From Prevotella sp. (lineage in GTDB: Bacteria > Bacteroidota > Bacteroidia > Bacteroidales > Bacteroidaceae): a stretch of DNA of 47,753 bases. Below, one piece after another: positions 1 to 47,753 of the stretch (within the stretch, counting starts at the first letter, position 1; every line of letters starts with the position of its first letter). The notes beneath the pieces were generated by a model, which did not search any database, had not been told where the DNA came from, and saw only the letters and a list, made by a program, of their open reading frames with translations. Location: contig JAGCNO010000103.1 in the NCBI GenBank assembly GCA_017645905.1, positions 1 to 47,753 of the forward strand, read 5' to 3'. A program made the position numbers and the translations under genes.

Positions 1-1
1 C

Positions 2-22
2 TGGGACGACGAGGAGGAATAA
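2..22 (+). CDS. C-terminal tail of an upstream gene (partial)
   Basis: The first bases read in frame 2 as WDDEEE followed by a TAA stop. An acidic tail ending in a stop right at the window edge suggests the 3' end of a gene that lies mostly outside. Six residues are not enough to name a product, and chance cannot be excluded. Confidence 0.3.
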   Translation, partial: WDDEEE

Positions 23-111
23 ACGCTATAACGGTACGTTGAAACCATTGAACGGATGTAGCTGAGAGTAAAGTCCGTTCATACTCGAAGGAAGAGTATA
101 CATTGAACTGA

Positions 112-171
112 GAAAAAGCCGTTCTTTCTTTTGAATTCTCGAGAGAATTTGAGAGAAAGAACGGCTTTTTC
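112..171. terminator. Long hairpin, probable bidirectional terminator
   Basis: Perfect 18-bp arms lie at 112-129 and 154-171 (core AAAAAGCCGTTCTTTC and its complement). The loop contains a second perfect 16-bp palindrome, AATTCTCGAGAGAATT, at 134-149. The arms end in A and T runs, so the structure could terminate tilS transcription from the right and the upstream gene from the left. The arm sequence belongs to the 22-bp repeat family found at three other places in this window. Confidence 0.55.
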
Positions 172-196
172 TATGGGAAAGATCGGCTTTTTCTAC

Positions 197-275
197 GAGA
201 GAGGATAGTCCTTTCCCTGAGAGAGGATAGTCCTTTCCCTGAGAGAGGATAGTCTTTTCTCTGAGAGAGGAGGTG
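197..275. repeat. 22-bp tandem repeat tract after the tilS stop
   Basis: Units at 197-218, 219-240 and 241-262 plus a partial unit from 263 share the core GAGGATAGTCCTTTCC and have an exact 22-bp period. The tract runs into the tilS stop codon. Each unit is semi-palindromic (GGA...TCC), so a transcript could form small successive hairpins. The units are diverged members of the family at 10029, 14896 and 35917. Confidence 0.8.
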
Positions 276-1733
276 CTAACCGACGGATAAGGATAGTTGC
301 AGGGTCTTGGATGTGCTGTCTGTCACCTTGTAGTGGTCGTCCATGCGGAGACCGGCGAGCCAGACAATGTTGCCTTGGGCATCGCAGAGGACGAGCTGGC
401 GGCGCTTGTCGATAACGGAGAAGTGGAGGTCGGTGAGGAAGTCACTCACGAGTCGGGTGCCCTTCATGCCTAAGGGACGGAAGCGGTCGCCCTGACGCAC
501 GTGGCGGAGCTCAAGGGGGAAGGTCACCGTTGCGGCGTCGGCACAGCAGATGAGGGCGTTGTTGCGCTCGATGTGACGACCGTCGAGAAGGGAGATGCGG
601 AGACGGGTGTTGGGGGAGATGACGTAGGTGCCGGGTTCGGGGAAAGGAGGCAAGCCCCCACCAACCTCCTGGCCCCTACCAACCTCCCCCAGAAGGGGAG
701 GCTTTTCAGAGAGGAGAAGACGGTCGGAGTGGGTGACAAGGATGTGGGTGGATGATGACCATTCACGGCCGGACCTTGCTTGGGGGCTTGAAGTGAGGGA
801 ATGGGCGATTTGAAGGATGTTGCGGGAAGAGAACCCTTTGGGACTGAGCCACTCGAAGAGGAGACTCTCGGGGGAGGGTTCTTGGAGAAGGGCGGGGATG
901 GATAGAGAGGTGTTGGGTGATGGGTGTTGGGTGATGGGTGTTGGGTGTTCTTGCTCCGACGGGCTATGCAAGCATCCCTTTGGGCCGAGCGGGGTGTTGG
1001 GTGTTGGGTGGGAGGAGAGGAGGTGGCTGAGGCGGTCGGTGATGGTGGTGTCGTAGACGCGGAGGGCCTCGGCGGCGAAGTGGGCGGTGGAGAGGATGTT
1101 GTCGGTGGCCTGCGGGAAGACTTCTTTCAGACGGGGGATGATGTCGAGGCGCAGCTTATTGCGGATGACGTCGGCTTTTGCGTTTGTGGAATCGTTGACG
1201 AAGGGCTGGCCCTGCTGGCGCAGCCACTGTTCTATGTCGGCGCGGGAGAGGCAGAGCAGCGGACGAACGATGTTGTCGCGTCGGGGCTGTATGCCTTGAA
1301 GGCCTCGCAGCCCCGTGCCCCGCAGGAGGTTCATCAGGATTGTCTCCACATTGTCATCGCTGTGATGGGCCACGCAGATAGTCTCTGCGCTGAGGTCGTG
1401 TCGGAGTTGCTCGAACCAGGCATAGCGCAGATCGCGGGCTGCCATCTCTATGCTCACGTGGTGGAGGTCGGCGTAGGCGCGGGTGTCAAAGTGGGCCAAG
1501 TGGAGTGGTATATCCCTTTTACGGCAAAGGTCGGCAACGAAGGTCTCGTCGCGGTCGCTCTCTTCGCCACGAAGGTGGAAATTGCAATGCATGGCCTCCA
1601 CCCGGTAGCCCAGCCGTTGAAGCATAAGCAGCAGGCACACGCTGTCGGCACCGCCGCTGAGGGCTACGAGGTGGAGGTCTTCAGCATTAAGCAGATGATG
1701 GCGGGAGATGAAGTCCTTGACAATATTCTCCAT
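276..1733 (-). CDS. tilS: tRNA(Ile)-lysidine synthase TilS
   Basis: TilS attaches lysine to C34 of the CAU-anticodon tRNA-Ile, using ATP, so that it reads AUA codons. The N-terminal PP-loop motif SGGADS is at residues 26-31. It is followed by the N-type ATPase core (HCNFHLRGEESDRDE, then VAHHSDDNVETILMNLLRGTGLRGL) and a C-terminal domain with RQGDRFRPLGMKGTRLVSDFLTD, typical of TilS. At 485 aa it is longer than most relatives. The excess lies in a Pro/Ser-rich middle (about residues 240-365) encoded by 7-bp tandem repeats at 910-951 and 994-1007 and by a palindromic element near 655-712. The start is 3 nt after the stop of the upstream metallopeptidase gene, so the two are probably cotranscribed. 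Confidence 0.95.
   Translation of the reverse strand: MENIVKDFISRHHLLNAEDLHLVALSGGADSVCLLLMLQRLGYRVEAMHCNFHLRGEESDRDETFVADLCRKRDIPLHLAHFDTRAYADLHHVSIEMAARDLRYAWFEQLRHDLSAETICVAHHSDDNVETILMNLLRGTGLRGLQGIQPRRDNIVRPLLCLSRADIEQWLRQQGQPFVNDSTNAKADVIRNKLRLDIIPRLKEVFPQATDNILSTAHFAAEALRVYDTTITDRLSHLLSSHPTPNTPLGPKGCLHSPSEQEHPTPITQHPSPNTSLSIPALLQEPSPESLLFEWLSPKGFSSRNILQIAHSLTSSPQARSGREWSSSTHILVTHSDRLLLSEKPPLLGEVGRGQEVGGGLPPFPEPGTYVISPNTRLRISLLDGRHIERNNALICCADAATVTFPLELRHVRQGDRFRPLGMKGTRLVSDFLTDLHFSVIDKRRQLVLCDAQGNIVWLAGLRMDDHYKVTDSTSKTLQLSLSVG
655..712. repeat. Palindromic GGGGAGG element inserted in tilS
   Basis: The block contains CCAACCTCC twice and ends with a small inverted repeat, CTCCCCCAGAAGGGGAG. 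It encodes KPPLLGEVGRGQEVGGG in TilS. Nearly the same core (CCAACCTCCCC, then AAGGGGAGGCTTT) lies in the DUF6850 gene at 8819-8847, encoding KPPLQGEVGEG, so this is a dispersed element and not TilS sequence. Confidence 0.65.
910..1007. repeat. 7-bp tandem repeats inside tilS
   Basis: Six consecutive heptads GTGWTGG lie at 910-951 and two more at 994-1007. They encode the His/Pro/Thr/Asn-rich low-complexity part of TilS (for example HPTPITQHPSPNTS). The 7-bp period matches repeat tracts elsewhere in the window whose base sequence is quite different. Confidence 0.75.
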
Positions 1734-1736
1734 TCC

Positions 1737-4703
1737 TTACTTTCCCGCCATGATGTCGATAACGGCAGAGATGTCGGCCACGTCGACCGTACCGTCTTCG
1801 TTCACGTCGGCCTTTGTCTCGTCTACGCTCTCATCACCTGCCATTCGGCTGATGACGGCCGAAATGTCGGCCACGTCGACTGTGCCGTCATCATTGACGT
1901 CACCCTTCATAGCTGTTACGGGCTTTCCGAAGAAGTGGAGGCGGAAGTTGTCGAAGATGGTCCAGTACTTGCTGGGCTGCGACGTGGCCCGAATGCCTAT
2001 ACGGAGGGTTGAGCCGTCCTTCTCTACGGTGGCGTCGACGCTGTTCTCGTAGAGCATCTTGTCGAAGTAGGCAGCAGCGGCCTGCATGTTGTCGGGCACG
2101 TAGAGCGTGCTGCCCACGGTGGCCTCGCTGCCCTTGCCAACCTTACGCGTCTGGGCACCGGCGGCGATGTGAGCCAGCTTGACGGCATTATTGATGTTAC
2201 CGGCGTAGAGCGTTGCTGTCACCTTGTTATTGCCGGCGGCATAGTCGTTATAGGCCGTGGTATAGTCGCCCGGGCGCTGGAATCCCTCTGCCAGCAGCTG
2301 ATAGTCGCCGCCGGGCAGCTTCTTGATATCCTGGTAGAAGTTGAACGTCTTCTCGTAGAACTCGGCACACGAGTAGTTCAGCGCAGGTGCTCCCGTCCAC
2401 CCGTCGGTGCTGTCCATGCCGGGGCTCTGCACCATGTAGGTCAGGTCGAAGGGCTGGCTCTTGTCTGTAGCGCTGACGTTGCAGAGGAAGTCGAAGGCCG
2501 CCTGGTTGGCCTCGTCCTGCAGGGTCATCACGTCGGTGAGCGTCGTGGCTACTTCAGCCCGCAACATAAGTTCGGCGAGGGTGGTGGCATAGGTATCGTC
2601 GGTGCCCGGGACCAGCTCCTTGTGGGGCACGTTGGCCAGCTTCATGATGTTGGCCAGGATGCTCTTCACGTCATACTTTATGGCCTCAACGGCAGCCTGC
2701 TCCATCTGTGCTGCCTGCTCTGTGGTGAGGATGAGCCAGCGCTGCTTGGTGGCGGTGTTCTTGATGTCGAAGGTTGCTGAGCCGACGGTTCCGTTGGTGT
2801 TAGCCTGCATGGCGTTAGGGGAGAGGTTGCCAGTGGGGTGTATCATCCAGTAGCCGCGAGTGGCCCCTTCGCCACTGCCTACATTAATGCGTCCACGCAT
2901 AAGATGGAGGTTGTCGGCTGCGGTAGGCGTAGCATGTGCAGCGGTCTTGAATCCGCCGGAGTATGTGATGTACTGGCCGGTGGCGGCATTGCGCAGCTGG
3001 TAGTACTGGTTCGAGGGCGTGAAGGAGATGTACCACGCGGCGGAGTCGTTCAGCTGAGCCTCGGCAGCTGTCAGGTTGCGCCACTGGAGCGAGCCCGTCT
3101 TGGTAGGCAGGAGATAGCTGGTATAGAGTCCGCGGTCGGTGTCCTCGTTCTTGAGGTAGTACTTCGTATCGTCGTCGTGTGTGAAGATGTAGCACGGCTC
3201 AGCGAAGGTGTTGGAGCGGTGCTCCAGTCCGTCCTCGCCCAGCGCCTGTCCAATCATGGCGTTGGCGAAGTAGGTCTCCTTCTTGCCATTGTCCTCCGAG
3301 GCTCCGTTAATGCCGTAGGGCCACATGTGCTGATAGTCGCCGTTGAGGCGTGAGCCGGTGGTGTTGTCCCAGAAGTCGAGGAAGGCCGACACGCGGTCGC
3401 CCAGCCAGTGGCCCGTTCCGCGTCCATCGCCGTCGAGACGCTCGCGGAGGATGTCCTTGTTCCACTGAGTGGTGTAGGGTATGACGCCCAGTCCGTGCTG
3501 CATTTCGTGCATGATGGTTCCCGTCCTCTGGTACGATGAATTGGCTCCCATGTTCATCCAGGGCTCGTCGGCATAGTAGCAGTCGGCGGTAGGCGTTCCG
3601 GCGCTGTAGCCAATGCTGAAGTGCTTCACCATTTCAGTAAGGTTGTTGAAGATGTCGCAGGCCTCTGTGGCGGCAGCGTTCACGCGTTTGTTGGCAGCGT
3701 CGTCGCCCCCGTTGTTATACCAGTAGGTGACGTTGCCCTTGGGCACGGTGCTGAACTTGATGGTCTCGCCATAGCCCACCTTTCCGAAGCTGTTCTTCGC
3801 GTACGCACGCATATAATATATTGTGGCGGGCTTGAGGTCTTTCAGCCAGTAGATGGTGCCGTTGTTGGCCAGATAGTCCGTCGTGGCGTTGTCGTTGACA
3901 GTGGGCTCGGGCGTCTCGCCCCAGCAGAATCCCTGTTCGATGATGTCCTCGCCCTTGACGCTCTTGATACGTCCGAAGGCCATAGTGGCACCACGGGCGA
4001 AGCGTGGGTCGCCGACCACTTCGGGAGCGGGCACCAGGTCGTCTTGCGGTCCGTAGGGCGCGTCGCGCAGCAGCCGCACGTTGTCGATGGCGAGTATGGC
4101 GTTCTTTATCGCGCCACCGGTGCTCTTGATGCCTATTTGCAGCTGGCCGCTGGTGATATCGGCAAGGGTAAAGGCGATGGTATCGGTGCGCCACTCGCCT
4201 GTGCCGAAGGTGACAGTCTCGGACAGGACCTGGTCTGAGATGGAGACAAACCATCCGCTCATGTTCTCCTTTACCGTCTCAGCCTCGTCGTTGCAGTTGT
4301 AGTAGGTGATGAGCAGCTTGTAGTTGCCTTCGGGCATCTTAGCACTCTGGTAGAACGTGACGTGATTGCCTAAGGCGGCGCTGATGATAAGGCACGAGCC
4401 TTGGCTGGTGCCGTCGGGGCCGGCGGCGGGCACGCTCTTGTTTAAGACAGTGGCCTGCGAGCCATAGCTGAACGTGGCATTCACGGCCAAAGCGCCTTTC
4501 GAGCTGCTCGCTAAGCTCCACCCTTTAGGCGTGTTCAAGGTGCCGTTCTTCACGTTCTCAGCGGCGGCATCGAGGCCGTAGTCCACGTTGGCCGTGAAGT
4601 TGGCGTTCTGAATGTAGTTCGTGGTGATGTCGTAGAATTCTTGTGCCTCGGTGGTGGCCAGTGCCATAGCGGCCACGAGGACGGTCATAAAGTGTTTCTT
4701 CAT
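1737..4703 (-). CDS. Secreted zinc metallopeptidase with C-terminal dockerin
   Basis: The start is placed at the internal ATG (MKKHFMTVLVAAMALATTEAQ), which gives a classic signal peptide; an ATG 33 nt upstream falls on the promoter -7 box. Mature layout of about 988 aa: a carbohydrate-binding-like beta domain (about 30-215); an Fn3-like domain (about 225-320, GFCWGETPEP...YYMRAYAKNSFG); a peptidase region with HEMQHGLGVI at 399-408, where the two His and the Glu are the expected zinc/catalytic residues; a ricin-like QLRNAATGQYITYSGG segment; a helical linker; a second beta domain; and two calcium-binding dockerin repeats (DVNDDGTVDVADI and DVNEDGTVDVADI). It is probably exported and surface-displayed and acts on protein or glycoprotein. 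The peptidase family was not recognised beyond HExxH. Confidence 0.75.
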   Translation of the reverse strand: MKKHFMTVLVAAMALATTEAQEFYDITTNYIQNANFTANVDYGLDAAAENVKNGTLNTPKGWSLASSSKGALAVNATFSYGSQATVLNKSVPAAGPDGTSQGSCLIISAALGNHVTFYQSAKMPEGNYKLLITYYNCNDEAETVKENMSGWFVSISDQVLSETVTFGTGEWRTDTIAFTLADITSGQLQIGIKSTGGAIKNAILAIDNVRLLRDAPYGPQDDLVPAPEVVGDPRFARGATMAFGRIKSVKGEDIIEQGFCWGETPEPTVNDNATTDYLANNGTIYWLKDLKPATIYYMRAYAKNSFGKVGYGETIKFSTVPKGNVTYWYNNGGDDAANKRVNAAATEACDIFNNLTEMVKHFSIGYSAGTPTADCYYADEPWMNMGANSSYQRTGTIMHEMQHGLGVIPYTTQWNKDILRERLDGDGRGTGHWLGDRVSAFLDFWDNTTGSRLNGDYQHMWPYGINGASEDNGKKETYFANAMIGQALGEDGLEHRSNTFAEPCYIFTHDDDTKYYLKNEDTDRGLYTSYLLPTKTGSLQWRNLTAAEAQLNDSAAWYISFTPSNQYYQLRNAATGQYITYSGGFKTAAHATPTAADNLHLMRGRINVGSGEGATRGYWMIHPTGNLSPNAMQANTNGTVGSATFDIKNTATKQRWLILTTEQAAQMEQAAVEAIKYDVKSILANIMKLANVPHKELVPGTDDTYATTLAELMLRAEVATTLTDVMTLQDEANQAAFDFLCNVSATDKSQPFDLTYMVQSPGMDSTDGWTGAPALNYSCAEFYEKTFNFYQDIKKLPGGDYQLLAEGFQRPGDYTTAYNDYAAGNNKVTATLYAGNINNAVKLAHIAAGAQTRKVGKGSEATVGSTLYVPDNMQAAAAYFDKMLYENSVDATVEKDGSTLRIGIRATSQPSKYWTIFDNFRLHFFGKPVTAMKGDVNDDGTVDVADISAVISRMAGDESVDETKADVNEDGTVDVADISAVIDIMAGK

Positions 4704-4733
4704 AATGGTTGTAGTAATTTTGAATAATTGCTG

Positions 4734-4765
4734 CAAAGTTACGTTTTTTTGTATAAATAGCCAAA
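4734..4765 (-). promoter_or_regulatory. Bacteroidota promoter for the metallopeptidase-tilS unit
   Basis: On the minus strand the -7 box TAACTTTG is at 4741-4734 and the -33 TTTG at 4765-4762, with a 20-bp spacer. The next gene is on the opposite strand, so 4704-4915 is a divergent promoter region. Confidence 0.75.
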
Positions 4766-4854
4766 TATTTGAGATAAAAAATATGTTGTTTGGAGAGAAA
4801 GCCGTTCAAAGTTCTGGCCCGTCTTTTTTTCGCATTAAAAAGTATGCTAAAAGT

Positions 4855-4885
4855 TTTGCCATTTCACGAAATAACTGTAACTTTG
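4855..4885 (+). promoter_or_regulatory. Bacteroidota promoter for parAB
   Basis: TTTG at 4855-4858 and TAACTTTG at 4878-4885 are separated by 19 bp. Transcription would begin near 4891, about 25 nt before the parA ATG. This supports the start at 4916 and excludes the longer reading frame that begins upstream of the promoter. Confidence 0.8.
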
Positions 4886-4915
4886 CACCCTCTATTTAAA
4901 GGAAAAAAGATTGAT

Positions 4916-5680
4916 ATGGGTAAAATCATTGCATTAGCCAATCAGAAAGGTGGAGTGGGGAAGACCACGACCACCATTAACCTGGCAGCCTCGCTGGCAA
5001 CACTCGAAAAGACAGTGCTGGTGGTGGATGCCGACCCTCAGGCCAACGCCTCCAGCGGTCTGGGAGTGGATATCAAGGAGGTGGAGTGCTCGCTCTACGA
5101 GTGCATCATCAACCATGCCGACGTGAGGGAGGCCATCTACACCACCGACATCGAGGGACTCGACATCATCCCAAGCCACATAGACCTCGTGGGAGCAGAG
5201 ATAGAAATGCTCAACCTGGATAACCGCGAGCGCGTCATCAAGAACCTGCTGGAACCGATACGTGCCGACTACGACTACATTCTCATTGACTGCTCGCCGT
5301 CGCTGGGGCTTATTACCGTGAACTCGCTGACGGCCGCCGACTCGGTCATCATCCCCGTGCAGTGCGAGTATTTCGCCTTGGAGGGAATCTCTAAGCTGCT
5401 CAACACCATCAAGATTATCAAGTCGAAGCTGAATCCGAAACTGGAGATTGAGGGATTCCTGCTCACGATGTACGACTCACGTCTGCGTCTTGCCAATCAG
5501 ATCTACGACGAGGTGAAGCGCCACTTCCAGGAACTGGTGTTCAAGACCGTTATCCAACGAAACGTGAAGCTCTCCGAGAGTCCCTCTCATGGCCTGCCCG
5601 TTATCCTCTATGATGCGGAGTCCACCGGCTCTAAGAACCACCTCGCACTGGCGAAGGAAATAATTAGTAAACAAAGTTAG
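4916..5680 (+). CDS. parA: Chromosome partitioning ATPase ParA (Soj)
   Basis: MGKIIALANQKGGVGKTTTT opens a 254-aa ParA/MinD-type ATPase. The deviant Walker A motif KGGVGKT is at residues 11-17 with its signature lysine K11, followed by VVDADPQANASSGLGV (A' motif) and ILIDCSPSLGLITVNSL (Walker B region). ParA uses ATP-dependent DNA binding and dimerisation to move ParB-parS complexes during chromosome segregation. The length is typical for chromosomal Soj. parB starts 3 nt after the parA stop, so the two form an operon. The start follows from homology and the promoter position. Confidence 0.95.
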   Translation: MGKIIALANQKGGVGKTTTTINLAASLATLEKTVLVVDADPQANASSGLGVDIKEVECSLYECIINHADVREAIYTTDIEGLDIIPSHIDLVGAEIEMLNLDNRERVIKNLLEPIRADYDYILIDCSPSLGLITVNSLTAADSVIIPVQCEYFALEGISKLLNTIKIIKSKLNPKLEIEGFLLTMYDSRLRLANQIYDEVKRHFQELVFKTVIQRNVKLSESPSHGLPVILYDAESTGSKNHLALAKEIISKQS

Positions 5681-5683
5681 GGC

Positions 5684-6595
5684 ATGGCTGTTAGAAAGAA
5701 ATACGATAAGAGCGTACTTGGCCGAGGCCTTGACGACATCGGAAGTGGCCGTGGGCTTGATGCGCTCATAGACACAAGCGAGGTGAAGACACAGGGGTCG
5801 TCGAACCTCAATGAGATTCCCATCAGTCAGATAGAACCCAATCCTGACCAGCCACGCCGGGAGTTTGACGCTACGGCAATGGAGGAGTTGGCCGGCAGCA
5901 TTAAGACTATGGGTATCATTGCGCCGATCACCTTGAGACAGGTAAACCCCGATCGCTACCAGATTATTGCCGGAGAGCGTCGATGGAGGGCTTCGCAGAT
6001 GGCAGGGCTGACCACTATCCCCGCCTATATCCGCACCGCCGACGACGAGAGCGTCATGGAGTTGGCCCTCGTAGAGAACATTCAGCGTGAGGACCTCAAC
6101 GCCATTGAGATAGCCTTGGCCTACGAACACTTGGCTGAGACCAGCGGTATGACGCAGGAGAAAATATCGGAGCGTGTGGGCAAGAGTCGTACCGCCGTGA
6201 CCAACTATATGCGTCTGCTGAAGCTTCCCGCTCAGATTCAGATGGCACTTAAGAACCGAGAGATAGACATGGGACACGCCCGTGCGCTGCTCTCGCTTGA
6301 CTCGCCTTCCATGCAACTGAAGCTTTTCCGCGACGTGCAGAAGAACCAGTACTCCGTACGCAAGGTGGAGGAGATGGTTCAGATGCTCAAGAGCGGCGAG
6401 GACGTGCAGACGGCGAAGAAGAGAATAGTAGCCCAGACGCAGGTACCCGATGAGGTAGGACAGCTCAAGGATAAGTTGACCGAAAAGTTACAGACCAAGG
6501 TGCAGGTAACCTATGGGGCAGGCGGAAAGGGAAAGATAAGCATTCCTTTCGCCAGCGATGAAGAACTGAAACGTTTATTAAGTCTTATACATTAA
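5684..6595 (+). CDS. parB: Chromosome partitioning protein ParB (Spo0J)
   Basis: This 303-aa protein has the ParB/Srx CTPase domain (about 40-135), with GERRWRA at 97-103 and ENIQREDLN just after, then a KorB-like HTH domain (KISERVGKSRTAVTNYMRLLKLP) and a C-terminal dimerisation domain. ParB loads at parS sites as a CTP-dependent sliding clamp and is the partner of ParA. The N-terminal LGRGLDDI...GRGLDALI is the peptide that contacts ParA in this family. No parS-like site (TGTTNCACGTGAAACA type) was found by eye in or near the gene. Confidence 0.95.
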   Translation: MAVRKKYDKSVLGRGLDDIGSGRGLDALIDTSEVKTQGSSNLNEIPISQIEPNPDQPRREFDATAMEELAGSIKTMGIIAPITLRQVNPDRYQIIAGERRWRASQMAGLTTIPAYIRTADDESVMELALVENIQREDLNAIEIALAYEHLAETSGMTQEKISERVGKSRTAVTNYMRLLKLPAQIQMALKNREIDMGHARALLSLDSPSMQLKLFRDVQKNQYSVRKVEEMVQMLKSGEDVQTAKKRIVAQTQVPDEVGQLKDKLTEKLQTKVQVTYGAGGKGKISIPFASDEELKRLLSLIH

Positions 6596-6622
6596 TTATA
6601 TTAAACCTTAAAGATTAATATT

Positions 6623-7615
6623 ATGGCATTTCTGACAAACGACAAACTGGTCATCGTCGGCGCAGCCGGCATGATTGGAAGCAACATGGCTCAGTGCGCC
6701 CTGATGATGGGCCTGACAAGTAATCTGTGTCTCTACGACGTGTTCTCACCCGAGGGCGTCGCCGAGGAGATGCGCCAGAGTGGCTTCGACGAGGCTACTA
6801 TCACCGCTACCACCGATGCCGAGGAGGCTTTCCGTGGTGCTAAGTACATCATTTCTTCCGGCGGTGCTCCTCGTAAGGAGGGCATGACCCGCGAGGACCT
6901 GCTGGCCGGCAACTGCAAGATTGCCGAGGAGCTCGGACTGAACATCAAGAAATTCTGTCCCGATGTGAAGCACGTGGTTATCATCTTCAACCCCGCCGAC
7001 CTTACTGGTCTCGTCACGCTGCTCTATAGCGGCCTGAAGCCCGGACAGGTGACAACCCTCGCAGGTCTGGATACTACCCGTCTGCAGAGCGCATTGGCAA
7101 AGAAGTTTGGTGTGCTGCAGAGCGAGATTAAGGGCTGTGCCACCTATGGCGGACACGGAGAGCAGATGGCCGTATTCGGCAGCCACGTGACCATCAAGGA
7201 CCGCAAGCTGACAGACATCATCGGTACTCCCGAGTTTCCTGCCGAGGAATGGGAGCAGATGAAGACCGACGTCACCAAGGGTGGCGCCGCCATCATCAAG
7301 CTGCGTGGCCGTAGCTCGTTCCAGAGCCCCTCGTATCTTAGCGTCGAGATGATTCGTGCCGCTATGGGCGGTGAGCCGTTCCGCTTCCCCGTTGGCACCT
7401 ACGTGAAGACCGACAAGTATGACCACATTATGATGGCCATGAAGACCACGCTCACTCAGGATGGTGCCAAGTTTGAGGTTCCTCAGGGAACGGCCGAGGA
7501 GAATGCTAAGCTTGACGCTTCGTATGCACACCTTTGCAAGATGCGTGACGAACTGGTGACGCTGAGCATTGTGCCGCCCATCAGCGAGTGGAGCAAGATT
7601 AATCCCAACCTGTAA
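6623..7615 (+). CDS. mdh: Malate dehydrogenase
   Basis: This 330-aa NAD-dependent dehydrogenase interconverts malate and oxaloacetate. In Bacteroidales the reductive direction feeds fumarate respiration and succinate/propionate formation. The Rossmann glycine motif GAAGMIGS is at 13-20. APRKEGMTREDLLAGN, NPADLTG, GLDTTRLQ and the catalytic GGHGEQM match the LDH/MDH superfamily; the Arg of the APRKEGMTR loop is the usual malate-selective residue. The gene lies 27 nt after parB with no TAnnTTTG promoter visible between them, so it may be read partly from the parAB promoter. A strong hairpin follows the stop. Confidence 0.93.
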   Translation: MAFLTNDKLVIVGAAGMIGSNMAQCALMMGLTSNLCLYDVFSPEGVAEEMRQSGFDEATITATTDAEEAFRGAKYIISSGGAPRKEGMTREDLLAGNCKIAEELGLNIKKFCPDVKHVVIIFNPADLTGLVTLLYSGLKPGQVTTLAGLDTTRLQSALAKKFGVLQSEIKGCATYGGHGEQMAVFGSHVTIKDRKLTDIIGTPEFPAEEWEQMKTDVTKGGAAIIKLRGRSSFQSPSYLSVEMIRAAMGGEPFRFPVGTYVKTDKYDHIMMAMKTTLTQDGAKFEVPQGTAEENAKLDASYAHLCKMRDELVTLSIVPPISEWSKINPNL

Positions 7616-7635
7616 ATTTGGGTTGCAACAAAGAA

Positions 7636-7673
7636 AAGTCCGGTCATCAGGTTTTTGCCTGATAACCGGACTT
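7636..7673. terminator. Rho-independent terminator, probably bidirectional
   Basis: Arms 7636-7651 and 7658-7673 (AAGTCCGGTCATCAGG and CCTGATAACCGGACTT) pair with one G-T wobble around a 6-nt loop and are flanked by A and T runs. The hairpin lies between the convergent mdh and the transglycosylase-like gene and can serve both. Confidence 0.85.
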
Positions 7674-7711
7674 GTTTATGGATCCGTCTTGTGTTGGCAC
7701 ACTCTTGATGC

Positions 7712-8149
7712 CTACTTCATACACCGCAGCACTTTCTTGTAGTACCCGTTGGTGGCACGCACACTGTAGCGTGGGCCTCCATTCCACGAACGAATAGCCT
7801 TTTCTACGTCGTTCGTCTTGTTGTGCTGAGACTGAATCAGGAGGAACATCTCTTTCGACTTAGCTGGGCTCTTGCGGTCAGCCATCGTGTAGCGCTTCTT
7901 CTTGCCGCGCTCCTTGAGGATGTTGTTGCACTCTCTCACCAATATCGGTGTGATCTGCATAACCCCTACTTGGTTTCCACTCACGGCGTTGGGGTCTCCT
8001 CCACTTTCCACCTCTATGATGGCCTCCATCACTGGGTTCCAATCATAAGGTTCTGAACTTTCGTTTCCGTTTTTGGTTGCTCCTGCGCTCAGGGGCATCA
8101 GGGTAAGAATCGAGAAGCTCAGACATAAATTCTTCACTAGTCTTTTCAT
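7712..8149 (-). CDS. Small secreted lytic-transglycosylase-like protein
   Basis: The 145-aa protein has a signal peptide (MKRLVKNLCLSFSILTLMPLSAGA), so it acts in the envelope. AIIEVESGGDPNAVSGNQVGVMQITP resembles the SLT lysozyme fold; the Glu of VESGG is the expected catalytic acid and GVMQITP the substrate-groove motif. AIRSWNGGPRY near the end matches the family's C-terminal AYNGG-type motif. The likely role is cleavage of peptidoglycan glycan strands in cell-wall remodelling. It is short, essentially one catalytic domain with no LysM or other anchor. A minus-strand TACCTTTG at 8257-8250 could be its promoter, though the -33 box is poor. Confidence 0.7.
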   Translation of the reverse strand: MKRLVKNLCLSFSILTLMPLSAGATKNGNESSEPYDWNPVMEAIIEVESGGDPNAVSGNQVGVMQITPILVRECNNILKERGKKKRYTMADRKSPAKSKEMFLLIQSQHNKTNDVEKAIRSWNGGPRYSVRATNGYYKKVLRCMK

Positions 8150-8249
8150 ATACTCTATCGGTTATAGGGCTACGAAATGGCCCTTGTTTTATTGTTATTT
8201 TCGCGTCGGTGCTCATCGCGAGAACTATTGTGACGCTCAAATTCGGGTG

Positions 8250-8257
8250 CAAAGGTA
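8250..8257 (-). promoter_or_regulatory. Possible -7 box for the transglycosylase-like gene
   Basis: TACCTTTG followed by CACC on the minus strand fits the Bacteroidota -7 consensus, but no TTTG lies at the correct upstream distance. It would give a leader of about 95 nt. Confidence 0.45.
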
Positions 8258-8335
8258 CGGACATTCAGCCAAACAGAAAAACGTAACTGTCTGTTTTGTG
8301 CGCACACAGCGCGGTTTTTTGACGCAAATCAATTA

Positions 8336-9988
8336 TCAGAAGTGGCAACCTACGGCCAGAGTGCCCGTAGTGTAGTCGCATCCCTGACTGTAAATGCTAC
8401 CCTCGTTTGCCTTGCGATGGCTGAGGCTGAGGCGGACAAAAGTGCGCAGTTTTGGGCCTGGCATGATGAAGGAATAGGCTGCCGAGCCGCCTATGTGATA
8501 CTGGGCGGCGGTGAGCCAGGTGTACTCGCGCCACAGGTAGGCTTCCATAGTGGGTGGCAGCTCCTGTTTGTCGCTTGGAGCCAGATAGGTAAAGTCCTCA
8601 AAGGGCTGGCCACTGCCTTTGAGGAAGGAGAAGTCAAGGCCGAGCGTCCAGTAGGCAGAGCTCTTTCTGGCCGCAACGATGTTGCGGCAAAGGGAGACGA
8701 AGGGCTCATGGCTGGAAATATCTTGGCGACGGGCGAAGGGATAGACGTAAGCGGTCTGCTCCCGGTTGTGCCAGTTGAGGCCGGCGCGGAAGAGCCAGAG
8801 AGGAAGCCCCAAGCCCTCACCAACCTCCCCTTGAAGGGGAGGCTTTAGGTTACCGAGCTCTACGCTGAGGGCGATGGTTCCGTCGGTCCAGAGCTTGTTG
8901 GCGGTCTTGACGGGGGTGTAGTATTCGTAGTAGGTTGCCCCTTGCTCGTTCTGCAGCTCACGGTAATTGGCGGCATCGTTGCGAAGGTTCTCGGCGGAAA
9001 GCGAGAAGTCGAGGGCCAACCTCGACCCGTGAGGGCTGTGAAGGGAGAACTGTGCGTCGTAGTGGTAGACGTCGCTCTCGTGGTCGGTGTAGGTGATGGT
9101 ATAGGGCGAGCGGCGGCCGTAGTAGCCACGACGATGGGCGTAGGTGAAGGCGTTGTAGAAATTGAAGATTGAAGATTGAAGATTGACCTGTGCTCCCACA
9201 CCGTTGTAGTCGCTGACGAGGGGCATCTCGCGGCTCTTGTCGGTGTAGCCGTTCATCCCGAACTGCTCCAGGTGACCCATGAAGTTGGCGTAGGAGACGA
9301 GCGAATTGTAAACCTTGTCGTTCTTACCGTATGTGCTAAACTGCACACTCTCGGTGGTACGGTGGTAGAGGTAGTTTGCACCGATGGAAAGGGTAGGGGC
9401 TTCTTCGTTGCCAGTCCGTAGCCTTATCGGCAGGTAGAAACCTGCGGTGAGATCCAGGTCCATCAGCTTGTTTTTGTGGCGCAGGTCCTTGTACTTGGCC
9501 AGGTTAGCGGCGGTGTAGTCCAGGCGGGCACCGAGGGAGAAACCCTTGTAAAGGTCATAGCCCAAGGCGCCCGTAAGGCGGTAAGTGTCTTGATGCTTGG
9601 TGCCGGTGTTGGTGAGGGAGTCTTCCACGATGTCGAAGGGGAGGTGGCGAGAGATGAAGGCCGAGCCAGCCATGTCGTGACCGGAGAAGTTTGTGTAACT
9701 CATTGCGCCATAGAGCACGGCACGATGGTTCAGCCGGAAGAACGACTCTACAGAGGCATCGACGCTGAGGACATCGGGAGAGCCGCTGAAATCGACAAAG
9801 CCACCCTTGCCCTTGGTCAGCGACAGCTCTGCCATGCCAATATTATCGAAGGCATAACGGGTGAGGCCGGCAGCGTTAGGACTGCTTAGCCACGGGTCGC
9901 TGACGGCAGGGAGAATCTTATCCTTAGTATGGGCGGAGAGGCCCACACAAAGGAGAAAAACTGTGCCAAGTGTCTTTAGTCTTTTCAT
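8336..9988 (-). CDS. DUF6850-type outer-membrane beta-barrel protein
   Basis: A signal peptide (MKRLKTLGTVFLLCVGLSAHT) precedes about 530 residues of alternating hydrophobic/aromatic strands ending in CHF. This fits a large outer-membrane beta-barrel. The motif order (SDPWLSSPNAAGL near the start, FRLNHRAVLYGAMSYTNF, then YTAANLAKYKDLRHKN) fits my recollection of the DUF6850 family, which is found with TonB receptors and DUF4876 proteins in Bacteroidales; the substrate is unknown to me. It is the last gene of the operon that begins at 15524. Two foreign-looking repeats sit inside the frame: heptads TTGAAGA at about 9161-9186 and the GGGGAGG element at 8819-8847 (KPPLQGEVGEG). Confidence 0.6.
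   Translation of the reverse strand: MKRLKTLGTVFLLCVGLSAHTKDKILPAVSDPWLSSPNAAGLTRYAFDNIGMAELSLTKGKGGFVDFSGSPDVLSVDASVESFFRLNHRAVLYGAMSYTNFSGHDMAGSAFISRHLPFDIVEDSLTNTGTKHQDTYRLTGALGYDLYKGFSLGARLDYTAANLAKYKDLRHKNKLMDLDLTAGFYLPIRLRTGNEEAPTLSIGANYLYHRTTESVQFSTYGKNDKVYNSLVSYANFMGHLEQFGMNGYTDKSREMPLVSDYNGVGAQVNLQSSIFNFYNAFTYAHRRGYYGRRSPYTITYTDHESDVYHYDAQFSLHSPHGSRLALDFSLSAENLRNDAANYRELQNEQGATYYEYYTPVKTANKLWTDGTIALSVELGNLKPPLQGEVGEGLGLPLWLFRAGLNWHNREQTAYVYPFARRQDISSHEPFVSLCRNIVAARKSSAYWTLGLDFSFLKGSGQPFEDFTYLAPSDKQELPPTMEAYLWREYTWLTAAQYHIGGSAAYSFIMPGPKLRTFVRLSLSHRKANEGSIYSQGCDYTTGTLAVGCHF
8819..8847. repeat. Palindromic GGGGAGG element inside the DUF6850 gene
   Basis: CCAACCTCCCCTTGAAGGGG, followed by AGGCTTT, contains the inverted repeat CTCCCCTTGAAGGGGAG and adds KPPLQGEVGEG to a predicted barrel loop. 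It is a close copy of the element in tilS, in the same orientation. Confidence 0.7.
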
Positions 9989-10028
9989 TGAAATATTACC
10001 CCCTGAGAGATTGAACTATTCTTTCCTG

Positions 10029-10116
10029 GAGAAAAAGCCGTTCTTTCTATGAGAAAAAGCCGTTCTTTCCTGGAGAAAAAGCCGTTTTTTCTATGAGAAA
10101 AGATAGTCTTTTCTCC
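10029..10116. repeat. Four 22-bp tandem units after the DUF4876-type gene
   Basis: Units start at 10029, 10051, 10073 and 10095, exactly 22 bp apart, with core GAAAAAGCCGTTCTTTC. The fourth unit is a near-perfect palindrome, GAGAAAAGATAGTC then TTTTCTC. The tract fills most of the gap between the stop of the upstream operon gene (10133) and the start of the DUF6850 gene (9988). Confidence 0.85.
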
Positions 10117-10132
10117 GGGGCGTGCAGATGGT

Positions 10133-11383
10133 TTATCTTTCCGCTCCTGCCATGATGCTTATCACAGACGATATATCAGCCACATCGACCGAGCCATCGC
10201 CGTTCACGTCAGCCGATTCATATTGGGCAGTACCCGCCATGACTGAGATGATGGCCGATATGTCAGCCACATCGACGGAGCTGTCGCCGTTCACGTCGCC
10301 ATTTATTGGTTCCGGTTGCGGATTATCTATCAACGGCATATAGTCGCGCAGGGAGCAGCGTTGACGTTCGTGGAAATCGTTGCTGGAGTCGTTATAGTCA
10401 CGATAGACAATGTGAGCTCCTCTCACGAGACTCTCTTCAGCATCTATGCCGCTGGGGTCGGTGCTGCCGTCCACGCCTAAGGCATAGTCGTATGCCAGTC
10501 TGCCGTTGTTCTCAGGCAGGGCCTCGGTCATTTCCTTGTCCACGTTGCGGTAGAGCGAGTGGCACAACTTGTTCGTATGTAAGACGTAGCTGGCGTCAAT
10601 GTCGGCCGTGAGGCGTTTCATGCAACTCTCCTTCTTGGCAGCGTTGAACACTTCCACTCCGTCGATAATCCACTCCACAGGTACCTTCACACACGCATAG
10701 ATAGTGGTCTGTGCCATACCGGGGGCATACCATAGATTGTCGGCATTGGTGGCGAAGTCCACAGGCGACATGTCCTGTGTCTGGAAGATGAACAGAGCGG
10801 GTGATGTAGTGCTCAGGGGCCACGAGTTCGCCATACCGAACTTCACGGTTTTCAGGAAGTGGCTGGTTGGAATCACGTCAGACGGGGTGGGGTAGTACAT
10901 CGTGTTGTTGTAGCCGCTCTCTGGGTCGTACATGCAGTAGTAGGTAGGGAAGGCGTAGTTCACCGACTGTGAGTAGGTCTTGGTGTTGTTGATAGCCCCG
11001 TGAACATTTACTACCACCTGGCAGAAAGGCTCGATTTCAAGCGTGGAGGGGAAATACCAGATGGCGTTCTGTGCCGGGATGAATCCTTCGTCTTCATACA
11101 CCAGCTGCCCTTCTTTGTCGTAGATGCTGGTGATGTTATTTGCCTCGGCATTGTAGGGCGTTGCCATACCTATACACAGGTTCGTGGCTACGATGCGCTC
11201 CGGGCAGTTGTTGTAAAGGATAATACTCTTGTCCATGTGGAACACATCACTGCCCTCGTCCTTCGGACAGCCGCCGCAGTAAATCTCCTTGATGATGATC
11301 TGGTCTACGTTCTGGTCGGCCTGTGCCCCAGCGGGGAGGGACAACAATAAACAATAAATGATAAACAATAAATTCCGTTTCAT
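10133..11383 (-). CDS. DUF4876-like surface protein (C-terminal part) with dockerin
   Basis: The 416-aa protein has its own signal peptide (MKRNLLFIIYCLLLSLPAGAQA). IIIKEIYCGGCPKDEGSDVFHMDKSIILYNN, read at its two ends, matches what I recall of the main part of DUF4876 proteins, where a lamin-tail-like fold is expected. It ends with two dockerin-type calcium loops (DVNGDSSVDVADI and DVNGDGSVDVADI). The N-terminal domain normally expected on a DUF4876 lipoprotein is missing here and appears to be the separate gene just upstream (11395-11778), 11 nt away. The likely role is an accessory surface protein of the neighbouring TonB receptor. The substrate is unknown. Confidence 0.55.
   Translation of the reverse strand: MKRNLLFIIYCLLLSLPAGAQADQNVDQIIIKEIYCGGCPKDEGSDVFHMDKSIILYNNCPERIVATNLCIGMATPYNAEANNITSIYDKEGQLVYEDEGFIPAQNAIWYFPSTLEIEPFCQVVVNVHGAINNTKTYSQSVNYAFPTYYCMYDPESGYNNTMYYPTPSDVIPTSHFLKTVKFGMANSWPLSTTSPALFIFQTQDMSPVDFATNADNLWYAPGMAQTTIYACVKVPVEWIIDGVEVFNAAKKESCMKRLTADIDASYVLHTNKLCHSLYRNVDKEMTEALPENNGRLAYDYALGVDGSTDPSGIDAEESLVRGAHIVYRDYNDSSNDFHERQRCSLRDYMPLIDNPQPEPINGDVNGDSSVDVADISAIISVMAGTAQYESADVNGDGSVDVADISSVISIMAGAER
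11340..11374. repeat. Heptad tract within a signal-peptide coding region
   Basis: Consecutive 7-bp units of the ACAATAA type encode part of the LLFIIYCLLLSL signal peptide of the DUF4876-like gene. The period matches the other heptad tracts and the sequence does not. Because AT-rich codons are expected in a signal peptide, this is a weaker case. Confidence 0.5.
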
Positions 11384-11394
11384 ATTTTCTTTTA

Positions 11395-11778
11395 TTAATG
11401 TATTACTCTTTTGCGAGATGACTTCAGGGTAATGTCAGCGTGATTCGTGCTGTCGGGGTCAACGATGATCATGCTCTTTACGCCGTTGAAGTTATAGCGC
11501 CACCAGGTTGCAGTTGCGGTGTCGAGGAACTGTGCTGTGGAGCTGGCCTCGTAAATGCCGGGTGTGACGGTGAAGCGGGTGGTGCCTCGGGCGTCGGTAG
11601 AGTCTACGAAGACGGCGTTGTGGCCAAGAGCTTTCAGCTCCACCCGTGCCCCAGCATAAGGCTCGATAGTGTTCTCTGGATAGACCAGCTGCACGGTGAG
11701 CGTGCAGAGGTCGAGGTCCTCGGAGTAGGAGCAAGCGACAAGGCAAATCAGGAGTATGAGAATGATAGCGTTTTTCAT
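11395..11778 (-). CDS. Small lipoprotein, probable N-terminal domain of a split DUF4876 protein
   Basis: The 127-aa protein starts MKNAIILILLICLVACSYSE, a lipoprotein signal with lipobox Cys at residue 16. The rest (LTVQLVYPENTIEPYAGARVELKALG...DARGTTRFTVTPGIYEASS) looks like a prealbumin/carboxypeptidase-regulatory-like beta sandwich, as expected at the N-terminus of DUF4876 lipoproteins. Its ATG overlaps the TonB-receptor TGA (ATGA, 11775-11778), so translation is coupled to the receptor. It probably sits in the outer membrane beside the receptor and could pair with the 10133-11383 product to rebuild one functional protein. Confidence 0.55.
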   Translation of the reverse strand: MKNAIILILLICLVACSYSEDLDLCTLTVQLVYPENTIEPYAGARVELKALGHNAVFVDSTDARGTTRFTVTPGIYEASSTAQFLDTATATWWRYNFNGVKSMIIVDPDSTNHADITLKSSRKRVIH

Positions 11779-14700
11779 ATCTTCAGTCTGAGCGATAGTC
11801 CGTAATAGTAGCTGGGTATATAGGAACTGCCGAAGAGTGAGGTGTAGAGGTCGGTCTGCGAGGAGTGCACCTGCTTCATGTTGTTGAAGAAGTTGTTGGC
11901 GTAGAACGAGATGCTGATGTGGTCGCCTATCTCCTTTGTCACGCTCAAGTTGGCAGAGTAGTAGGCGGAAAGGCGGTTGGGGTTCATGGTGTAGGCAAAG
12001 TTCGAACGGACGATGAGCTGGGTGAGGTCGTTGTAGAGTTTCTGGTCGTTGTCCTTAGCGGCGAGGAAGGCGTCGACAAAGGGAATCAGTTCCGACGGGT
12101 TCTCCCACGTGGAGTAGTATTCAGGGTAAACCACCACGAACTTGTTCTCCGTCGTTCCGTCGTAGGGGTCGCCAGTGTAGCCTTCCTTTCCATCGAGCAT
12201 GAAGCCTCGTGAGGAGCCGTCAGCCTGCTGACTAAGCGAACGGCGGAAACTGTAGAGCGATGACTCTATGCGCAGGGCTACGATGAGGCGTATGCGAGGG
12301 ATATGGGTGGTGACGGTAGCGTTGAGGTTCAACTGCTTCGACAGTGCCCCGTTGCTCACCGAGGCATTGGCACTGCTGCCGGCGGTGGTTACGCTTGTGC
12401 CGCGATAATAGCCTATGTACTGGAAGGGCTGGCCGCTGCTGGTCACGTTGCTGATGCCTAAGGGAACGTCGGCAAAGAACGTGTCGTCAGTGCTCTTGTA
12501 ATAATAGTAGTTGCCGTCTAAGCGCAGCTGTGTGCGCAGGGCTTTTATCTTGGCGAAATCGACAATCCACTCCAGACCGTAGCGTGAGAGCGGTGTAGCA
12601 TTGATGTAATGCTGGTTGATGACGTAGGTGTGCTTGTCGGTGTAGGGCAATTCTTTTGAGAGTTCAGGGTTGAGGGTTGAGTGAACGGTGACCGTTCCCG
12701 TCTCGTGGTCGATGGTAAAGTTACGGTCGGCCACGGGTATTCCGCTTTGCTGTGCTGCGGTCTGGTTGGTGTAGCGGTAGGAGAAGGGTGTGTAGGTCTT
12801 GGTGGCCATGTACGAGCCGTGGGTCTTGTGGTGGAAGGCCGAGAGGCTTACGCGCGTACCTTTTATTATAAACTCCACGCCAAGGTCTGTCTGGTTGGTG
12901 TGCTGCCAGCCAAGCGAGGGGTTGTATTGTGCTTGAGAAGGATATGTGTGGTAGGCATAGTAGGAGACATTGTCGGTAGTCGACGTGGAGGCAAATGCCA
13001 ACAGGTCGCTATAGGCCGGCGAGGGATAGAGCACCTGAAACGATGGCAACTTGACACTTTTGCCCCATCCGGCATGTAGTTCGAGGTCTGATATTAAACG
13101 TTTGCGCTGTCCGCGCCAGAATATTAATCGTCCGTTGAAGCGTGGAGAAAGGCTACTCACCGTGCCATAGACCGAGCCGCTAATCATGGTGATGTCGTCG
13201 CGTAGTCCTGCGGTAAGCTCAATGGTAGAAGCAGCTCTCCGTGACTGTCTGCCCTGCAACGGTATGATGACCTTGTCCTCGGCATAAAGGGCGAGGTTGT
13301 GCATGGTGGGCAATTCGTCGTGTCGGTATTCACGCCAGGTGGGAGCGACGGCGATGTCCTCGTAGTAAGTGCCACGTCCGTTGTTGCGGCTGGCGTTGTA
13401 CTGGGTGCCAACCGAGATACGGTTGGCCACTGAACCGAAGCGGCGGTTGCACTCCCCCTTCAGCTTCGTGCTCCAAGACATCGGCTTAGAATCGTTGTAG
13501 CCAAGGACGTACCAGTAGCCCGTAGGGCCGAGAACGATATTAGGGGTGTGGGGTGAGAGATTAGAGGTGAGCGTTTGCGCCATGTTATACCCCTGCTCTG
13601 TGGCGTGGATATAAGGCTGTGTCGAGGCACTGCTGGTGTGGGCGTAAGTCTCTTGTTTTCTGTCTTGATAGGAGAATGAAGCAGATAGCTGTAAGTTGGT
13701 GAGCCACGGCCGGTTAAGCAGCCACTGCAGGTCGAGCGTTGAGCGCAGTGCATTGTCTCGTGACTTGGTGTAGTCATCCAGTTCCTCGTCAGGGTCGGCC
13801 TCGCTGTTGTAGCCGCCGATGTTGCCCTTGAGACCGAAGTTAAGGGTCAGCGGCATTGTCTGCTTGAAGAATACGTTCATGTAGTGCAGGGAGAGGCTGT
13901 TGCGCTGGTAGGCCGTGTGGGGCGAGGCAGCATCGGAGAACGAGCGGGCATGTTCCAAAGAGACGTTGAGCACCCCTGCATGATTTGCCATGTCGAATCC
14001 TTTGTTCAGGGCTATCTGTCGTGTGTGCTGGTTAATGCTCCCTTCTACGATAAACGGTGACTTGCCTCGCCGCGTATTTATTTTTACTATTCCGTTACTC
14101 AGGTCACCGTATTCCACTGAAGGTATGCCAGTTACTATCTCTACGCTCTCTACGTTGCTGGCGCTGATGGTACGTGTCGAGGCTCCGGTGGTCTCGCCGC
14201 TGGCGGCGTTGTTGTCTAACCGTAGCCCGTCAATCTCTATGGCCGTTCCGAAAGAGGCGTTACCCTTCTCTTGCGAACCGCTACGCAATGCCATGCGCGT
14301 GTCGTTCATCAGCGAGGGGTTGACGGTCTTGCCACCTGGCAGCAGTGTACTGATGTCAGCGATGTTGATGATTTGCTGCTGGTCGAGGGTGGTACGGTCG
14401 ATGGTATAGCTGGTCGTTGCCTCGTCCTGCTTGCGTCGGGCCGTGACGGTCACCTCGTCGAGCTTCAGGTTGTTGGCATTGAGTCGGAACACCAGGTTGT
14501 CGATGTCGCGTTCCACGTTCATCGGCCATGAGCGTTTCTGATAGCCCAGACATTGTAGGGTGAGCGTGTTCTTTCCCCTTGGCACATTCTTGATGGTGAA
14601 CTCTCCCTTCTCGCCTGTAATAGCCCATAGTCCGCTCTCCGACAACAGCACAGAGGCAAACTCTATGGGTTGCTGCGTGTCGGCATCAATTACCGTGCCA

Positions 14701-14870
14701 CGTAGCTGAAAAAGCGCACTGGCCCTCCCCGGCTTATCGTCGGCAGGAAGGGCCAGGGCAGTGCTAAGTAGCCAAAGCAGTAATATGTATTTCCTGATAT
14801 TCAATTCAAAGATTTCTATAACCAGCGGAAACCCCTTTAAATACAGGGGTTCCCGGAGGCTATTCTTCAT
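11775..14870 (-). CDS. SusC-type TonB-dependent outer-membrane receptor
   Basis: The start is placed at the ATG giving MKNSLREPLY. The frame is open further upstream only because it reads through the 22-bp repeats, which translate as RKNGF/IERTAYS repeats. A hydrophobic export segment (KYILLLWLLSTALALPA) precedes a CarboxypepD_reg-like domain (LRGTVIDADTQQPIEFASVLL...GYQKRSW), a plug (about 165-285, with NVESVEIVTGIPSVEYGDLSNGIV), and a 22-strand-type barrel of about 730 residues ending YYGLSLRLKI. It would import a ligand using TonB-ExbBD energy. No SusD partner is adjacent, so this is not a standard glycan SusCD pair. Heptads at about 12655-12682 and 13536-13567 encode low-complexity loop residues. 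Confidence 0.88.
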   Translation of the reverse strand: MKNSLREPLYLKGFPLVIEIFELNIRKYILLLWLLSTALALPADDKPGRASALFQLRGTVIDADTQQPIEFASVLLSESGLWAITGEKGEFTIKNVPRGKNTLTLQCLGYQKRSWPMNVERDIDNLVFRLNANNLKLDEVTVTARRKQDEATTSYTIDRTTLDQQQIINIADISTLLPGGKTVNPSLMNDTRMALRSGSQEKGNASFGTAIEIDGLRLDNNAASGETTGASTRTISASNVESVEIVTGIPSVEYGDLSNGIVKINTRRGKSPFIVEGSINQHTRQIALNKGFDMANHAGVLNVSLEHARSFSDAASPHTAYQRNSLSLHYMNVFFKQTMPLTLNFGLKGNIGGYNSEADPDEELDDYTKSRDNALRSTLDLQWLLNRPWLTNLQLSASFSYQDRKQETYAHTSSASTQPYIHATEQGYNMAQTLTSNLSPHTPNIVLGPTGYWYVLGYNDSKPMSWSTKLKGECNRRFGSVANRISVGTQYNASRNNGRGTYYEDIAVAPTWREYRHDELPTMHNLALYAEDKVIIPLQGRQSRRAASTIELTAGLRDDITMISGSVYGTVSSLSPRFNGRLIFWRGQRKRLISDLELHAGWGKSVKLPSFQVLYPSPAYSDLLAFASTSTTDNVSYYAYHTYPSQAQYNPSLGWQHTNQTDLGVEFIIKGTRVSLSAFHHKTHGSYMATKTYTPFSYRYTNQTAAQQSGIPVADRNFTIDHETGTVTVHSTLNPELSKELPYTDKHTYVINQHYINATPLSRYGLEWIVDFAKIKALRTQLRLDGNYYYYKSTDDTFFADVPLGISNVTSSGQPFQYIGYYRGTSVTTAGSSANASVSNGALSKQLNLNATVTTHIPRIRLIVALRIESSLYSFRRSLSQQADGSSRGFMLDGKEGYTGDPYDGTTENKFVVVYPEYYSTWENPSELIPFVDAFLAAKDNDQKLYNDLTQLIVRSNFAYTMNPNRLSAYYSANLSVTKEIGDHISISFYANNFFNNMKQVHSSQTDLYTSLFGSSYIPSYYYGLSLRLKI

Positions 14871-14895
14871 TACCTTATAATCGGCCTTGGACTTT

Positions 14896-15014
14896 GAACC
14901 GTTCTTTCTCCTGGAATAAGCCGTTCTTTCGATTCGAATAAGCCGTTCTTTCTCCTGGAAAAAGCCGTTCTTTCGATTCGAATAAGCCGTTCTTTCTATG
15001 AGCAAAAACGGCTC
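14896..15014. repeat. 22-bp tandem repeat tract between OMP and TonB-receptor genes
   Basis: Full units start at 14913, 14935, 14957 and 14979, exactly 22 bp apart, with a partial unit on each side (14896-14912 and 15001-15014). The core is AAGCCGTTCTTTC. Units alternate GATT and CCT-type ends, so the higher-order period is 44 bp. The tract lies directly 3' of the small outer-membrane protein's stop codon. Confidence 0.85.
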
Positions 15015-15023
15015 AAAGTCATT

Positions 15024-15524
15024 TTACAGTCTGTAGCTGGCACCGATGGCGAATACCGGGCGGTCGATGTCCTTCAGGTACTGGTACTTGAAGTCGAAGT
15101 TCACCTTGATTTCGTCGTTCAGCTCATATTCCCAGCCGGCACCGATGTTCACGCCGATACGGGTGTGGAAGCCCGTGAGGCCGTCGGTCTTATAGGTCAT
15201 GACCGAGGGACCAATGATGGGATAGACGTTCATCTTGTCGGCAACGTGGATGAGGTACTGGGCATTGACGTTGACGTCCCACATCGAGGCACCGTAGTCG
15301 CCATACTCATCAGACACCGACCTCTTGAAGAAATAGTTGGCAGCAGCCTCCAGGCGAAGGTTCTGCTTCACCTCATACTGCAGCTTGCCGCCCACACCGA
15401 AGTTCTTGAACTTGTTGTTGATGCCATAGCTCAGATTGACACCAGCCCACTTGTCGCCCTCTTCGGCAAAAGTAGTGGTAGTTCCAACAAGCATCATCAA
15501 TAAAATAACTAAATACTTTTTCAT
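15024..15524 (-). CDS. Small outer-membrane beta-barrel protein (OmpX/OmpW size)
   Basis: MKKYLVILLMMLVGTTTTFA is a signal peptide; the start is the internal ATG, two codons after another possible one. The remaining 145 residues show eight-strand-like alternation (WAGVNLSYGIN, FGVGGKLQYEV, LRLEAAANYFF, DVNVNAQYLI, VYPIIGPSVMTY, TRIGVNIGAGWEYEL, IKVNFDFKYQYL, PVFAIGASYRL). This suggests a small porin-like outer-membrane barrel. It has a good promoter at 15570-15600 and is followed only by repeats before the TonB-receptor gene, so it probably leads the operon. The function is unknown. Confidence 0.7.
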   Translation of the reverse strand: MKKYLVILLMMLVGTTTTFAEEGDKWAGVNLSYGINNKFKNFGVGGKLQYEVKQNLRLEAAANYFFKRSVSDEYGDYGASMWDVNVNAQYLIHVADKMNVYPIIGPSVMTYKTDGLTGFHTRIGVNIGAGWEYELNDEIKVNFDFKYQYLKDIDRPVFAIGASYRL

Positions 15525-15569
15525 AATCATTTTTGTTTATATTTGGTAAATAATGTTGAAAATCATTGG

Positions 15570-15600
15570 CAAAAGTACGAATAATTATTTTAATGACAAA
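15570..15600 (-). promoter_or_regulatory. Bacteroidota promoter for the outer-membrane operon
   Basis: On the minus strand TACTTTTG at 15577-15570 and TTTG at 15600-15597 are separated by 19 bp. No comparable promoter was seen in front of the TonB receptor, so this one may drive all five genes down to 8336. Confidence 0.75.
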
Positions 15601-15661
15601 GAAAAAGCAACTTTTAACAGCAAAAAGTCGTGTAAAACATGTTAATTTCATAATTATTTGT

Positions 15662-15669
15662 TACCTTTG
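15662..15669 (+). promoter_or_regulatory. -7 box for the DUF3857 gene
   Basis: TACCTTTG followed by CAACG fits the Bacteroidota -7 consensus, 29 nt before the ATG. The -33 box is poor (TGTT near 15639). Confidence 0.6.
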
Positions 15670-15698
15670 CAACGTATTTCACATAATACGCAAGAGAA

Positions 15699-17726
15699 AT
15701 GATGAAAATGAAAGCTTTTATTTTGGTTACCCTCTTGGCTGGTATATGGCTTGTTGCCTCAGCGCAAGAGAACGTGAACATGAAGTTTGGCAAGCCCACG
15801 AAGGAGGAGATGCAGATGACGGTCTACGAGGCAGAGCCTGATGCGGAGGCCGTTGTGTTGTGCCGACTGACGGATGTGGAATATACCGTCCAGACCATCA
15901 GCTATCTGGTGGACTATAAAGAGAAGGTGCGCCTAAAAGTGCTGAAACCCAGTGGCGCACGCTTCGCCAAGGTCGTCGTTCCCTATCAGAAGGGCATGAC
16001 GGTAGGCAATAACATCATGGGCTTGCGAACCTCGTTCATGGCCATTCCGATGGACGGGAAGAGTGGCAGCTCAGCTTTCCTGGAACAGGACGGCTCGATG
16101 TCTGAAGGGGTCTTTGGCACAGATGGTGACGAGAGCGTGGAGAACGTCAAGGCTACTGCCTTCAATCTGGAGAACGGTAAGGTGGTGAAGTCATCCTTGA
16201 AGAAAAGCGACATCGTGACAACGAAGGTTGATGACCAGAACTATCTGGTAGAGTTTACCGTTCCTGACGTAAAGGAGGGTACTGTGATAGAATACGAGTA
16301 CAAGATTCACAGTCAGATCTTTTGGCAACTTCGTGACTGGTATGCCCAGTGCGAGATTCCTGTCGTCTATGCCAAGCTGGACATGAACATACCCAACTAC
16401 CTGATATTCAACATCGAGGACCATGGTATCCAGCGCCTGACTTATACCTGTACGATGGGCAGCCTGCAGTATAAGGTAGAGAGCGACCCGCTGGCTAATC
16501 CGATGTATGTCAACACTAACCACTACGTCTATGAAGGACGAGATTTGAAAGGCTTGACGAAAGATGACTATGTGTGGAACATACAGGACTACTGCGCCGG
16601 CATCACTGCTGAACTGAAGGAGTACCGTTTGCGCGGCATGAATCAGATGGAGTATGCCACGAGTTGGGAGAAGATTGACGAGATGATTCTCGCCTCTGAC
16701 GATTTGGGCAACCACCTGAACGACCACAGTCCCTTAGCTGACGAGCTAAAGGAGACCACGAATATTTCCGACCTTCGTGAGCGTGTGGCTGCTGTGTATA
16801 AGCTGGTGATGAGCAAGGTGAAGTGGAATGGCAAGTACGCTATAAGTCCTGCATTGACGTCCGAGACGCTGAAGAAGGGAGAAGGCTCAAATGCCGACAT
16901 CAACCTCTTGCTTATCCAGTCGCTCCACGATGCTGGCCTGAACGCAGCCCCTGTGGTGCTCAGGACCCGAGACCTCGGTCAGCTGCCCTACAATTTCCCC
17001 TCCATTCTCAAGCTCTCCACTTTCATCGTGGGTGTCATCATGCCGTCGGGCGGTAACATCTATCTCGACGCTTCCAGCTCGAACGGCTGGCTGAACACCT
17101 TGCCCGAGACGATGCTTGTAGAGAAAGCCCGTCTGGTGCAGAAGGGGAAGAGCCAATGGGTGAACTTGCAGAAGGTGTCGAAATCGGAGACCAGTACCGT
17201 CATCGATGCCAAACTCTCTGCCGACGGCACGCTCAGCGGCACGCAGACCACTCTCCTTCGTGGACTGTCAGCGCTGCACTATCGACAGTTGACCGGCAAG
17301 ACTGATGAATTCAGTCAGGAGGTGAAAGAGGAAAAGGAATTTACTCGTCAGGGTGAGGTCAGTAACGGAACCATCACCATCCTTCCTTTCAACACACCAC
17401 CACTTGCCGATGACATCTTTACAGCAGAAACCCGTCTGATGCCTATTGAGTTTGCATCGCAGTTGTCTCAGAAGGTTGTCGTCAATATCACTTTGCCTGA
17501 TGGCTATACATTGGCAGAAACTCCTCAGCAGACCGTCGCCTCCACACCCGACAAAGGTGTCAGCGGACGTTGCATCACCACACAGACAGGCCAGAAGGTT
17601 CAGGTCGTCTATCAGTTCAACGTCAGTAAAATAATGTACCCTCAGCAGGACTATGATTCCCTGCGTGGCATCTTCGACATGTTCGGCAAGTGTAGCCGTC
17701 TCCAGTTAGTCATCAAGAAAAAATGA
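15699..17726 (+). CDS. DUF3857 / transglutaminase-like periplasmic protein
   Basis: The 675-aa protein has a signal peptide ([23 protein letters not shown]). The DUF3857 domain spans about 60-250, followed by a transglutaminase-core-like region at about 355-460 ([15 protein letters not shown]...[30 protein letters not shown]) and a C-terminal DUF2569/3858-like beta region. In active transglutaminase folds the helix after the Gly-rich turn carries the nucleophilic Cys (GxCxD); here it reads GSNAD, so catalysis is unlikely. Many Bacteroidota paralogues are of this kind and their role is unclear. The stop overlaps the start of the next gene (ATGA, 17723-17726). Confidence 0.8.
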
Positions 17727-18865
17727 TTCCCTTTCTGTCATTAAAAGAAGTCACCGCCCTTCATGGTGCTGAAATTAATGAGGCTGTTCAAAGGGTTGTC
17801 AATGGAGGCTGGTACCTCCGGGGCAAGGAAAACGAACAGTTTGAGCAGCACTATGCAGCATTCATCGGAACGAAATGTTGTGTAGGCTGTGCTAATGGAC
17901 TTGATGCGCTTATTTGGATTTTCAGGGCATATATCGAGATGGGCGTGATGCAGCCAGGCGACGAGGTGATTGTCCCTGCCAATACTTATATAGCCACCAT
18001 TCTCGCTATTACCGAGAATGGGCTGCGACCAGTACTGGTAGAGCCGAAGGCCAATACCTTGGAGATTGACGATGACCGTATTGAGGCCGCCATCACTCCC
18101 AAAACCAAGGCCATCTGCATCGTTCATCTCTATGGCCGTAATGCCTACACCAAGAAGATTGGAGCGCTGTGCAGGAAATATAACCTGAAACTGATAGAAG
18201 ACAATGCCCAGGCTCATGGTTGCCAATACATTGACCATTCACTAATGAACATTGACCATTGCAGGATGACCGGTAGCATCGGCGACGCCGCTGGCCATAG
18301 TTTTTACCCCGGCAAGAATCTTGGGGCACTGGGCGACGGCGGGGCGGTGACTACCAACGACGAAGCGCTGGCCAGTGCCGTCCGTACGCTGGCCAACTAT
18401 GGTAGTCAGAAGAAATATGTCTTTAAATATACAGGCCGCAACAGCCGCCTCGACGAGATTCAGGCTGCTGTGCTCGACGTGAAGCTGAAATATCTCGTAG
18501 CAGACAATCAGCACCGTCAGGAGGTGGCACATTATTATTATAAGCACCTGAACCATCCGCTCATCACACTCCCCGACCTCCTGCCCGACGAGCAGAATGT
18601 CTACCATCTGTTCCCTGTTCTGGTGGGCGAGGGTCAGCGCGATGCCCTCCACGACTATCTGGAGCAAAGCGGCGTGGGCACCATGATTCACTATCCCATA
18701 GCCCCGCATCGGCAGGAGTGCTATGCTAACGCCTCATGGAACACGCCCCAGCTCTCGCTACCCATCACCGAGCGTCTGGGCGACGAAGAGCTGAGCCTTC
18801 CCATAGGGCCGGCCATCACGATGGAAGAGGTGGCGCAGGTGGTGGAGCTCATCAATAGATTCTGA
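17723..18865 (+). CDS. DegT/DnrJ/EryC1 sugar aminotransferase
   Basis: This 380-aa PLP-dependent enzyme should transaminate a nucleotide-linked keto sugar, as FdtB/VioA-type enzymes do in O-antigen or surface-glycan synthesis. Motifs seen: [37 protein letters not shown] (the Asp contacts the PLP ring nitrogen), [15 protein letters not shown] (the Lys forms the Schiff base), [13 protein letters not shown]. No glycosyltransferase or nucleotide-sugar gene is nearby, which is odd for this family. About 12 extra residues ([14 protein letters not shown]) split the normally contiguous AHG...[13 protein letters not shown] region and are encoded by 7-bp tandem repeats at 18230-18264. Translation is coupled to the DUF3857 gene. 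Confidence 0.88.
18230..18264. repeat. Heptad tract inserted in the aminotransferase gene
   Basis: Five 7-bp units of the type ATTGACC / ATTCACT / AATGAAC encode residues absent from usual family members, just before the catalytic lysine segment. The net insertion keeps the frame. Confidence 0.7.
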
Positions 18866-18893
18866 TATTATTAACCTTTAAAAACATGATACA

Positions 18894-21743
18894 ATGAGAA
18901 GAAAACTATTGCTATTCGTAGGGCTGCTGTTTGCTGCAGCCAGTCTTCATGCCCAGGAGGCCCCGCTGCCCCAGGACCCTTCTGTCCGCATGGGTAAGCT
19001 GAAGAATGGGCTGACGTACTACATCCGCCACAACGCCAAGGAGCCGGGGTTGGCCGACTTCTACATCGCCCAGCGCGTGGGCTCCATTCAAGAAGAACCC
19101 CGTCAGCGAGGACTGGCACACTTCTTAGAGCACATGGCCTTCAACGGTACGAAGAACTTCCCCGGCAAGGGCAAGCGTCTGGGTATCGTCCCCTGGTGTG
19201 AGACCATCGGCGTGAAGTTCGGTGCCAACCTCAATGCCTACACTTCCATCGACCAGACCGTCTATCATATCGGCTCGGCACCGCTGAAGCGTGAGGGCAT
19301 CATTGACTCCTGCCTCTTAGTGCTCCACGACTGGAGCCACTACCTGCTGCTCGAGGATGCTGAGATAGACAAGGAGCGTGGTGTCATCCATGAGGAGTGG
19401 CGTACACGACGTGCTGGTCGTGCCGTGCAGCGACTCATGGAGGAGGCCATGCCAAAGGTCTATAAGGGCACGAAGTATGAGGACTGCATGCCTATCGGCT
19501 CGATGGACATCGTCGACAACTTCCCTTACCAGGACCTGCGAGACTATTATAATAAGTGGTATAGGCCCGACCTGCAGGCCATCATCGTCGTGGGCGACAT
19601 CGACGTTGACAAGATGGAGAAGAAAATTAAGAAGCTCTTTTCGCCCATCCCCATGCCGAAGAATGCCGCCGAGCGCATTGACTACCCCGTGAACGACAAC
19701 GACTCGATGATTGTCTGCATTGAGAAGGACAAGGAGCAGCCCATCGTGCTCTGCCACCTCTACATGAAGCGTCCCGCCACGCCCGACTCGGAGAAGAACA
19801 ACGAGGCTTACCTGCGTGGTGATTATGTGGACGGTCTTATTTCCACGATGCTCAACAGCCGTCTCAATGAGCTGAAGACGCAGGCCGTGCCGCCCTTCCA
19901 GAGCTGTACAGGCCGTGCCAGCGACTTCTTCCTCAGCCGTACGAAGGAGGCCTTCTCGCTCTCCATCAGCTGCAAGCAGGAGAACATCCTGGGTGGCATT
20001 ATCAGTGCCGTGGCTGCCGCTGAACAGGCTCGTCAGCAGGGCTTTACGCAGGAAGAGCTTGACCGTGCCAAGTTGCAGAAGCTGGGTCACGATGAGCGTA
20101 AGTGGAACGAGCGTAACGACCGCATCAACTCGAAGCTCGTGAGCCTTTGTGTGCAGAACTTCCTTACTGGCGAACCGCTTATCAGTATTGACAAGTCATG
20201 GGAGCTGACACAGAAGTTCGACCGTGAGGTGACCCTCGACGAGGTGAACCAGGCCACCCGTGATCTCATCACCGACCAGAACCAGGTAGTCATCATGTAT
20301 GCTCCTGACAAGGAGACCGTCAAGCTGCCCTCCGAGCAGCAGATTGAGGATGTCATCTTGGCAACACAGCGTCAGCACTATGCTCCCCGCACCGATGAAG
20401 TCGTCGATGACCAGCTCTTTGCCAAGGGCCAGGAACCCGTGCCGGGAACCATTGTCAGCGAGAAGCCCTGGAAACACGGCTACACCGAGCTGGTGCTGAG
20501 CAACGGCATGAAGCTCTATGTGCGTTCAACGGACTTCAACCAGAATACCGTGCAGCTCACGATGAAGGCCGAAGGAGGTACCAGCGGCTACAGCCTTGAT
20601 GACCTGCCCCATTTCGGTATCATCAGTAGTGCCGTCACCGAGGGCGGAGTAGGACAGTGGGATGCCATCACGCTGCGCAAGAAACTCACGGGCAAGAGTG
20701 TCCGTGTGCAGACCTCCGTGGGCAGCCGTCAGCAGACCATCAGTGGTGGTGCTTCGCTGAAAGATGTCGAGACGATGTTCCAGCTTGCCTATCTTTACTT
20801 CACCTCTCCTCGTCGCGACACCGTTGCCTGGCAGGGCTTCGTGAACCGCAACTATTCGTTCCTGAACAATCGTAACGCCTCGCCACGTGTAGACTACAAC
20901 GACTCCATCTCGGCCATCCTCTACGGCCATCACCCGCGCACCACGCCCATGACGCAGGAGCGTCTGGCAAAGGCCGATTACGACCGCATACTGGAGATGT
21001 ATCGCAATGCCTTCAGCGACGCCTCGCAGTTCAAGGCCACCATCATTGGTAACATGAGCCTCGACGAGCTGCGCCCGCTCATCACGAAGTATCTCGCCAG
21101 TCTGCCCGCTACCACCGTGCCCGACGTTTCAACGTCGGGTGTCAACCCCTACAAGGTAAACGAGAAGAATCTCCCGCAGTTCGTCAAGCAGGACGTCACT
21201 CGCACCTTCCGCAAGAAGATGGCCACGCCGCTGGCCAATGTCAGCATCTTCTATGCTGCCGACGTTGACTTCACCCCGCGCAACGACCTCATCCTCGACG
21301 TGCTGAAGCGTACCCTCTCCATCGCCTACACTGACTCCGTACGTGAGGAGAAGGGCGGCACCTATGGCGTCTCTGTGGACTTCGACCTCGATAAGGACGA
21401 CACGCCCGATGCCTCCCTGCGCATCAGCTACAACGCCGATCCCGACCGCTATGAGGAGCTCAACCCCATCGTCTACGGACAGATGAAGGCCATAGCCGAC
21501 AAAGGTCCCGTGCCTACCTCGCTGGCCAAGGTGAAGGAGTACCTCGTGAAGCAGTACGACCAGGTGGCCATAACTAACGACTACTGGAACTATGTCATCT
21601 GGCATGAGCTCGACGACGATGCCGACTTCGACACCGGCTACAAGGAGCTGGTACAGGGCATCACCGCCCAGGACGTGCAGCAGATGGCCCAGCGACTGAT
21701 GCAGTCAGGCTACCGTATTGAGGTCACAATGCTCTCTGAATGA
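18894..21743 (+). CDS. M16 family zinc peptidase (pitrilysin-like), secreted
   Basis: The 949-aa protein has a signal peptide (MRRKLLLFVGLLFAAASLHAQ). The inverted zinc motif HFLEH is at 76-80, and the downstream Glu needed as third ligand lies in the EIDKERGVIHEEWR stretch (about 157-168). Two homologous halves are visible: the active N-terminal half, and a C-terminal half from about residue 510 (YTELVLSNGMKLYVRSTDF...) without HxxEH. This is the normal layout for full-length single-chain M16 enzymes, which close like a clamshell on peptides. It is probably periplasmic or surface-exposed. It starts 28 nt after the aminotransferase gene, so it may share that transcript. Confidence 0.9.
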   Translation: MRRKLLLFVGLLFAAASLHAQEAPLPQDPSVRMGKLKNGLTYYIRHNAKEPGLADFYIAQRVGSIQEEPRQRGLAHFLEHMAFNGTKNFPGKGKRLGIVPWCETIGVKFGANLNAYTSIDQTVYHIGSAPLKREGIIDSCLLVLHDWSHYLLLEDAEIDKERGVIHEEWRTRRAGRAVQRLMEEAMPKVYKGTKYEDCMPIGSMDIVDNFPYQDLRDYYNKWYRPDLQAIIVVGDIDVDKMEKKIKKLFSPIPMPKNAAERIDYPVNDNDSMIVCIEKDKEQPIVLCHLYMKRPATPDSEKNNEAYLRGDYVDGLISTMLNSRLNELKTQAVPPFQSCTGRASDFFLSRTKEAFSLSISCKQENILGGIISAVAAAEQARQQGFTQEELDRAKLQKLGHDERKWNERNDRINSKLVSLCVQNFLTGEPLISIDKSWELTQKFDREVTLDEVNQATRDLITDQNQVVIMYAPDKETVKLPSEQQIEDVILATQRQHYAPRTDEVVDDQLFAKGQEPVPGTIVSEKPWKHGYTELVLSNGMKLYVRSTDFNQNTVQLTMKAEGGTSGYSLDDLPHFGIISSAVTEGGVGQWDAITLRKKLTGKSVRVQTSVGSRQQTISGGASLKDVETMFQLAYLYFTSPRRDTVAWQGFVNRNYSFLNNRNASPRVDYNDSISAILYGHHPRTTPMTQERLAKADYDRILEMYRNAFSDASQFKATIIGNMSLDELRPLITKYLASLPATTVPDVSTSGVNPYKVNEKNLPQFVKQDVTRTFRKKMATPLANVSIFYAADVDFTPRNDLILDVLKRTLSIAYTDSVREEKGGTYGVSVDFDLDKDDTPDASLRISYNADPDRYEELNPIVYGQMKAIADKGPVPTSLAKVKEYLVKQYDQVAITNDYWNYVIWHELDDDADFDTGYKELVQGITAQDVQQMAQRLMQSGYRIEVTMLSE

Positions 21744-21793
21744 TTGATATAAATCAAATAATTGCCTGTCTGATACTAATTTACGCATAAAAG

Positions 21794-21825
21794 TTTGTAT
21801 AGAAAAGCAAATCGGCGTACCTTTG
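21794..21825 (+). promoter_or_regulatory. Bacteroidota promoter for aqpZ leader
   Basis: TTTG at 21794-21797 and TACCTTTG at 21818-21825, with a 20-bp spacer. The predicted start near 21831 gives a leader of about 100 nt before aqpZ. Confidence 0.8.
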
Positions 21826-21868
21826 CACCGTGTTTTTCATAGTATTAGATTTAAGGTTAACAAAGGTT

Positions 21869-21896
21869 GGGTCACAGCGGTGACCCTTTTTTCTTT
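21869..21896 (+). terminator. Intrinsic terminator inside the aqpZ leader
   Basis: GGGTCAC (21869-21875) and GTGACCC (21880-21886) form a 7-bp perfect stem with an AGCG loop, followed by TTTTTTCTTTT. It lies about 40 nt after the predicted transcription start and 36 nt before the aqpZ ATG. The transcript therefore either ends as a roughly 60-nt RNA or reads through into aqpZ. Confidence 0.7.
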
Positions 21897-21932
21897 TAAC
21901 AACCTATATTATTAACTAAAAACAAAACGATT

Positions 21933-22607
21933 ATGAAAAAGTATCTTGCTGAAGCTGTGGGCACGATGGTGCTCGTGTTGATGGGTTGCGGAGTGGCCGT
22001 GAGCCTTGGTTGCGACCCCGTGAACAATATTCCTGCCGTTGTGGGCACCGCCCTGGCCTTTGGACTGGCCGTGGTGGCTATGGCCTATACCATTGGCGGC
22101 ATTTCGGGTTGCCACATTAACCCCGCCATCACCCTTGGTTGTTTCCTCTCAGGTCGTATGAGTGGAAAGGACGCCTGTGGCTACATCTGCGGTCAGGTGG
22201 TGGGTGCCTTCATCGGTTCGGCACTGCTGGCCCTTCTCACCAACAGCGTGGCCGACTTCCAGGGAACTGGTGCCAATGACCTGCAGGCAGGCGTCAGCGT
22301 CATGGGCGGTCTGCTGGCTGAGATTATCTTCACCTGCGTCTTCGTGCTGGTGGTGCTTGGTGCAACGGCCAAGACCAACGGTGCCACGAACAACTTCGCC
22401 GGACTGGCCATCGGCCTTTCGTTAGTACTTGTACACTTAGTGTGTATCCGCTATACCGGCACCTCAGTGAACCCTGCACGCTCGCTGGCTCCTGCCATCT
22501 TCCAGGGAGGCACAGCCTTGACAAACCTCTGGATCTTCATCATCGGCCCGTTCATCGGAGCTGCATGTGCCGCCGGCATCTGGAAGGCCATTGAGCCCGA
22601 GAAGTAG
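21933..22607 (+). CDS. aqpZ: Aquaporin (MIP family, AqpZ-like)
   Basis: The 224-aa inner-membrane channel has six predicted membrane helices and the two half-helix motifs that define the family, NPA in HINPAITLG and in SVNPARSLAPA. The Arg after the second NPA is the selectivity-filter arginine. HINPAIT with TSVNPARS fits the water-selective AqpZ branch better than glycerol channels, which carry an Asp after the second NPA. A strong hairpin follows the stop. Its leader carries a terminator, so expression may be attenuated. Confidence 0.92.
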   Translation: MKKYLAEAVGTMVLVLMGCGVAVSLGCDPVNNIPAVVGTALAFGLAVVAMAYTIGGISGCHINPAITLGCFLSGRMSGKDACGYICGQVVGAFIGSALLALLTNSVADFQGTGANDLQAGVSVMGGLLAEIIFTCVFVLVVLGATAKTNGATNNFAGLAIGLSLVLVHLVCIRYTGTSVNPARSLAPAIFQGGTALTNLWIFIIGPFIGAACAAGIWKAIEPEK

Positions 22608-22634
22608 GGAACATAGCCTGTAGCGATATAAATG

Positions 22635-22666
22635 CCCCTGCCTGGAATTCATTTTTCAGGCAGGGG
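22635..22666. terminator. Terminator after aqpZ
   Basis: CCCCTGCCTG (22635-22644) pairs perfectly with CAGGCAGGGG (22657-22666), followed by TTGTTATTT. It lies between convergent aqpZ and res and may serve both. Confidence 0.8.
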
Positions 22667-22722
22667 TTGTTATTTATGACTTGAGGCCTTCGTGTTATTA
22701 TTCGATGTCACACTAATTCCTC

Positions 22723-25272
22723 TTAAGTTAAAACCATTATTTCCAGATTCTCCTTGAATTCATTTTCGTTGCCTTGGTTATAGAAGGGTACACCCATTAT
22801 TGTGTACTCATCGGTATCTATTCGTACAGTTATTTTCTCTAATTGTAATTTCTTAAGAAAGTCCTCTTTCCATTTGTCTTTGCCCACAAGGTGGTTTCCT
22901 TTTGGTTCTATGAAAATCTGATACACAATATGCCTGCTATTCTTGTCACGCAAATACAGCAGGAAATCTGGCTCAAACGTTCGTCCCTGCTTATCAATGA
23001 TCTTAACCACCTTCTCATTGCGGATGATGTAGATGTCCTCGTACTTCTTTGTGAAATTCTCGTATCGCCGTGCAAAAAGGCTGATGAATGCACGCTCTTC
23101 ACTGGTGCCATAGTTGGCGTTGTAGGCATACCAGTCCTTGTCGGCAAGTTCTTCCTCCTGTCCCCTTTCGCGCTCTGGGTCTTTGGGAATTGTTATTGTC
23201 TTTGTATCAAACACATCGCGCAAATTCTTGCAGATATATGGTGACGGCTCATAGTCGGTCTTGTTGGCCTTAATCTCCCGCTCTATGCTGGCCAGCAGTC
23301 CCTGAACTGCTTGTAGGTAATCAAAATATGTCAGTCTGCTCAGTCGTTCCCTACATCCTTTGAAGGTGATTTCCAGACTGCCAAGATAATCATCGGCAGA
23401 AATGAACTCATTATAAGAGCGTAAGTTTGGACAGTATCTTCTAAGATTGTTAAAACGGAAGAACGGCACAGTGGTAAGCGCGTACCTAATAACATGATAC
23501 GGTATGTCACGAAGTTGGATGTCGTGCCCTTCGCTCGCCACCGACGTACCACTCCCCTCATTAAAAGCAAGAATGGCACTGCTTTTCAACTCATCAAGTC
23601 TATAGACATAGTTCTTTTTCTTTACGGACAGATCAGCAAGCGACTTCACCTTGTAGTATTGTTTGTCCACTTTTTCGTTATAAACAACCTTTGCCTCACG
23701 GAAGAACTTTGTCTTCTTGAAGCTCTCTTTCAGCCACAGAGTCTTTCTTACGGTGTTGTCTTCGCCAATGCCAGCTTCATTCAGTGCTTTCTTTATTTCC
23801 GACACATAGCGGCTGTCCTCCATAATATGATAATAGAGCGTCTCAAGGATGCGCAGCTCATTGCTCAGGTCTTTGTCGTACTTGCGCATATAGAGGGGCT
23901 GCCCCTCTTCTGTCCTGAAGGGGAAATACCTGGCTCCGCGTCCTATCAGTTGAGCTTCGGCTCGTGTGGTTTTGCCTATTCGTCCGTTACTCTCCTCGTT
24001 GCGGTCGTCGTACATACGGACAATGTCGAAAAGGTTCAGCACGTCCCATCCTCTGTCCAGTTTGTTCACGGCAAACACGGCGCGTATGGGGTTGTCCTCG
24101 TCTTCCAGCGAATTCAGCAGCATCTGGTTGCGCTCTTTCTCGGCATCATTGTTCGCACTGATACAGTTCTCCTCGCGGAAGTTCTCTTTTGTGCGACGCA
24201 CGATGTCTTGAGTGGTAATACCCATGCGGTCAAAGTAGTCAAAGGCTCGTTTGATAATGCCGTCTATAGCTGCGCCATTGCGCAGACAGTCAATGTCCTC
24301 TTCACGAAGCGAGTCTATCCATTGGTGGAAGCACTTCTTGTTCAATTCACTCTCAGAAATGGTTCGTTTGGCCTTAAACAGGATGACGGGCTTTAGGTTT
24401 ATGCTGTGATTGGCGGCAAGTACCTGCCGGTAGAGGTTCAGCAACAGGGCGTGCATCACACGGCTCTTCTGGTCGGCTGCTACCTTCATCAGTTCTATCT
24501 CCTTGGAGTAGCCATCATTGCGGAACTCCTTCAGGTCATATTTGAAGATGGCCTTGTCGGCATACTTCATTTCTATCTGTGGCGTTTCCAAGTCCATTGT
24601 AGCCGTAAACTCTAATAGGATATTGCCCACGTGTTGACGGTGTATGCTCTGTATGGTGTTCTCCCAGTTGCCGTCTAAGGTGTTCTCGTTGCGTGTGGCC
24701 ACGTTGAAAGCATCCGCTTCGTCGGCTAATAGTACAATTCTGCGGTTCTGAAAGTCCTCCAAACTGACGGAGTTCTCTTTTGCATTGGTCATATCGGAGT
24801 GGAGCAACTGTATGGTGGTAAACTTGATGTTTATGTTCTGCGGGTCGCTCTCGTCGAACGACTGCACCTCCTTCACCGTCACCTGCCTTTGGTCGAACAA
24901 CAACCGTTCATTGAACACATACTTCGACGAGCGGTCATTTAGGAAGTTGTCCTTTGTTTTGCGGATGACAGCATCGCTACTTACAAAGAACAGGAAGTCA
25001 CGGTAGCCTTGGGCATAAAGATAGAGCACCAGGCCAGCCATGATGTTTGTCTTGCCGCTGCCCGTGGCCATATTATATAATAAGTGGTAAGGGCGACGCT
25101 GCTTGTCAGGTCTTTGGTCACGCTCATAGAAATGCACGAACCTTGCGAAAGCATTTATCTGGTAAGGGCGCAATGCAAATTTCGGACGAAGATTCTCCAC
25201 AATGCATCTCGGCACCTCAGGCAACATCCCATAGTTGCTCAGTGTGTTGTAGTCAACGAACAAGAATGCCAT
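22723..25272 (-). CDS. res: Type III restriction enzyme, Res subunit
   Basis: The start is the ATG of MAFLFVDYNTL, 2 nt after the mod stop; the frame is open upstream inside mod but that part is not Res-like. The 849-aa protein has an SF2 helicase/translocase core with Walker A ATGSGKT at 69-75 and DEADAF as motif II, then later helicase motifs (FAVNKLDRGWDVLNLFDIV, QLIGRGARYFPF). The C-terminal nuclease segment EPDFLLYLRDKN...FIEPKGNHL carries the D-ExK residues of a PD-(D/E)XK site. With Mod it translocates along DNA with ATP and cuts unmethylated DNA when two head-to-head sites are present. It appears intact. Confidence 0.93.
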   Translation of the reverse strand: MAFLFVDYNTLSNYGMLPEVPRCIVENLRPKFALRPYQINAFARFVHFYERDQRPDKQRRPYHLLYNMATGSGKTNIMAGLVLYLYAQGYRDFLFFVSSDAVIRKTKDNFLNDRSSKYVFNERLLFDQRQVTVKEVQSFDESDPQNINIKFTTIQLLHSDMTNAKENSVSLEDFQNRRIVLLADEADAFNVATRNENTLDGNWENTIQSIHRQHVGNILLEFTATMDLETPQIEMKYADKAIFKYDLKEFRNDGYSKEIELMKVAADQKSRVMHALLLNLYRQVLAANHSINLKPVILFKAKRTISESELNKKCFHQWIDSLREEDIDCLRNGAAIDGIIKRAFDYFDRMGITTQDIVRRTKENFREENCISANNDAEKERNQMLLNSLEDEDNPIRAVFAVNKLDRGWDVLNLFDIVRMYDDRNEESNGRIGKTTRAEAQLIGRGARYFPFRTEEGQPLYMRKYDKDLSNELRILETLYYHIMEDSRYVSEIKKALNEAGIGEDNTVRKTLWLKESFKKTKFFREAKVVYNEKVDKQYYKVKSLADLSVKKKNYVYRLDELKSSAILAFNEGSGTSVASEGHDIQLRDIPYHVIRYALTTVPFFRFNNLRRYCPNLRSYNEFISADDYLGSLEITFKGCRERLSRLTYFDYLQAVQGLLASIEREIKANKTDYEPSPYICKNLRDVFDTKTITIPKDPERERGQEEELADKDWYAYNANYGTSEERAFISLFARRYENFTKKYEDIYIIRNEKVVKIIDKQGRTFEPDFLLYLRDKNSRHIVYQIFIEPKGNHLVGKDKWKEDFLKKLQLEKITVRIDTDEYTIMGVPFYNQGNENEFKENLEIMVLT

Positions 25273-25274
25273 GT

Positions 25275-27311
25275 CTAATCCTCCCCATAAAACGCTTTGG
25301 TGATTCGTTTCTCTTCCTCTGTCACTCCAGCCTCGGCATCGTCCATATCGGAGCGATTCACATAGAGCTGGTTCATGTCGAGCAATGAGCAAAGCAGTTG
25401 CTTCTGTTCTTCCAAGGTGAGTTTCTTGAAACCCTCTATGTCATCGTCCATTTTCTGCATCTCTACATTGAAGCGGAAAAATGCACGTGCTTTCATCTTT
25501 TCCCAGATGTCAATCAGACCTTCTGTATTCTGTGCTTTTTCTATATCGTCAATGAACTGCTTGTTGTAGCGTTTCAACTCCAAATAGACAAAGCTGCCGC
25601 CACCATGCCAGCCTGTCTCTGCAGAAACGCCCCTTGTATCATACTCTATGTCGTTTCCTATATGATATCCAATAACATTCTTTAGACGCTGAACGCTGTC
25701 GTTCTCACCATAGTCCATCTGTTCAATTGCAATAAAACGACGTTTGCATTTCAGCGCTACGGCGGCTGTTGTTCCACTTCCAAGATGATAGTCTAAAACC
25801 AAATCACCCTCGTTGGTTGTTAACTTCATAATGCGATGTAACAACTTCTCTGGCTTTTTACCTTTTTTGAATATGACACCGCCCTCATTGTGCAAGTCAT
25901 TAGGAAGAACGTCATCCCAGATGTCTGAGATGGGCTCGCTAAACGATTTCACTCCATCCATTTCTATAAGTCTGTCTTTAACAAACAGCATTAACTTTCC
26001 ATTCGACACATAATAAGTGGACTTACCCTCACGTTCCATTTTGTAAACAGTCGAAGGGTTAGCTATTGACCGCTGTTTCAAATCACGAGCTGCTTGACTT
26101 ATGTTTTTGTCATCTAATGTGGCGAATTGCATAACTCTATCTGCATTAGCAATGACAAAATCATTCAGTTTCTCTTCATATCTGCTTCCTAAAGCCCGTT
26201 TGAGTTTTTCCTTCGTTGTCTGTAACGAGTATGCAAAAGCATCAGCTAATGGCTCGAATGTCCAGTTCTTATACCCCTCCTCGTAATTGACAATGAACTG
26301 ATTGTAGCGGTCATCACGTCCTTTTGCTCTAAATACTCTATTAGGTTTCCATGTCGAAGAGTTTCGAGAATAAATCAGTACATAGTCGGAAAGATTCACC
26401 ACACCAGGATTAATAACCTTTGCTCCTGTTACGGAGCCTCGTTTGGCGGTGATGATGTTTTTCAAGTTCTCCTTGCCAAACACCTCGTCCATCAGCAAAA
26501 GCGCATAGCCTAACTCATTATGGTCGATGGTCATACACAACGTTCCATCTTCAGTCAGCATTTGCCTTGCAACTTCCAAACGGTTTCTCATAAAGGTCAG
26601 CCAAGTGGAATGATTGAAACGGTCGTTATATCCAAAGCCGTCGTTTCCTGTATTATAGGGTGGGTCTATGAATATCAACTTTACCTTTGCGTAAAGCTCC
26701 TTTTTGAGCGATGAAAGGACAAGCAAATTGTTACCTTTTATGAGAAAGTTATCGTTTGGATACAAAGATTCTACTTCATGTTCTCCATCCACATCGTACC
26801 GCGCAGCATTTGTCAATACCTTCGGTTCTAACAGTTGTGTTATCTCGTCCTGTGCTAACGTTTGGTTGAAGAATATTTCATTTCGCTTTTGATCTTCCTT
26901 TGTCTGTCCTCCCTCAAGGATGCAGTCCTTATAGGGGAACACCAGCTCAACCTCGTTGCGCTGGTTCATGAACCTGCCACCGATTTGTAGTCCTATCTTC
27001 TGTGAGTAGCGGGTGTAGCTGTCACTCAGATAGTTCTTCTGTTCGACGAATTGCAGGAAGGACTCCATCTTGAACACCATTGCCCCTGCTACTTCCACGA
27101 AAAAAGTGTCACGCAGTTTTTCCTCCTTCAGCAATAGGGCGATGAGCGTTGGCGAGTAGTTGCGGGCTTCCTCTGCCACTACCCACTTTTTCACTTTCCC
27201 CTCGTCTGACACGTAATTAGGTTCTTCCTTGAGCCGTTCCATCAGCAGGTCATTCAGGCGGCTGCCGCCCCGCTCTGTCGTAGTCTCGATGTTTGATTGT
27301 CCGTTTGCCAT
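25275..27311 (-). CDS. mod: Type III DNA methyltransferase, Mod subunit (N6-adenine)
   Basis: The 678-aa beta-class methyltransferase has the catalytic DPPYNTG at 216-222 followed, about 310 residues later, by the SAM-binding LDYHLGSGTTAAVALKCKR. The target-recognition region lies between the two, as usual in Mod. It methylates one strand of a short asymmetric site, protects the host and gives Res its specificity; the site cannot be read from sequence. An extended N-terminal region (1-180) resembles that of other Mod proteins. No simple-sequence repeat that would suggest phase variation was seen. The start is 311 nt downstream of a TATCTTTG box, with a structured inverted repeat in between. 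Confidence 0.93.
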   Translation of the reverse strand: MANGQSNIETTTERGGSRLNDLLMERLKEEPNYVSDEGKVKKWVVAEEARNYSPTLIALLLKEEKLRDTFFVEVAGAMVFKMESFLQFVEQKNYLSDSYTRYSQKIGLQIGGRFMNQRNEVELVFPYKDCILEGGQTKEDQKRNEIFFNQTLAQDEITQLLEPKVLTNAARYDVDGEHEVESLYPNDNFLIKGNNLLVLSSLKKELYAKVKLIFIDPPYNTGNDGFGYNDRFNHSTWLTFMRNRLEVARQMLTEDGTLCMTIDHNELGYALLLMDEVFGKENLKNIITAKRGSVTGAKVINPGVVNLSDYVLIYSRNSSTWKPNRVFRAKGRDDRYNQFIVNYEEGYKNWTFEPLADAFAYSLQTTKEKLKRALGSRYEEKLNDFVIANADRVMQFATLDDKNISQAARDLKQRSIANPSTVYKMEREGKSTYYVSNGKLMLFVKDRLIEMDGVKSFSEPISDIWDDVLPNDLHNEGGVIFKKGKKPEKLLHRIMKLTTNEGDLVLDYHLGSGTTAAVALKCKRRFIAIEQMDYGENDSVQRLKNVIGYHIGNDIEYDTRGVSAETGWHGGGSFVYLELKRYNKQFIDDIEKAQNTEGLIDIWEKMKARAFFRFNVEMQKMDDDIEGFKKLTLEEQKQLLCSLLDMNQLYVNRSDMDDAEAGVTEEEKRITKAFYGED

Positions 27312-27387
27312 TGCTGTGTTGTTCTTTTGGTTTTACATAAATAGCACGGGAAGTCAGGACACAAAAATGGCGTGAAGCTATCCTTAT

Positions 27388-27567
27388 GCACTTAACCTGA
27401 GGGGCGGTGTCTGGAAAACGGGACCCCTTAGCACCAAATAAGGCTGCAACACGCCAAAGCGTGTGCAAAGCTACTAAGGTGCTAAAGAGTCAGCCTACTC
27501 CAGGCCTCCTCTGCTCATGAACGAACTATCCCAAGAAAGAGTTTTCCAGACACCTTTGGTTAAGTGC
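27388..27567. other. 180-nt inverted-repeat element: structured RNA or mobile element remnant
   Basis: The ends GCACTTAACC (27388-27397) and GGTTAAGTGC (27558-27567) pair perfectly. Inside them GGTGTCTGGAAAAC (27406-27419) and GTTTTCCAGACACC (27541-27554) pair over 14 bp. Within the rod is a further stem, TTAGCACC with GGTGCTAA, capped by GCAACACGC/GCGTGTGC-type pairing, leaving a large asymmetric bubble. Total length and shape (closing stem, central bubble, apical stem-loop) resemble 6S-type RNA. A non-coding mobile element with inverted ends, or a structured leader of mod, remain possible. Confidence 0.5.
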
Positions 27568-27620
27568 GATTCAATAAGCCATGCATCATCGGCACGGGAT
27601 TTCTCCCCCGTTGCCGACTG

Positions 27621-27628
27621 CAAAGATA
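27621..27628 (-). promoter_or_regulatory. -7 box for the mod leader / structured element
   Basis: TATCTTTG followed by CAGTCGGC on the minus strand matches the -7 consensus. No good TTTG is at -33. A transcript from here would open with a hairpin (CGGCAACGGG with CCCGTGCCG, 27590-27618), pass through the 180-nt element and then enter mod. Confidence 0.5.
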
Positions 27629-27869
27629 CACAAAAAAGAATTAATACCGTTCTCCTTCGGCAAAAATCTGCGAAAAAAAACCATTATTTAACCGTTTTTG
27701 AGGATTATGCGGGCGGAACGGCTGGGATGAGTGGTTGAGACGAAACGTATAGATTAATTTCGCCAGAGGGTATCTGCAATAACGAACCTTAGTTCTGAAG
27801 GTGAGAAAGAGCCGTTTAAAGGCAGGTTTTAAACGTACCTTTAATAGGGAAAGGATAGGGGTGTTGTTG

Positions 27870-27949
27870 AAACTACGTCGTGGTTTATAGAAACTACGTC
27901 GTAGTTTGTACAAACGTCGTCGTGGTTTGTTAAAACGTCGTCGACGTTT
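27870..27949. promoter_or_regulatory. Array of four 17-bp palindromic operators, 21-bp spacing
   Basis: Near-palindromes AAACTACGTCGTGGTTT, AAACTACGTCGTAGTTT, AAACGTCGTCGTGGTTT and AAACGTCGTCGACGTTT start at 27870, 27891, 27912 and 27933, exactly 21 bp (two helical turns) apart. The second and fourth are essentially self-complementary. The last overlaps the -33 box of the HU-HIG promoter, so a protein bound there should block RNA polymerase. Cooperative binding along one DNA face is the natural reading. The HU-HIG protein is the obvious candidate ligand, which is inference. Confidence 0.8.
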
Positions 27950-27978
27950 TGACTTTTTCAAAAAAATGAGTACCTTTG
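27948..27978 (+). promoter_or_regulatory. Promoter of the HU-HIG gene
   Basis: TTTG at 27948-27951 and TACCTTTG at 27971-27978 with a 19-bp spacer. Predicted leader of about 58 nt before the ATG at 28043. Confidence 0.85.
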
Positions 27979-28042
27979 CATGTTGATAGGGGTGCGTATT
28001 GCCCATGTATATGTTTAACTGCCTAAAACACAACAGATTGTT

Positions 28043-28669
28043 ATGAATGCAAAGTATGTGAAGAAGGAGATTGCCGACCTGAACGGCACTGGCCGCACGC
28101 AGGCCTACTACAAGATGCAGACCACGCCGATGAGCTATGATGAGTTTGTCGATATGTGCTGCCGCGAAGGAGCCATGAGTCGCGATGCTATCAAGGGCGT
28201 GCTCACCCTGGTTGCCGAGAAGATGGCACTGTCGATGGCCGAGGGTCACTCGGTGAAGATTGGCGGCATCGGCACGTTCTCGGCCAAGCTGGGCGTGCGC
28301 AGCGACCTGCTGCCCGATGCTTTCGAGCCGGGCGAGCACCGCCACTATGCTGGTGCCGTCGAGGTGAAGGGTGTGTCGTACAGGGCAGATAATGACCTTG
28401 TGGCCAGCTGTGCTGACAAGTGCCACCTGGAGAGCGGCGGCGTGAGCCGTCTGAAAAAACCTAAGACATCGTTGGAGGAACGCGCGGAGATGGCGCGTCA
28501 GTATCTGCGTAAACACCCGCTGATGCGCGTGGCCGACTATGCCATGCTGACGAAACAGTCGCACACCTCGGCGGGCACCGAGCTTCGACGCCTTGCCGCC
28601 AACCCCTCGACGGGCATTACTTTTACCGGCAGCGGCAGTCATAAGTACTATATCCTCAGCAGGAAATAG
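28043..28669 (+). CDS. HU-HIG family DNA-binding protein with C-terminal winged helix
   Basis: In this 208-aa protein residues 1-125 are an HU/IHF-like domain (MNAKYVKKEIADLNGTGRTQAYYKMQ is not HU core, but DEFVDMCCREGAMSRDAIKGVLTLVAEKM and GHSVKIGGIGTFSAKLG are the HU helices and beta arm start). The C-terminal part (about 148-208, EERAEMARQYLRKHPLMRVADYAMLTKQSHTSAGTELRRL) looks like a winged HTH. This matches the Bacteroidota HU-HIG class (HU fused to wHTH). Such proteins bind DNA; their cellular roles are little known. The gene stands alone, with four palindromic operators at its promoter that point to autoregulation. Confidence 0.75.
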   Translation: MNAKYVKKEIADLNGTGRTQAYYKMQTTPMSYDEFVDMCCREGAMSRDAIKGVLTLVAEKMALSMAEGHSVKIGGIGTFSAKLGVRSDLLPDAFEPGEHRHYAGAVEVKGVSYRADNDLVASCADKCHLESGGVSRLKKPKTSLEERAEMARQYLRKHPLMRVADYAMLTKQSHTSAGTELRRLAANPSTGITFTGSGSHKYYILSRK

Positions 28670-28723
28670 GCAGGTTTAATATTTTTTTGCACTCTCCGTT
28701 GTTATGGTTTGGGAAATATTGTG

Positions 28724-28731
28724 TAACTTTG
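28724..28731 (+). promoter_or_regulatory. -7 box for nrdD
   Basis: TAACTTTG followed by CACCC fits the -7 consensus. The -33 position is weak (GTTG at 28698-28701). It predicts an nrdD leader of about 119 nt, which contains A/T-rich sequence with GTTTTCC/GGAT-type short pairings but no recognised NrdR box. Confidence 0.55.
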
Positions 28732-28855
28732 CACCCAAATTGTCGTCCGTTTTGGATAACTTTTTAAAAATGAAAATCGAAAAAGTTTTCCAAAACGTAC
28801 AACCCAGGACTGAAAATCAAACATAGTAATACTCAAAGAAATATAACCCAAAACA

Positions 28856-30949
28856 ATGGAAATCAAGAATTTCACGATCACCAAGCGTGACGGTTCGAAA
28901 GACCGTTTCTCGCTCGACAAAATCATGAACGCTGTGGTAAAAGCGTTCGAAAGCGTAGAAGAACCTGCAGACCTCGGCACCATATCACGTGTGCTGAATC
29001 ACCTCGACATTCACGACGACATCACCGTGGAGGAGATTCAGAACCAGGTGGAGGAGGCTCTGATGAAGGAGGGCTTCTATCGCGTAGCGAAGTCGTTTAT
29101 CCTCTATCGCCAGGAGCATACCGAGGACCGCGAGACTTTGGAGAAGATGATGTTCCTCTCGGAGTACATGGAGAGTGCCAACGCCGCCAGCAGCTCGAAG
29201 TTTGACGCCAACGCCAACGTGGAGCACAAGAACATTGCCACGCTCATAGGCGAACTGCCTAAGTCGAACTTCATCCGCCTGAACCGCCGACTGCTGACCG
29301 AGCGCTGCAAGAAGATGTATGGCAAGGACCTGGCCGACCGCTACATCGACATGCTCACACACCATTTTATATATAAGAACGACGAGACGAGCCTCGCCAA
29401 CTACTGTGCCTCGATCACGATGTACCCCTGGCTCATCAGCGGCACGAAGTCCATTGGCGGCAACTCTACGGCGCCCACAAACCTGAAGTCGTTCTGCGGC
29501 GGATTCGTCAACATGGTGTTCATGGTCAGCTCGATGCTGGCAGGTGCCTGCGCCACGCCCGAGTTCCTCATGTACATGAACTACTTCATCGGCAAGGAAT
29601 TTGGCCCCGACTACTGGAAGCGTGCCGACGAGGTGGTAGACCTCTCGCTGAAGAAGCGCACGCTCGACAAGGTCATCACCGACTACTTTGAGCAGATTGT
29701 CTACTCGCTGAACCAGCCCACCGGTGCCCGTAACTATCAGGCTGTGTTCTGGAACGTGGCCTATTATGACCGCTATTACTTCGAGAGCATCTTCGGAGGC
29801 TTCTATTTCCCCGACGGCTCGCAGCCCGACTGGGACGGCCTTTCCTGGCTGCAGAAACGTTTCATGAAGTGGTTCAACAAGGAGCGCACGAAGACCATGC
29901 TCACCTTCCCCGTCGAGACGATGGCCCTGCTCACCGACAAGGAGGGCAACTGTTTAGACGAGGAGTGGGGTGACTTCACCGCCGAGATGTACAGCGAGGG
30001 ACACTCGTTCTTCACCTACATGAGCGACAATGCCGACTCGCTCTCCAGCTGCTGCCGTCTGCGCAATGAGATTACGGACAACGGCTTCTCCTATACGCTC
30101 GGCGCAGGAGGTGTCTCGACAGGTTCGAAGAGCGTGCTCACCATCAACCTGAACCGCTGCATACAGTATGCCGTGAACCACAAGATGCCCTACCTGCAAT
30201 ATCTGGGCGACGTCATCGACCTCTGACACAAGGTACAGCTGGCCTATAACGAGAACCTCAAGGAGCTGCAGCAGAACGGTATGCTTCCGCTCTTCGACGC
30301 CGGCTACATCAACATCGGACGCCAGTACCTCACCATCGGCATCAACGGCCTGGTGGAGGCTGCCGAGTTCATGGGTCTGAAGATTAGCCCCAACGACGAC
30401 TACCTCCACTTCGTGCAGGGTATTCTTGGCCTGATAGAGAAGTACAACCGCCAGTACCGCACAAAGGACGTGATGTTCAACTGCGAGATGATTCCCGCAG
30501 AGAACGTCGGTGTGAAGCACGCCAAGTGGGACCGCGAGGACGGCTATTTCGTGCCACGCGATTGCTATAACAGCTACTTCTACGTCGTGGAAGACGACTC
30601 GCTGACCATTCTCGACAAGTTCAAGCTGCACGGCGCTCCCTACATCGAGCACCTTACGGGTGGCTCAGCCCTGCACATGAATCTTGAGGAACACCTCTCG
30701 AAGGAGCAGTACCTGAAGCTCCTGCAGGTCGCAGCCAAGGAGGGATGCAATTACTTTACCTTTAATATTCCCAACACCGTGTGCAATGACTGCGGACATA
30801 TCGACAAGCGCTACCTGAAGGAGTGCCCCAAATGCAAGTCGCATAACGTGGACTACATGACCCGCATCATCGGCTACCTGAAGCGCATTTCCAACTTCTC
30901 ACAGGCACGACAGGAGGAGGCTGCACGCCGTTACTATGCTTCTGCATAA
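28856..30949 (+). pseudogene. nrdD: Anaerobic ribonucleotide reductase NrdD, interrupted by in-frame UGA
   Basis: Two reading frames in the same phase form one 697-codon NrdD split by TGA at codon 457 (30224-30226). The first part has the ATP-cone (about 5-95) and the SSCCRLR active-site cysteines (C399-C400). The second continues without loss (HKVQLAYNENLKELQQNGMLPLFDAGYI), with four zinc cysteines (643, 646, 657, 660) and the glycyl-radical site GYLKRISN (G673). The enzyme makes dNTPs without oxygen and is normally essential in anaerobes. A single substitution (for example TGC or TGT to TGA) explains it; sequencing error, a nonsense mutation or recoding are the options. nrdG, usually adjacent, is absent. 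Confidence 0.85.
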
Positions 30950-30977
30950 CTCCCATAACTCCCAAATAAGTATCAAC

Positions 30978-31787
30978 ATGAAGACAATCATCGCAACAGT
31001 CCTGCTGGCCGCTATATGCATGACGGCCAACGCACAGATAGGAAAGGTCCTGAACAAAGTGATTCGGCAGACCGAGGAGGTGGTGAACGAGGCCGTAAAC
31101 AAGGTTACGGAGACTGCCGAGAACATCGCCAATGTTGCCGAGAAGGAGGTGCGCGACGTCCTCAACGACGAGGACAGCCTGCTCTACGGCGACCACAAGT
31201 ACTCCATGCAGGGTAATATCGCCGCCGACAAGTATCGCAGGAATGGCTTTGGCATCGTGACGTTCACCTACATCCCCTCCAACTACGAGGAGTTCAAGGC
31301 CGTCTACACCAATTTCCTGGGCAAGACAGCCTTTGGGGCTGCCGCAATGATGCCTATGGCTATGGAAATGTATGCCCGCGACCGCGAGGTGGGCCGTCAG
31401 TGCATCGAGCTGCTCTGCTATCCCTCGAACGTGAACAGCGTCATCTCCATCATTAAGGAGAAGTTCGGCTCCAATCCCAACGACAGCTATGGCCAGCGCT
31501 ATCTGCCCGCTGCTTCGCTGAAGGGGGCAACGCCCGAAAACGCCTATCAGCCCGAAAGGCCCTATACCGTGCAGATGGAGGCCAGCGTGAACCAGCACCA
31601 GGAGCTTAAGATTACCGGTAGCGGCACCGTCCTATACCTCTATATAATGGGTGGCGGATGGGATACGCACCAGCGCTCCGTGGAGGTCATCAAGCAGCCC
31701 GGCAAAGACCTTTATCAGGTCTTCAATTGCCCTTCGCTCTACACTGGCTGCAAGCAGATTGTCGGCACCTGGGCAGGACTGGAGTAA
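30978..31787 (+). CDS. Secreted DUF6935-type protein
   Basis: The start is the internal ATG giving the signal peptide MKTIIATVLLAAICMTANA. After a helical stretch (IGKVLNKVIRQTEEVVNEAVNKVTETAENIANVAEKEV, amphipathic and coiled-coil-like), the main domain contains YLPAASLKGATPENAYQPERPYTVQM, which fits my recollection of the DUF6935 signature. The function is unknown; the protein is periplasmic or secreted. It begins 28 nt after nrdD where nrdG would be expected, and its 3' end overlaps the convergent DUF1460 gene by 65 bp. Confidence 0.6.
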   Translation: MKTIIATVLLAAICMTANAQIGKVLNKVIRQTEEVVNEAVNKVTETAENIANVAEKEVRDVLNDEDSLLYGDHKYSMQGNIAADKYRRNGFGIVTFTYIPSNYEEFKAVYTNFLGKTAFGAAAMMPMAMEMYARDREVGRQCIELLCYPSNVNSVISIIKEKFGSNPNDSYGQRYLPAASLKGATPENAYQPERPYTVQMEASVNQHQELKITGSGTVLYLYIMGGGWDTHQRSVEVIKQPGKDLYQVFNCPSLYTGCKQIVGTWAGLE

Positions 31788-32604
31788 GCCTGATGACCCT
31801 GATGCCGGTGTGGGAGGGATGCTTTGCCAGATACTGCCATAAGGTCATGGGTTCCTCAACCACCTTTTTGTGGATCTGTGAGGCATTGAAGAGGTGAAGG
31901 CCGTCTTTGCGCCACACGGCAAAACCGAGGTGGGCGATGTCGAGGCCGGGCTTGGAGCAGGTGATGGCCAAGATATCGCCATCGTGAATGAACTGCCGAA
32001 GCAACCTGTTATCAGGTTTGTTGTCTTTGGGAATATAGCGGTATTGCCGCCCTGTGAGATTTTTCTCCTGGGCGGCAATTTGTTTCACCATCTCAGGATG
32101 TTGGCGAAGGGCCTTGTATGCCTGGGGGTGCATGCTCATGTAGTTAAGGTTGAGCTTCTGAATGGCGGTGAATGGCGGTCTCTCTGACGTGATTTCCTCC
32201 ACAAGCCCCATTGCAGCATTGTCTTCTATCCAGTCGCTGAAATAGTGCAAGCGGCTGGGGTAGCCGTAGAGTTTTCCTTGCCGGTAGCGCAGCTGTTGCA
32301 GGTGGTGGCAGAAGGAGTGGAAGTCTCGTTTCCCCTCGCGAGCCGTCATCGTCAATGCACAGACGGTCTCCACAAGCGTCGTGCAGTCTAACTGTCGCAG
32401 GTTCACTACCAGTTGCTCCTTGTCGTTTACCTCTAACGTCTGGCCTACGTAGGGCTTTCCTAACAACTGGCGGGCATAATAGAGCGTTGTGGTGTCGCCG
32501 CTGGCTAAAAGCCGCTCCACTACTATGCTGTCAGATACCTCCGCCAAGCCTTTCGAAGAGAAGGAAAGCAATAATAGGAAAAGGGCAATTATTCTTGTGT
32601 TCAT
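31723..32604 (-). CDS. DUF1460 (NlpC/P60-like) cell-wall amidase
   Basis: The 293-aa protein has a signal peptide (MNTRIIALFLLLLSFSSKGLA). QLDCTTLVETVCAL carries the catalytic Cys and DIAHLGFAVWR the His of the DUF1460 fold, a papain-like N-acetylmuramoyl-L-alanine amidase-type family. The expected role is peptidoglycan turnover in the periplasm. The last 20 residues (PRCRQSACSQCRAKGN, Cys/Arg-rich) lie in the segment overlapping the opposite-strand DUF6935 gene and may be an extension past an ancestral stop. Its start overlaps the stop of the DUF4421 gene (ATGA, 32601-32604), so the two are coupled. Confidence 0.75.
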   Translation of the reverse strand: MNTRIIALFLLLLSFSSKGLAEVSDSIVVERLLASGDTTTLYYARQLLGKPYVGQTLEVNDKEQLVVNLRQLDCTTLVETVCALTMTAREGKRDFHSFCHHLQQLRYRQGKLYGYPSRLHYFSDWIEDNAAMGLVEEITSERPPFTAIQKLNLNYMSMHPQAYKALRQHPEMVKQIAAQEKNLTGRQYRYIPKDNKPDNRLLRQFIHDGDILAITCSKPGLDIAHLGFAVWRKDGLHLFNASQIHKKVVEEPMTLWQYLAKHPSHTGIRVIRLTPVLPRCRQSACSQCRAKGN

Positions 32605-33713
32605 AAAGCGTCTTTTTGTCGGTATTTCTTCTTCAGCAGGAAGTTAAAGCCCACATAGACGTTCCACGAGCCGAAAGTGTTGTTGGTGGAGAAGCGGGGC
32701 TTGTGGTAGTTGTTAGAGTGGAGGATAACGCTCGTGCCGGCATACCAGCGCATACAGTTGTACACCAGCCCAAAGCGTCCGATGCCGTCAATGTTGACAT
32801 CGCGGAAGGAGAAGTCTTTCAGGCCGCCGATGACATTTCCCGAACTGTACTTGTAGGCCAGGGCCGCCTGCAGAGAGGCTCCCAGGAGCCAGTTCTTGGC
32901 GAACACCCAGTTGTAGGCATAGCCGGCAGAGAGGTTGATGTCGTGATAGCTTGCACTGTTGAACATCAGGCCGCTGTCCAGCTTCACCGCACCCCTTCCT
33001 AAGCGCTCGTCGATGACACGCTGCAGCCGGTCGTGATCCAGTTCGACGGAGTTACGCGTGTAGCCCACGCCGGCCATCCATGAGCCGCAGCTTATCTTCT
33101 GGATGGTGCTTTGGGCGAAAGCTGCTGGGTATGAGAACTTTCCGTGGTTAAAGATATAATAGACGTTGAAGCCCGTAATGCCAGCCTTCAGACCGTCGAA
33201 GGGCACGTTGTTGAGCGGACTTGCGTCTACGTTGTCGCCAAAGTCGGCATCACGCAGCTTATACTCACTGCCCGTGCGGCGGTAGAAGAGGTCGAGGCCT
33301 ATCTGCGAACTGTAAATACTCAGGTCGAGTTCCTGCTTTATCTTGCTGAGATTGATGTTGCCCAGTTCGAAGGTATAGCCGGCGAAGATCCATTTCCATC
33401 CGAAGTAGGGGCCTACGCGGAGGTTCATGTCGGGGGCAAAGGCTATTCTCTGCCTGTCGCTGCCCGCAGTGCTGAGTGAGTAGTGGTCGTAGGCGTAGGT
33501 GCCCTGTAGCATGACGGTGAAGATATAGTGCTGGGGCTCAATGTAGTCTGTGTTCAGTCTGTCGAACTCTCTGACGGTGCGGCGTACGTAGCCGAGCTTG
33601 CGCGGTTGCTCCTCCACAACGGTTGAGTCGCTCCTTACGACCGATGTGTCTGCAGGCTCCTGTGCCGAACTGACCACACTTACAAATAATAATATGAATA
33701 GTATTAACCTCAA
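32601..33713 (-). CDS. DUF4421 outer-membrane-associated protein
   Basis: The 370-aa protein has a signal peptide (MRLILFILLFVSVVSSAQ) and long alternating strand-like segments (FAPDMNLRVGPYFGWKWIFAGYTFEL, FDGLKAGITGFNVYYIFNHGKFSYPAAF, SWNVYVGFNFLLKKKY), fitting an outer-membrane barrel. The text FDRLNTDYIEPQHYIF and YYIFNHGKFSYPAAFAQST fits what I recall of DUF4421. The only usable start in frame is TTG, as no ATG gives the signal peptide. It is followed by and coupled to the DUF1460 amidase, suggesting a joint envelope role. Confidence 0.65.
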   Translation of the reverse strand: MRLILFILLFVSVVSSAQEPADTSVVRSDSTVVEEQPRKLGYVRRTVREFDRLNTDYIEPQHYIFTVMLQGTYAYDHYSLSTAGSDRQRIAFAPDMNLRVGPYFGWKWIFAGYTFELGNINLSKIKQELDLSIYSSQIGLDLFYRRTGSEYKLRDADFGDNVDASPLNNVPFDGLKAGITGFNVYYIFNHGKFSYPAAFAQSTIQKISCGSWMAGVGYTRNSVELDHDRLQRVIDERLGRGAVKLDSGLMFNSASYHDINLSAGYAYNWVFAKNWLLGASLQAALAYKYSSGNVIGGLKDFSFRDVNIDGIGRFGLVYNCMRWYAGTSVILHSNNYHKPRFSTNNTFGSWNVYVGFNFLLKKKYRQKDAL

Positions 33714-33734
33714 TTCAACGAACCACAGATATTT

Positions 33735-33781
33735 ATTTTAACCACGAATTTGACGAATTACACGAATTACACAAATTATAT
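33735..33781. repeat. 9-bp tandem repeats in the spacer before the DUF4421 gene
   Basis: Four units with a 9-bp period (ACGAATTTG, ACGAATTAC, ACGAATTAC, ACAAATTAT) fill most of the 74-bp gap between the oxidoreductase stop and the DUF4421 start. A related but different 9-bp tract is at 43951-43977. Confidence 0.7.
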
Positions 33782-33787
33782 CTTAAA

Positions 33788-34771
33788 TCAGTATTTCCCC
33801 AGTATTCGGTCTAAGGCCCAGTTCACGGGTGTAGCCGAGACGCTGGTGCAGGTGCAGACGGCGAGACCTTGCAGGTGCTCGCAGACGTTCTTGATGAGCG
33901 GGTACTGCACGTAGCTGGGGTTTTCGACGGTGAAGCGCTGTGTGCCCTCGCTGGTATGCAGCTCGATAGGGTCGTAGTTGAACACCGAGAAACTCACCAG
34001 CCCCTCGTTACCGATGATGAGTATGCGGTCCACGCGGGCGCTCTCATGGGCAACGAAGCACCAGGAACCGCTGCCTACCAGACCGTTCTCAAACTGGAAG
34101 ACGGCGCTCACCGTGTCCTCGGCCTTGTACAGTCCGCCACGGTTCGCACAGATGCCCCGAGCCTCGAGGATCACGCCGAACATCCATTGCAGCAGGTCGA
34201 GCTGGTGTGGAGCAAGGTCGTAGAAGTAACCACCGCCGGCAATCTCGGGCTGCAGCCGCCAAGGCAGCGTCTCAGGGTTGCCGTAGTCCAGCTCACGCGG
34301 CGGCCAGGCGAAGCGTATCTGCACATTCTGTACACGTCCGATGGTGCCCTGTTCCACGATTTCCTTCACCCGCTGGAAGTAAGGCAGGTAGCGGCGGTAA
34401 TAGGCCACGAAGCAGGGCACGCCTGTCTGCTCTGACACACGATTCACTCGGGCGCAGTCCTCGTAGTTCGACTCTAAGGGCTTCTCCACGTAGACAGGCT
34501 TCCCGGCGCGCATGGCCATGATGGCGTAGGTGGCGTGACTTGCCGGTGGAGTGGCCACGTAAATGGCGTTCACCTCCGGGTCGTTGATAAGCTCCTGGGC
34601 ATCGGTGTACCAGCGTGGCACACCATGACGTTGAGCATACGAGCGGGCTCTCTCTTCCGTGCGGCTCATCACGGCCACCACTTCAGAGCCGGGCACCATC
34701 CCAAAGGCGGGGCCGCTTTTCTTCTCGCAGACCTCACCGCAGCCTATGAATCCCCATTTAAGTAGTTTCAT
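33788..34771 (-). CDS. Gfo/Idh/MocA family oxidoreductase
   Basis: The 327-aa NAD(P)-dependent enzyme is of the glucose-fructose oxidoreductase/inositol dehydrogenase type. It has an N-terminal Rossmann fold with GFIGCGEVCEKKSGPAF, the VEKPLES motif (the Lys of EKP is catalytic), and a C-terminal alpha/beta domain with GGGYFYDLAPHQLDLLQWM, whose His lies in the usual substrate-site position. The substrate is probably a sugar, a sugar derivative or a cyclitol; sequence alone does not settle it. A minus-strand TATCTTTG at 34876-34869 is the likely -7 box, and the leader between it and the ATG is almost entirely heptad repeats. Confidence 0.82.
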   Translation of the reverse strand: MKLLKWGFIGCGEVCEKKSGPAFGMVPGSEVVAVMSRTEERARSYAQRHGVPRWYTDAQELINDPEVNAIYVATPPASHATYAIMAMRAGKPVYVEKPLESNYEDCARVNRVSEQTGVPCFVAYYRRYLPYFQRVKEIVEQGTIGRVQNVQIRFAWPPRELDYGNPETLPWRLQPEIAGGGYFYDLAPHQLDLLQWMFGVILEARGICANRGGLYKAEDTVSAVFQFENGLVGSGSWCFVAHESARVDRILIIGNEGLVSFSVFNYDPIELHTSEGTQRFTVENPSYVQYPLIKNVCEHLQGLAVCTCTSVSATPVNWALDRILGKY

Positions 34772-34779
34772 CTTGATTA

Positions 34780-34863
34780 GTTGAGAGTTTAGTGTTTAGA
34801 GTTGAGGGTTTAGGGTTTAGAGTTGAGAGTTAAGTGTTGAGAGTTTAGAGTTGATAGTTTAGA
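34780..34863. repeat. Twelve 7-bp tandem repeats in an mRNA leader
   Basis: Twelve consecutive heptads of the form GTTKAGN or GTTNAGN (GTTGAGA, GTTTAGT, GTTTAGA, GTTGAGG and so on) run without break. They sit between a minus-strand TATCTTTG box (34876-34869) and the oxidoreductase ATG (34771), so the transcript leader would consist of their complement (CTCAACT/CTAAACT type). Confidence 0.9.
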
Positions 34864-34913
34864 AAGTGCAAAGATAGTGTTTTTTTCGGAAACGCAAGAA
34901 AAAACATGATTTT

Positions 34914-34945
34914 TTTGTCAGTTTATTTAATTATTCGTAACTTTG
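34914..34945 (+). promoter_or_regulatory. Promoter of metF, near-leaderless
   Basis: TTTG at 34914-34917 and TAACTTTG at 34938-34945 with a 20-bp spacer. Only 7 nt separate the -7 box from the ATG at 34953, so the transcript should start at or next to the A of the start codon. Confidence 0.75.
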
Positions 34946-34952
34946 CACGCCA

Positions 34953-35915
34953 ATGAGTAAAGTAACCGACATTCTGAAAGGCTCAGCTAAGCCTTTTGCC
35001 TCTTTTGAACTGGTGCCGCCCTTGAAGGGCAGCGATGTGAGCCGTCTCTACGACAGCATAGACCCTCTGATGGAGTTTCACCCTCCTTTCATCAACGTGA
35101 CTTGCCACCGCGATGAGGTGGAGTACGTGGCCAACGGCGACGGCACTTACACGAAGATGACGTTGGCCAAACGTCCTGGCACTGTGGCCATTGTGGCAGC
35201 CATCATGCGCCGATACCCCGAACTGGATATTGTGCCTCATGTCATTTGTGGCGGTGCGTCAAGTTCCAAGGTGGAGAGCGAACTGCTCGATCTCCACTTC
35301 CTGGGCATACGCAACGTGGTGGCCCTGCGCGGCGATGCCATTCCCGGGCAGCGGTTCTTCATTCCTGAGAAGGACGGCTTCAGCCACAGCAATGAGCTGG
35401 TGACGATGATCAGCAACCTGAACCGTGGACAGTATCTCGACCCCACGGTGAAGAACGGTCTGCCCACGGACTTCTGCGTGGGCGTCGCCGCCTATCCTGA
35501 GAAGCACTACGAGGCCGCCAATCTCGACACCGACATCCAGAACCTGAAGCGTAAGGTCGATGCCGGAGCCGATTATATCGTCACGCAGATGTTTTTCGAC
35601 AACGAACGCTATTTCCGCTTCGCAGACCGTTGTCATGCTGCGGGCATCGACGTGCCCATCATCCCCGGCCTGAAACCAATGTCGGCAAAACGGCAGATTG
35701 ACCTTCTGCCACGTTCGTTCAGCATCGACATTCCCCAGCAGTTGGTCGACATGATGCAAAAAGCCCAGACTGCCGATGATGCCTATCAGACGGGTATAGA
35801 GTGGTGTGTGGCTCAGAGCCGTGAACTGTTGGAGCACGGTGCTCCGGCCATTCATTATTATACGATGGCCAAGACCGACAATGTCTGTCAGATAGTCCGC
35901 GAGGTGTTCTCGTAA
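34953..35915 (+). CDS. metF: Methylenetetrahydrofolate reductase
   Basis: The 320-aa FAD-dependent TIM-barrel enzyme reduces 5,10-methylene-THF to 5-methyl-THF for methionine synthesis. FASFELVPPLKG (the Glu is the usual catalytic acid), FINVTCHRD, HVICGGASSSKVESELLDLHFLGIRNVVALRGD and the FAD-site VTQMFFDNERYFRF are typical. The length is normal for bacterial MetF. The messenger appears leaderless or nearly so, with the ATG 7 nt after the -7 box and no room for a ribosome-binding site. A 22-bp repeat tract begins immediately after the stop. Confidence 0.93.
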   Translation: MSKVTDILKGSAKPFASFELVPPLKGSDVSRLYDSIDPLMEFHPPFINVTCHRDEVEYVANGDGTYTKMTLAKRPGTVAIVAAIMRRYPELDIVPHVICGGASSSKVESELLDLHFLGIRNVVALRGDAIPGQRFFIPEKDGFSHSNELVTMISNLNRGQYLDPTVKNGLPTDFCVGVAAYPEKHYEAANLDTDIQNLKRKVDAGADYIVTQMFFDNERYFRFADRCHAAGIDVPIIPGLKPMSAKRQIDLLPRSFSIDIPQQLVDMMQKAQTADDAYQTGIEWCVAQSRELLEHGAPAIHYYTMAKTDNVCQIVREVFS

Positions 35916-35916
35916 A

Positions 35917-36088
35917 GAAAGCCGTTCCGACTGTGAGAAAGAACTATCTTTTCTCATAGAAAGAACGGCTTATTCCCATAGAAAGAACGGCTTTTTCTTG
36001 TAAATTCTCGAGAGAATTGACGAGAAAGAACGGTTTGTTCTAATCGTAAGAACGGCTTATTCTGGTAGAAAGAATGGCTTTTCCTCAG
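35917..36088. repeat. 22-bp repeat tract between convergent metF and ketosynthase genes
   Basis: Units start at 35936, 35958, 35980, 36002 (a 21-bp unit that is mostly the palindrome AATTCTCGAGAGAATT), 36023, 36045 and 36067, after a partial unit at 35917. The core is AGAAAGAACGGCTTTTTC. The same AATTCTCGAGAGAATT palindrome is embedded in the hairpin at 112-171. The tract fills the whole gap from the metF stop to a 19-bp palindrome at 36089-36107 that contains the ketosynthase stop codon. Confidence 0.88.
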
Positions 36089-36107
36089 AGCTTGAACGGT
36101 TCAAGCT
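36089..36107. terminator. Palindrome over the ketosynthase stop codon
   Basis: AGCTTGAACGGTTCAAGCT has 9-bp arms around one base. The ketosynthase TGA is at 36103-36101, inside it. It may act with the neighbouring 22-bp units to end or stabilise the cluster transcript; no long U-run follows. Confidence 0.4.
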
Positions 36108-37762
36108 TTGGAGGACATGAGCATGAGGTCGGCCTCGTAATTGTTTTCGTCGTAATAATCCACCCAGCCAGTAATCATGCTTGTTACAGCGCTGTCTTGT
36201 AAAGTGGCAAGTATTATCTGGCGCATCAGTTCTTCGTTGCGCTGGGGCAGCACGTAGAAGGAGGTCTCGCCGTGATAGCCGTTGCGCATGGCTATCTCGC
36301 CCGTCACGATGTTGGGCAGGGTGTAGACGAAGACCGAGGGGCTGGGGAAGAAATTGTCGTCGGCGATGGTCTCTATGAATTTCTTGTCGGCAGCGACTGA
36401 TGAAGAGCTGTTAAAAAGGACAATGGCACGGGAGGAATCGTTGGTTTGGGCTGACACGGGGGCTGCCCCTACTTTCTCAGCCTGTAGGAGCAATTCTGAA
36501 GCGATGAATCCCAGGCGACTCAGACCATCCATCTTGTAGTATTTGGGGTAGTCGTCGACGAAGTGCTTGTAAAGGGAGGTGAGCGAAGGGGCACAGGGGA
36601 CAGGCTTTCCGTCGATAGTAGCAGTCGTGGGAGTGAGGACGACGCGGTGGACAGGGGATTGCAAATCCTTTTTAGCAGAGATATTTGACAAGCATGATTC
36701 CCTACAGAGGGTAATGGCAGCGTTGCCTCCGCCGAAGCCGGAAATCATCTTTATGAAAGCAGTCTTGTCGGTGGTAGAAATGTTAGTGGTGACGTTGATT
36801 TTCCCTGATACGCCACGCTCCTCGAAGCCTCGGGTGGCAAGGATGGTGTGGTCGCGAAGGGCGGCGAGGGAGACGATGGTCTCCAGTACGCCTGCTGCTC
36901 CTAAAGTATGGCCGTAGTAGCCTTTCAGTCCGTTCACGGGGATGCTGTTGAGACCGGCACGCTCGATGGCCACCGACTCCATCTGGTCGTTGAACATCGT
37001 TGCCGTCCCGTGAGCGTTGATAAAAGCAAGGTCGTCCTGAAGTGAGGGAAGAATGGAACTGAGTGCGAGCCAGGCTCCTTCTCCGTTCCTCGACGGCGAG
37101 CTGATATGGTAGGCGTCGTTGCGGATAGCACCGTTCTCTATGCAATAAGTACCTTCAGCCTGGCTGGACAGCACCATCGTGGCCGCAGCCTCGCCAAGGT
37201 TCAGGCCCATACGCTCTATGTCGAAAGGTCGGCAATCGTTCTCGGAGACGGCTTTCAGCGACTGGAAACCGGAGATGGTGAAACGGTTCTGCACATCGGC
37301 TCCGCAAACCACAGCATAGTCATATTGCCGAATATCGAGCAGACGCTGGGCAAGGATGATGGCTGCCACACCAGAGATACAGGCGTTGCAGACAGTGACA
37401 GGCTCTCTGGTAAAACCTATGTGAGTAGCGATGCGCTGTGCACTCTGTGAAAGCGGTTCCAGATTGGCCTTTGTCGTGCTGAGGATGAAGATGACGTTCT
37501 TGGCGGTGAAGTCTATGGAAGGCAGTTGTTGGAGCGTCTCACGAATGGAATTTACTGCCAGAGACTCAAAGCGTGTGAGCCCGTCGATGGCCATGGTTTG
37601 TTGCTGCTCTTCCGTGAACAGCGAGGCGGTGAATGGCTCAGGCAATCCCCACAGCCCTTCGTAGCGGCGCAGGGCAGAACGGCCGTCCTTTACGGCACGG
37701 TAGTTCTCGTCGGTCGTTGCGCCTAATGGCGATGTGATATTGGTTGCGAGGATGTATGCCAT
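36101..37762 (-). CDS. Beta-ketoacyl synthase fused to a partial ketosynthase-like domain
   Basis: The 553-aa protein has a full ketosynthase of about 365 residues: Cys in VCNACISGVAA, His in NAHGTATMFND and His in KGYYGHTLGAAG, so the C-H-H triad is intact. A further 185 residues end with SPSVFVYTLPNIVTGEIAMRNGYHGETSFYVL, which resembles the region of chain-length-factor-type ketosynthases just before the active-site strand. This suggests KS plus half a second KS-like domain on one chain. The join is marked by a palindromic repeat (GGGGATTGCAAATCC, 36655-36669, encoding DLQSP). It would extend acyl chains on the cluster's ACPs. Its start overlaps the dehydratase 3' end by 40 bp. Confidence 0.75.
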   Translation of the reverse strand: MAYILATNITSPLGATTDENYRAVKDGRSALRRYEGLWGLPEPFTASLFTEEQQQTMAIDGLTRFESLAVNSIRETLQQLPSIDFTAKNVIFILSTTKANLEPLSQSAQRIATHIGFTREPVTVCNACISGVAAIILAQRLLDIRQYDYAVVCGADVQNRFTISGFQSLKAVSENDCRPFDIERMGLNLGEAAATMVLSSQAEGTYCIENGAIRNDAYHISSPSRNGEGAWLALSSILPSLQDDLAFINAHGTATMFNDQMESVAIERAGLNSIPVNGLKGYYGHTLGAAGVLETIVSLAALRDHTILATRGFEERGVSGKINVTTNISTTDKTAFIKMISGFGGGNAAITLCRESCLSNISAKKDLQSPVHRVVLTPTTATIDGKPVPCAPSLTSLYKHFVDDYPKYYKMDGLSRLGFIASELLLQAEKVGAAPVSAQTNDSSRAIVLFNSSSSVAADKKFIETIADDNFFPSPSVFVYTLPNIVTGEIAMRNGYHGETSFYVLPQRNEELMRQIILATLQDSAVTSMITGWVDYYDENNYEADLMLMSSKA

Positions 37763-38109
37763 ATCAATGAGAATTTTGTTGCGACCTCTTCGTTTGCCGT
37801 TATGGTGCCCTTGGCGTGTAGGTCCTCTTCGCTGGTGGTTGTGACTGATTCGAATTCTACGGCTATCATCGGAGATTCCTCAGGCAAGAGGGCATGTACG
37901 AATTTCAGGTTTACAATTCTTCCTAACTCCAGCCTTAGACCTGTTTTACTTTCCAGCAGTTCGCCGAGCATCTGCACCAGACAGACGCCGGGCGTGATGG
38001 GGTGGTTGGGGAAATGCATCTGGTAAATGGGGTGGGCGGCGTTCAACCGCAACACCATCTGCAGACCGTCGTCGCTAACGGGCACAAACATTTCGTCTAA
38101 CAGTCTCAT
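37723..38109 (-). CDS. Hotdog-fold 3-hydroxyacyl-ACP dehydratase
   Basis: The 128-aa protein has HFPNHPITPGVCLVQMLGELL, the FabZ/FabA-type active-site strand and helix; the first His is the expected catalytic base. It would dehydrate 3-hydroxyacyl-ACP to the enoyl form in the cluster's chain-extension cycle. Similar small dehydratases occur in aryl-polyene and flexirubin clusters. It lies 2 nt after the upstream gene and overlaps the next by 40 bp. Confidence 0.75.
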   Translation of the reverse strand: MRLLDEMFVPVSDDGLQMVLRLNAAHPIYQMHFPNHPITPGVCLVQMLGELLESKTGLRLELGRIVNLKFVHALLPEESPMIAVEFESVTTTSEEDLHAKGTITANEEVATKFSLIWHTSSQPISHRH

Positions 38110-38111
38110 TG

Positions 38112-39110
38112 CTATTTTGTTGTCTGTAGTGTAATATAGCTGAAGCAGTTTCCGTCGCTATGATTGATAATGAGCAGCCGACTGACGGGCAGTGGCTCGC
38201 TATGGCCATCACAGCGCATGAAGGCCGGGGCTTCACCCTTGCTGACGATATGCGCGGCGGCATAGACACCAAGGGCTGAGGAGCAGTAGCCTTCGCCGAA
38301 CAGGTGCTTATAGTGGAGTAAGGGGATGGGCGGGGATAGCATATCCCCGATAATAGACGCGACAGCTAATTCATAGACGCTGTCGTTGGCCTCGCTGCCA
38401 TTGGTGCCGATAAGGATTGCATCGGGTGTATGGGAGTGAGGGGTGTGGGGTAAGAGGTGGGAGGTCAGCTGAATATCCTGCAGTTCGCAGAGCGCACTGT
38501 CGGCCCCAGAAGAGAGCATCATGGCAACGGAGGCCTCTGTGGCAGGTACCTGTCCCGGCTGGCCGAGATATCCTGCACGCTGTAGGATGGAGAAGTAAGA
38601 TGGCGTCATCTCGTCGTTTCCCGTGACGAGGGCAGTGCTGATATCGCCCAGGTGAAGCTGTAGGAAAGCATCGAGCAGGGCACTTTCGAAAGAGACGGAT
38701 TTATGGCTGTAGGTGCAGTTGTAACCATGACAATGGCTGTTGATGGCGATGAGCGAACTGATGGTGTTGTGCGTCGACTGCATGAAGTTGGTGGGCTTGA
38801 GCGTGTCGTCGCCCTCACGGCACATCTGGTTGAGTAGCACCTCCGTGTTCTCTATGCAGCCCAGCCCTGTGCCGGTGATGATGGCATCAGGCTGAGTAAC
38901 GCCAGTTTTAGTCATGGCCTCCATTGCCGTCACCAGAGCCCGCTTCAGCAACTTTCCTAAGCGGCGAGACTCCATGGGGTTGAGCCATTCGCGGAAGGCC
39001 GGGTCTTGGCTGCGCAAGTATGCCCCTTCAAGCGTCAGAGGCTCGGTCATCCAAGTCTCAGACAAGGGCAGCTGTGCGGAAATCTGTGTGGCCGACTTGA
39101 TATATACCAT
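38112..39110 (-). CDS. Ketosynthase-like chain-length-factor protein
   Basis: At 332 aa it is shorter than a full ketosynthase. KPTNFMQSTHNTISSLIAINSHCHGYNCTYSHKSVSFESALLDAF aligns with the ketosynthase core (read in two parts), but the nucleophilic Cys position is occupied by Ser in the SHKSVSFES stretch and no KxxxGH is present. This is the pattern of the chain-length-factor-type partner (Ketoacyl-synt_2) in aryl-polyene clusters, which pairs with an active KS (here probably 39125-40315). Heptads at 38425-38466 encode HLLPHTPHSHTPDAI, a low-complexity insert. Confidence 0.7.
   Translation of the reverse strand: MVYIKSATQISAQLPLSETWMTEPLTLEGAYLRSQDPAFREWLNPMESRRLGKLLKRALVTAMEAMTKTGVTQPDAIITGTGLGCIENTEVLLNQMCREGDDTLKPTNFMQSTHNTISSLIAINSHCHGYNCTYSHKSVSFESALLDAFLQLHLGDISTALVTGNDEMTPSYFSILQRAGYLGQPGQVPATEASVAMMLSSGADSALCELQDIQLTSHLLPHTPHSHTPDAILIGTNGSEANDSVYELAVASIIGDMLSPPIPLLHYKHLFGEGYCSSALGVYAAAHIVSKGEAPAFMRCDGHSEPLPVSRLLIINHSDGNCFSYITLQTTK
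38425..38466. repeat. Heptad tract inside the chain-length-factor gene
   Basis: Six 7-bp units (GGGTGTA, TGGGAGT, GAGGGGT, GTGGGGT, AAGAGGT, GGGAGGT) run in frame. They keep T at a fixed position while other bases vary, the hallmark of the heptad family in this window. Confidence 0.7.
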
Positions 39111-39124
39111 TGTGGATTAACGAT

Positions 39125-40315
39125 TTACTTATTCTTTTCAAAAATAAGGCTGGTATCATTGCCGCCGAAGCCGAAGGAGTTGCACATGACATGCTTGAGC
39201 TGCCGTCCGGTCTCGACGTGGGCAACAGGTATGATGCCGTCGGGAATGGGCGTGGTGAAACCGTAGTTGGCGGGAAGGAAAGCATGTTGCAGGGCCAGCA
39301 GACAGATGACGGCCTCCACGGAGCCGGAGGCGCTGGTGGTGTGACCCGTCATTCCCTTGGTCGACGAGACGGGTGGCAAAGTGTCGGCAAAGAGACGGCG
39401 GAGAGCCCGGCTCTCAGAAACATCGTTGTTGGGTGTTCCCGTGCCATGCGCGTTCACATAGTTAATGTCCGAAGGCTGCAGGGCTGCCATGCGCAAAGCT
39501 TTCTGCATAGCGAGGAAAGCACCTTCGCCGTCATCGCTCGAGGCCGTCTGATGGAAAGCGTCGCAGGCGTTGCCAAAGCCCGCTAAAAAGGCTAAAGGCT
39601 GTGCACCGCGACGGCGGGCATGTTCATCATTCTCCATCACCAAGTAAGCAGCACCCTCGCCGAGGTTCAGGCCGGCACGGTCAGCATCGAAAGGCCGGCA
39701 CTGATGAGGGTCGATAATCATCAGCGAGTTGAAACCGTTGAGGTGGAAACGGCTGATGCACTCCGCACCTCCCACTACTGCCACGTCAACCATGCGGCTA
39801 CGCAGAAGGTTTGCTCCCATTACTATAGCGTTGGCTGCCGATGAACAAGCTGTAGAGGGAGTCGTTATCATGTTGAAGATACCGAAGCGGCGGGCCATCA
39901 ACTCTGTGGTGGAGCCGCAGTCGTGGGTAAGTATATAATCGTTGTGGCTGTCGTTCCCAAGGTAGTCCAGGTAGTACTGCTCGCTCTTGTCCATGCCGCC
40001 AACGGTGGTGCCGGAAACAAATGCCACACTTTGCTGACAATTATTTGGCCACAGACCAGCCTCGCTGAGTGCTTCCTCTAAGGCCATCATTCCCATGAGA
40101 CTGGTTCTGGTGGTGGGCTCGTTGCTGATGCCGAGCCGCTGCTTCATTTCCTCGTCGCTGAGCTTTACCTCACCGGCAAGGAACTGACGGTTATCGGCAC
40201 GCAGATATTGCAACGGAGCAATGCCCGTATGCTCCTCCAGCAGCGACTGCAGCGTCTCAGCCTTGCCGATACCAATGGCAGAGACTATTCCAGCTCCGGT
40301 TATTACAATACTCAT
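39125..40315 (-). CDS. Beta-ketoacyl-ACP synthase (FabF-like)
   Basis: The 396-aa condensing enzyme has Cys in STACSSAANAI, His in NAHGTGTPNND, Lys/His in KGMTGHTTSASG, and the C-terminal NSFGFGGNDTSLIF loop. It should catalyse decarboxylative condensation on ACP-bound chains. The ATG overlaps the TGA of the upstream ACP gene by 4 nt. It is one of two catalytically complete ketosynthases in the cluster and the natural partner of the adjacent chain-length-factor-like protein. Confidence 0.9.
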   Translation of the reverse strand: MSIVITGAGIVSAIGIGKAETLQSLLEEHTGIAPLQYLRADNRQFLAGEVKLSDEEMKQRLGISNEPTTRTSLMGMMALEEALSEAGLWPNNCQQSVAFVSGTTVGGMDKSEQYYLDYLGNDSHNDYILTHDCGSTTELMARRFGIFNMITTPSTACSSAANAIVMGANLLRSRMVDVAVVGGAECISRFHLNGFNSLMIIDPHQCRPFDADRAGLNLGEGAAYLVMENDEHARRRGAQPLAFLAGFGNACDAFHQTASSDDGEGAFLAMQKALRMAALQPSDINYVNAHGTGTPNNDVSESRALRRLFADTLPPVSSTKGMTGHTTSASGSVEAVICLLALQHAFLPANYGFTTPIPDGIIPVAHVETGRQLKHVMCNSFGFGGNDTSLIFEKNK

Positions 40316-40569
40316 TTGGTGCGATGCTGAGCGATGTAGTCTGCCATGGTGGCGACGCTCTTGAATATCTCCTTCCCTTCCTTAGGGTCTTTGAGCTTGA
40401 TGCCGTACTGCTTTTCCATCATAACGATGAGCTCCAGGGCGTCGATGGAATCAAGGCCCAGGCCAGTGCCGAAGAGCGCTGCGTCGGCATCAATGTCTTC
40501 AGGATGCATCTCCTCAAGGTTGAGCACCTCGATGATTTGTTTCTTCAGTTCTAAAATCAGTTCTTCCAT
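40312..40569 (-). CDS. Acyl carrier protein
   Basis: The 85-aa helical protein has GLGLDSIDALEL; Ser41 is the phosphopantetheine site. The downstream MMEKQYGIKLKD helix fits type II ACPs. It differs from the second ACP of the cluster (42390-42635). The start is preceded by heptads that also form the end of the thioesterase gene. Confidence 0.9.
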   Translation of the reverse strand: MEELILELKKQIIEVLNLEEMHPEDIDADAALFGTGLGLDSIDALELIVMMEKQYGIKLKDPKEGKEIFKSVATMADYIAQHRTK

Positions 40570-40582
40570 ATCTATTTATCCT

Positions 40583-41047
40583 TTATCCTTTATCATTTAG
40601 CGAAGCGCTAACGTTTATCCCCCACTGCTTTTTCCAGTCCTCGTAGAACTGTGGGGAGGTCCATACGAGCTGGTAGTTCTTGTCCATGAACACCTGCACG
40701 CTTCGGCCTGTGGCCATCAGTTCGTCGTTGGCGGCGTCATGTATTTCGTAGTCGAAGACAATCTTTGCCGACAGTGTGGGTCGGTAGATAATGTCTACCC
40801 GGTAACGTTTCTCGTAGAGCAATGGCCTGCGGAAGTGAAACTCCATGTCTACGAGCGGTGCAAAGTATCCTTCGTCGCACATCCGCATATATTCCAAATG
40901 GTACTTCCGGCCGAACTCTTCTCGTGCGTCCTCAAAGTAGAGCATGTAGGAGCCGTGCCATACCACTTTCATAGAGTCTACCTCACTAAAGCGTATGTCG
41001 AACTCCTTGCTTGCTTTCAGTTCTATGTCTGTCTTTATGAAGTTCAT
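40583..41047 (-). CDS. Hotdog thioesterase (4-hydroxybenzoyl-CoA thioesterase / YbgC type)
   Basis: The 154-aa protein has FSEVDSMKVVWHGSYMLYFEDAREEF, which matches the D-x-(MQ)-x-V-(VY)-(FW)-x-x-Y catalytic helix of the family with the Asp conserved. It probably releases or edits acyl or aryl chains made by the cluster. The ATG overlaps the dehydratase TGA by 4 nt. The C-terminus NVSASLNDKG is encoded by an AGCGCTTCGCT palindrome followed by heptads (ATAAAGG type), which also occur at the methyltransferase 3' end. Confidence 0.8.
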   Translation of the reverse strand: MNFIKTDIELKASKEFDIRFSEVDSMKVVWHGSYMLYFEDAREEFGRKYHLEYMRMCDEGYFAPLVDMEFHFRRPLLYEKRYRVDIIYRPTLSAKIVFDYEIHDAANDELMATGRSVQVFMDKNYQLVWTSPQFYEDWKKQWGINVSASLNDKG

Positions 41048-41472
41048 GTCTCTGCTAAAGCAATTTTCATTTCCGCCGTGCAGACAGTTTCCTCTCCCAC
41101 CTTTACGGTAGCGTCTACGAGGGTGAGCTGCATCACCTCCTCACGCACGTTGATGGTCGTTGTGAGTGTCTCACCGACAAGGGCCGGGCGCACCACATAG
41201 AGGTTCTTTACGGCTCCGATGAAGCCTATGCATACGTCGCGGTGATAGATGTATTTATTGATGTACCCCAGACGTGCGGCACAGGTCTGCGCAATGTTTT
41301 CCACGTAGGCGCAGGGATTCAGCCGACCATTCTCTACGAACATGTCACCATCTCGCACCAGCAGCGAGGTAGTGGTCACCTCCTCGTCGAAGTGCAGCAA
41401 GTGATCTATGAGCACGAAGGGCGGCTGCTGGGGCAGCAACGTCGTCACATCTATCTGTTTAAAGTCTGTCAT
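41044..41472 (-). CDS. Hotdog dehydratase-like protein (ApeP type)
   Basis: From the ATG at 41472 the protein is 142 aa (an ATG 27 nt upstream is also possible). LLPQQPPFVLIDHLLHF and NGRLNPCAYVENIAQTCAARLGY match the second hotdog protein of aryl-polyene clusters, with the acidic active-site residue in YVENIAQT. The likely role is dehydration of 3-hydroxyacyl-ACP, so the cluster has two different dehydratase-like proteins. It overlaps the acyltransferase 3' end and is coupled to the thioesterase. Confidence 0.72.
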   Translation of the reverse strand: MTDFKQIDVTTLLPQQPPFVLIDHLLHFDEEVTTTSLLVRDGDMFVENGRLNPCAYVENIAQTCAARLGYINKYIYHRDVCIGFIGAVKNLYVVRPALVGETLTTTINVREEVMQLTLVDATVKVGEETVCTAEMKIALAET

Positions 41473-42364
41473 CACTTCTCTCATCTCCCCAGAACTCATA
41501 GTAGTTATACCATTGTTCGGGGTACTTCTTCAGTATCGTTTCCAGTTCCGTAGCGAAGGCCTGGGCAAGAGCTGCCGTATGCTCCTTGCGGTTCAGCTGT
41601 GTGTCAGCCTGCACAGGGCGAATGTACACCTTGTAGCGGTAGTTCGCCTCCTTCATCACGAATATGGCGATGGTCTTTGCCTCTCGCTGCGTGGCCAGAG
41701 CGAAGGGTCCTAACGGCAGTTTTGCCTTGGCTCCGAGCAGCTGGCACTCCACCGTTCGCGGCGACCCGAAGATTCTGTCGGCAGGTATGCTTACTATTTC
41801 TCCTTCGGCCAGCGCATTGTTCATCTCGTAGATATGGCTCATGTCCTCGCTGGTAGGAATCATCCTGATGCCCCGCTTGGCAAATATCTTCCTTCGGTTT
41901 TCCATAACCGACTGCGTCTCACCGCCATATACCAGCGCGTTGTAGGGCTTCTTTGTAGCTGTGAAGGTATATCCAGCCATCTCGTAGCTTCCCACGTGGC
42001 AGCTGAGAATAACGAAACCCTCGTCGCCGTCGCTCAACTCCTCGAACAGTTCGTTGTTCACCCTCTCGAGCTTGAACTCCAGTCCGGCGTACATAGCAAA
42101 GCGGTCAATGACCACCTGTCCGAAGCGATAGTGGTTGAGGTAGGTCATGCGTAGCGACTTCCACCGTCCGAAGCCTTGCCGCTGGCGCATATAGTGATAG
42201 ATAGCCATGAATGCCTGTCGGTGCAGCACTACGTAGAACGGCACCACGAAGACGCCCATCACGAAATACATCGGCCACACGCCCATCATTCGTAGCACCT
42301 TTATCAGCGTGCGGTGCATTCCCTGCGTACCGTCGGTGCCGTGAACTACCTTATCACTCTTCAC
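41459..42364 (-). CDS. LpxL/HtrB-like acyltransferase
   Basis: The 301-aa protein has a membrane-associated N-terminus (MMGVWPMYFVMGVFVVPFYVVL). HVGSYE is the HxxxxD/E catalytic motif, and SIPADRIFGSPRT is a typical following block of the lipid A acyltransferase superfamily. In aryl-polyene-type clusters such enzymes attach the product to a glycolipid for anchoring in the outer membrane, and that is the likely role here. The frame opens with GTG (42364) in a heptad tract; an ATG at 42319 is the alternative, but HGTDGTQGMHRTLI upstream of it looks like genuine family sequence. Confidence 0.78.
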   Translation of the reverse strand: MKSDKVVHGTDGTQGMHRTLIKVLRMMGVWPMYFVMGVFVVPFYVVLHRQAFMAIYHYMRQRQGFGRWKSLRMTYLNHYRFGQVVIDRFAMYAGLEFKLERVNNELFEELSDGDEGFVILSCHVGSYEMAGYTFTATKKPYNALVYGGETQSVMENRRKIFAKRGIRMIPTSEDMSHIYEMNNALAEGEIVSIPADRIFGSPRTVECQLLGAKAKLPLGPFALATQREAKTIAIFVMKEANYRYKVYIRPVQADTQLNRKEHTAALAQAFATELETILKKYPEQWYNYYEFWGDERSDDRL

Positions 42365-42385
42365 TCTTCACTTTTCACTCTTCAC
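42351..42385. repeat. Heptad tract at the ACP/acyltransferase junction
   Basis: Five 7-bp units of the CACTCTT / CACTTTT kind span the gap between the ACP stop and the acyltransferase GTG start, and cover that start. Confidence 0.8.
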
Positions 42386-42389
42386 TTTA

Positions 42390-42635
42390 CTACCCAACTT
42401 TGCTCTCTATGTAGTCGCAGAACTGGTGGAGCGTGGTCACTCCGGCCATCTCCTCAGGCTTGATTTTGAAGCCGAACTTACGCTCGACTATCACCACGAT
42501 GTCTACGAAGTCGAGGCTGTCAATGCCCAGGTCGTCCTTGAGCAGCGCCTCGTCGGTAATCTTCTCTTCGTCAATTTCAAGGTCGTCGATGAGAAACTCT
42601 CTGACCTTCTCTTCAATTTCTTTTCTTGTCATCAC
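42390..42635 (-). CDS. Acyl carrier protein
   Basis: The 81-aa protein has DDLGIDSLDFVDIVV; Ser40 is the phosphopantetheine site. The acidic helices and EERKFGFKIKPEEM-like segment (read as VERKFGFKIKPEEM) fit type II ACPs. It is the first of two ACPs, set between the methyltransferase and the acyltransferase. In aryl-polyene systems one ACP often receives the aromatic starter and the other the extender. Confidence 0.9.
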   Translation of the reverse strand: MMTRKEIEEKVREFLIDDLEIDEEKITDEALLKDDLGIDSLDFVDIVVIVERKFGFKIKPEEMAGVTTLHQFCDYIESKVG

Positions 42636-42657
42636 TTGTGATTTTCGATTTACTTAT

Positions 42658-42692
42658 TATCACTATTCACTTTTCACTTATCACTCATCATT
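42658..42692. repeat. Heptad tract over the methyltransferase stop
   Basis: Units TATCACT, ATTCACT, TTTCACT, TATCACT and CATCATT follow the stop region of the methyltransferase gene and continue into its last codons (ANDE), next to the palindrome AGCGAAGCGCT. Confidence 0.75.
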
Positions 42693-43799
42693 AGCGAAGC
42701 GCTTCACTACCATGATGCTGTGCTGCCCCGTTCCTATCCCGTCGTATATTTTCTCCGTTTTAAGTCCGGCGCGGCGTATGCACTCCTCCATGTCCTCGGT
42801 GTTGTACATCTTCGAGTTCCCATTGGCAATAGCGGTGAAGTAGAGGCTGGTCATGGTGAGCACGAAGGCCGCCGTGTCGAAGCGCTGGCGGTCCCATAGC
42901 GTCTCCATAATATATATACGCGAGTGCGGGGCCATTGCCTCCCGTGCCCTGCTGAGTATGCTCACTATCTCGTTCATCGAGAAGCAGTCCAGGAACTGGC
43001 TCATCCAGATGGCATCTGGGCACTCTCCTTCGGAGGGGAAGGGGGAGGTCGTGTCGAGCAGGTTGATGCCGTAACCCCTGATACGGTCGGCACCCTCGTG
43101 TCCCTTAATGTTCTCGCGCATCATCTCTATCTGTTGCGGCAGGTCGAGAATGGAGACCTTCACCTCCGGGTTGTAGGCCACGCATTGCAGCGCCCACTTA
43201 CCCGTATTGCCGCCCACGTCGTATAGCGAGCGCACATGGTGCTCGTCGAAGACAATCTTCAATGCTTCGGGAAACGACGAGTCGCTGTAGAAGTGGTCGA
43301 AGGCAAACCAGCTGCGCTGTGCGTCAGGAGGCAGGCTCGACAGACCCTCGTAGACCGTGGGCCAGTCGCCGAAGTACTTCAGTCCCTCCGGCTTGCCGTT
43401 TCTGAGCGCCTCCTCTAAGCGGAACCACCCCATGTAGTTCACGTCGTGAGAGAAGTCCATGTTCACCCTTGTGGCGGGGTCGTTGAGCAGGAACCATCCG
43501 GTCTTCGAGAGCGTGTAGCGGTCGGTGTCCACGTCGACGAGCACCGTGCCGATGCACAGCGAAGCCTCTAACAGACACTTTGCCGCATAGTCGCTCAGGC
43601 CTGTCTGTCGGCATATCTCTTCCCGAGTCAGTCCCTCGCGGCTCTTGCCCAGCAAGTCCAGTATACCTGTCTTCAGCATCAGTCGTGATGCCTGAAACAC
43701 TACTGGCCCCCAGGCAATCCATTCTGCCTGCCGCTGAGCCTCTCGTGCCGACAGCTGCTCTTTAGTGAAAACCTTCTGTAAGGCGGGAGATAATTCCAT
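42681..43799 (-). CDS. SAM-dependent O-methyltransferase of the polyene-like cluster
   Basis: The start at MELSPALQKVF is chosen because the longer frame covers the promoter. The 372-aa protein has an N-terminal dimerisation/winged-helix domain (LTREEICRQTGLSDYAAKCLLEA) and a Rossmann methyltransferase domain with SLYDVGGNTGKWALQ as SAM motif I and ILDLPQQIEMM as the acidic loop. The layout is that of plant-type/ApeB-like methyltransferases that modify aromatic head groups. A short insert, SPFPSEGECP (43018-43050), looks like another palindromic CCTTCGGAGGGGAAGG element. First gene of the operon, with a strong promoter about 20 nt upstream. Confidence 0.82.
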   Translation of the reverse strand: MELSPALQKVFTKEQLSAREAQRQAEWIAWGPVVFQASRLMLKTGILDLLGKSREGLTREEICRQTGLSDYAAKCLLEASLCIGTVLVDVDTDRYTLSKTGWFLLNDPATRVNMDFSHDVNYMGWFRLEEALRNGKPEGLKYFGDWPTVYEGLSSLPPDAQRSWFAFDHFYSDSSFPEALKIVFDEHHVRSLYDVGGNTGKWALQCVAYNPEVKVSILDLPQQIEMMRENIKGHEGADRIRGYGINLLDTTSPFPSEGECPDAIWMSQFLDCFSMNEIVSILSRAREAMAPHSRIYIMETLWDRQRFDTAAFVLTMTSLYFTAIANGNSKMYNTEDMEECIRRAGLKTEKIYDGIGTGQHSIMVVKRFANDE

Positions 43800-43817
43800 G
43801 TTTTCGAAATTTGGCTG

Positions 43818-43848
43818 CAAAGGTACAACTTTTTTCTGAAACGGCAAA
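43818..43848 (-). promoter_or_regulatory. Promoter of the ten-gene polyene-like operon
   Basis: On the minus strand TACCTTTG at 43825-43818 and TTTG at 43848-43845, with a 19-bp spacer. Only about 12 nt of leader is predicted before the ATG. All downstream genes to 36101 overlap or are separated by less than 50 nt, so one transcript is likely. Confidence 0.82.
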
Positions 43849-44148
43849 AAAAACCGAACTCAATGTTCTTCCTGAATCAAGAGACACGCTTTTAAATTCG
43901 CACCAACACGAAATGTCACTTATTCTTGTTTAGCATGTTCTTACTTCACACAGATTACACGGATTTCACAGATTTTGGCTGCGCGCCGTTCTAATGGGCT
44001 GGCACGGAGGCATGCCCCTACTATTTCACCCGTTTATTGGTGATAAAGCTTTACCGCAGGAATAAATAAATAAACGTACAATCTGTGTAATCAGTGTGCG
44101 TTTTCATGCATGCGAATAATACGAAGTCAAGATGCTAAAGGGCATGTA
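43849..44148. repeat. 300-bp gene-free spacer with 9-bp repeats
   Basis: CACAGATTA, CACGGATTT and CACAGATTT form a 9-bp-period tract at 43951-43977. Its imperfect inverted copy (AATCTGTGTAATCAGTGTGC) lies at 44080-44100. Between them the sequence is GC-rich (43978-44020) and no gene is visible. The spacer separates the operon promoter from the 3' end of the toxin gene. Confidence 0.6.
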
Positions 44149-44565
44149 TCATTTCTTTTCCACCCAGTTCACGCACTTCACGCCAGGCATCAGGCTGAAA
44201 TCTTGGATGTTGTCAGTAACAACAGTCAAGCCGTAATGAAGGGCTGTTGCACCAATCAGCATGTCGAACTGTCCAACCTTTTGGTCCAAGTCTTTCTTGA
44301 TTTTCTTCAAAGCGCAACGGATCTGACCATATTCCTCAAACACGTCGCTAATAGGGAAGACTGTAATGTATTGCCTCAGCCATTGGGGTTCTTTGATATG
44401 CCTCTCGTAGTCAGCACTCTTAATTGCGCCGTATGTCAACTCTGCAAGCGTTATTTCGGATGCAAAAATCTGGTCAGGATCCATTCCATCCACATGCTCC
44501 TTCACTCCATTACGTTCATGAAAGAACTCAATCCACGTACAAGTATCAAGAATGTACTTTTCCAT
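44149..44565 (-). CDS. PIN-domain ribonuclease toxin (VapC-like)
   Basis: The 138-aa protein has PIN-domain acidic residues at the usual places: D7 in YILDTCTW, E42 in TLAELTYG, D101 in QFDMLIGATAL and D118 in VTDNIQDF. VapC toxins cleave specific tRNAs or rRNA when freed from antitoxin. The start overlaps the antitoxin stop by one base, which ensures co-expression. All four residues are present, so it should be active. Confidence 0.88.
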   Translation of the reverse strand: MEKYILDTCTWIEFFHERNGVKEHVDGMDPDQIFASEITLAELTYGAIKSADYERHIKEPQWLRQYITVFPISDVFEEYGQIRCALKKIKKDLDQKVGQFDMLIGATALHYGLTVVTDNIQDFSLMPGVKCVNWVEKK

Positions 44566-44858
44566 CAGTCGTCGAGATTGATTTCACGTATATATTCATT
44601 TTTGCGTCCGTCCATGATAGCTGCCTCCATTCGGGCCGCATCTTCTGGGTCGTCTTTCCAACAACCAGCAAGAGACATCAGCCCACGCTTACGTTCTTCT
44701 TTAGAAAGTATGGGTTCTTTCACCTCCTCTTTGCTTTCTGCAAGAGACTCAGCCAAAAACATGATAACGATTTTCTTTTCTTCTCGACTCATTCCCTGTA
44801 GCAAGCCTGTATATGGTGCCATTGGGGTTTCCTGTAATTTCCTACCGACTGCAGTCAT
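44565..44858 (-). CDS. VapB-type antitoxin
   Basis: The 97-aa protein sits directly upstream of the PIN toxin. It has a helical middle (MSREEKKIVIMFLAESLAES) and an acidic C-terminal tail (DPEDAARMEAAIMDGRKNEYIREINLDD), which should thread into the toxin active site. No classical AbrB or RHH DNA-binding domain was recognised, so autoregulation is uncertain. Its role is inferred mainly from position, overlap and the tail. Confidence 0.75.
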   Translation of the reverse strand: MTAVGRKLQETPMAPYTGLLQGMSREEKKIVIMFLAESLAESKEEVKEPILSKEERKRGLMSLAGCWKDDPEDAARMEAAIMDGRKNEYIREINLDD

Positions 44859-44884
44859 ACTCTATACATTTTGATTATTTGCTG

Positions 44885-44915
44885 CAAAGGTAAGCATATT
44901 TTCCGAATAAACAAA
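44885..44915 (-). promoter_or_regulatory. Promoter of the toxin-antitoxin pair
   Basis: On the minus strand TACCTTTG at 44892-44885 and TTTG at 44915-44912, with a 19-bp spacer. Confidence 0.82.
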
Positions 44916-44987
44916 TAAAAACAACATAAAAAGAACAAAACAGACAGAAACAGACTCTTTAGGCTGTCTATAGGCGGAAAAAGGAAA

Positions 44988-45026
44988 ATCACCCGTAATG
45001 TGGCTTTGATTCACATTACGGGTGAT
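44988..45026 (-). terminator. Terminator of the leucine-rich-repeat gene
   Basis: Perfect 15-bp arms ATCACCCGTAATGTG (44988-45002) and CACATTACGGGTGAT (45012-45026) with a 9-nt loop. On the minus strand the stem is followed by TTTTCCTTTTT. The right arm is the first unit of a four-fold 22-bp repeat. Confidence 0.82.
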
Positions 45027-45092
45027 GGGCAATCACATTACGGGTGATGACAACTCATATTACGGGTGATGCCCCTTCATATTACGGACGAT
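45011..45092. repeat. Four 22-bp repeats of a terminator arm
   Basis: Units start at 45011, 45033, 45055 and 45077 (core CATTACGGGTGATG), an exact 22-bp period, and run up to the stop codon of the leucine-rich-repeat gene. Each of the first three units can pair with the single opposite arm at 44988-45002. Confidence 0.88.
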
Positions 45093-47753
45093 TCAGTCCT
45101 CTGTCTGCTTCATCCTGGCCAGTGCTGCCATCTCATCGATGATGGTGGCAATGTCGGCCACGTCCACTACGCCGTCGCCGTTCACGTCGGCAGCCTGCTG
45201 GAGGGGATTTGTAATCCCCGACCCTCCGGCCATGACGTCGATGACGCTGGCGATGTCGGCCACGTCGATGGTGAAGTCGCCGTTCACGTCGCCGGGCTTT
45301 TCCAATTCGTCCATCTCGCGGATGCTGCGGAACCTGTTCCACAAGGGCTCGGCCAGGTAGAACTCCTTGCGGCCCTTGGGCACATAGACGTCGTAGTACT
45401 CCATGTCTACTATCGAGTTCTCGTCCAGCGAGCACGGACGTTTCATGTTGGCGATGAAGCAGCAGGTCTCGTTCTTGGCATTGCTGTTACGGAACACGTA
45501 GGTGCCGGTGATGCGCTTCAGCGTCGACGGCAGCACGATGGTGGTCAGTGGACAGCCGTTGAAGGTATGGGCGCCAATCTCCTCCACCCCTTCGGGAATG
45601 TTGACGGTCTTCAGGCTGGTGGCCAGTCGGAAGGCTCCCTCGCCGATGTAGCTGATGCCTTCGGGAAGGCTAACGCTGGTAATGCCCATGCACTCTCGGA
45701 ACGAGCCGCTGCCGATGCCCACCACGCGGTAGCCCATTATCTCGGCGGGGACGACAAGGTCGCCCTCGGTCTCCGGGTCGATGCACGGCACGAAGTCATC
45801 GACGTCTGCCGATGTGTCGGCGTAGGTCTCCACGGTCATCTCTTCCTCGTCCACCACGCGGAACTGCATTTTGATTCTCTGATAAGCCACAGCCTTGAAG
45901 ATGCCCTGCCACTCAATAATCTCCTTAAAGTCTTTCCATACGTCTGCAGCCTCGTATGCATCCTTTTTACCAATTGGCACGTAAAGGGAAATGTTGTTTG
46001 CATTAGAGAAGGTGTCAGAATATATAGAAGGTGGAGTTTCTGGTAAAGCGATTACCGTTTCTATGTTATTGCAACCAGAGAAAGCATGGCCTCCTATGCT
46101 CGTCACCCCGTTGCCAATCTTGACGGAGGTCAGGCCGCTGCAACCAGAGAAAGCATAGCTTCCTATGCTCGTCTCGCTGTTGGGAATCGTGACGGAGGTC
46201 AGGCCGCGGCAACCAGAGAAAGCAGAGCTTCCTATGCTCGTCACGCTGTTTGGAATCGTGACGGAGGTCAGGCCGCTGCAACCTTGGAAAGCATAGCTTC
46301 CTATGCTCGTCACGCTGTTTGGAATCGTGACGGAGTTCAGGCCGCTGCAACCAGAGAAAGCAGAGCCTCCTATGCTCGTCACGCTGTTGGGAATCGTGAC
46401 GGAGGTTGCCCAAGACCTACATTTTATAACAGTATTATCTTTTATTAGCAAACCATCTTCTGTTTCTTCTCCGTCAACTATGGTGGCTCCCCAATTATTG
46501 CTGTCAGTTAGTGCTGAATTGTTTATAAAAGAACTGTAAAGAAAATAGCAACCATAGAAAGCCTTGCTTCCTATGCTCGTCACGCTGTTTGGAATCGTGA
46601 CAGAGGTCAGGCCGCTGCAATTACAGAAAGCATAGCTTCCTATGCTTGTCACGCTGTTAGGAATTGTGATGGAGGTCAGGCCGCTGCAATCATCGAAAGC
46701 ATAGCTTCCTATGCTTGTCACGCTGTTGGGAATCGTGACGGAGGTAAGGCCGCTGCAGCCAGAGAAAGCAGAGCGTCCTATGCTCGTCACGCTGTTGCCA
46801 ATCGTGACGGAGGTCAGGCCGCTGCAACCATAGAAAGCTGAGCCTCCTATGCTCGTGACGCTGTTGGGAATGGTGACGGAGGTCAGGCCGCTGCAACCAG
46901 AGAAAGCATAGCTTCCTATGCTCGTCACGCTGTTTGGAATAATCAAATTGGTTATTTCTTTTCCGTCCAAATATAAATGGTGAGCGTAGTAGAGCGGATT
47001 GGATTCATAGTTATTGAATGAAATATTACACCACGCTTCCAAATCAGAAATATGCACGGAGGTTAGACGGCTGCAGCCAGAGAAAGCATACTGTCCTATG
47101 CTCGTCACGCTGTTGGGAATCGTGATGGAGGTCAGGCCGCTGCAATTAGAGAAAGCAGAGTTTCCTATGCTCGTCACGCTGGTGGGAATCGTGACGGAGG
47201 TCAGGCCGCTGCAATAAGCGAAAGCATTGTCTCCTATGCTCGTCACGCTGTTGGGAATCGTGACTGAAATTGCCCATGACCTACATTTTACAACATTGTT
47301 ATTATCTTTTATTAACAGACCATCTTCAGTTTCTGTGTCAAATAACGTGGCACCCCAATTATTACTATCAGTTAGCGTTGAATTGTTTATAAAAGAAGTG
47401 TAAAAAAAATAGCAGTTATAGAAAGCATAGTTTCCTATGCTCGTTACGCTGTTGGGAATCGTGACGGAGGTCAGGCCGCTGCAACCAGAGAAAGCATAGC
47501 TTCCTATGCTCGTCACGCTGTTGGGAATCGTGACGGAGGTAAGGCCTCTGCAACCATAGAAAGCAGAGCTTCCTATGCTCGTCACGCTGTTGGGAATCGT
47601 GACGGAGGTAAGGCCACTGCAACCATAGAAAGCAGAGCTTCCTATGCTCGTCACGCTGTGGGGAATCGTGACGGAGGTCAGGCCACTGCAAACAGAGAAA
47701 GCAGACCTTCCTATGCTAGTCACTCTCTTGGGAATCGTGACGGAGGTCAGTCC
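45093..47753 (-). CDS. BspA-like leucine-rich-repeat surface protein with dockerin (5' end missing)
   Basis: The frame stays open to the window edge, so the N-terminus and signal peptide lie outside; the first in-window start-like codon is GTG inside a repeat and is not a real start. About 25 repeats of the Treponema/BspA type (consensus [23 protein letters not shown], 23 aa) span most of the protein. Two copies of a 57-aa non-repeat module with [16 protein letters not shown] lie near 46407-46553 and 47269-47418, and a [21 protein letters not shown] module near 46940-47060. The C-terminus holds two dockerin loops ([13 protein letters not shown] and [13 protein letters not shown]). It is probably a surface adhesin. 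A palindromic insert separates the two loops. Confidence 0.9.
45201..45219. repeat. Palindromic GGGGATTTGTAATCCCC element inside the dockerin
   Basis: GGGGATT and AATCCCC pair around TGT, and the element encodes GITNPLQ between two dockerin calcium loops. A related sequence, GGGGATTGCAAATCC, lies at 36655-36669 inside the ketosynthase fusion gene. Confidence 0.65.

Follow-up and report, generated by a model that had tools for sequence, protein, structure and literature searches.

A 21-bp-period palindromic array as candidate self-operator of an HU-HIG gene in Prevotella

We asked which protein would bind a conspicuous array of palindromes in front of an HU-HIG gene of Prevotella sp., and why copies of this array recur elsewhere in the same genome. 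The window, i.e., the whole stretch analyzed (47,753 nucleotides, contig JAGCNO010000103.1), belongs to a metagenome-assembled genome (MAG) of 3.4 Mb in 181 contigs (87.5% complete, 5.58% estimated contamination). HU-HIG is said to have been defined in a 2017 paper by Burroughs and colleagues, which reportedly predicted that the family acts in chromosome partition and in defense against invading DNA. The gene (28043..28669, forward strand) encodes 208 amino acids, with an HU body at approximately residues 30–124 and a winged helix at approximately residues 142–208 (Pfam, AlphaFold2, and structure comparison). It therefore has one of the domain fusions named for HU-HIG, an HU fold fused to a winged helix, and the predicted structure is consistent with both parts. 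The protein passed the gathering score of PF18291 (E = 2.3e-12, 47.5 vs. 26.2 bits) and scored below the cut-off of the NCBIfam model TIGR01201 (HU_rel; 58.1 vs. 68.6 bits). HU-HIG genes abound in the genus: PF18291, a profile that matches canonical HU as well, had matches at E 0.001 in all 100 genomes searched, with a maximum of 38 per genome. A literature search at the level of abstracts returned no DNA target described for HU-HIG, PF18291, or TIGR01201 proteins, and the part of PMC5771137 that was covered holds nothing bearing on DNA targets of the HU-HIG family.

Four 17-bp near-palindromes of the AAACnnCGnCGnnGTTT type occupy positions 27870–27949 of the forward strand, their starts spaced exactly 21 bp apart: AAACTACGTCGTGGTTT (unit 1, 27870..27886), AAACTACGTCGTAGTTT (unit 2, 27891..27907), AAACGTCGTCGTGGTTT (unit 3, 27912..27928), and AAACGTCGTCGACGTTT (unit 4, 27933..27949). 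The final bases of unit 4 lie within a -33 box, TTTG (27948..27951), a layout repeated in orthologues, and 19 bp separate this box from a -7 box, TACCTTTG (27971..27978), which begins 21 bp past the array end; we take TTTG and TACCTTTG to form a Bacteroidota-type promoter. The stretch TGACTTTTTC (27950..27959, forward strand) holds a T-run that is common to most HU-HIG promoters and most of the dispersed copies described below. The three-unit repeat score peaked at period 21 (z = 9.6, 350 bp vs. 60 dinucleotide shuffles). The array thus lies on the predicted promoter of the gene, with unit 4 overlapping the -33 box, as is expected of an autoregulated operator. The first-pass annotation had described the four near-palindromes at 27870, 27891, 27912, and 27933, their exact spacing, the fourth on the -33 box, and the next box 19 bp on, all of which the sequence confirms; it lacked two features, a second array of 22-bp direct repeats on the distal side and the presence of the double array, minus the -7 box, at 16 other places of this genome. 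The distal repeats are clear upstream of the palindromes in orthologues (e.g., GAGAGGTACGGGGTAAAGGGTG in L285), where lag-22 self-similarity was 0.46 over 38 promoters vs. 0.23–0.30 at other lags from 14 to 40; in the window, positions 27800..27869 (forward strand, by eye) probably hold a weak, degenerate counterpart. Beside the HU-HIG gene, on its upstream side, stands a type III restriction-modification pair (res and mod, 22723–27311, reverse strand), and the neighbors scanned downstream include an anaerobic nucleotide reductase.

If the array serves the gene behind it, it should accompany that gene in relatives. We assembled 40 orthologue loci by a contig scan with an alignment of five kin (no relative was found when the contig scan used a single protein as query). 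Nearly all records are Prevotella or Prevotellaceae MAGs, many of rumen or stomach origin according to sample titles, and duplicate records are present (L273 = L002, L289 = L003, L311 = L015). A 4x21 array precedes the HU-HIG gene in 38 of the 40 loci, starting 127–217 bp before the start codon, so that the array does recur where the first-pass annotation had proposed to look for it. The 4x21 score carries no shuffle control, though all 38 promoters reached a z of at least 5.6 when scanned for period; the weakest array of the 38 is L311 (score 94). In one exception, L298, an IS110-like gene (by eye) separates the HU-HIG frame, which contains a stop, from an array 1.7 kb upstream; in the other, L290, no array was found. 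Over 576 kb of orthologue loci, 42 of the 53 arrays of period 19–25 (42 of 59 when all periods are counted) fall within 320 bp before HU-HIG, in zones that make up ~2% of that sequence, some promoters being counted twice for both of their arrays.

The distance to the promoter is likewise fixed. We used 40 promoters, namely those of the 38 loci, the window gene, and the paralogue L016, with L290 and L298 omitted. Counted from the array end, the start of the -7 box (TAnnTTTG) is at 22 bp in 26 promoters, at 21 bp in eight, and at 23 bp in three (37/40 together); two of the remaining three have it at 43 bp, one further 21-bp step, and one has matches at 15 and 43 bp. This fixed distance brings unit 4 onto the -33 box in almost every promoter. 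Upstream of HU-HIG at L018 and L019, the array lies downstream of a TAnnTTTG box, on the gene-ward side, opposite to the order in the window clade.

A self-binding protein should also change together with its site. In the same 40 promoters the unit center is GnC in 156 of 160 units, and the outer bases differ between species, with outer half-site classes (by protein) of AAAC in 20, AATC or ATTC in 12, and AAAT in eight. The protein columns most associated with half-site class were residues 8, 178, 179, and 187; residue 8, which ranked top by z, is outside the helix, and residues 178 and 179 are inside helix 174–186, the third helix of the winged-helix part in the AlphaFold2 model and the predicted recognition helix (codons 28562..28600, forward strand). 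With residue groups defined after inspecting the data, S178 with M, I, or L179 was found in 11/12 proteins of the T-C class (AATC or ATTC) and in 0/28 others, and T178 with K, V, I, or R179 in 7/8 proteins of the A-T class (AAAT) and in 0/32 others. A partial Mantel test on 34 proteins (six of the 40 dropped as near-identical) related helix to operator given the HU part (r = 0.29, P = 0.003), and the HU part correlated with the operator equally (partial r = 0.31, P = 0.0045). On a tree of the HU part alone, half-site class changed nine times vs. a shuffled mean of 17.2, i.e., the classes are clustered on the tree, and independent pairs for the link between helix and class numbered one on well-supported branches and four to five on the best tree, too few for significance. 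The data suggest that half-site sequence goes with residues 178/179, shared phylogeny being an alternative source of the association, and that each such protein may have its own DNA address and control itself there.

We further looked for arrays (period 20–24, z > 5) at other HU-HIG-type genes. Our sample of 140 genes comprised nearly all matches of the genomes G063, G098, G003, and G078 and the best-scoring 30 from the 100-genome search, some window-protein matches being left out (L008, L014, and L029 among them); without 12 canonical HU genes and nine genes that were dropped (three masked, four fragments or truncated, two long or multi-domain), 119 remained. An array was found in 63/119 HU-HIG-type promoters (48/94 non-redundant) and, by this criterion, none in 56/119, vs. 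0/12 canonical HU genes and 4/51 ordinary promoters taken from 140 kb of two relatives; among these four, one is weak, one stands before an IS21-like gene (by eye), and two are members of a family dispersed in their genome. The proportion of promoters with an array was 10/12 in G098, 8/11 in G078, 16/26 in G003, 5/6 in G058, 4/18 in G063, and 2/6 in the window's own genome, and among genes of 171–195 amino acids it was 1/14. Periods were 21, 22, or 23 with a few values between, and unit sequences vary between protein groups. Only 26 of 61 arrays passed a dyad test at 0.05, so that many, by this test, are direct rather than inverted repeats. In G003, the motif of three other HU-type genes lay at their own promoters in 12/13 matches (both strands counted). 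In G058, which belongs to another family, 400 kb of contigs known to hold HU-HIG genes contained seven arrays of period 19–25, of which five precede HU-HIG genes (one by resemblance only), one precedes an HU-HIG remnant, and one is elsewhere.

The array is not confined to promoters. In the own genome the unit pattern matched 72 times in forward and 69 times in reverse orientation, vs. two and zero times for a reversed-pattern control, and the 17 arrays examined there, the window included, all consist of four units at exactly 21 bp (one with a doubtful fifth). Sixteen of them are solo arrays away from any HU-HIG gene. The first-pass annotation had held that an array missing from orthologues and common in unrelated spacers would refute its reading; the array is kept at orthologues, yet it also stands in 16 other spacers of its own genome. 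Kin yielded 20 further arrays (four units in 18, three in one, five in one). The 16 solo copies and 19 kin arrays keep the distal 22-bp repeats (lag-22 self-similarity by genome, solo and kin copies, mean 0.41–0.56 vs. 0.23–0.26 at other lags), and a -7 box at 20–24 bp is present in 2/35 of these dispersed copies. None of the 16 solo copies of the own genome has a -7 box at the HU-HIG-promoter position, so autorepression alone does not account for them. By crude gene calls, the settings of 38 arrays are 10 convergent, 20 tandem, five divergent, and three at contig edges; 4/16 solo arrays of the own genome lie between convergent genes, and at least those in a convergent setting are thus not promoters of a neighbor.

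We searched 60 genomes with a triple pattern, which fits the AAA...TTT class only, so that genomes of other half-site classes are outside its reach. Matches numbered 36 in G000, 20 in G022, 10 in G031, six in G018, two in G032 (one array), and three weak ones in G045, with none in the other 54 genomes and zero for the control in every genome. Since the 36 matches equal 17 x 2 + 2, the paralogue at C124:6003 appears limited to its own promoter array. Window-protein matches of at least 54% identity occurred in exactly G000, G022, G031, and G018 (a fragment in G022); among the 60 genomes, such arrays were therefore found chiefly in those in which close kin of the protein had been detected. One dispersed site was found to be common to two genomes: in both G000 and G022 it lies between an ABC ATPase gene and a gene resembling one for a membrane protein. 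In G032, where no HU-HIG match of this kind was found, these genes adjoin directly with nothing inserted; the junction operator may have been gained twice, or gained once and then lost. G032 also has an array with a promoter and no HU-HIG gene behind it. Two dispersed copies in kin, L258 (G022) and L264 (G031), have a -7 box before other genes, possibly regulated ones, and the product of one of these resembles a cysteine desulfurase in its first residues. Pfam searches on 10 neighboring genes of copies revealed no clear theme (three have a dockerin domain), and a regulon defined by function was dropped for want of one. On each of four contigs (C30, C89, C124, C138), a pair of 4x21 arrays is separated by 7 to 40 kb and has a common orientation, which may be chance with four pairs or polarity along the chromosome. 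The dispersed copies may be architecture sites, relics of duplicated control regions, or a mobile repeat; relics are considered because G058 has an array before an HU-HIG remnant and G032 an array and promoter without an HU-HIG gene.

Other repeat families share these genomes. A hyperabundant, near-palindromic 22-bp family, GAAAGAACGGCTTTTTC, occurs in the window at 10029–10088, 14914–14973, and 35929–36085 (a variant at 197–256) and adjoins 4x21 copies in several places; it gave 360 and 333 tandem-pair matches in the own genome and none in 59 relatives. The HU-HIG gene L032 (C130:33289) was considered as its partner, having two similar units in its promoter, and was rejected because the seven kin promoters examined show no such array and the family itself gave no match in the 59 relatives. 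The window also has an array of TCACATTACGGGTGATG with a period of 22 bp (45011–45070) and a low-complexity repeat with a period of 21 bp (34779–34836). G098 has a 22-bp family of its own, AAAAGCTAAGA... (L154:4031, 19003; L155:241, 11224, 19046), with 241 and 192 tandem-pair matches there and none in five other genomes searched.

The units themselves indicate what is constrained. Over the 68 units of the 17 own-genome arrays, nine positions are invariant and three more are identical in 67. The first-pass annotation had taken joint change of the two arms as a sign of selection on the dyad; the arms do match in units 2 and 4, but over the 68 units matched arms are not commoner than expected (12 observed vs. 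17.8 ± 3.3), which rules them out as evidence for a dyad. Arms facing each other across the 4-bp spacer were identical in 1/51 cases vs. 10.9 ± 2.5 in position-wise shuffles (0/5000 as low), and in 0/60 vs. 3.7 ± 1.8 in kin. Identical facing arms are thus avoided, which argues against paired RNA, for which the opposite is expected; the constraint looks like protein contact together with avoidance of perfect inverted repeats.

We consider it probable that the HU-HIG protein has its self-operator in this array, which it would bind to repress its own gene. The conserved place, the fixed promoter distance, and the linked change of protein and site make self-binding the best reading, and we infer repression because the array overlaps the -33 box. 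The first-pass annotation had also favored a self-binding repressor; the orthologue arrays, the constant -7 distance, and the link between half-site and helix are what such a repressor predicts, and the 16 solo copies are the part that autorepression alone leaves unexplained. In the mechanism we propose, an HU-HIG dimer would bind each 17-bp palindrome, the HU body dimerizing and bending DNA and the C-terminal winged helix reading bases. Four dimers at 21 bp, or two helical turns, would lie on one DNA face and bind cooperatively, and the dimer on unit 4 would cover the -33 box, repressing the gene once protein is sufficient. The upstream 22-bp direct repeats probably serve to extend this complex, or else are contacted by another surface of the HU-HIG protein. 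Residues 178/179 of the recognition helix would read the outer half-site, so that protein and operators could drift together and each paralogue keep its own address. In the own genome and a few with close kin, the whole control region minus the -7 box is also present in other spacers; the same protein should bind these copies, and may there help to organize the nucleoid or, in a few places, control a gene.

Four other explanations were weighed against this self-operator. Another regulator might bind the arrays, HU-HIG being merely one of its targets, as could be read from the 16 own-genome arrays not beside HU-HIG and from the two kin copies (L258 and L264) that keep a -7 box before other genes. 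We regard this as unlikely, given that the array precedes HU-HIG in 38/40 loci, that 42/53 arrays of period 19–25 in the 576 kb lie within 320 bp before HU-HIG, that half-site class goes with HU-HIG helix residues, and that the arrays of other HU-HIG-type genes differ in sequence. The dispersed copies might instead be a mobile or selfish repeat (REP/MITE-like), one of which came to sit in the HU-HIG promoter. They do share a layout of ~170 bp (distal 22-bp repeats, an AAAGTTA-like junction, 4x21, and mostly the T-run), the operon junction without insert in G032 carries an array in G000 and G022, and the 10 neighboring genes lack an obvious theme, though three have a dockerin domain. The promoter copy looks older, however, because orthologues keep it and only one dispersed site was found shared between genomes; moreover, nine invariant positions and three that vary in one unit each, next to arms and center that vary freely, are what one would expect from protein contacts and not from neutral decay. 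A mobile origin is accordingly very unlikely in our judgment.

That the array acts as RNA, through leader hairpins or a terminator, we hold to be highly improbable: inverted-repeat units followed by a T-run, and the arrays downstream of a TAnnTTTG box in L018 and L019, would fit it, but the array is upstream of the -7 box in the window clade, spacer-facing arms avoid complementarity in the own genome (1/51) and in kin (0/60), and the two Rfam matches are both far below gathering scores. Repeats of 20–23 bp are likewise a feature of IS21-, Tn7-, or Mu-like ends, and a transposon end could be seen in 23–24-bp arrays near both sides of an IS21-like gene (by eye) in G063 (L152:14267, 16762) and in the four own-genome contigs that each hold a pair of 4x21 arrays separated by 7 to 40 kb. 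The window array, however, is coupled to a promoter and gene, a layout that dozens of loci preserve, and the paired arrays on the four contigs point the same way round, unlike inverted ends, which leaves this explanation with hardly any probability.

Beyond the self-operator, we raise tentatively, and with more doubt than belief, that HU-HIG proteins are addressable nucleoid proteins: each paralogue would have a private palindrome, read by its winged helix, would be kept at a low level by its own-promoter array and, in some lineages, would wrap or bring together private dispersed bipartite arrays, giving several independent DNA-address systems per genome. The arrays provide each HU-HIG protein with a site at which binding can be tested, a candidate specificity code of two residues, and a genome map of places to look for it; if the dispersed copies are bound, chromosome layout would make use of the HU fold in a sequence-specific way.

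Several known systems resemble parts of this arrangement. Iteron plasmid replicons have winged-helix Rep proteins, repeats of ~17–22 bp, and autorepression. By analogy, the present arrays have repeats at about two helical turns, direct repeats as well as palindromes, and a winged-helix protein that is likely self-repressing, but the protein belongs to the HU superfamily, the setting is chromosomal, and no replication function was seen. The plasmid centromere-operators ParR/parC likewise place a site array in the promoter of the presumed binding protein, whereas no partner NTPase occurs among the neighbors scanned here. As in REP/BIME elements, palindromic arrays are dispersed in intergenic spacers (16 solo arrays in the own genome); unlike them, they have four units at 21 bp and are associated with a protein gene, the half-site varying with residues in the helix of that protein. 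The HU body is shared with IHF/HU, which have no winged helix, HU being moreover not known to be sequence-specific, and canonical HU genes, in contrast to HU-HIG promoters, have no array (0/12). The HU-HIG family (PF18291), for which the literature searched describes no DNA target, is here assigned a candidate operator.
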